Assembly: GCA_040880805.1 (NCBI GenBank)
Contig: JBBDHW010000055.1
Coordinates: 37,665 to 71,336 of the forward strand
From: Acidimicrobiia bacterium
GTDB lineage: Bacteria > Actinomycetota > Acidimicrobiia > IMCC26256 > DASPTH01
Direction of reading: 5' to 3'
Length of the DNA: 33,672 bases
Shown piece by piece: positions 1-33,672 of the stretch. Both the position numbers and the translations under genes were made by a program. A model generated the notes under the pieces. It ran no database searches and was not told the origin of the DNA. It worked only from the letters and a program-made list of their open reading frames with translations. Within the stretch, counting starts at the first letter, position 1. Every line of letters starts with the position of its first letter.

Positions 1-5
1 GGCAC

Positions 6-23
6 TCGCTCGCTGGCGAGCGA
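6..23. repeat. Short perfect inverted repeat upstream of the PAC2 gene
   Basis: An 8-bp arm TCGCTCGC and its complement GCGAGCGA are separated by only two bases. It lies at the window edge, upstream of the first gene, and could be the tail of a terminator for a gene outside the window. Similar GCTCGC/GCGAGC hairpins occur in the gap around 23783-23842. No T-run follows, so the terminator role is uncertain. Confidence 0.4.
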
Positions 24-70
24 CTCGCTGCGCTCGTCGCCGCGTCGGGGTCGGACCGTAAGCTGCCGCG

Positions 71-952
71 ATGAACAGCGGCCTCGTGTGGGACCGGCAA
101 CCGGAGCTTCGCGACCCGCTCCTCGTCGCCGCGTTCGAGGGCTGGAACGACGCTGGCGACGCGGCAACGGCCGCGGCCGACTGGCTCGTCGAGAAGTCGC
201 ACGCGCAGCGCTTCGCATCGATCGACCCCGACGAGCACGTCGACTACCAGTCGCGGCGTCCACGCGTCGAGCTCGTCGGCGGGGTCGCGCGCTCGATCAT
301 CTGGCCCGCGCACGAGTACTACGCGGCGCCGTTCGGCGACCGCGACCTCGTCGTGCTTCGAGCCGTCGAGCCGAACGTCCGGTGGAAGCAGTACTGCAAC
401 ACCGTGATGTCCGTTGCCGCCGAGACAGGCTGCGCCATGGTCGTGACCTTCGGTGCGCTCCTGGGGGACGTGCCGCACACCCGCCGCGTGCGCGTCACAG
501 GCACTTCCACCGATCCCGAGCTTGTCGGCAATCTCGGCCTCGTGCCGTCGCGCTACGAGGGTCCCACCGGCATCGTCGGTGTGCTCCACGACGCGTGCCG
601 CGAGGCGGGGATACGATCGGTCTCCTTGTGGGCCCCGGTACCGCACTACATCGCGACCCCGCCCAACCCGCCGGCAACCCGCGCGCTGCTCGAGCGGTTC
701 GCAACTCTCTCGGGCGTACCGCTCGAGCTCGAGGGGCTCGAGCAGCTCGTCGACATCTGGAGGGCTCAGGTCGACCGCGCGATCGAGGACAACGACGAGG
801 TGCAGACGTACGTGCGTGAGCTCGAAGCTCGCGTCGACGCCGAGGACGCCGAGGACCAGGGCGTGATACTCGGCGACGACGAGATGCCGAGCGCCGGCGA
901 ACTGGTCGACGAAGTCGAGCAGTTTCTCCGCGAGCAAAACGAGGAATCATGA
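71..952 (+). CDS. PAC2 family protein (proteasome assembly chaperone-like)
   Basis: 293-residue protein of the PAC2 family, the superfamily of archaeal/eukaryotic proteasome assembly chaperones that is also common in Actinobacteria. The N-terminus has the family signature around 'LVAAFEGWNDAGDAA' (residues 18-32), followed by the alternating hydrophobic strand/Gly pattern of the domain ('VVTFGALLGDVPHTR', residues 124-138). The C-terminal third (about 220-293) is acidic and helical. Actinobacterial members are often thought of in connection with the Pup-proteasome system, but no proteasome or Pup gene is visible here, so the function is unassigned. The stop overlaps the next start (ATGA), implying co-translation with the DoxX gene. 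The ATG start gives a family-typical length. Confidence 0.85.
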   Translation: MNSGLVWDRQPELRDPLLVAAFEGWNDAGDAATAAADWLVEKSHAQRFASIDPDEHVDYQSRRPRVELVGGVARSIIWPAHEYYAAPFGDRDLVVLRAVEPNVRWKQYCNTVMSVAAETGCAMVVTFGALLGDVPHTRRVRVTGTSTDPELVGNLGLVPSRYEGPTGIVGVLHDACREAGIRSVSLWAPVPHYIATPPNPPATRALLERFATLSGVPLELEGLEQLVDIWRAQVDRAIEDNDEVQTYVRELEARVDAEDAEDQGVILGDDEMPSAGELVDEVEQFLREQNEES

Positions 953-1398
953 GTCGATTGATCGACAAGCTCACCGCCTCACGATTCCGGGGCGCCGCCG
1001 CCTACCTCACCACAGCCGTGCGCGTCGTCACCGGTGCCTTCTTCGTGGCGGTCTCCACCGGGAAGTTCGTCGACCACATGCAAGAAGCCATCGACTTCGA
1101 GAGATACGGGGTACCGGTGCCGGATACCGCGGTGTACGTGGTCGGCACCGTGGAGCTCGTCGGCGGGCTGCTCCTCGTGGTGGGCCTGTTCACGCGCGTC
1201 GCCGCGCTGTTCCTCGCCGCCGACATGGTGGGAGCGATCGCGACCGCAGGCGTGATGGAGGGTGGCAGCTTCAACCTGGGGGTTGCGCCCGCGCTGCTCG
1301 TGGCGATGCTCTTCCTGTTATGGGCCGGGCCTGGGGTGCTCGCGCTCGACGCCAAGCTTGGCGGCCGCGACGGCGCTCGTCCCGCATTACCCGACTAA
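949..1398 (+). CDS. DoxX family membrane protein
   Basis: 149-residue protein with about four hydrophobic segments (roughly residues 20-40, 62-83, 85-103, 110-130) and the DoxX-like pattern 'TAVRVVTGAFFVAVSTGKF' followed by a Gly-rich helix 'VGTVELVGGLLLVVGLFTR'. DoxX proteins are small integral membrane proteins; in mycobacteria a DoxX homologue works with a superoxide dismutase and a sulfurtransferase in redox defence, but the biochemical activity of most members is unknown. Its ATG lies inside the PAC2 stop (ATGA), so the two genes are translationally coupled. The 3' end overlaps the convergent peptidase gene by 12 bases. Confidence 0.85.
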   Translation: MSRLIDKLTASRFRGAAAYLTTAVRVVTGAFFVAVSTGKFVDHMQEAIDFERYGVPVPDTAVYVVGTVELVGGLLLVVGLFTRVAALFLAADMVGAIATAGVMEGGSFNLGVAPALLVAMLFLLWAGPGVLALDAKLGGRDGARPALPD

Positions 1399-2724
1399 GT
1401 CGCGGGCAACGGCTTCCCAGAGTTGCGTCGAGAGCGCAAGCGACTCCTGGTCGACGCGTTCGTCGTTGCCGTGGAACATGGTGCCGTAGTCCTCGAAGGC
1501 GAGACGCTTCGAGAAGAGCCCGAAGCCGTATCCCACCGCACCCGCGCGGCGATAGAAGCGGTTGTCGGTCGCGCCCACCATGAACGACGGCACGAGTGCT
1601 GATCCCTCGCAGAGTCGCGACGTGACGCGCTCGAGCGTGTCCCACAGCGGGGTGTCGATCGGAGACTCCGTCGCGGGATCGTCGTTCGACTGGATCTCCA
1701 CCGAGTCGGCGAGGTCGCCGAGCGCGTCGCGCATCATCTCGATCGCGTCGGCTCCGGTCTGCCCGGGCAGTGTACGGACATCGACCTCGAGGTCGACGCG
1801 ATCCGGGATCACATTCGTCTTGGTGCCGCCGTGCGCGACGGTCGGCGCGAACGTGGTGTGGGTGCACGCATGCCACGTGCGCGCCATGGCGAGGGGCAAC
1901 TCGGCAAGTGCATCGTTGAACTGATCGGCGTCGAGCAGCGCGGCAGTGAGATCCGGGTCGAGGTGGAGTCCTTCGATGAACCGGCGCCACGCGGCGTGGA
2001 TCTGGGTCTCGGACTCGTACTCCGCGATGCGGCGCACGACCTCGGCGGCAGTGACGAGCGCGTTGTCGGTACGGAAAGGCTGTGAGCCGTGGCCAGGCGT
2101 CCCGCGCACGGTGAGCTTCGACCAGAATGTGCCCTTCTCGCCCACTAGCACCGGCAACCGGATCCCCGCAGGTGTCGGGACCTGGAACCCACCCGATTCG
2201 GTGAGCACGAAGTCGGCGTAGACCGCGTCGCGTTCGTGGTCGAGGAGCCAGTGCGCGCCCCACACACCCTGGGCCTCCTCGTCGGCCACGGCGAGATAGA
2301 TCAGCGTGCCCTTGGGGCGGAAGCCGCTGTCGGCGAGGCGGCGGAATGCGACAGCCTGCGACGCGGTGAGGTTCAGCATGTCGACCGCGCCGCGGCCCCA
2401 CACGAAGCCGTCGACGATCTCCGCGCCGAACGGATCGCGGCTCCAACCGTCGGGGTTCACGGGCACGACGTCGGTGTGGCCCATCAACAGGAGGGACGGG
2501 GCATCGGGATCGGTGCCCTCGATCCGGGTGACGAGGCTCGAACGCCCGGGCTGTGGCTCGAAGACCTCGTGGTCGCCCGCGCCCGACAGGTACTGCGCGA
2601 GGAGGTCGACGCTGCGTGTCTCCTCACCGGACGCGATCGTGCCGTCGTTCACACACTGGTTACGGATCAGCGACTGGAGCAGGTCGGTGACCTCGGCGGT
2701 GGGATCCTCCGCATGCTTCGCCAT
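1387..2724 (-). CDS. M20 family zinc metallopeptidase/deacylase
   Basis: 445-residue M20/M25/M40 family hydrolase (dipeptidase, acetylornithine deacetylase and succinyl-diaminopimelate desuccinylase relatives). Metal ligands and catalytic residues are visible: 'MGHTDVVP' (His83, Asp85), 'GRGAVDM' (bridging Asp115), 'VADEE' (Glu149/Glu150) and a C-terminal 'FHGNDE' His. Between them lies the small dimerisation domain (about 185-330). The gene stands alone: convergent with the DoxX gene and about 116 bases downstream of the WS/DGAT gene. The substrate cannot be told from sequence; argE/dapE identity is not supported by context. The ATG start is preceded only by a weak purine stretch (GCGGGAAAT). 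Confidence 0.88.
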   Translation of the reverse strand: MAKHAEDPTAEVTDLLQSLIRNQCVNDGTIASGEETRSVDLLAQYLSGAGDHEVFEPQPGRSSLVTRIEGTDPDAPSLLLMGHTDVVPVNPDGWSRDPFGAEIVDGFVWGRGAVDMLNLTASQAVAFRRLADSGFRPKGTLIYLAVADEEAQGVWGAHWLLDHERDAVYADFVLTESGGFQVPTPAGIRLPVLVGEKGTFWSKLTVRGTPGHGSQPFRTDNALVTAAEVVRRIAEYESETQIHAAWRRFIEGLHLDPDLTAALLDADQFNDALAELPLAMARTWHACTHTTFAPTVAHGGTKTNVIPDRVDLEVDVRTLPGQTGADAIEMMRDALGDLADSVEIQSNDDPATESPIDTPLWDTLERVTSRLCEGSALVPSFMVGATDNRFYRRAGAVGYGFGLFSKRLAFEDYGTMFHGNDERVDQESLALSTQLWEAVARDLVG

Positions 2725-2736
2725 ATTTCCCGCTCT

Positions 2737-2751
2737 CGGCGCTTCGCGCCG
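2737..2751. repeat. Hairpin upstream of the M20 gene
   Basis: Perfect 6-bp inverted repeat CGGCGC/GCGCCG with a TTC loop, a few bases upstream of the M20 start. It lies in the gap between WS/DGAT and the peptidase together with a larger hairpin at 2775-2797. Confidence 0.45.
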
Positions 2752-2774
2752 GGCCGCTTGGGCCCCGGCTCACT

Positions 2775-2797
2775 GCGGCGCAGGGTACCTGCGCCGC
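2775..2797 (-). terminator. Strong GC hairpin, possible terminator of WS/DGAT
   Basis: A perfect 10-bp inverted repeat (GCGGCGCAGG/CCTGCGCCGC) with a 3-base loop sits about 45 bases downstream of the WS/DGAT stop on the minus strand. There is no following T-run, as is common for candidate terminators in high-GC actinobacteria. It could equally be a structured 5' leader element of the downstream peptidase gene. Confidence 0.5.
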
Positions 2798-2840
2798 GGC
2801 CGTTCGCCTCGGGCGACGACCCTACCTCCCGCCATCGGTC

Positions 2841-4253
2841 TTAAGTGTCGCCGACGGCGAGGGTGTGGAGCTCGGCGAAGGCGTCCTCGATGCCGCCGGC
2901 GAGGAGCTCGAGGTCGGGCGCGGCCGCACCGTCGCCGACGATTCCGAAGTACAGCTCGCCGCAGTACGACATCACCGCGATGTTGATCGTGAGGTTCCTC
3001 GAGAGCGGCGCGAGCGGGTAGACCTCCACCATCTCGGCACCGAGGCAGTAGAGGGGCACCTGCGGGCCAGGGATGTTGGTGACGATGAGGTTGGCGAAGC
3101 GCTGACCGTGCGCGGCGCGTGCAGCGAGCCCGAGCAAGGTCGGCGCCGCGTACTCGGTGAGACCGATGAGCACTGCGGCGCCGACCGCCGATTCGCGCTC
3201 CTTGAGATCGGCCGTGCTCGCGCGCACGGCACGCAGTCGTATCCGGGGGTCGGGCTCGCCGACGGCGAGGGGAACGAACATCGCCGAGATCCGGTTACCG
3301 AGTTGCGTGCGCTCACTGTCGTCGCGCACAGAGACCGGACAGAAGATCTTCACGGAGAGGTCGGCGCGCAGCTCACCGCGCGCGTCGAGTAGCCGGGCGA
3401 GCGCACCGCCAACTCCCGCGAGTATCACGTCGTTGACCGTGCACTCGAACGCCTTGCGGACCTCCTTGACCGGTTCGAGCTCCACCCGCACGATCTCGAT
3501 TCGGCGGCCGCGTCCGATCGGACCGTTGATCGAGAGCGACGGCGCGATCGGATCGGTACCCACGAGTGCGCCGATCGACCGCGCGAGTTGCGAAACGCGA
3601 TCGACGACATCACGTGGCGCGACCACGCCGCGCCGCGCGACACCCGCGAATTCCACCGGTTGCCGGATGCGTTCGCACAGGCTGTCGAGCATCAGACGCG
3701 CGGGTTCCGGTGGGGGTTCCGAACGCCAGGGCGGTTCGTCGATCACGCTCGACTCGCGCGAGAAGTCGAACAGCGCGGTCGCGATGTCGATGCCGGAGAT
3801 ACCGTCGGTGAGCGTGTGGTGTGACTTGTGCACCAACCCGACCCGCTCGCCCCGATCGACACCCTCGACGAACCACAGCTCCCACAGCGGATGATCGCGG
3901 TCGAGCAGCTGCTCCATGAGCCGTTCCGCGAGCGAGATGAGTTGGCGACGTGTCCCCGGCGCCGGCAGTGAGGTGAGCTTTACGTGGCGGGCGATGTCGA
4001 AGCCGGGATCGTCGACCCAGATCGGCCGGCCAAACCCGAACGGCACGTGCATGACGCGGCGCCGGAAGCGCGGGATGAGAGACAGTTTCGACTCGACGAG
4101 CGCGCGCACGTCGTCGAGACGGAACCGGCCCTCGGGTCCGTAGAACGTCTCCCGCTCGAGGATGGCGATCGCGCCCACGTGCATGGGAGTCTCGGGCCGC
4201 TCGAGGTGGAGAAAGGTCTCGTCGAGCGCGCTGAGGCGGTCGTACGCGGTCAT
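2841..4253 (-). CDS. Wax ester synthase/diacylglycerol acyltransferase (WS/DGAT)
   Basis: 470-residue enzyme of the bifunctional WS/DGAT family, which transfers acyl groups from acyl-CoA to diacylglycerol or fatty alcohols and makes storage triacylglycerol or wax esters. The catalytic motif HHxxxDG is intact (HHTLTDG, residues 145-151). The N-terminus 'LSALDETFLHLE' and the C-terminal 'TNIPGPQVPLYCLGAEMVEVYPLAPL' region are family hallmarks, and the length matches the family (about 450-480). Such enzymes are typical of actinobacteria that store neutral lipid. A small lipoprotein gene lies 40 bases upstream on the same strand; the two may be co-transcribed, although no functional link is evident. 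Confidence 0.95.
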   Translation of the reverse strand: MTAYDRLSALDETFLHLERPETPMHVGAIAILERETFYGPEGRFRLDDVRALVESKLSLIPRFRRRVMHVPFGFGRPIWVDDPGFDIARHVKLTSLPAPGTRRQLISLAERLMEQLLDRDHPLWELWFVEGVDRGERVGLVHKSHHTLTDGISGIDIATALFDFSRESSVIDEPPWRSEPPPEPARLMLDSLCERIRQPVEFAGVARRGVVAPRDVVDRVSQLARSIGALVGTDPIAPSLSINGPIGRGRRIEIVRVELEPVKEVRKAFECTVNDVILAGVGGALARLLDARGELRADLSVKIFCPVSVRDDSERTQLGNRISAMFVPLAVGEPDPRIRLRAVRASTADLKERESAVGAAVLIGLTEYAAPTLLGLAARAAHGQRFANLIVTNIPGPQVPLYCLGAEMVEVYPLAPLSRNLTINIAVMSYCGELYFGIVGDGAAAPDLELLAGGIEDAFAELHTLAVGDT

Positions 4254-4293
4254 CGCCGGGATCGTACGTCGACAACGATGGAGCAGCCCAGCA

Positions 4294-4740
4294 CTACGCC
4301 GTGAACGCAGGAGTCAGGCACGGCGTGATGCCGGGTCCCCGCGCGATCGCGCGGGCGCGCGCCTCGAGCGCGGTGGCCTTTCTGGCGTACGCCCCCGCTT
4401 CGCCGTCATGGCTGGCGCGCATCGCCGTGCGCATGGCATCGACCTCGTCGAGGGTCTGGTCGATCAGCGCGATCCACACCTTCGCGGTGTGCTCGTACGA
4501 CCTCGGCGGCCGAAGGTCGCGCAGTGAGGCGACTGACGACCGGTGGATGGCGACGACTTTGGCGCTCAGCCGGCCGAGGTTCGACGTCTCGATGCGTGCG
4601 ATGGCGCGGTTCGCGCGTGCGCAGACCGCGCTCGACTCCCGTACGAAGCCTCGCTCGGACAGCCGAGCGTTACCGGTGCCGCAGCCTCCCGTGAGCACCA
4701 GCACTCCGACGAAGCAGGTTCCGACCAGTTTCGTTCGCAC
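4294..4740 (-). CDS. Putative small lipoprotein, function unknown
   Basis: 148-residue protein not matched to a named family. The chosen start is a GTG preceded by a good ribosome-binding site (AGGAGG, 9 bases upstream). It begins with a short positively charged stretch, a hydrophobic segment and a lipobox-like 'LTGGC', so export and lipidation are likely although the residue at -3 is not ideal. The mature part contains two Cys (in 'SAVCARAN' and 'ITPCLT') that could form a disulfide, and is predicted mostly helical, with an Arg/Ala-rich C-terminal part. A longer upstream reading in the same frame exists but overlaps the divergent gene and lacks a site. The region 4741-4800 is a divergent promoter space. 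Confidence 0.7.
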   Translation of the reverse strand: MRTKLVGTCFVGVLVLTGGCGTGNARLSERGFVRESSAVCARANRAIARIETSNLGRLSAKVVAIHRSSVASLRDLRPPRSYEHTAKVWIALIDQTLDEVDAMRTAMRASHDGEAGAYARKATALEARARAIARGPGITPCLTPAFTA

Positions 4741-4800
4741 CCCTATCGCCCTCCTGCGCGGGAATGTACCCCGGGGCACCGACCAGTACGCTGCGGCGCC

Positions 4801-5307
4801 GTGAGTCGAACCGCGACCTGCGTGTGGCGCGTCGAGGCGACTCTCGTCCTCGCGCTCGACGAACACCTCGGACCGCCCGTCGATAGCTACGTGAACGGAA
4901 CGCAGACGTGGCTCACCGACGACGGACCCGGCGGGGCCACGCTCGAGTGGCGCCTCCACCCGGTCGCCGCGTACCGCCCGCCCACGGGCGTGTCGCACTA
5001 CGACCTCTGGGAGCATGTGGTCGACGCGCTCGCAGCCGGTACTGATCCCGACGCGCTGCAACTCGGCTCCGAGCACCGGACGTTGCGTTCGCTGTGGGAC
5101 GGACTCGAGTGCTTCGCCGCCTACGACGAGGAGATCGAGCCGGCGCCGATCGCCCAGGCGGCAACCGACGCGCTGCACCGCGCTCCTGACGCGACCGGGT
5201 TGGTCGACCACGATCGCATCGGCAGCGCGTGGGAACAGGCGAAGGGCACGGTGTCCATCACGGAGATGCTGCTCGCAGAGCTACGCACGCGAACCGCTCC
5301 CGCATGA
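4801..5307 (+). CDS. Conserved-looking hypothetical protein upstream of pyrE
   Basis: 168-residue protein starting at GTG 4801; the reading frame continues upstream but overlaps the divergent lipoprotein gene, so the shorter form is preferred. It has no recognisable catalytic motif. The composition is acidic with several Trp/Tyr ('WLTDDGPGGATLEWRLHP', 'SHYDLWEHVVDAL') and no signal peptide or membrane segment, which suggests a small cytoplasmic globular protein. Its stop lies one base before the pyrE start, so the two are almost certainly one transcription unit. I do not recognise the family. Confidence 0.7.
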   Translation: MSRTATCVWRVEATLVLALDEHLGPPVDSYVNGTQTWLTDDGPGGATLEWRLHPVAAYRPPTGVSHYDLWEHVVDALAAGTDPDALQLGSEHRTLRSLWDGLECFAAYDEEIEPAPIAQAATDALHRAPDATGLVDHDRIGSAWEQAKGTVSITEMLLAELRTRTAPA

Positions 5308-5308
5308 C

Positions 5309-5854
5309 ATGATGCCGGTCGTGGACGGCGACGGCCTCGCGCGCGAGATCTACGAACGAATCCACCTCACCGGCGAGTTCGTCCTGCGCTCGGGGGCGGT
5401 GAGCAACGAGTACTTCGACAAGTTCCTCTTCGAGGCCGACCCGGTGCTGCTGCGCACCATCGGCGAGGCACTGGTGCCGCTCGTCCCCGCCGGCACCGAC
5501 GCGCTCGCAGGCCTGGAGCTCGGCGGGATCCCCATCGCCACGGTGCTCTCCCAGCTCACCAGGCTGCCTGTGCTGTTCGTGCGCAAGGAGGCGAAGACAT
5601 ACGGCACCTGCCGGCTCGCCGAGGGCGGCGAGGTCGACGGCCGGCGGCTCACGATCGTGGAGGACGTCGTGTCATCGGGCGGGCAGGTGATCCTGTCCAC
5701 CCAGGACCTGCGGGAGCGCGGTGCGGTCGTCGAGCACGCGGTGATCGTGATCGACCGCCGTGGTCCCGACAACCAGCACCAGCTGGCCGAGGCCGGGATC
5801 GAGCTGCACGCGCTCTACACGATGGACGAGCTGCAGCGCGCGGGCGAGCACTGA
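5309..5854 (+). CDS. pyrE: Orotate phosphoribosyltransferase
   Basis: 181-residue PRTase that converts orotate plus PRPP to orotidine 5'-phosphate in pyrimidine synthesis. The PRPP-binding motif is clear ('VEDVVSSGG', residues 117-125), together with the family pieces 'YFDKFLFE' (35-42), 'GGIPIA' (72-77) and the catalytic-loop region 'RKEAKTYGT' (92-100). Two consecutive ATG codons (5309, 5312) are possible starts. The gene follows the upstream hypothetical gene by one base and converges on the Nudix gene. No other pyr genes are nearby, so pyrE is isolated from the main pyrimidine operon here. Confidence 0.93.
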   Translation: MMPVVDGDGLAREIYERIHLTGEFVLRSGAVSNEYFDKFLFEADPVLLRTIGEALVPLVPAGTDALAGLELGGIPIATVLSQLTRLPVLFVRKEAKTYGTCRLAEGGEVDGRRLTIVEDVVSSGGQVILSTQDLRERGAVVEHAVIVIDRRGPDNQHQLAEAGIELHALYTMDELQRAGEH

Positions 5855-5870
5855 ATCAGCGCGAGCTGAG

Positions 5871-6560
5871 TTAGAGGGTGTCGCCGCCGCGCCACGGCGG
5901 CGTGCGCGGCGCCTCGAAGCTCGCCGGGAGCTGCACACCGTCGATCGCCGCGAAGGCGAGCTCACCCCACCGTTGGACGCCCGCAAGCGGCCACGGCAAG
6001 TTGTCGCGTGCGAAGAACCCGACTGCGCGCGTTTCGAGCGGGTGACCGCGCAGCTCACCGCCCAGCATCCGGCAGTGGAACAGCATCGAGTAGAGCGGGA
6101 ACTGGGTGAACCCGAGACGCAGACCGTCGAGCACGGCGATGAGCGACACGGGCTCCACCTCGATCCCGGTCTCTTCGAACACCTCCTTCACCGCGATCTC
6201 GGACGGCGAGTAGCCGACGTCGGCGTAACCAACGGGGTAGAGCCACACGCCCGAGTCGGCGCGCTGCGTGAGTAGGAGCTCGCCCTTGTCGTTCCCGACG
6301 ATGGCGGCCACCGCGACTTTCGGCGTGACATAGCCGTGCACGCCTTCGCCGATCGTTGCGACCCACTCGTCGTACAGCGTCTCGGCCTGCGCTTCCTCGA
6401 TCGCCGCGGCACGGATGTCGGCCGCGACCTTGAGCACCTCGTCGAAGCGCTCCTGCTCGTAGAGGCTCTTCGTGAACGCCAGGCCGGTGCGCGCAATGGC
6501 GGACAGGGTCTCGGCCCAGCGGAGGAGATCGCCGGCCGACGGGATGAACGGTTCGGTCAC
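5871..6560 (-). CDS. Nudix hydrolase with N-terminal helical domain (YjhB-like)
   Basis: 229-residue protein with an N-terminal helical domain (about 5-65; 'LLRWAETLSAIARTGLAFT') followed by a Nudix fold. This arrangement is that of the YjhB-type proteins, some of which are annotated as ADP-ribose pyrophosphatases. The Nudix box (residues 111-133) departs from the consensus: the first Glu is Tyr117 and the Arg is Lys125, while the metal-binding KEVFEETGI core is intact. The GTG start at 6560 overlaps the stop of the upstream hypothetical gene (GTGA), so translation is coupled. The substrate is a nucleoside diphosphate derivative by family, otherwise unknown. Confidence 0.87.
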   Translation of the reverse strand: MTEPFIPSAGDLLRWAETLSAIARTGLAFTKSLYEQERFDEVLKVAADIRAAAIEEAQAETLYDEWVATIGEGVHGYVTPKVAVAAIVGNDKGELLLTQRADSGVWLYPVGYADVGYSPSEIAVKEVFEETGIEVEPVSLIAVLDGLRLGFTQFPLYSMLFHCRMLGGELRGHPLETRAVGFFARDNLPWPLAGVQRWGELAFAAIDGVQLPASFEAPRTPPWRGGDTL

Positions 6561-7108
6561 AACCAGCCGGCGCGTGCGAGCACGGGCTCCGCACTCTCCA
6601 GATAGTCGTCCGGCGGCTTCGCGAGCTCTCCGGCGCGCACCTTCGCGAGCAGGCGCCGAACCACTTCGAGGATCTCGGGCACCGCGTCGCGCAGCTGCCG
6701 CGCGTCGTCGGGGTCGATTTCGGACGCGTTGATCTCGGACCGCTCGACCAGGGTGTCGAGATCCGAGAGCTGTCGGCCCAGCCACTCGATCGGGTCGGCG
6801 GCCAGGTCGTCGTCCCACTCGCGTTGGCCAGGCTCCCAACCACGGAGCCGCGGGTGATGGTGCGTGCGGTCGTGGCTCCCGGGCGCACCGTCGACCGTCT
6901 CCAGCAGATCGACGCGCCAGATCGGCAGATCGATCGAGATGGGCTGCACCGAGTAGACGGAACCTTGCAGCTCCGGGCGCTCGACGACGCGAACTTCCAG
7001 CCGCACGCCGCGCTCCGCACCCTCCTGCCCGGGCCCGGGGTTCGGATCGGCGAAGAAGAGATCGCCGACCACCACGCCTACCCGCTCGAAGCCGAATGCG
7101 TACAACAC
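6557..7108 (-). CDS. Hypothetical protein coupled to the Nudix gene
   Basis: 183-residue protein, family not recognised. The start is set at a GTG because a strong site (GGGAGG) lies 8 bases upstream; an upstream in-frame ATG at 7168 has no site and would leave only a few bases to glnD. The N-terminal half is beta-rich ('VLYAFGFERVGVVVGDLFFAD', residues 1-21) with a strand pattern continuing through 'VRLEVRVVE', and the C-terminal half is acidic and helical (about 115-183). There is no signal peptide. The gene lies between glnD and the Nudix gene on the same strand, overlapping the Nudix start by 4 bases; a link to nitrogen control is possible but only positional. Confidence 0.72.
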   Translation of the reverse strand: MLYAFGFERVGVVVGDLFFADPNPGPGQEGAERGVRLEVRVVERPELQGSVYSVQPISIDLPIWRVDLLETVDGAPGSHDRTHHHPRLRGWEPGQREWDDDLAADPIEWLGRQLSDLDTLVERSEINASEIDPDDARQLRDAVPEILEVVRRLLAKVRAGELAKPPDDYLESAEPVLARAGWL

Positions 7109-7172
7109 GAGAGTCGCCTCCCAAGGATTCGCTGTTGTCGGACATCCAGCGTACGCCGCGGGCCACAACGGC

Positions 7173-10035
<2,863 letters not shown>

Positions 10036-10059
10036 TCATGGCGCGCGCTGAGCAGCGCG

Positions 10060-11310
10060 TCAGACCCGCTCGAGGGAGTAGCCGACCTCGGAGTGCTGGG
10101 TGAGGTCGAGACCGGTCTCTTCGTCCTCCTCGGAGACCCGGATGCCACCCGGCATCACCAGGTCGAGCACCTTGACGATCACCAACGTCAGGATCCCCGA
10201 CCAGACGATCGTGGCACCCACCGCGATGAGCTGGTCACCCATGAGCTCCCAGCTCCCGCCGCTCACGAACACGCCTTCGTGGGTCACGGCCGGGTTGAAC
10301 GCGGCGTCGGCGAACAGCCCGAGGAGCAACGATCCGACGATCCCGCCGACGAGGTGGACACCGACCACGTCGAGGGCGTCGTCGTAGCCGAAGCGGAACT
10401 TGATGCTGCACGCCAAATAGCAGAGCGCGCCGGCGATGAGGCCGATGTAGATCGGCGCCATGCCGCCGACGAAGCCGGCGCACGGCGTGATCGCAACCAG
10501 ACCGGCCACCGCGCCCGACGCGGCCCCAAGGGTGGTGGCATGCCCACCGCGGATGCGTTCGAACAGAAGCCACCCGAGCATCGCGGCCGCGGCCGCCATG
10601 TTCGTGTTCACGAACGCCTGGGCGGCGATGTCGTTCGCACCCAAGGCCGATCCCGCGTTGAAGCCGAACCACCCGAACCACAGCACGCCTGCGCCCAGCA
10701 GGGTCCACGGCAACATGTGTGGCGGCATCGGGTGCTGGGGCCACCCACGCCGCCGGCCGAGAACGATCACAACCGCGAGCGCTGCGATGCCGGCGTTGAT
10801 GTGCACGACGGTGCCACCCGCAAAGTCGAGTGCGCCGCGGCGGAACAGCCAGCCTGCGGGCGAGAAGACCCAATGGGCAACCGGGGTGTACACGACGAGC
10901 AGCCAGATCCCGAGGAACCAGAACCACGCCGAGAACTTCATGCGGTCGGCGAGCGCCCCGGTGATCAGCGCCGGCGTGATGATCGCGAACATGAGCTGGA
11001 ACGACATGAACGCGAGTGGCGGAATCGGCACGCCCCCGAAGCCGGTCGCCGGCACGACGTTGACGTCGTGCATCCACGCGAGGTCGAGATTACCGATCCA
11101 TTTCCCGGTCCCGTGGAACGCCAACGAGTACGCGAGCGCGGCCCACAGCACGCTGACGAGGCCCATCGAGAAGAAGTTCTGCATGAGCATGGCGAGCACG
11201 TTCTTCGCCCGCACCATGCCGCCGTAGAAGAAGGCGAGCCCCGGCGTCATGAACAGCACCAGCGCGCACGAAGCGAGCACCCACGCGGTGTCGCCGGTAT
11301 TGACCTTCAT
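10060..11310 (-). CDS. amtB: Ammonium transporter
   Basis: 416-residue Amt/Rh channel-type transporter that takes up ammonium. The start ATG at 11310 is set by a strong site (GGGGAGGG) close upstream and by the family N-terminus 'TGDTAWVLASCALVLFMTPGLAFFYGGMV'. About eleven hydrophobic segments follow, including 'KNVLAMLMQNF', 'DFAGGTVVHINAGIAAL' with a pore His, and 'DDALDVVGVHLVGGIVGSLLLG' with the second pore His. The cytoplasmic C-tail is the region PII binds in the family. First gene of the nitrogen operon, preceded by a GlnR-like box at 11355-11392. Confidence 0.96.
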   Translation of the reverse strand: MKVNTGDTAWVLASCALVLFMTPGLAFFYGGMVRAKNVLAMLMQNFFSMGLVSVLWAALAYSLAFHGTGKWIGNLDLAWMHDVNVVPATGFGGVPIPPLAFMSFQLMFAIITPALITGALADRMKFSAWFWFLGIWLLVVYTPVAHWVFSPAGWLFRRGALDFAGGTVVHINAGIAALAVVIVLGRRRGWPQHPMPPHMLPWTLLGAGVLWFGWFGFNAGSALGANDIAAQAFVNTNMAAAAAMLGWLLFERIRGGHATTLGAASGAVAGLVAITPCAGFVGGMAPIYIGLIAGALCYLACSIKFRFGYDDALDVVGVHLVGGIVGSLLLGLFADAAFNPAVTHEGVFVSGGSWELMGDQLIAVGATIVWSGILTLVIVKVLDLVMPGGIRVSEEDEETGLDLTQHSEVGYSLERV

Positions 11311-11354
11311 AGACCCTCCCCCAGGAAAGATTTGTGACAGCCTGAGGGTGTCCT

Positions 11355-11392
11355 GTTTCCGTCGGGTCGCGGGAGTGTTTCGGCAATGTGAA
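11355..11392 (-). promoter_or_regulatory. GlnR-like operator of the amtB operon
   Basis: On the minus strand the sequence reads TTCAC N6 GAAAC N6 GCGAC N6 GAAAC, reproducing both the half-sites and the exact 6-base spacers of the known actinobacterial GlnR box (gTnAC-n6-GaAAC repeated). It ends 44 bases before the amtB start. The last GAAAC element overlaps where a -35 would lie relative to an ACAAAT -10-like hexamer at 11331-11336, the placement expected for an activator. GlnR itself is not in the window. The call rests on spacing and motif match by eye. Confidence 0.8.
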
Positions 11393-11408
11393 GACAGACT
11401 GACCGTGG

Positions 11409-11903
11409 TCAGCCGCCCGCCCGCGCTCGGAGCACCGCGGCCTTCGCCATCCCCCACGCGAGGAGGAGTGGCGCGAGGTCGGGATCGCCGAGATCACCGA
11501 GCGTCCGGGGCACCAGCCCGTAGCGGTCGTCGGGCCATGCCCGCTCGTCGAACGCGTCGCGCTCGACCGCCGGGATACCGGCCGCTTCGAGGATCGCGGT
11601 CGGTTCCCGGTACGCGGTGCGCACGATCTCGAGCGGCGTGGCGGTTTGTGCCGAGGGATCGGCGGCGAACAGCTCGCGGAGACGGGCCGTCACACGCCGA
11701 GTTGTTCGGCTTCCGGCGCTGACCGCCTCGCGTTCAATCTGTGCACGCGTCGACCTATCGAGACGACCCCACGCGTCGAGAATGCGCGCGACTTCGCTCT
11801 GCGTCCACCCCGGTAGTTCGCGCTCGACGCCCGCGACGATCGCGTTGCTCGCGTCGGCGAGGCGGCGCGCCGCGCGCGTCTCGTCACCCTTCGAGGACGT
11901 CAC
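11409..11903 (-). CDS. Hypothetical protein at the end of the hemQ cluster
   Basis: 164-residue soluble protein with no recognised domain. It begins at a GTG lying 20 bases inside the NIL-domain gene, in a different frame, preceded by GGAAG. It is predicted almost wholly helical, rich in Ala, Arg and Glu, with conserved-looking blocks 'LPGWTQSEVARILDAWGRL' and 'RAWPDDRYGLVPRTLGDLGDPDLAPLLLAWGMAKA'. There is no signal peptide or membrane helix. Same-strand order lipoprotein-hemQ-NIL-this gene, all overlapping or nearly so, argues that it is expressed with haem synthesis, but a functional link is inference only. Confidence 0.75.
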   Translation of the reverse strand: MTSSKGDETRAARRLADASNAIVAGVERELPGWTQSEVARILDAWGRLDRSTRAQIEREAVSAGSRTTRRVTARLRELFAADPSAQTATPLEIVRTAYREPTAILEAAGIPAVERDAFDERAWPDDRYGLVPRTLGDLGDPDLAPLLLAWGMAKAAVLRARAGG

Positions 11904-12144
11904 CTTCCATCGCGTTCACGGTGCAGCCGACCTTCTCGAGATACGCGATCGCGGCATCGCGCTGCTCGGGGCTCCCGCCGAGCTCGAGGATCACCCAACC
12001 GGAATGCGGCTCGACGTTCGCGCGCCGGATGTTGGGAACCACATCGAACCGCTTCACGATCTCGTAGATCATCGGACGGTCGACGAGTTCCTCAGGGAAC
12101 GAGACGAACAGGCGCACGTGTTCCACGGCGGCGAACTCTGTCAC
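11884..12144 (-). CDS. Stand-alone NIL domain protein
   Basis: 86-residue protein that is essentially one NIL domain (ferredoxin-like fold otherwise found at the C-terminus of MetN methionine ABC ATPases and beside some 4Fe-4S domains). The pattern 'VRLFVSFPEELVDRPMIYEI' then 'VVPNIRRANVEPHSGWVILELGG' then 'AIAYLEKVGCTVNAME' fits the family. A GTG start at 12144 overlaps the hemQ stop (GTGA), and the end overlaps the next gene by 20 bases, so the three are translationally coupled. There is no methionine transporter nearby; coupling to HemQ suggests a ligand-sensing or regulatory role, but this is unproven. Confidence 0.78.
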   Translation of the reverse strand: MTEFAAVEHVRLFVSFPEELVDRPMIYEIVKRFDVVPNIRRANVEPHSGWVILELGGSPEQRDAAIAYLEKVGCTVNAMEGDVLEG

Positions 12145-12914
12145 AGACCGACGCGCTCGAGCACGTCGGACGGCTCGGACACGAGCCCGGTGACGAACGG
12201 CCCGAACTCGGCGTACTCGGCCGACACCGGGTCGAAGCGCATCTCGTAGACGATGTCCTTCAGCGCGACGGGGTCGTCGGCGAGGAGCGTCACTCCCCAC
12301 TCCCAGTCATCGAGGCCGGTGGAACCGGTGATGAGCTGGAGCACGCGCCCGGCATATGTTCGGCCGACGCGAGCGTGGCCGGCCATGAGCCGCTTGCGGG
12401 AGTCGTAGGGCAACGAGTACCAGTTCGCGCCCTGCATGCGCCGCTTCGACATCGGGTAGAAGCAGATCGCGCGCTTCAGCGGCAGCCGCGGGTGCAGGCG
12501 CTGCTCGCGGTAGTGCGCCATGCGCTCACGCCACGCGGCGAGCGATGCCTCTTGCGCAGCACCGGCGAGCCCTTCCTCGGCCTCGAGGCGCGCGCGTTCA
12601 TCATCTTCCGTGGAGGTGTACTCGGAAAGCTCGGTGAGCGACACGTACGAATCCACAAGGGTGAGCGGCGCGGTCGACAGCTCGCGCTGGAACGCAAGGA
12701 GTCGCGCGAGGTCGGGGCCGAGCGCCATCACCCCGAGGTCGGCCTTGTGGCCGAGCACCGCGAACAGCAGCGCTTGATGGCCGTCGGCCTCGAGCGACCG
12801 CACCGCGTCGAGCGCTCGCTTGCCGCCCTGCGGGTCGGCCTCGGCGCGGTCGCGATCCACCGTGTAGAAGAGGTGGAGGACCCCCCACCCAAGTGACAGC
12901 TCGACGGGATCCAT
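12141..12914 (-). CDS. hemQ: Coproheme decarboxylase HemQ (chlorite dismutase family)
   Basis: 257-residue member of the chlorite dismutase-like family, of the HemQ (ChdC) type that decarboxylates coproheme to haem b in the Gram-positive haem pathway. Family signatures are strong: 'YPMSKRR' (153-159, the Tyr being the likely catalytic residue), 'NWYSLPYDSRKRLMAGHARVGR' with the proximal haem His at 180, and 'GLDDWEWGVTLLADD'. The chlorite-degrading enzymes carry a distal Arg not expected here. The start ATG is embedded in a tandem 14-bp repeat (12912-12939), and no Shine-Dalgarno sequence is seen; reinitiation from the upstream lipoprotein gene is plausible. Downstream it is coupled to the NIL gene. 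Confidence 0.92.
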   Translation of the reverse strand: MDPVELSLGWGVLHLFYTVDRDRAEADPQGGKRALDAVRSLEADGHQALLFAVLGHKADLGVMALGPDLARLLAFQRELSTAPLTLVDSYVSLTELSEYTSTEDDERARLEAEEGLAGAAQEASLAAWRERMAHYREQRLHPRLPLKRAICFYPMSKRRMQGANWYSLPYDSRKRLMAGHARVGRTYAGRVLQLITGSTGLDDWEWGVTLLADDPVALKDIVYEMRFDPVSAEYAEFGPFVTGLVSEPSDVLERVGL

Positions 12915-12939
12915 CAGCCCGCGTCCATCAGCCCGCGTC
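12912..12939 (-). repeat. Tandem duplication of the hemQ start context
   Basis: Two adjacent 14-bp copies. Read on the minus strand each unit is TGATGGACGCGGGC, and a third, diverged TGATGGA begins hemQ itself. Each unit pairs a stop with an overlapping ATG (TGATG). The lipoprotein stop overlaps the first ATG, two four-codon minicistrons (Met-Asp-Ala-Gly-stop) follow, and the second one's stop overlaps the hemQ ATG. Confidence 0.85.
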
Positions 12940-12941
12940 CA

Positions 12942-13760
12942 TCAAATGGTCCGGCCGTCGCCCAGGTCGTCGAACTCGAAGACCTCGTCGGCGGGCGGGG
13001 GCTCGACGTCGATTGGCACGCCGAACTCGGTGACCTCCATCGTCATCGAGACGCTGCCCTCGACACCGGGAACGCCGACCATGCTCGCGTCGATCGTGGT
13101 CTGCACCTTCACGACGCGGTCTCGATCGTCGATCCACACGTCGACGGGCACCGACCCGAGCTTGGCGCGTGCGTCGTCGTCGAGGCCCGGCAGGTTGCCG
13201 ACCTTCGAGAAGTCGATCGACGCGTGGGAGTGAGTGGCGTGGCGGCCTGCCACCGTGTCGTCGCCGACGGTCTCGACGTCGCCGGACAGGCCCTTCAGCA
13301 AGTCGAGCCCGCTCTGCGGTGTGCTCCGCTGTGCGGGATCGAGCAGTCCGCCGATCACCGAACCCTGGCCGTTCACGAGCTCACCGAGATCGAGCCGGAC
13401 CCAGCGCGTGCCGGCAGGCAAGAGGCCGGCCAGCGGGCTGTCGCCGAGCCCGATGTAGGCCACACCGTCGATCAGGCGCAGCTCGAAGGTCCCGCCGAGC
13501 GGATTCGTGGTGGTGACTCGTGCGCGCGTGCCGTCGCCCGAGCTCACGCCCTCGGCGTGCATCGTGAACGGCTTGCCGAAGAAGTCGATCCGCTGGTCGA
13601 TCGTGAAGCTCACCGACTCGGCTCGCGCAGTGGTGGCGGCAGCCGTCTTCAGTGCCTTGATCGACACCGCATTCGCGCCGTCGCCGCCACCGCCACAGCC
13701 CGCGAGCGCAAGCGCCAGCGCGACCCCGAGGGTCGTGAAACCGAGAGTGATCCGCCGCAT
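12942..13760 (-). CDS. LppX/LprAFG-like lipoprotein
   Basis: 272-residue predicted lipoprotein: signal peptide (about 1-19), lipobox 'LALAGC' with Cys20, a Gly/Asp-rich spacer, then a beta-rich domain resembling the actinobacterial LppX/LprAFG group ('TARAESVSFTIDQRIDFFGKPF', 'GVAYIGLGDS', 'VDVWIDDRDRVVKVQTTID'). LprG-type proteins carry lipids or lipoglycans across the cell envelope; binding of a lipid here is inferred only from fold similarity. The start ATG 13760 gives the signal peptide directly; a longer frame upstream runs into the groEL terminator and is rejected. The stop overlaps the first repeat unit ahead of hemQ, so this gene leads the hemQ transcript. Confidence 0.83.
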   Translation of the reverse strand: MRRITLGFTTLGVALALALAGCGGGGDGANAVSIKALKTAAATTARAESVSFTIDQRIDFFGKPFTMHAEGVSSGDGTRARVTTTNPLGGTFELRLIDGVAYIGLGDSPLAGLLPAGTRWVRLDLGELVNGQGSVIGGLLDPAQRSTPQSGLDLLKGLSGDVETVGDDTVAGRHATHSHASIDFSKVGNLPGLDDDARAKLGSVPVDVWIDDRDRVVKVQTTIDASMVGVPGVEGSVSMTMEVTEFGVPIDVEPPPADEVFEFDDLGDGRTI

Positions 13761-13779
13761 GGCACCAACCGTAGACGTC

Positions 13780-13811
13780 AAGAGGGGCGCCCCCCAGGGG
13801 GCCCCCCTCTT
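13780..13811. terminator. Long GC hairpin between groEL and the lipoprotein gene
   Basis: Arms AAGAGGGG and CCCCTCTT are perfectly paired, followed after one mismatch by GCCCCC/GGGGGC. The element lies 26 bases beyond the groEL stop and just upstream of the lipoprotein start, fitting a groEL terminator. The outer A/T bases give a short U-containing tail (CUCUU) on the minus-strand transcript. Confidence 0.7.
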
Positions 13812-13836
13812 GCATCGGCTGGTTGTGCGGGATCGT

Positions 13837-15519
<1,683 letters not shown>

Positions 15520-15545
15520 TCAGACTTGGCGGTCGGATCGGCGGC

Positions 15546-15572
15546 TTAGCACTCACGGCCACCGAGTGCTAA
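15546..15572 (-). promoter_or_regulatory. CIRCE operator (HrcA site) of groEL
   Basis: Perfect inverted repeat TTAGCACTC-N9-GAGTGCTAA, identical to the CIRCE consensus bound by the heat-shock repressor HrcA. It lies 75 bases upstream of the groEL ATG. An additional half-site GCACTC occurs at 15581-15586, and a possible -35-like TTGCAG lies at 15598-15603 on the minus strand. hrcA is not in the window. Confidence 0.97.
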
Positions 15573-15629
15573 CCATGTTGGCACTCGCGGCCCGAGACTG
15601 CAAATTGTCGGGCGATTTTCCGCCGCTTT

Positions 15630-15659
15630 CTTCCACGTAGCCTTCGGGCTGCGTGGAAG
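15630..15659 (+). repeat. 13-bp UUCG hairpin covering the E1 alpha start codon
   Basis: Arms CTTCCACGTAGCC and GGCTGCGTGGAAG flank a TTCG loop; all thirteen positions pair in the plus-strand RNA, one as G-U. The loop with its closing C-G pair is the extra-stable UUCG tetraloop. The proposed GTG start at 15653 lies in the 3' arm, so translation would be blocked unless the stem opens or the mRNA begins at the GTG. Confidence 0.85.
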
Positions 15660-16747
15660 CGAAGAGCGTCGCCGGCACCCGGGACCCGATCCCCGACTGG
15701 GCGTCCGACCCCGAGTTCCACCGGCATCTCATGGAAGACATGCTGGTCGCCCGGCGCGCGTCGGAACGGCTCTGGAACCTGCAACGGCAGGGACGGATCA
15801 CCACGATCCCGCCGCTCACCGGGCAGGAAGCCGCGATCGTCGGCGTCGTGCGCGCGCTCGACCTCGAGCACGACTGGCTCGCCCCGTACTACCGCGAGCC
15901 GCTCGGGATGGCCGCGCTCGGCGATGAGTTCCTCGAGCAGGTCGTCATGTACTGGCGCGGCCATCCCGACGGGGGACACATCCCCGACGGTGTGCTGTGC
16001 CTCCCACCCCAGATCTCGCTGGGCGCACAGGTGCCGCACGCCGCGGGAATCGCGTGGGGACTGAAGCTGCAAGGCAAGCCCGGCGTCGCCTGCACGTTCA
16101 TCGGCGACGGCGCCACCTCGGAAGGTGACTTCTACGAGGGCTTGAACCTCGCCGGCGTGCAGCGCGTGCCATTGCTCGTGGTGGTGCTCAACAACGGGTG
16201 GGCGATCTCGACGCCCACCACGCGCCAGACCGCAGCGTCGACGTTCGCGGCGAAGGCCGAAGCAGTGGGCGTACCCGGGGTTCGCGTCGACGGCAACGAC
16301 GTGCTGGCAGTGGTCGAGGCCGCGCGCGCGGCGCGGGCGCGTGCAGTGGCAGGCGCTGGCCCCACGCTGCTCGAGCTCATCACCTACCGGATGGGCGCGC
16401 ACACCAACTCCGACGACCCCACGCGCTACGTGCCCGAGTCCGAGCTCGCCGCGTGGAGGAAGCGCGATCCGATCGACCGGCTTCGCGCGCGCCTGACCGA
16501 AGCCGGGTCGTGGGACGACGCGAGGCATCAAGCGCTCGTCGACACGGTGGAGGCCCGCCTCGAGCGCATCATCGAGGCCGCGTTCGCCCACCCGGTCGAC
16601 CCGAACACCGCGCTCGACCACCGCACCGCGCACGACGACCCCCGACTCGCGCGGCAACGAGACGAGCTGGCGGCACGCATCGGCGCGCGTCGCGAGAAAA
16701 CAGGGGCCGAGGAAGCACGAGAAGGGGACATCTCGTGGCGGGCGTGA
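15653..16747 (+). CDS. 2-oxoacid dehydrogenase E1 component, alpha subunit
   Basis: 364-residue thiamine diphosphate-dependent E1 alpha subunit of the pyruvate/branched-chain 2-oxoacid dehydrogenase class. The ThDP/Mg motif begins with 'GDGATSEGDFYEGLNLA' (about 151) and ends with the 'NNGWAIST' segment. 'TYRMGAHTNSDDPTRY' (about 245-260) corresponds to the phosphorylation-loop/His region. The GTG start is uncertain because it lies in a UUCG hairpin and lacks a ribosome site; no better start exists before residue 25. The first gene of a three-gene operon, overlapping E1 beta by 13 bases. Pyruvate versus branched-chain oxoacid specificity cannot be read from the sequence; the heterodimeric E1 fits either. 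Confidence 0.92.
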   Translation: MEAKSVAGTRDPIPDWASDPEFHRHLMEDMLVARRASERLWNLQRQGRITTIPPLTGQEAAIVGVVRALDLEHDWLAPYYREPLGMAALGDEFLEQVVMYWRGHPDGGHIPDGVLCLPPQISLGAQVPHAAGIAWGLKLQGKPGVACTFIGDGATSEGDFYEGLNLAGVQRVPLLVVVLNNGWAISTPTTRQTAASTFAAKAEAVGVPGVRVDGNDVLAVVEAARAARARAVAGAGPTLLELITYRMGAHTNSDDPTRYVPESELAAWRKRDPIDRLRARLTEAGSWDDARHQALVDTVEARLERIIEAAFAHPVDPNTALDHRTAHDDPRLARQRDELAARIGARREKTGAEEAREGDISWRA

Positions 16748-17715
16748 CGATGCTCGCTGCGATCCACGACACGATCGCAAACGAGATGGCCCGCGACGAG
16801 CGCGTCGTCGTGCTCGGAGAGGACGTCGGGCGCAACGGCGGTGTCTTCCGCGTCACCGATGGCCTGCTCGACCGGTTCGGCGAGTCCCGCGTGTTCGACA
16901 CCCCGATCTCGGAGGCCGCCATCATCGGCGCGAGCGTGGGACTGTCCGTCACGGGAATGGTGCCGATCGTCGAGATCCAGTTCGCGGGCTTCGCCGCGCA
17001 GGCCTACCACCAGATCGTCGGCCAGCTCTCGCGGATGCGGTACCGCAGCCGCGGCCGGTTCCACTGCCCGGTCACGGTGCGCGCGGCATACGGAGGCGGC
17101 ATCCGCACGCCTGAGCACCACCCCGACTCGATCGAGGCCCCGTACGCGCACACCCCGGGAATCACGGTCGTCGTGCCGTCGAACCCCGCCGACGCGAAGG
17201 GGCTCCTCGCGAGCGCCATCCGCGATCCCGACCCCGTGCTGTTCCTCGAGCCCATCCCGCTCTACCGACACGCGCGCGACGACGTTCCCGAGGGTGAGCA
17301 CCTCATCGAGCTCGGCCGCGCGTCCGTCGTGCGCGAGCCCGCGGACGCGGTCGTCGTCGCGTGGGGTGCGATGGTGCCGGTCGCGTGTGAGGCAGCCGAC
17401 GTGATCGGCGAGCGACGCGGTGCGCAGGTGGGCGTGGTCGATCTGCGCACGCTCGCACCGCTCGACGTGGAGACGCTCGTGTCCGCAGCCGAACGCGCGG
17501 GGCGCGTGGTCGTCGTGCACGAGGCGCCGCTCACCGCCGGCTTCGGGGCCGAGGTGGTCGCCACGATCCAGGAAGAGGCGTTCTATTCGCTCGAGGCCCC
17601 GATCCGGCGCGTCGCCGGGTACGACGTGCCGGCACCCGTGCCGCTCGTCGAGGACTGGTGCCGGCCCGACACCGCGCGCGTCGTTGCGGCGCTGGAGGCG
17701 TCGCTGGATGCCTGA
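16735..17715 (+). CDS. 2-oxoacid dehydrogenase E1 component, beta subunit
   Basis: 326-residue E1 beta subunit, partner of the preceding alpha subunit. Transketolase-like pyrimidine-binding domain with 'VVVLGEDVGRNGGVFRVTDGL' (about 23-43), 'FDTPISEAAIIGASVGL' containing the ThDP-activating Glu, and 'MVPIVEIQFAGFAAQAYHQIV'; the C-terminal transketolase domain carries 'VGVVDLRTLAPLDVETL'. The GTG at 16735 is favoured by a GAAGGGGA site 7 bases upstream; ATG 16750 is an alternative. Its stop overlaps the E2 ATG (TGATG), so all three subunits are translationally coupled. Confidence 0.93.
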   Translation: MAGVTMLAAIHDTIANEMARDERVVVLGEDVGRNGGVFRVTDGLLDRFGESRVFDTPISEAAIIGASVGLSVTGMVPIVEIQFAGFAAQAYHQIVGQLSRMRYRSRGRFHCPVTVRAAYGGGIRTPEHHPDSIEAPYAHTPGITVVVPSNPADAKGLLASAIRDPDPVLFLEPIPLYRHARDDVPEGEHLIELGRASVVREPADAVVVAWGAMVPVACEAADVIGERRGAQVGVVDLRTLAPLDVETLVSAAERAGRVVVVHEAPLTAGFGAEVVATIQEEAFYSLEAPIRRVAGYDVPAPVPLVEDWCRPDTARVVAALEASLDA

Positions 17716-17720
17716 TGCCT
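17706..17720 (+). repeat. Short tandem repeat at the E1 beta/E2 junction
   Basis: The heptamer GATGCCT occurs twice in direct succession and is followed by GA. It encodes the last E1 beta codons, its stop and the overlapping E2 ATG. The result is two ATGCCTGA units, only the second of which is in frame with E2. Confidence 0.7.
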
Positions 17721-18899
17721 GACCCAGTGGTCGAGTCGGTGCCGTTCCGGTTGCCGGATCTCGGAGAGGGAATGGCCGAGGCGGAGATCGTCCGGTGGGA
17801 GGTCGCGGTGGGCGAGCACGTCGCCCGCGATCAGATCGTCGCGATCGTGCAGACCGACAAGGCCGAGGTGGAGCTCCCCGTCCCGCACGCGGGCACGATC
17901 ACCGCGCTCGGCGGCGAGGTCGGCGACATCCTCCCCGTCGGCGCCACCATCCTCGAGCTCGTACCGGACGTACCGATCACCGAACCTGCGTCACCAGAGG
18001 TCGCTCTACGACCTTCAACGACGCAGGTTCGGAGGGAGGGGTCACCAGTGCAGGCGGCGCCGCCGGTGCGCAAGCTGGCGCGGGAGCTCGGGGTCGACCT
18101 CGAGCACGTGGCGGGCAGCGGTCCGGGCGGGCGGGTCACCGCAGGCGACGTGCGCGCCGCCGCGGCTCCCGAAGCGCCCGCTACAAGACCTGAGCCTGTG
18201 CCCGGCGACGAGCGAGTGCCGTTGCGCGGCATCCGACGCGCCATGGCGCGCAACATGGCCGAGGCGTGGCGAACGGTCCCGCACGTGTCGTTGTTCGACG
18301 AGATCGACGCGCGTCCGCTCCTCGACGCACTGCACGCGGCGCGGGAGCTGTCCGGATCCGACACGCTCACGCTCACGGCGTTCTTCGTGCGAGCGTCCGT
18401 CCTCGCACTCACCGCCCAGCCGCTCCTCAACGCGAGCCTCGACGATGCCGCCGAGGAGATCGTGTACCACCGCGCGATCAACATCGGCGTCGCGGTGGCG
18501 TCCGACGACGGGCTCGTCGTGCCCGTCGTGCACAACGCACAATCACTCAGCCTGCGCGCGCTCGGCGACGAGATCAGTCGCACGACTACAGCGGCGCGCG
18601 CGGGAGGCCTGCGTCGGGATGAGATCCGCGGCGCAACCTTCACCGTCACGAACTTCGGCACGGAGGGCGGTCGCTTCGCGACACCGATCGTCAGCCCACC
18701 GCAAGTGGCGATCCTCGGCTGCGGCGCGATCCGCACACAGCCGGTCGTCGACGGCGACCGGGTCGTCGCCGCGCCTGCGCTGCCGCTCTCTTTGTCGGCA
18801 GACCACCGTGTGGTCGACGGCCACCACGCAACGACCTTCCTCGACGCCATCGCCGCGCTGCTCCGCGCGCCGGTCCAGCTGCTCGCGAGCGACGAGTAG
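17715..18899 (+). CDS. 2-oxoacid dehydrogenase E2 (dihydrolipoamide acyltransferase)
   Basis: 394-residue E2 core subunit that transfers the acyl group from E1 to CoA. Domains in order: one lipoyl domain (about 8-82, lipoyl Lys49 in 'QTDKAEVE'), a linker (about 90-111), a peripheral subunit-binding domain ('VRKLARELGVDLEHVAGSG', about 117-150), and the catalytic domain with the active-site 'DHRVVDG' (about 363-369). No E3 (lipoamide dehydrogenase) gene follows, so the complex must use one encoded elsewhere. The linker coding region contains a 53-bp nested palindrome (17980-18032). The ATG overlaps the E1 beta stop; the 3' end abuts the convergent SRPBCC gene. Confidence 0.93.
   Translation: MPDPVVESVPFRLPDLGEGMAEAEIVRWEVAVGEHVARDQIVAIVQTDKAEVELPVPHAGTITALGGEVGDILPVGATILELVPDVPITEPASPEVALRPSTTQVRREGSPVQAAPPVRKLARELGVDLEHVAGSGPGGRVTAGDVRAAAAPEAPATRPEPVPGDERVPLRGIRRAMARNMAEAWRTVPHVSLFDEIDARPLLDALHAARELSGSDTLTLTAFFVRASVLALTAQPLLNASLDDAAEEIVYHRAINIGVAVASDDGLVVPVVHNAQSLSLRALGDEISRTTTAARAGGLRRDEIRGATFTVTNFGTEGGRFATPIVSPPQVAILGCGAIRTQPVVDGDRVVAAPALPLSLSADHRVVDGHHATTFLDAIAALLRAPVQLLASDE
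17980..18032. repeat. 53-bp nested palindrome inside the E2 linker
   Basis: Outer arms CCGAACCTGCGTC and GACGCAGGTTCGG are perfect over 13 bp. Symmetric 5-base internal loops follow, then inner arms AGGTCG and CGACCT around a 5-base loop. The whole element lies in frame in the flexible linker between the lipoyl and subunit-binding domains. An 8-bp direct repeat GTCACCAG occurs at 17990 and 18041. Confidence 0.88.
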
Positions 18900-19379
18900 T
18901 CATTTTTCGGCGCGCGCCTTCACGTTCGCAAGCGTCGCCACCATGCCCCGCCGAACGGTCGTGAGCCGGTCGGTGCGCTCGAGGAACGCGGCCAGCTCCA
19001 CGGCGCCGGCGCGAGGTGGCGCGACCCGGAAGCCGTGCTCCAGCTCGGTACCGTTCCAGCTCGGTGCCAGCCGGAACCACCAGTGGACCTCGATCTGGTG
19101 ATCCTCGGTCTCGTCGTCGTCGAGCGGCGGGAACGATGTCCACGCGAGCTCACGCGCCTCGTCGACGATGTCGATCGTGTTCCGCGACACGAACGACCCC
19201 ACCTCACCGACCGCGATGTCACCCTCGAAACTCGTGCCCGCTGCGAGTGGACCGTCGATCCGGATCGCGCGGACCTCGCCACTACCCGCGAGATCGACGT
19301 GACCCTCGATGTCGCTGACGATGCGCCACACGCGGCCGGGTCGCGCGGCAATCTCGGCACGCTCGACGACCTCCCACAC
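18900..19379 (-). CDS. SRPBCC (START/polyketide cyclase-like) family protein
   Basis: 159-residue protein with the SRPBCC/Bet v1-like helix-grip pattern: 'VVERAEIAARPGRVWRIVSDIEGHVDLAG' at the N-terminus, a run of strands ('GTSFEGDI', 'NTIDIVDEARELAWTSF', 'EVHWWFRLAP') and a long C-terminal helix ('RTDRLTTVRRGMVATLANVKARAEK'). These domains bind hydrophobic ligands in a deep cavity, and actinobacteria hold many of unknown ligand. It has no signal peptide. It is convergent with E2 and divergent from the DtxR-family gene; a shared promoter region of 77 bases separates them. Confidence 0.8.
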   Translation of the reverse strand: MWEVVERAEIAARPGRVWRIVSDIEGHVDLAGSGEVRAIRIDGPLAAGTSFEGDIAVGEVGSFVSRNTIDIVDEARELAWTSFPPLDDDETEDHQIEVHWWFRLAPSWNGTELEHGFRVAPPRAGAVELAAFLERTDRLTTVRRGMVATLANVKARAEK

Positions 19380-19424
19380 GACGCGGACTGTATATCGAGA
19401 GGCCCGCAGTAGGGTGGCCGCACC

Positions 19425-19456
19425 CGAAACAGGAGTGCCGCGAAACAGGAGTGCCG
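19425..19456 (+). repeat. Tandem 16-bp repeat duplicating a ribosome-binding site
   Basis: Two perfect adjacent copies of CGAAACAGGAGTGCCG end immediately before the GTG at 19457. Each carries AGGAG, so the leader holds two identical ribosome-binding sites, the second 5 bases from the start. The sequence GTGGCCG brackets the pair at 19414 and 19457. Confidence 0.9.
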
Positions 19457-20116
19457 GTGGCCGAGATCCACGACGCTACCGAGGAGTACCTCGAAGCGAT
19501 CCTCGAGATCGAAGAAGAGGGCACCGTGCCGATCCGCGCGCGTCTCGTCGAGCGCCTCGGCCTCTCGGCGCCGGCCGTGTCGGAGACGGTCAACCGCCTC
19601 GTCGAGCACGGCTACGCGGAGTTGCTCGACGACCGCACGTTACGGCTCACGCCGAAGGGCCGCGCGGTGGCGGTCTCGATCGTGCGCCGCCACCGGCTCG
19701 CGGAACGGCTGCTCGTCGACATCATCGGGCTCGAATGGGAGAAGGTGCACCGCGAGGCGGATCGTTGGGAGCACGCGATCTCGGCCGACGTCGAGGAGAA
19801 GCTCGTCACGCTGCTCGGCGATCCGGCCACCTGTCCGCACGGAAACCCGATCCCGGGATCCACGCACAAGGTGGAAGGCGGCGTGTCCACACCCCTGTCG
19901 CAGTCGGCGCCCGGCCCGGTCGTCGTACGGCGCATCAGCGAGAAGATCGAGATCGACGACGGGGCCCTGGTATTCCTGGCGGAGGCCAAGCTCATCCCGG
20001 GATCGAACGCGGTCGTGATGGAGAGCGGTCCCGACGGTGTGCGCGTCGCGAGCGACTCCGGCGAGCAGCTCGTCCCGAAAGACGTCGCCCAACTCATGTG
20101 GGTGGTGCCTGCTTAG
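19457..20116 (+). CDS. DtxR/MntR-family metal-dependent transcriptional regulator
   Basis: 219-residue metalloregulator: N-terminal winged helix ('ATEEYLEAILEIEEEGTVPIRARLVERLGLSAPAVSETVNRLVEHGYAEL'), central metal-binding/dimerisation domain ('HRLAERLLVDIIGLEWEKVHREADRWEHAIS', and 'CPHGNPIPG'), and a C-terminal SH3-like/FeoA-type domain (about 145-219). With Fe(II) or Mn(II) such proteins repress transport genes. The start is set at GTG 19457 because AGGAG lies 5 bases upstream; a GTG at 19451 sits on the ribosome site itself. It is convergent with the ZIP gene, overlapping by 4 bases, and that gene has a DtxR-like box upstream, making it the obvious target. Confidence 0.93.
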   Translation: MAEIHDATEEYLEAILEIEEEGTVPIRARLVERLGLSAPAVSETVNRLVEHGYAELLDDRTLRLTPKGRAVAVSIVRRHRLAERLLVDIIGLEWEKVHREADRWEHAISADVEEKLVTLLGDPATCPHGNPIPGSTHKVEGGVSTPLSQSAPGPVVVRRISEKIEIDDGALVFLAEAKLIPGSNAVVMESGPDGVRVASDSGEQLVPKDVAQLMWVVPA

Positions 20117-20964
20117 AGTCCTGCGCCCACGAGCACGAGCTCGGTGCCCAGGCCGAAGAGCAGCCCGGCGAAGAGCCCCCACATGAGCTGCATGCGCCGG
20201 TCGAGCTTCACCGCGACCTGCATGAGCTGCACGATGACGTACAGGATCGAGCCGGCCGCGAGCGCGAGGAACATCATGTTGACGGTCTCGTTCACGAACG
20301 ACTGGCCGATGACGGTGCCGAGGAACGTGGGACCACCAGCGATCACGCCGAGCAACAGGAGATAGCCCCAGCTCGGCACTTCTCGATCGGCGGCCATGGG
20401 CGCGACGATCCCGAACCCCTCGGTTGCGTTGTGCACGCTGAAGCCGACGATCAGCAGCACGGCGAGGCTGATCGCGCCGGAGGCTGCCGACTGTCCGATG
20501 GCGAGGCCTTCGGCGAAGTTGTGCAGCCCGATGCCGATCGCGATGAAGAGCGCGAGGCGCTTCGCGGCCGACAGCATGTGTACCCGGCGGGCTACGCCGA
20601 ACTCGCCCACCGACGCGGCACCCGGGCCGATGCTCTCGCGCCGTGCGCGTCCCGCCATCCACCGCTCGTAGTACACGAGGCTCAGCAGCCCGACGCCCAG
20701 AGCAACGGTGAACAAGATGGACTTGCCGACGAATTCGCCCCAGGTGCCGCCCGACTCCACGGTGACCTTCTCGAGCGAGTGCTCGACGGGCGTGAATGCG
20801 TGCTCGACGGTCTCGACCAACAGGAACACCAGCACGCCGGCTGCGCCTGCGTTCAGGAACGCGGCGGCACCGGTGCTCACGTTGCGCAGCCGCCCGACGG
20901 GCAGCCCGAGGAGGATCGTGAGCCCGGCGATCGCGCCGAGCAGATAGATCTCGCCGGTCGACAT
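20113..20964 (-). CDS. ZIP family divalent metal transporter
   Basis: 283-residue membrane protein of the ZIP (ZRT/IRT-like) family, which moves Zn, Fe or Mn into the cytoplasm. About eight hydrophobic segments are visible. The paired transmembrane metal motifs are intact: 'HNFAEG' (148-153) and 'HNATEG' (178-183). The variable loop (about 102-130) is Arg/Ser-rich and contains one His rather than a His cluster. The ATG at 20964 follows AGGAGAGG. The start region is preceded by a DtxR/IdeR-like operator (20993-21011), and the gene end overlaps the DtxR-family gene by 4 bases. The metal is likely iron or manganese, judging by the regulator family. Confidence 0.92.
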   Translation of the reverse strand: MSTGEIYLLGAIAGLTILLGLPVGRLRNVSTGAAAFLNAGAAGVLVFLLVETVEHAFTPVEHSLEKVTVESGGTWGEFVGKSILFTVALGVGLLSLVYYERWMAGRARRESIGPGAASVGEFGVARRVHMLSAAKRLALFIAIGIGLHNFAEGLAIGQSAASGAISLAVLLIVGFSVHNATEGFGIVAPMAADREVPSWGYLLLLGVIAGGPTFLGTVIGQSFVNETVNMMFLALAAGSILYVIVQLMQVAVKLDRRMQLMWGLFAGLLFGLGTELVLVGAGL

Positions 20965-20977
20965 CTCCCGCGCCTCT

Positions 20978-21018
20978 CCTCTGGGCGGTTAGTAAGGGTA
21001 ACTTAACCTACCCAGAGG
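20978..21018. repeat. Inverted repeat enclosing the metal operator
   Basis: Arms CCTCTGGG (20978-20985) and CCCAGAGG (21011-21018) are perfect over 8 bp with a 25-base AT-richer centre that holds the DtxR-like box. In RNA it could act as a terminator for the moaD side or as a leader hairpin of the ZIP mRNA. Confidence 0.55.
20993..21011 (-). promoter_or_regulatory. DtxR/IdeR-like operator of the ZIP gene
   Basis: The minus-strand 19-mer GTAGGTTAAGTTACCCTTA matches the DtxR/IdeR consensus TTAGGTTAGSCTAACCTAA at 14 of 19 positions by hand count, including the whole TAGGTTA left half. It lies 28 bases upstream of the ZIP ATG in an otherwise GC-rich region. It fits repression of metal uptake by the neighbouring DtxR-family protein; MntR-type specificity is also possible. 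Confidence 0.65.
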
Positions 21019-21038
21019 GAGGCGTCAAGCCCGGACGG

Positions 21039-21314
21039 TCAGCCGCCGGCTACCGCGGGAACGATGCTGACGGTCTGACCCTCGGTGACCGGCGTGTCGA
21101 CGCCGTCGAGGAAGCGGATGTCCTCGTCGGCCACGAACACGTTCACGAAGCGTCGGAGTTGACCGCCGTCGTCGAACAGACGCTCCTTGAAGCCCGGATG
21201 CGCGGTTTCGAGCCCGGCGAGCACCGAAGCGACCGTGTCCCCGTCAGCGCTGACTTCGGACGCGCCGCCCGCGAGCTCGCGCAGTTGCGTGGGAATGCGA
21301 ACGGTGACGGCCAT
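21039..21314 (-). CDS. MoaD/ThiS-family sulfur carrier protein (CysO-like)
   Basis: 91-residue ubiquitin-like protein. 'MAVTVRIPTQLRELAGGASEV' gives the first hairpin, 'FVNVFVADEDIRFLDGVDTPVTEGQTVSIVPAVAGG' the C-terminal half, and the chain ends in the required Gly-Gly that is adenylated and converted to a thiocarboxylate. It resembles CysO of Mycobacterium, which feeds sulfur to a PLP enzyme in cysteine synthesis. No molybdopterin or thiamine genes are near. It starts 12 bases after the threonine synthase-like gene and is therefore under the same SAM riboswitch. Functional partnership with that PLP enzyme is inference; the partner E1-like enzyme and CysM/Mec are not in the window. Confidence 0.9.
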   Translation of the reverse strand: MAVTVRIPTQLRELAGGASEVSADGDTVASVLAGLETAHPGFKERLFDDGGQLRRFVNVFVADEDIRFLDGVDTPVTEGQTVSIVPAVAGG

Positions 21315-21326
21315 GAATACCTGCTT

Positions 21327-22568
21327 TCAGTCCTGCATCGTGTCGGGAGGGAACGCCTCGTGAAAGGCGTCGAGGGTCGGGGCGATGACCGCGGTGGGTT
21401 CGGCGCGGCCCACGACTGCGTCGAGGGTCTTCAGACCGTGGCCCGTGACGTAGACGACCACGCGCTCGTCGGGCCGCACGATGCCCTCCTGCGCGAGTCG
21501 CTTCAGCGTCGCGATCGTCACACCACCCGCGGTCTCGGCGAAAATTCCCTCGGTGCGCGCGAGCAGCAACATCGCGTCGACCACCTCTTCGTCGGACACC
21601 GCGGCGAGACCCCCGCCGGTTTGGCGCACCGCGTCGAGCGCGAAGTAGCCGTCGGCCGGGTTGCCGATCGCGAGTGACTTGGCGATGGTGTCCGGCTTGA
21701 CCGGCTTGATCGTGTCGGACTCTTCGAGCCACGCGGTCGCAACCGGCGAGCACCCTGCGGCCTGGGCGCCGGAGACGCGCAGCTGCGGTTCGGCGTCGAG
21801 CAACCCCACCGTGAACAGCTCGTCGAAGCCCTTGCGGATCTTCGTGAGGAGCGACCCGCTCGCGATGGGCACCACGATGTGGTCGGGGACCTCCCACCCC
21901 AGCTGCTCGGCGGTCTCGAACGCGAGCGTCTTCGAACCCTCTGCGTAGTACGTGCGCACGTTGACGTTCACGAACGCCCACGGGTAGGTACCGGCAAGCT
22001 CGGCGCACAACCGATTCACGGCGTCGTAGTTGCCGTCGATCGCGACGACGTTGCCGCCGTAGACGGCTGTCGCGACAACCTTCCCCTGTTCGAGATCCGC
22101 GGGGATGAACACGAAGCTGCGCAGGCCCGCGTGCGCGGCGTGCGCGGCGACCGCGTTGGCGAGGTTGCCGGTGGACGCGCATGCAGCCACCTTGAACCCG
22201 AACTCGAGCGCCTTCGACAGCGCGACCGAGGTGACGCGGTCCTTGAACGAGTTCGTGGGGTTCACCGTGTCGTTCTTCACCCACAGCTCGCCGAGGCCGA
22301 GCTCGGCCGCGAGGCGGTCCGCCCGCACGAGCGGGGTGAAGCCCGCCCCGAGGTCGACCGCCGGGTTGCGGTCGGTGGGGAGCAGGTCGGCGTAGCGCCA
22401 GATCGACAGCGGTCCGGCCGCGATCTTCTCGCGGCTCGTCGCGGCGGCAATCGCCTCGTAGTCGTAGGCCACCTCGAGGGGGCCGAAGCACCACTCGCAG
22501 GTGAAGATCGGGGCGATGTCGTACTCGCGACCGCACTCCCGACATCGCAGACCGTGTACGTGTGCCAT
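21327..22568 (-). CDS. thrC: Threonine synthase (or related fold-type II PLP lyase)
   Basis: 413-residue fold-type II PLP enzyme of the threonine synthase group, which by family converts O-phosphohomoserine to threonine. An N-terminal zinc-ribbon-like segment has Cys9, Cys12, Cys24 and Cys27. The PLP Lys is Lys109 in 'NPTNSFKDR', followed by 'ASTGNLANAVAAHAA' phosphate-binding and 'ETAGGVTIATLKRL' near the C-terminus. The ATG 22568 follows GGAGGAGG. Unusually for thrC, the leader holds a SAM-class riboswitch, no hom or thrB is adjacent, and the next gene encodes a sulfur carrier. From memory, thrC-moaD adjacency also exists in Streptomyces near groEL2. A role in homocysteine rather than threonine formation should be considered. 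Confidence 0.85.
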   Translation of the reverse strand: MAHVHGLRCRECGREYDIAPIFTCEWCFGPLEVAYDYEAIAAATSREKIAAGPLSIWRYADLLPTDRNPAVDLGAGFTPLVRADRLAAELGLGELWVKNDTVNPTNSFKDRVTSVALSKALEFGFKVAACASTGNLANAVAAHAAHAGLRSFVFIPADLEQGKVVATAVYGGNVVAIDGNYDAVNRLCAELAGTYPWAFVNVNVRTYYAEGSKTLAFETAEQLGWEVPDHIVVPIASGSLLTKIRKGFDELFTVGLLDAEPQLRVSGAQAAGCSPVATAWLEESDTIKPVKPDTIAKSLAIGNPADGYFALDAVRQTGGGLAAVSDEEVVDAMLLLARTEGIFAETAGGVTIATLKRLAQEGIVRPDERVVVYVTGHGLKTLDAVVGRAEPTAVIAPTLDAFHEAFPPDTMQD

Positions 22569-22658
22569 GGGCTTGGTCCTCCTCCTCGGCCGGCACTGGT
22601 ACTCCGGCGTTTCTCGACGCGCTCTCGAGCGCCTCGAGCGGAAGACCGCTCTCTGGCT

Positions 22659-22770
22659 GCTCATCGCTCAGGCATTGGCACCTTGCTCTCCCCATAGGGC
22701 GCTGCCCCTTGGGATGAAGCTGGTTGCCGCGGCGTCGTCGGGCCTGTCCCTCGGCCGCTCTGGATGAGCG
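22659..22770 (-). ncRNA. SAM-I/SAM-IV clan riboswitch aptamer
   Basis: The minus-strand leader of the threonine synthase-like gene carries the SAM-clan core. P1 is GCUCAUC (22769-22763) pairing with GAUGAGC (22665-22659). Between them are the kink-turn GAGGGA, the GGCCC segment, GGCAACC and the joining/P3 strand AAGGUGCCAAUGCC, in the right order. The usual P4 arm of SAM-I seems missing or very short, and a hairpin AGCGG-UCUU-CCGCU follows P1 (about 22637-22650), as in SAM-IV-type members. A 90-base expression platform then leads to the GGAGGAGG site; a GCGCUC/GAGCGC hairpin (22621-22634) could be part of the switch. In a high-GC actinobacterium control is probably at translation. Confidence 0.9.
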
Positions 22771-22860
22771 CGTTATTGGGTGCCGACGATACCACCCGGA
22801 TCCAACCACCCTCCGCGCGCACCGCGCGACAGCCCTGTTCCCAAGACGACCGGAGACCTC

Positions 22861-22866
22861 TACGAT
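22861..22866 (+). promoter_or_regulatory. -10 element of gpgS, probable leaderless start
   Basis: TACGAT ends 8 bases before the gpgS ATG (22874), so transcription should start at or next to the A of the ATG. There is no ribosome-binding site at usual distance, which fits a leaderless mRNA as is common in actinobacteria. No clear -35 is visible. Confidence 0.5.
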
Positions 22867-22873
22867 TTCCGAC

Positions 22874-23776
22874 ATGCGTACGGCTCCGAACCTACGTTCG
22901 CTCGTGAGAGCGAAGGCCGGTGCGGTCGTGTCGGTCTGCCTCCCCGCGCGCGACGAGGAGGCCACGATCGGGCCGATCGTCGCCTCCGTTCGTCAGCACC
23001 TGGTCGACGACGCCCATCTCGTCGACGAGGTGGTGGTGATCGACGACGGGTCCATCGACGCGACGGCAAAGGTCGCACGCGCCGAGGGCGCCCTCGTCCT
23101 CGCGACCGACGAGATCCTGCCCGACGTGCCACCAGGATCGGGCAAGGGCAACGCCCTCTGGCTGTCACTGTACGCCTGCGACGGCGACATCATCTGCTGG
23201 CTCGACGCCGACATCCGGAACTTCGGTCCCCACTTCGTCACCCGGTTGTTGGCGCCGATGCTCATGGACCCCGCGATCGGCTACGTAAAGGGCTACTACC
23301 GCCGCCCGATCTGCGGGGAGGCGACCGGCGGCGGCCGGGTCACCGAGCTCATGGCGAGGCCGCTGCTGTCGTCGCTCTTCCCCCACCTCACGCAATTCGT
23401 ACAGCCACTGGCGGGCGAATACGCGGGACGGCGCGAACTGCTGGAGGCGGTCCCGTTCGTCGAGGGTTACGGAGTGGAGATCGGGCTGCTCGTCGACCTC
23501 GTCGCGCGCTTCGGGCTCGACGCGGTCACACAAGTCGACCTCGACGTGCGAGAGCACCGCAACCGCCCGCTCGACGAGCTCGGTCCTCAGGCCATGGCGG
23601 TGCTGGTCACCGGGCTGCGTCGCGCCGGCGTACCGGTCGACCGGCGGCTCGCCGAGCTGATCCGTTTCGACGACAGCCGCGACATCGAGCGGGTGGCCGT
23701 CGAGATCCGCGAGCGCCCGCCGATGATCACGGTGCCCGCATACCTGGCGAAGTTCGGCCGCGAGCTGAGCGCCTGA
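22874..23776 (+). CDS. gpgS: Glucosyl-3-phosphoglycerate synthase
   Basis: 300-residue GT81-family glycosyltransferase that joins glucose from a sugar nucleotide to 3-phosphoglycerate, the first step to glucosylglycerate and, in mycobacteria, methylglucose lipopolysaccharide. Motifs: 'VSVCLPARDEEATIG' (about 17-31), 'VVVIDDGSIDAT', the DxD-type 'CWLDADIRN' (about 111-119), 'VKGYYRRP' and 'EGYGVEIGLLVD', all typical of GpgS. It starts at ATG 22874 (the preceding frame overlaps the riboswitch region). It is divergent from thrC and heads a stretch of glycerate and trehalose genes; glycerate kinase nearby could supply phosphoglycerate. A phosphatase for the product (GpgP) is not obvious here, although OtsB is of the HAD type. 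Confidence 0.92.
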   Translation: MRTAPNLRSLVRAKAGAVVSVCLPARDEEATIGPIVASVRQHLVDDAHLVDEVVVIDDGSIDATAKVARAEGALVLATDEILPDVPPGSGKGNALWLSLYACDGDIICWLDADIRNFGPHFVTRLLAPMLMDPAIGYVKGYYRRPICGEATGGGRVTELMARPLLSSLFPHLTQFVQPLAGEYAGRRELLEAVPFVEGYGVEIGLLVDLVARFGLDAVTQVDLDVREHRNRPLDELGPQAMAVLVTGLRRAGVPVDRRLAELIRFDDSRDIERVAVEIRERPPMITVPAYLAKFGRELSA

Positions 23777-23872
23777 CTATTCGCTCGCTCTCTGCGAGCC
23801 CGGGATACCCGACTCGCGGCCGTTCGCTCACTGGCGAGCGCCTGCGGCGCCGCGTGCGCCAGACTGTCGAGA
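23777..23872. other. Intergenic gap with two GCTCGC-type hairpins
   Basis: Between gpgS and the DUF1330 gene lie GCTCGC-TCTCT-GCGAGC (23783-23799) and a second, imperfect CGCTC/GAGCG element around 23826-23842. They resemble the palindrome at 6-23 and may end the gpgS transcript or belong to a dispersed palindromic family. Confidence 0.4.
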
Positions 23873-24163
23873 GTGACTGCGTATGTGTTGGTAGACGTCG
23901 ACGTCACCGACGCGGAGCAGTACGACCGCTACCGGCCGCTCGCGGCGGCGAGCGTCGAGCAGCACGGCGGTCGCTACCTCGCGCGCGGTGGCGCGTCCGA
24001 AGTGCTCGAAGGAGACCGCGTCCCGAACCGGCTGGTCGTGCTCGAGTTCCCCGACGCCGACACGGCGCGCCGCTGGTACCACTCGCCGGAGTACACCGAG
24101 GCCAAGGTCACTCGCGACGGCGCCGCGACCGGCAGTTTCATCCTCGTCGAAGGCGTCGAGTAG
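23873..24163 (+). CDS. DUF1330 family protein
   Basis: 96-residue single-domain protein of the DUF1330 family (dimeric ferredoxin-like alpha/beta barrel). The pattern 'MTAYVLVDVDVTDAEQYDRYRPLAAASVEQHGGRYLARGG' followed by 'LVVLEFPDADTARRWYHSPEYTEAK' and a final strand 'GSFILVEGV' is diagnostic. The biochemical role is unknown; related folds act in quinone oxidation or aromatic degradation. The GTG at 23873 is the only start before the conserved N-terminal strand. It is convergent with glycerate kinase, 4 bases apart. Confidence 0.9.
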   Translation: MTAYVLVDVDVTDAEQYDRYRPLAAASVEQHGGRYLARGGASEVLEGDRVPNRLVVLEFPDADTARRWYHSPEYTEAKVTRDGAATGSFILVEGVE

Positions 24164-24167
24164 GAGC

Positions 24168-25196
24168 TCACGAGCCCAGCACGGCGCGCGCCGCTTCGAG
24201 CGCCGCCTCCTCCACGAGCGTCGCCGCACGCGAGAAGGCCTCGCCCCCCTGCCACACGCGGTCGGTCAACGCCAGCACCTGCACCCCCGCACGCACCGCA
24301 AGCTCCTCGCGCGCCTCGGGTGTGACCTGCCCGGCAATCACGACGACGTGCGGAACGCCGGCGTCGGCTGCCCAGTCGAGCACGCCGCCGACGGTCTTGC
24401 CGTCGAAGCTCGTCACGTCGAGCTTTCCTTCACCGGTCACCACCAGTTCGACGTCGTCGAGCGCGTCTTCGAGGCCGGCGGCATCCGCGACCACGTCGAA
24501 GCCGGGCTCGAGCTCGGCGCCGATCGCCGCGAGTCCGCCGGCCAGACCACCCGCCGCGCCTCCGCCGACGAGCTCACGCACATCGACGCCCGTGCGCGCT
24601 TCGTATTCCTCGGCGAGGCGGGCGAGCCGGCGCGTCAGCAGCGCGACCTGCGCTTCGGTCGCGCCCTTCTGCGGGCCGAACACGCGCGCCGCGTCGAGGA
24701 AGCGTGTCACCACGTCGCACGCCACCGTGACCGGGACCGCACCCGTCGACCAGCCGAGCGTCTCGACCGCGGCAAGTCCGCCGTCGGTGGTCGCGCTTCC
24801 ACCGACACCGACGACGACGCGTCGCGCCCCGCTGCGAAGCGCCACCGCGATGAGCTCGCCGGTACCGCGGGTGGACGCGCGGAGCGGGTCGTTACGACCG
24901 TCGACGAGTGCGAGTCCGCTCGCGCGGGCCATCTCCACGACTGCGACTCCGCCCGGAAGCAGGCCCCACTCGGCCTCGACCCGATCGCCGAGCGGACCGG
25001 TGACGATCGCGGTGCGCCGCGACCCGCCGCGAGCCGCGAGCAGCGCGTCGAGCGTGCCGTCGCCGCCGTCGGCGAGTGGCAACTCCCGGATCTCGTCGAA
25101 GCCGGCCGCGCGCAGCCCCGCAGCCATCGCCGCCGCCGCCTGCGCGGCGGTGAGCGTCCCGTGGAACTTGTCTGGGCACACCAATGCTGTACGCAT
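24168..25196 (-). CDS. Glycerate kinase (GlxK type)
   Basis: 342-residue glycerate kinase of the GlxK/GarK family, phosphorylating D-glycerate to 2- or 3-phosphoglycerate with ATP. Family motifs: 'CPDKFHGTLTA' (about 7-17), 'PLADGGDGT' (about 40-48), 'GVGGSATTDGG' (about 125-135), and 'VTGEGKLDVTSFDGKTVGGV'. The ATG 25196 fits the family N-terminus; the frame extends upstream into the treT leader without a site. Position beside gpgS suggests recycling of glycerate from glucosylglycerate or supply of phosphoglycerate, but general glyoxylate/glycerate metabolism is equally possible. It is divergent from treT. Confidence 0.92.
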   Translation of the reverse strand: MRTALVCPDKFHGTLTAAQAAAAMAAGLRAAGFDEIRELPLADGGDGTLDALLAARGGSRRTAIVTGPLGDRVEAEWGLLPGGVAVVEMARASGLALVDGRNDPLRASTRGTGELIAVALRSGARRVVVGVGGSATTDGGLAAVETLGWSTGAVPVTVACDVVTRFLDAARVFGPQKGATEAQVALLTRRLARLAEEYEARTGVDVRELVGGGAAGGLAGGLAAIGAELEPGFDVVADAAGLEDALDDVELVVTGEGKLDVTSFDGKTVGGVLDWAADAGVPHVVVIAGQVTPEAREELAVRAGVQVLALTDRVWQGGEAFSRAATLVEEAALEAARAVLGS

Positions 25197-25267
25197 CAGT
25201 CGATAGATTGACCCACGGACCAGTCCGGCGCCCCCCGCCGCCTCCATGTCCCCGACGGGAGTGCTTC

Positions 25268-26521
25268 TTGCTCGATCGCGTCCCCCTCCTCGAGAAGCAG
25301 CTCGCCGACTACGCCGGCGTGGTAGGGGTCGAGGTCGTCGACCGGATCCAGCGGCTCGCCGAGCCGCTCCGAGGAGCCAAGGTCCTCCACCTCAACGCCA
25401 CGGCATACGGCGGTGGCGTCGCCGAGCTGCTGGCGACGCACGTACCGCTGCTCCGGAGCGTCGGGATCGACGCCGACTGGCAGGTCATGCAGGGAAGCGA
25501 CCAGTTCTTCGGCATCACCAAGAGCGTGCACAACGCGCTCCAGGGCGCGGACCTCGATTGGACCCCGGAGATGCAGAAGGCCTACGTCGAGAAGATCCTC
25601 GACAACGCGCTGCTCTTCGACGGCCATTACGACTTCGTGGTGGTGCACGACCCGCAGCCTGCGGCGATCCTCAGCCTCCTCCGCGACCGGTTCGGTTCGA
25701 AGTTGCACGATGCGCGTTGGGTGTGGCGATGCCACATCGACCTCACCGACGCGAACCCGAAAGTGTGGGAGTTCTTCCGCCCCTTCGTGGAGCAGTACGA
25801 CGCGTCGGTCTGGACCATGTCGGAGTTCGTGCCGGCATCGCTCGAGATGCCCCGCATCGTGCAGGCACCACCGTGTATCGACCCGCTCTCGGTGAAGAAC
25901 CTCGAACTGGCGATGCCGTTCTGTCAGGAGCTCACCCGCCAGTACGGCGTCGACGTGCACCGGCCCATCGTGTGCCAGGTGAGCCGGTTCGACCCCTGGA
26001 AGGACCCGGTCGGTGTCATCGAGGCGTTCCGGATCGTGCGCGAGAAGGTCCCCGACGCGCAGCTCGTGCTTGCAGGATCGATGGCCACCGACGATCCCGA
26101 AGGCTTTCGCGTGTGGGAGGAGACCGAGGCAGCACGCGCGGGCGATCGCGACATCTTCCTCCTCTCGAACCTGCATCAGGTGGGTTCGGTACAGATCAAC
26201 GCGTTCCAGCGCGTCGCCAATGTCGTCGTGCAGAAGTCGCTGCGTGAGGGCTTCGGCCTCACCGTGAGCGAAGCCCTCTGGAAGGGGCGGCCGGTCGTCG
26301 GCGGCCGCGCCGGCGGGATCAAGCTGCAGATCCTCGACGGCTACGACGGCTATCTCGTCGATTCGATCGACGAGTGCGCGCGCCGCACCATCGATCTCCT
26401 CGCCGATCCCGTCGGCGCCGACGCGCTCGGCACACAAGGACGCGAACACGTGCGCAACAACTTCCTCTCGACGCGCGAGCTCGAAGACTGGCTGCGGCTG
26501 TTCACGGAACTACGCGCGTGA
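25268..26521 (+). CDS. treT: Trehalose synthase TreT-like GT4 glycosyltransferase
   Basis: 417-residue GT-B glycosyltransferase closely patterned on archaeal/thermophile TreT, which makes trehalose directly from a nucleoside diphosphate-glucose and glucose. Diagnostic pieces are 'HLNATAYGGGVAELL' (about 41-55), 'WRCHIDLTDANPKVWEFF' (153-170), 'QVSRFDPWKDPVGVIEAF' and the GT4 nucleotide motif 'SLREGFGLTVSEALWKGRPVVG'. A TTG at 25268 is chosen because GGGAG lies 6 bases upstream and the family N-terminus follows at once; the ATG at 25184 overlaps the divergent glycerate kinase start. The stop overlaps the GT20 start (GTGA). NDP-glucose preference cannot be told. Confidence 0.85.
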   Translation: MLDRVPLLEKQLADYAGVVGVEVVDRIQRLAEPLRGAKVLHLNATAYGGGVAELLATHVPLLRSVGIDADWQVMQGSDQFFGITKSVHNALQGADLDWTPEMQKAYVEKILDNALLFDGHYDFVVVHDPQPAAILSLLRDRFGSKLHDARWVWRCHIDLTDANPKVWEFFRPFVEQYDASVWTMSEFVPASLEMPRIVQAPPCIDPLSVKNLELAMPFCQELTRQYGVDVHRPIVCQVSRFDPWKDPVGVIEAFRIVREKVPDAQLVLAGSMATDDPEGFRVWEETEAARAGDRDIFLLSNLHQVGSVQINAFQRVANVVVQKSLREGFGLTVSEALWKGRPVVGGRAGGIKLQILDGYDGYLVDSIDECARRTIDLLADPVGADALGTQGREHVRNNFLSTRELEDWLRLFTELRA

Positions 26522-27894
26522 TCGTCGTCTCGCACCGGGGGCCATACCTGTTCTCGTTCGAAGAGAACGGCGGCATCGTCGCGAACCGCGGACCGGGCGG
26601 ACTCGCCGGCACGCTGCACGCGCTCGCGACCTCCACGGACGCGCTCGCCGGCGCGCGTTGCGTTTCGGCTGCGCTCAGCGACGGCGACCGCGCGGTGTTG
26701 CACGGTGCCGAGGTTCCCGTGCTCGACACCAACGTCGTCTTCGTCGAGCTCGATGCCGCGATCCATCAGCTGCACTACGAGGTCGTGTCCAACGAGATCC
26801 TGTGGTTCCTGTTCCACGGCCTCTTCGAGCTGATCCGCAACCCCACGTTCGACGAGTCGTTCTCGGTCGCATGGGACGCGTACGTTGCCGTGAACCGAGC
26901 CTTCGCCGATGCGGTGCTCGAGCACGCGCCGAATGGTGACACCGTGCTCGTGCAGGACTATCCACTCGCGCTCGTGCCGGGAATGGTGCGCGCGGCACGC
27001 CCCGACCTGCTCGTGTCGTACTTCACGCACACACCCTTCTGCGGACCGAGCTCGATCCGCGTGCTGCCCGACCGTGTCGCCGAGGCGCTCTGCGAGTCGC
27101 TCGCGTCGGTGCCGGCAGGCTTCCACACCGCTCGCTGGGCGCGCGAGTACGTCGCGTCGGTCCACGAGGTACTCGGCCGCGACCTCTCGGGCGAGTCCTG
27201 GTTCACCGCACCGCTCGGGCCGGATCCAGAGGCGTTCGCCCACCACGCGGCCTCCCATGCCGTCGCCGAGGCGGCGCGCGAGCTCGACACGCTCGCAGGC
27301 GACCGCAAGCTCATCTTCCGAACCGACCGCATCGATCCAGCGAAGAACATCGTTCGCGGGTTCATCGCGTACGACCACCTTCTCACCGAGCGACCCGAGT
27401 GGCGCGAGCGCGTGGTGTTCGTCGCCATGCTCACCGCGTCGCGCGAGAACCTCGCCGAGTACGTGACCTACCAGAAGGAGGTCGAAGATGCGGTAGCGAG
27501 CGTGAACGAACGCTGGGGCACAGACAGCTGGCAACCAGTGATCGTCGATACGCGTGACGACTTCGAGGGAAGCGTCGCCGGCTTCACCCGCTACGACGTG
27601 CTCGTCGTGAACTCGCTGAAGGACGGACTCAACCTCGTGGCGAAGGAGGGTCCGCTCGTGAACCGGCGCGACGGCGTGCTGTGCCTTTCACCCGAGGCCG
27701 GCGCGTACGCGGAGCTCCACGAAGCTGCGGTCGCGGTGCACCCCTTCGACGTCGAGCAAGCCGCGAACGCGTTGCATCTCGCGCTCTCGATGGGTGACGA
27801 CGAACGGCGCGCGCGCGCCACGCGGCTCCGGCAGCTCGTGCTCGCGCACACCCCTCGCACCTGGCTCGACGCGCTCGTCAGCCACGCGCGCTGA
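26518..27894 (+). CDS. GT20 glycosyltransferase, trehalose-6-phosphate synthase-like
   Basis: 458-residue GT20 protein resembling OtsA, which makes trehalose 6-phosphate from NDP-glucose and glucose 6-phosphate. Retained: Gly loop 'GPGGLAGTL' (25-33), 'HYEVVSNEILWFLFHGL' (86-102), 'SYFTHTPF' (167-174), nucleotide-binding Arg271 and Lys276 in 'DRIDPAKN', and 'VNSLKDGLNLVAKE' near the C-terminus. Divergent: the N-terminal 'VVSHRGPYLF' replaces the usual VSNRLP-type segment and the WxGWPG acceptor motif is not recognisable, so the acceptor may differ. The GTG overlaps the treT stop. The 3' end overlaps the convergent otsB by 17 bases. Confidence 0.82.
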   Translation: MIVVSHRGPYLFSFEENGGIVANRGPGGLAGTLHALATSTDALAGARCVSAALSDGDRAVLHGAEVPVLDTNVVFVELDAAIHQLHYEVVSNEILWFLFHGLFELIRNPTFDESFSVAWDAYVAVNRAFADAVLEHAPNGDTVLVQDYPLALVPGMVRAARPDLLVSYFTHTPFCGPSSIRVLPDRVAEALCESLASVPAGFHTARWAREYVASVHEVLGRDLSGESWFTAPLGPDPEAFAHHAASHAVAEAARELDTLAGDRKLIFRTDRIDPAKNIVRGFIAYDHLLTERPEWRERVVFVAMLTASRENLAEYVTYQKEVEDAVASVNERWGTDSWQPVIVDTRDDFEGSVAGFTRYDVLVVNSLKDGLNLVAKEGPLVNRRDGVLCLSPEAGAYAELHEAAVAVHPFDVEQAANALHLALSMGDDERRARATRLRQLVLAHTPRTWLDALVSHAR

Positions 27895-28663
27895 TCCCGC
27901 TCACGAGATCACCGAGCACCTGCGCCAACCCTTCGGGGCCGTCGACCACTACGTCGGCGTCGAAGATGCCTGGCGGTGCCTCGGCGGACCGCACGCCGAT
28001 CCGTACCGTGTGCGCGACGGCGCCCGTTTCGGCGAGACGCGTCAGCACGTCGAACGCGACGAGATCGCCAGCGTCGTCACCCGCGAACACGGCGACCGAC
28101 GCACCGGTCACGAGCTCGGCGGTGACCGTGCCCTTGTCGACGGGAACCGGCGGCCGTAGCTCGACCGCCATCCGAGTCCGCAGCGGCTCGCCGAGGTCGT
28201 AACGCCGGGCGAGCCCGGCGGCGAACGCCTGCGCCTCGGTCGCGAGCGAAGGCGCGGTGCGCCAGTGGATGGTGACCGCCACCCGACCCTTGTGCTCGAC
28301 GAGGAGATCGGGAAACGCATCATCGGCGTCTTGCGCAACCTGGGCCATCACCTCGAGCCAGGGCTCGGCCCGAGCATCGACCACCACCTCACCGTCGACC
28401 ATCCGCTCGAGCCCGTACAACCCGGCGTAGACGATCCCGTCGATGCCGAGCGCGTCGACGAGGAACGCAACCGGGCGTCCGCTCACCACCGCGACGCGAT
28501 CGACGAGCGGCACCAGTGCGGCAAGGGCCTCGCGCGCTGCGGGAAGCGGCCGCGCGCTCGCGGGGTCGGCGACGATCGGAGCCAGCGAACCGTCGAAGTC
28601 GACGAGGATCACCGCGTGGCGGGCGTCCTCGACGAGGGGCTGGAGCGCGGGCGGGACGGTCAC
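27878..28663 (-). CDS. otsB: Trehalose-6-phosphate phosphatase-like HAD enzyme
   Basis: 261-residue HAD-superfamily phosphatase of the OtsB type, which dephosphorylates trehalose 6-phosphate. HAD motifs: 'VDFDGSLAPI' (nucleophile Asp22, Asp24), 'VVSGRP' (about 59-64), 'PVDKG' and 'FAGDDAGD', with an OtsB cap region between ('GLYGLERMVDGEV'). A GTG at 28663 gives the natural N-terminus; a TTG 15 bases further up is possible. A TTATAG -10-like hexamer lies at 28688-28693, giving a very short leader. It is opposite to the GT20 gene, so product and phosphatase are encoded tail to tail. Confidence 0.88.
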   Translation of the reverse strand: MTVPPALQPLVEDARHAVILVDFDGSLAPIVADPASARPLPAAREALAALVPLVDRVAVVSGRPVAFLVDALGIDGIVYAGLYGLERMVDGEVVVDARAEPWLEVMAQVAQDADDAFPDLLVEHKGRVAVTIHWRTAPSLATEAQAFAAGLARRYDLGEPLRTRMAVELRPPVPVDKGTVTAELVTGASVAVFAGDDAGDLVAFDVLTRLAETGAVAHTVRIGVRSAEAPPGIFDADVVVDGPEGLAQVLGDLVSGISARG

Positions 28664-28688
28664 ACGGGGATGGCGCAAGCGGACGCGG

Positions 28689-29177
28689 CTATAACGTGCC
28701 CGAGATCACGATGCAGTCGGCGTCTTCTGAGTCCTTGGGTACATCGGACGGGAACGCTTCTGAGGTCGCGCCTGCGCCGATCCCGTACACGGCGATGACC
28801 ACGCCGTCGCCCTCGAACCCCGACCGGCACTGGACGACCGTTCCCTTGCGCGTCGTGTTGAAGTTCGCCGTCGGAAGCGTGTTGTACCCGAAGCCCTTGA
28901 GCTTCTCGCTGAGCGACTGCGCGGCGCCCTGCACGTCGGACGCGTTGTAGACCTTGATCGTGACGTCAGTGGCTTTGTGCGGCTTCGGCCGCTCACCGGC
29001 GGGCAGCGTGGTCGTCGACGCGGGCCCGGGGCTCGGGGTAGACCCCCCGCCAGTGTCGTCGAGGATCTGGAGACCGATGATCCCCACGACCACGGCCACG
29101 AACACGAGCGCGGCGCCACGGAACGCGCTCGGCACTGCCTGACCGCGGCCGGGCCCTCCTCGTGCGGGCGCCGTCAC
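28689..29177 (-). CDS. Membrane-anchored LytR_C domain protein
   Basis: 162-residue protein: short basic cytoplasmic N-terminus, one transmembrane helix ('GAALVFVAVVVGIIGLQIL', about 21-39), a Pro/Ser/Thr-rich linker (about 43-66) and an extracytoplasmic LytR C-terminal domain ('VTIKVYNASDVQGAAQSLSEKLKGFGYNTL...TVVQCRSG'). The arrangement, together with the preceding DUF3263 gene, parallels the Mycobacterium Rv0430-Rv0431 pair, where Rv0431 (VirR) is an envelope protein; that comparison is from memory. The GTG start overlaps the DUF3263 stop (GTGA). A role in the cell envelope is likely; the exact function is unknown. Confidence 0.85.
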   Translation of the reverse strand: MTAPARGGPGRGQAVPSAFRGAALVFVAVVVGIIGLQILDDTGGGSTPSPGPASTTTLPAGERPKPHKATDVTIKVYNASDVQGAAQSLSEKLKGFGYNTLPTANFNTTRKGTVVQCRSGFEGDGVVIAVYGIGAGATSEAFPSDVPKDSEDADCIVISGTL

Positions 29178-29431
29178 CGAGACTCCGGGTCGGCGCGCGT
29201 GCGGTCGAGGCGGCCGCGGCGGCGGCGATCGCGCTCGCGCTGCAACCGCTTGACCGTCAACGGGTCGTAGGCATAGGCCGACGCATCATCGAGCAAGCCC
29301 CGCAGCAACTCGTAGTAGCGGGTGCCCGAGACGCCCAGTTCGGTACGGATCGCGGCCTCCTTCGGCCCGGAGCGGGTCCACCAGGATCGTTCGAAGTCGA
29401 GAATGGCACGATCGCGTGCCGCGAGGCCCAT
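29174..29431 (-). CDS. DUF3263 family protein
   Basis: 85-residue protein matching DUF3263 throughout: 'RDRAILDFERSWWTRSGPKEAAIRTELGVSGTRYYELLRGLLDDASAYAYDPLTVKRLQRERDRRRR'. The central part looks like a helix-turn-helix and the C-terminus is strongly basic, which suggests DNA binding, although no function is established. The start at ATG 29431 is set by the promoter: TTGACC-17-CAGGAT places transcription start at about 29435, so the upstream GTG at 29440 and the longer frame to 29497 are unlikely. Coupled to the LytR_C gene downstream. Confidence 0.85.
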   Translation of the reverse strand: MGLAARDRAILDFERSWWTRSGPKEAAIRTELGVSGTRYYELLRGLLDDASAYAYDPLTVKRLQRERDRRRRGRLDRTRADPESR

Positions 29432-29441
29432 CAGGTGCACG

Positions 29442-29470
29442 ATCCTGGTCGCCCAGGCCCCTTGGGTCAA
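29442..29470 (-). promoter_or_regulatory. Promoter of the DUF3263-LytR_C operon
   Basis: -35 TTGACC (29470-29465), 17-base spacer and -10 CAGGAT (29447-29442) on the minus strand. The predicted start lies about 4 bases before the ATG at 29431, so the mRNA is leaderless or nearly so. Confidence 0.55.
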
Positions 29471-29514
29471 GCATTTCCGGCCTTGCCCGCCCAGCACATG
29501 GGTCGCTCACGCTC

Positions 29515-30591
29515 CTACACGATGACGCTGCGGATGACCTCGCCGGCTTCCATGGCGCGGAAGGCGTCGTTGATCTCGTCGAGCGCGATCCGCCGCGACA
29601 CCATGGCGCCGATGTCGAGACGTCCGGTCTCCACCAGGCCGACGAGCCGAGGGAAGTCGCGCCGCACCTGCGCGCCGCCGTACATGCAGCCCAGGAGCGC
29701 CTTCGACCCGTAGAAGAGCTCCATCGCGGACAGCGTGACCGTCGCGTCGAACGCCGACATGCCGACGACAACCGCCGTACCACCGCGGCGCGCCGTCGCG
29801 TAGGCCTGCTGGATCGTCTCCGGGAGTCCGATCACCTCGAACGCGTAGTCGGCGCCGCGTCCCTCGGTGAGCTCCTTGACCTGCTGAACCGGATCGCCGT
29901 CGGCCGGATCGATCAGGTCGGTCGCCCCGAGCTGCTCAGCGGTCTTGCGCTTGAGCTCCACCGGGTCGACGGCGAAGATTCGCGACGCGCCCGCGATGCG
30001 CGCGCCCTGGAGCACCGACTGGCCGACACCGCCGCAACCGATGATGGCGACGGTCGAACCGGGCTTGACCTGCGCGGTGTTGAGCGCCGCGCCCACGCCG
30101 GTGGTGACGCCACAGCCGATGAGCGCGAGCTGCTCGGAAGGGAGATCGGTCTCGATCTTCACGCACATCGACTCGTCGATCTGCATCTCGTCGGCGAACG
30201 TGCCGAGACCGGTCATCGCCCGTATGTCGGAGCCGTCGGGGCGCGTGCCCTTGGTCTCGAAGCCGACTGCACCCATGCCCTCGCACAGCTGCGACTGGTC
30301 GTTCAGGCAGAAGAAGCAGTTGCCGCACGCGGGGACGAACGACGCGATGATGCGGTCGCCGGGCTTCACGCGAGCAACTTCGGGACCGATGGCGAGCACG
30401 GTCCCGGCGCCCTCGTGCCCGAGGATCAACGGCGTGCCCATCGGTACCTTGCCCTGCTGGGCGCTGAGGTCGGAGTGGCACACACCGCTCGCGTCCACGT
30501 GCACGCGCACGCTCCGCGGGCCCAGATCGGCAAGCTTGATCTCCTCGACGACCAACGGCTCGTTGTATGCCTGCAGGATCGCAGCCCTCAT
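29515..30591 (-). CDS. Zinc-dependent alcohol dehydrogenase (MDR superfamily)
   Basis: 358-residue medium-chain dehydrogenase. Catalytic zinc site: Cys38 in 'GVCHSDL', His59-Glu60 in 'GHEGAG', and a third Cys in 'GCGVTTGVGAALNTA'. The structural zinc site is complete: Cys89, Cys92, Cys95 and Cys103 in 'CGNCFFCLNDQSQLC'. The Rossmann motif 'GCGGVGQSVLQGARIAGASRIFAVD' with its terminal Asp indicates NAD(H). The layout is that of class III-like/long-chain zinc alcohol dehydrogenases. The substrate is unknown, and no formaldehyde or mycothiol genes are adjacent. It is a single gene, divergent from the small gene at 30691. Confidence 0.92.
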   Translation of the reverse strand: MRAAILQAYNEPLVVEEIKLADLGPRSVRVHVDASGVCHSDLSAQQGKVPMGTPLILGHEGAGTVLAIGPEVARVKPGDRIIASFVPACGNCFFCLNDQSQLCEGMGAVGFETKGTRPDGSDIRAMTGLGTFADEMQIDESMCVKIETDLPSEQLALIGCGVTTGVGAALNTAQVKPGSTVAIIGCGGVGQSVLQGARIAGASRIFAVDPVELKRKTAEQLGATDLIDPADGDPVQQVKELTEGRGADYAFEVIGLPETIQQAYATARRGGTAVVVGMSAFDATVTLSAMELFYGSKALLGCMYGGAQVRRDFPRLVGLVETGRLDIGAMVSRRIALDEINDAFRAMEAGEVIRSVIV

Positions 30592-30690
30592 CGCTCGCTC
30601 CTCTCACCCCGGTAGCCCGGATGCTTCGGCGCCCATGGTGCCACGGATGGCACGCGTTCTCCCAGGGCAGGTTCGCGCGAGGATGCCCGG

Positions 30691-30966
30691 GTGCCTCGGA
30701 CGGAGAAGTTTGACGAGCTCGCCCGCATCCTCGAGGGCCTCCGCCGGTTGCCCGAGCTCAACGAGATGAAGCCTGGCGTGTTCTACGTGAAGCGACGCGC
30801 GTTCCTGCATTTCCACGAATCGGCGACGGCGCGCCATGCCGACGTCCGGAACGGCACGGACTGGGGCGAGCCAATCGAGCTACCGCTCGGCCGCGTCTCG
30901 ACGACCGCGAGCACGAAGTTCCTGCGTGAGGTCCGCACGCGGCTCGACGCGACCATCAACGCGTAG
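30691..30966 (+). CDS. Small hypothetical protein
   Basis: 91-residue soluble protein, family not recognised. GTG start at 30691 with GGATG-type purines just upstream. The sequence 'KFDELARILEGLRRLPELNEMKPGVFYVKRRAFLHFHES' then 'ARHADVRNGTDWGEPIELPL' and a helical basic C-terminus ('STKFLREVRTRLDATINA') looks like a compact alpha/beta domain with conserved-looking aromatic and His residues. It lies alone between the alcohol dehydrogenase (divergent) and tRNA-Thr (opposite strand), and coding probability rests on its plausible composition and codon pattern. Confidence 0.68.
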   Translation: MPRTEKFDELARILEGLRRLPELNEMKPGVFYVKRRAFLHFHESATARHADVRNGTDWGEPIELPLGRVSTTASTKFLREVRTRLDATINA

Positions 30967-31010
30967 CAAGGCCCTGCGCCGCAGCGAGCGCGGCGAGCGA
31001 ACGATTCGGG

Positions 31011-31083
31011 AGCCGGGTGTCGGAATCGAACCGACGACATCTTCTTTACAAGAGAAGTGCTCTACCGACTGAGCTAACCCGGC
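31011..31083 (-). tRNA. tRNA-Thr (anticodon UGU)
   Basis: The 73-base gene folds fully: acceptor GCCGGGU/ACCCGGC, D-arm with 'AGCUCAGUCGGUAGAGC', anticodon stem CUUCU/AGAAG with loop CUUGUAA (anticodon UGU, reading ACA), and T-arm GUCGG-UUCGAUU-CCGAC. The discriminator base is U and the CCA end is not encoded. It starts 15 bases after the rlmB stop on the same strand, so it may be transcribed with cysS-rlmB. Confidence 0.97.
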
Positions 31084-31098
31084 GAGGCAACCAGGTTA

Positions 31099-31872
31099 CT
31101 ACTCGCCTTCCCCATGGGTCGCTCTGCTTCGCGCGATCTCCGCACACGCGATCGCGGCAGCGGCGCTCACGTTGAGCGATTCGATGTGGCCGTGCATCGG
31201 TATCGATGCGACCACCTCGCACCGTGCGCGCGCGAGTCGTGACAAGCCACGGCCTTCGGCACCGAGGACGAGCACGAGTGGTTGATCGGCGACGGGCAGC
31301 TCGAACACGGAAGTGTCGCCTTCGGCGTCGAGGCCGACGCACCACACGCGGGCGCGCGCGGCGCGTTCGAGCACACCGGGTATCCCGGACACGAACGCAA
31401 CCGGTAGGTGCTCGAGCGCGCCCGCGGCGGCCTTGGCAACTGCCGGCGTAAGCCCGACTGCGCGGTGGCGCGGGAGCAGCATGCCGGTGGCACCGGCAGT
31501 CTCGGCGGTGCGAATCACCGCGCCGAGATTCTGCGGATCGGTCACACCGTCGAGCGCGACGAGGAACGCCTTCGGATCCTCGAGCAGCGCGTCGACGTCG
31601 GCGGGCACGATCGGCGCCGCGAAGGCGACCACTCCCTGGGGCGCATCGGTGCGCGCTCGCCGTTCGAGCTGATCGACGGGCACACGCCGGATTCGAGCGT
31701 GCGCGTCCTCGGCGAGCTCCTCGATCTCTTCGGCATCGCCCGAGAGCCAGATCTCGTTGACCCGGCGCTTGCCCGCGACGAGAAGCTCCCGCACCGCACG
31801 GCGGCCTTCGACCTGCTGGCCGAGATCGCGCTTCTCGCGTTCCCGGCCTTGCTCCCGTGCGCGCGGGGTCAT
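31099..31872 (-). CDS. rlmB: SpoU/TrmH-family rRNA 2'-O-methyltransferase (RlmB-like)
   Basis: 257-residue SPOUT methyltransferase that methylates a ribose 2'-OH, in RlmB of 23S rRNA at G2251, using SAM. A basic N-terminal tail (1-20) precedes the substrate-binding domain ('QVEGRRAVRELLVAG'), then the knotted SPOUT domain with motif 1 'DGVTDPQNLGAVIRTAE' (about 108-124), motif 2 'LVLGAEGRGLSRL' and motif 3 'IPMHGHIESLNVSAAAAI'. The ATG overlaps the cysS stop (ATGA). The cysS-rlmB pair is a common bacterial arrangement. The exact rRNA target is inferred from family. Confidence 0.92.
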   Translation of the reverse strand: MTPRAREQGREREKRDLGQQVEGRRAVRELLVAGKRRVNEIWLSGDAEEIEELAEDAHARIRRVPVDQLERRARTDAPQGVVAFAAPIVPADVDALLEDPKAFLVALDGVTDPQNLGAVIRTAETAGATGMLLPRHRAVGLTPAVAKAAAGALEHLPVAFVSGIPGVLERAARARVWCVGLDAEGDTSVFELPVADQPLVLVLGAEGRGLSRLARARCEVVASIPMHGHIESLNVSAAAAIACAEIARSRATHGEGE

Positions 31873-33230
31873 CGATGCCAGGTGCTGCCGCGCGGTCCGT
31901 CCTCGAGCTTGATCCCGCGCACCGCGAGCTCGTCGCGGATCTCGTCGGCACGCGCGAAGTCGCGCGTGACACGGGCCTCGTCACGCTCACGGACGAGTGC
32001 GTCGATCTCTGCGTCGTCCTCGATCGAAGTGTGGAGCTCGATCCCGAGCACGCTCGCGAGCTCACGGACGGTCACGACCAACGACGCGGCGACCTCCAGG
32101 TCACCGCGGTCGATCGCTCGATTCGCGCGCGACGTCGCTTCGAAGATCGCAGCGAGCGCGTTCGGCGTGTTGAAGTCGTCGTCCATCGAGCCGCGGAACT
32201 GTTCGACTGTCGCCGTGTCGAGCGGGGCGCCGCTCACCTCGTCGGGGACGCGCCGAACCAGCGCGTCGAGGCGCTCGACGGCTCGCTCGGCGGCGGCGAG
32301 CTCGGGTGCTCCGAGATCGACCGCACGGCGATAGTGCGTCTGGAGCACCGCCATACGGAACGCGCGCGCGCCGTGCGCGTCGATGGCGTCGGCGACGGTC
32401 GTGAAGTTGCCGACCGACTTCCCCATCTTCTCTCCGCCGATGGTGACCATTCCGTTGTGGATCCAGTGACGCGAGAACTCGTGGCCCGCCGCGGCCGCTT
32501 GCGCGCGCTCGTTCTCGTGGTGCGGGAACACGAGGTCGTCGCCGCCACCATGGAGGTCGAAGCCCTCACCGAGCAGGTCGAGAGACATCACCGAGCACTC
32601 GATGTGCCAACCCGGCCTGCCCTTGCCCCACGGTGAGTCCCACACCGGGTCACCCGGCTTCGCCGCCTTCCACAGCGCGAAGTCCATCGGGCTCCGCTTC
32701 GCCTCGTCGACGTCGACCCGCGCGCCGGCAGACTCTCGCAGCTCGACAAGCGTGCGGTGGGGCAGCGCGCCGTAACCCTCGAAGGATTCGACGGCGAAGT
32801 ACACGCCCTGTCCTTCGACCACGTAGGCATGGCCGCGGTCGACGAGTTCGGCGATCAGGTGGATCATCCGATCGATGTACTCGGTGGCGTGTGGAACGTG
32901 GTCGGGACGCCGCACGCCGAGCCGTTCCATCTCGTGGAACCAGGCGTCCTCGTATTGACGCGCCAGCTCGGGCTCGGTGGTGCCGCGCTCGGCGGCGCGA
33001 GCGATGATCTTGTCCTCCACATCGGTGACGTTGCTCACGTAGGTGACCTCGAAACCGCTCCATTCGAGATAGCGGCGGATCACGTCGAACACGAGTGCGA
33101 AACGAGCGTGGCCGACGTGCGGGACGTCGTACACGGTCGGGCCACACACGTACATCGAGATCTTTCCCGGCTCGCGGGGAACGAGCTCCACGGTGTCGCG
33201 CAACAGCGTGTCGCGGATCCGGACGGCCAT
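31869..33230 (-). CDS. cysS: Cysteinyl-tRNA synthetase
   Basis: 453-residue class I aminoacyl-tRNA synthetase that charges tRNA-Cys. Zinc ligands Cys29 ('MYVCGPT'), a Cys in 'WHIECSVM' and His/Glu in 'FPHHENE' are present, and the ATP motifs are the HIGH variant 'HVGHAR' and the KMSKS variant 'GEKMGKS'. The length equals the typical CysRS. It is not MshC, because the CysRS-specific C-terminal anticodon-binding part ('FNTPNALAAIFEATSRAN', ending in 'RDELAVRGIKLEDGPRGSTWHR') is full length. Start ATG 33230; first gene of cysS-rlmB-tRNA-Thr. Divergent from the LexA-controlled gene. Confidence 0.96.
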   Translation of the reverse strand: MAVRIRDTLLRDTVELVPREPGKISMYVCGPTVYDVPHVGHARFALVFDVIRRYLEWSGFEVTYVSNVTDVEDKIIARAAERGTTEPELARQYEDAWFHEMERLGVRRPDHVPHATEYIDRMIHLIAELVDRGHAYVVEGQGVYFAVESFEGYGALPHRTLVELRESAGARVDVDEAKRSPMDFALWKAAKPGDPVWDSPWGKGRPGWHIECSVMSLDLLGEGFDLHGGGDDLVFPHHENERAQAAAAGHEFSRHWIHNGMVTIGGEKMGKSVGNFTTVADAIDAHGARAFRMAVLQTHYRRAVDLGAPELAAAERAVERLDALVRRVPDEVSGAPLDTATVEQFRGSMDDDFNTPNALAAIFEATSRANRAIDRGDLEVAASLVVTVRELASVLGIELHTSIEDDAEIDALVRERDEARVTRDFARADEIRDELAVRGIKLEDGPRGSTWHR

Positions 33231-33282
33231 AGCCGTCGAGGGTACCTGCGACGCTCTCCCCAGCCGGTCGACAAATTGGGGG

Positions 33283-33310
33283 TTGACACGAACATGTGTT
33301 CGACTAGAGT
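33283..33310 (+). promoter_or_regulatory. Promoter with embedded LexA (SOS) box
   Basis: -35 TTGACA (33283-33288), 16-base spacer and -10 TAGAGT (33305-33310). The spacer is filled by ACGAACATGTGTTCGA (33288-33303), which matches the actinobacterial LexA box TCGAAC-N4-GTTCGA at all but the first base. LexA bound here would block RNA polymerase, so the downstream gene should be DNA-damage inducible. Confidence 0.88.
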
Positions 33311-33368
33311 GGGCCGTGACTTCCCCTCGCAGACTTCTGCTTCGAGCAGGCTTCGAGAGGAAGGTGTG

Positions 33369-33672
33369 GTGCCCGGGATCCGTCAGCTCGCCGATGCGCT
33401 GTGCGGCGCTCTCGCTGCGTTCGAGCCCGGCCGGTACTCGGGACAGGACTGCGCGGCGCTGGCGGAACGCTTGGCCCGCGCGGCGAAGGTCTGCGACACC
33501 GCGAGCGCCCGGGCAGCGGCGGGCGCCGCGGAGTGCGGCGCGCATCGGGAGCGGGGGGACGCCTCGCCCGCTGACTGGTTGGCGCGAGCCGGTGGGTCCT
33601 CAACCGGCGAAGCGAAAGCCGCGCTGGAGACGGTGAAGGCACTCGACGCGTGTCCGGCCACGAAGAACGCGC
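33369..33672 (+). CDS. DUF222/13E12-type protein, N-terminal part (cut by window end)
   Basis: Open frame from GTG 33369 (GTG 33366 is also in frame) to the window edge, about 101 residues with no stop. An AGAGGAAGG site precedes it. The sequence 'IRQLADALCGALAAFEPGRYSGQDCAALAERLARAAKVCDTASARAAAGAAECGAH' then 'SPADWLARAGGSSTGEAKAALETVKALDACP' has the helix pattern of the DUF222 domain of actinobacterial 13E12 repeat proteins, usually followed by an HNH nuclease domain. The HNH part would lie beyond the window. LexA control upstream fits reports, as I recall them, of SOS boxes at 13E12 genes in Mycobacterium. Confidence 0.8.
   Translation, partial: MPGIRQLADALCGALAAFEPGRYSGQDCAALAERLARAAKVCDTASARAAAGAAECGAHRERGDASPADWLARAGGSSTGEAKAALETVKALDACPATKNA

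Follow-up and report, generated by a model that had tools for sequence, protein, structure and literature searches.

The window, a stretch of DNA of 33,672 nucleotides (contig C55:37665-71336 of a genome of 3.49 Mb in 69 contigs), harbours a gene for a 2-oxoacid dehydrogenase E2 acyltransferase that carries a long palindrome within its coding sequence (Table 1). This raises the question what the palindrome is and how it came to lie inside a gene. An earlier note, made from the sequence alone, had described it as a nested palindrome of 53 bp placed in frame in the E2 linker. The palindrome is the top-ranked inverted repeat in the surrounding kilobase. Its outer arms are perfect and enclose an inner stem with a 5-nt loop. 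The calculated RNA fold has a free energy of -40 kcal/mol compared to -22 ± 3 kcal/mol in 200 dinucleotide shuffles, none of which was as stable (z -6). By sequence, inverted-repeat ranking and folding the palindrome is thus real, at exactly the position first given. The outer stem and loop described earlier stand as well, while in the RNAfold structure the internal loop is 4/4 rather than 5/5 and the inner stem 7 bp rather than 6 bp, a trivial difference. The E2 reading frame stays open across the palindrome, which indeed lies in frame between the two Pfam domains.

Table 1 Positions in the window of the palindrome and of the E2 gene that carries it
Feature	Position	Strand	Remarks
Palindromic element	17980..18032	.	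53 bp; 51-nt core 17981-18031 plus one further paired base on each side
Left outer arm CCGAACCTGCGTC	17980..17992	.	GCGTC core near-invariant among copies
Right outer arm GACGCAGGTTCGG	18020..18032	.	
Inner hairpin AGGTCG-CTCTA-CGACCT	17998..18014	.	
Host gene, 2-oxoacid dehydrogenase E2 acyltransferase, 394 aa	17715..18899	+	element corresponds to ~residues 89-106
Lipoyl domain, Biotin_lipoyl PF00364	17745..17960	+	Pfam
Interdomain linker, 29 codons	17961..18047	+	mostly element-derived
E3-binding domain, E3_binding PF02817	18048..18155	+	Pfam

The element-encoded segment is missing from every E2 homologue in the order, and linker lengths differ freely. Since the closest E2 homologues are only 40-45 % identical and their linkers vary in this way, no base-level empty site can be drawn in an E2 homologue. 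The E1-beta and E2 genes (window 16735-18899) overlap at TGATG, and translational coupling, which is ordinary, is therefore likely. The suggestion that the palindrome might act as an mRNA structure between these coupled subunits was not supported, as the family is dispersed among unrelated genes. A short direct repeat at one arm and just beyond the element, GTCACCAG, is present (17990-17997 and 18041-18048), but it is not significant, as 14 % of the 70-nt windows here contain a repeated 8-mer. A flanking duplication like GTCACCAG was not seen in the element family. The E2 copy is best seen as a tolerated landing, and a role in E2 is not needed to explain it.

A search of the genome revealed about 50 other copies, dispersed over the contigs. 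The earlier note had likened the palindrome to elements that insert into genes of other bacteria, and held that conservation in distant E2 proteins together with the lack of any other copy would speak against insertion; the opposite was found on both counts. The core length is fixed at 51 nt, without indels in nearly all aligned copies, and the segments GCGTC and GACGC are near-invariant at fixed spacing. The arm motif gave 89 matches compared to 10 for a reversed control. Within the genome the inner stems covary. Double-changed cells number 50, compared to 33 ± 4 after shuffling of columns, and pairing holds in 82 % of cells, compared to 28-43 % once the partner is displaced by 1-3 columns. 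Rfam returned only sub-threshold, microRNA-like chance matches for the palindrome.

Genes around the copies were called by a simple gene finder based on codon usage, with this genome as training set. The 53 copies classified by position comprise 27 between convergent genes, 18 between codirectional genes, 2 between divergent genes, 5 in genes and 1 at a contig end, and most copies lie at most ~20 nt from a stop codon. Convergent gaps that bear an element have a median of 9 nt after subtraction of 51 nt, compared to 6 nt for element-free convergent gaps; the element therefore acts as an extra ~51 bp in a tiny gap of the usual kind. All copies within genes are in frame. Apart from the E2 linker they are found in the C-terminal tails of three proteins (an MFS transporter, a lipoyl-protein ligase/synthase-like protein and a DUF501 protein) and between domains of an AtuA protein. 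The AtuA copy (L122 2009-2059), the second interdomain insertion besides E2, is a variant palindrome with GTTTTGGCGTC arms and a borderline model score, located in the stretch that joins the AtuA domain to its ferredoxin-like domain. Together with copies at the N-terminus of PyrD (see below), these in-frame copies strengthen the insertion reading. Across the family, direct repeats of 2-6 nt were not in excess in the flanks, whichever offset was used, and thus gave no sign of target-site duplication. A C following the stop codon is enriched near elements, and the right flank is G-rich (44 % G, 20 % T). Covariation between the C-rich left and the G-rich right flanks did not exceed permutation, and extension of the hairpin into the flanks was rejected. 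An excess of open frames among the copies, as a sign of selection for all frames being open, was not found.

The same architecture with other sequences is present in 33 of 120 relatives in the order (model R1). The order's genomes carry sister families, each with a distinct stem sequence. In the wider phylum the palindrome model matched only 3 of 296 genomes, this genome included. A scan for the pattern in 84,980 named genomes retrieved several Acidimicrobiia/Actinomycetota MAGs, and the inner palindrome was a different one in each. Covariation was also evident across genomes (155 double-changed cells compared to 64 ± 6), and the outer arms covary between genomes, AAC/GTT with TTC/GAA. In the cross-genome alignment GCGTC is fixed by the regular-expression selection in all rows from other genomes, and its invariance there is not independent evidence.

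Genomes G002 and G018 belong to the same genus, yet have only about 4 of the 25/30 sampled sites in common and carry different stem types. Even two genomes of one genus thus have few sites in common, a turnover like that of mobile DNA. The carB-pyrD junction contains an element in this genome (L242, contig C67), in G002 (L225/L244), in G018 (L246/L330) and in G006 (L259), representing three families of genomes, while most other genomes examined of the order lack it. Each of these elements is part of an open frame running into the PyrD N-terminus. The codon phase of the element differs between at least two of these genomes, and insertion may thus have occurred repeatedly at a tolerant site. A copy is also located between rpoB and rpoC in this genome (L011 280-330, contig C56), and none is found there in a relative (L156). 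Two elements in genomes of different families (L013 and L221) directly follow the stop of the same orthologous VWA/CoxE-like gene; their inner stems are similar and their outer arms different. Two apparent same-site coincidences (L015/L226 and L026/L236) were rejected, since the elements lie at opposite ends of the orthologous gene. The insertion ends of the elements given here are approximate.

A Y1/HUH RAYT gene (PF01797) was found in 4 of 58 genomes overall, and in neither this genome nor any element-rich genome of the order. Clustering of element-adjacent genes across genomes yielded one gene family that recurrently lies between two elements, the sole such family found. It encodes a protein of ~300 residues in this genome, in G002, in G018 (two copies) and in an SXJQ MAG, and a broken copy lies beside an element in G044. 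The gene in this genome is located on contig C2 (36200-37117) with palindromes on both sides; its predicted neighbours encode a protein without assignment and an aconitase C-terminal-domain protein. Two other recurrently adjacent families, identified by Pfam or sequence, look like common large families (SDR confirmed) and are not bracketed. The first two thirds of the bracketed protein, its N-terminal and middle parts, match AbiEi profiles (PADLOC E ~1e-30), and public records name its homologues type IV toxin-antitoxin AbiEi family antitoxins. In AbiE type IV toxin-antitoxin systems AbiEi binds inverted repeats (PMC7319586). The C-terminal end weakly matches MTES_1575/DUF559/Vsr-like nuclease domains, with Pfam MTES_1575 and DUF559 below cut-off. 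The most conserved positions in 59 homologues are E207, D240, E251, H258 and D267, kept in 56-59 of the 59, and the motif reads E-D-ExD-H-D-R-GW, as in a PD-(D/E)XK site. The likeness of this domain to Vsr/DUF559/MTES_1575 (PD-(D/E)XK) consists of the motif and the sub-threshold profile matches. A sequence profile of the nuclease gave no match in the PDB. A single-sequence AlphaFold2 model was of low confidence (mean pLDDT 46); its Foldseek and VIA matches were uninterpretable, and no nuclease fold stood out among them. Judged from its sequence, the protein appears to be an AbiEi-like winged-helix region fused to a predicted Vsr/DUF559-like PD-(D/E)XK nuclease domain. This extra C-terminal domain, as predicted, sets the candidate mobiliser apart from AbiEi antitoxins.

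The protein family is common (48 of 58 genomes), and mere co-occurrence with palindromes is therefore uninformative. Flanking palindromes were instead scored on both sides of the gene, with at least 16 of 20 pairs within 330 nt, at the 30 best-scoring loci in the order, 26 of which had enough flank; this is not a random sample, and the fractions are not population estimates. Palindromes on both sides were found at 11 of these 26 nuclease loci compared to none of 29 pyrD and 26 E2 loci in the same genomes (0/55 controls; Fisher p 6e-7), while 15 of the 26 lacked them. In a wider phylum sample, likewise taken from the 30 best-scoring loci, 4 of 27 loci had them, one of the four (G015) within the order, and 23 did not. 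Left and right palindromes are alike within a locus (mean identity 0.90 compared to 0.41 across loci). Palindrome similarity tracks protein similarity (Mantel r 0.58, reached in 0 of 2000 permutations). At two bracketed loci in other families the palindrome is unlike GCGTC (e.g. TCTCGGCACG.., GTGCGTTCACAGACAACC..), and in G015 a different arm, GAACTTCGGG, is common to the gene-flanking pair and one solo copy. The bracketing, the left-right identity and the tracking of protein relatedness fit a dedicated enzyme-palindrome pair. A literature search retrieved nothing relevant on Acidimicrobiia palindromes, RAYT in Actinobacteria, or DUF559/AbiEi with palindromes.

These data suggest that the E2 palindrome is probably a non-autonomous copy of a REP-like mobile element that would be moved by the bracketed AbiEi-like nuclease. 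The AbiEi-like region may bind the palindrome, probably in extruded or single-stranded form because pairing is conserved more than sequence. The nuclease would cut or nick at the palindrome, and a copy of the hairpin would arise at a new site with no duplication of the target. As in REP/RAYT, the self-mobilising form would comprise the gene and the palindromes on its two sides, and solo palindromes would be passengers moved in trans. Copies would survive only where they are harmless. Nearly all of them either closely follow a stop codon or occupy, in frame, a domain linker or the end of a protein, and the E2 copy may have persisted because its length and the absence of stops leave an open linker. 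More generally, it is conceivable, if tentative, that Actinomycetota harbour self-spreading palindromes that owe their mobility not to an HUH or DDE transposase but to an AbiEi-PD-(D/E)XK nuclease. This would be an analogue of the REPtron that uses a restriction-type nuclease and in which enzyme and hairpin co-evolve.

It could also be argued that the palindromes are mobile and REP-like but moved by an unrelated enzyme, the AbiEi-nuclease gene being a passenger or regulating itself via a captured palindrome. The many nuclease genes without flanking palindromes (15/26, and 23/27 in the wider phylum) agree with this, and an operator could account for some of the association upstream of the gene, as AbiEi antitoxins bind inverted repeats in their own promoters (PMC7319586). 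An operator, however, is not expected downstream of the gene as well, nor as ~50 solo copies after stops. The flanking on both sides, the left-right identity and the tracking of protein relatedness fit a dedicated pair, and the best-studied alternative mover, the Y1/HUH transposase, is missing from every element-rich genome searched. A different mover is thus considered rather unlikely.

The position of the copies a few nt past stops, mainly between convergent genes, and the high stability of the hairpins would suit bidirectional terminators or mRNA 3'-end structures kept for their function. This is nevertheless highly improbable, in view of the copies in the E2 gene, at the carB-pyrD junction and at rpoB-rpoC, where strong termination would harm. 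No U-tract follows the hairpin, most convergent gaps have no element and, the 51 bp set aside, are of the same size, and the common arm sequences within a genome would be left unexplained. The near-invariant GCGTC/GACGC at fixed spacing might instead point to dispersed double-stranded sites bound by a chromosomal protein, either operators or sites that organise the genome, which were spread by convergence and not by transposition; a dimeric DNA-binding protein would also need a palindrome. This is hardly credible, since within one genome the inner stem sequence changes while its pairing stays, each genome has its own family with sites that rarely correspond, and the in-frame gain in genes and the element-free sites fit insertion.

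A mobile element moved by the bracketed nuclease can be compared with several known systems. GTAG REPs/REPINs with RAYT (TnpA-REP; REPtrons) are short many-copy palindromes of lineage-specific types with a dedicated enzyme gene flanked by them (PMC3733652, PMC8266576). Like REP/RAYT, the present elements occur mostly downstream of genes, between convergent ORFs, with some inside ORFs, and the enzyme gene is bracketed by the same palindromes. Unlike GTAG REPs, they form a single, nearly full-length hairpin of ~51 nt, and no conserved GTAG was found at the ends of aligned copies. The candidate enzyme differs from that of REPtrons: in place of a Y1/HUH transposase it combines an AbiEi-like region and a nuclease of the PD-(D/E)XK type, both predicted. 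CGTC-tagged REPs, including Rickettsia RPE-4/RPE-6, have CGTC near their ends, lie within 20 bp of both ORFs and include in-frame intragenic copies; in a 2013 survey this super-family was apparently without a dedicated transposase (PMC3733652). The elements resemble these REPs in CGTC near the ends, 3'-end positions and in-frame intragenic copies. The published CGTC REPs, however, have an unpaired terminal CGTC, a stem of 8-9 bp, a loop of 4-5 nt and a CCA-like tail and occur mostly in Alphaproteobacteria (PMC3733652), while here CGTC is paired with GACG inside a stem of ~20 bp and does not agree with that description. The system would thus work like a REPtron but belongs to neither the GTAG REP/RAYT class, because GTAG tag and RAYT are both missing, nor the CGTC REP class. 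In the broad sense the palindromes are REP-like, being short, dispersed, mainly intergenic near gene 3' ends, and divided into lineage-specific families with site turnover. They are not RAYT-REPs, because target duplication is absent and the element-rich genomes have no Y1/HUH transposase.

In TIRtrons a RAYT-like gene lies between long terminal inverted repeats, of which some are self-complementary; these repeats also occur solo and in moderate abundance (PMC3733652). Here too a putative enzyme gene lies between two similar repeats that also occur solo, but the TIRtron enzyme is an HUH tyrosine transposase. Rickettsia palindromic elements (RPE-1) are listed beside REPs and described as longer palindromic insertions, with no nuclease linked to them there (PMC3733652); in-frame insertion into protein genes is a property in common. 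Three further candidates were rejected: a DDE insertion sequence or MITE for lack of a target-site duplication, a Rho-independent terminator because no T run follows the hairpin in the G-rich right flank (composition given above), and an integron attC because the AAC/GTT cores are replaced by TTC/GAA in G002 and other genomes and copies are dispersed singly.

Short palindromic repeats are common in bacteria, and only those with an HUH transposase (RAYT) have a proposed mover. A RAYT-less palindrome family that consistently brackets one nuclease family, both diverging together, makes it testable what moves such repeats. If the proposed pairing is true, such a nuclease could point to the enzyme that moves RAYT-less REPs elsewhere. 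The bracketing further suggests that in Actinomycetota certain proteins labelled AbiEi antitoxins may be parts of mobile elements. The copies in E2 and PyrD illustrate how elements add in-frame peptide segments to essential proteins.

Other repeats were observed outside this family. Nostocoides japonicum T1-X7 harbours three copies (L170, L188 and L204) of another long palindrome, of the GGACGGA-GAACTTGCGTC..GACGCAAGTTC-TCCGTCC type. GAACTGGCGTCTAGAGCGCGCTGCGAAAAAGTGGACGCCGGTTTTTC is a near-identical repeat in two alphaproteobacteria, Methylocystis rosea (L184) and an alphaproteobacterial MAG (L189).
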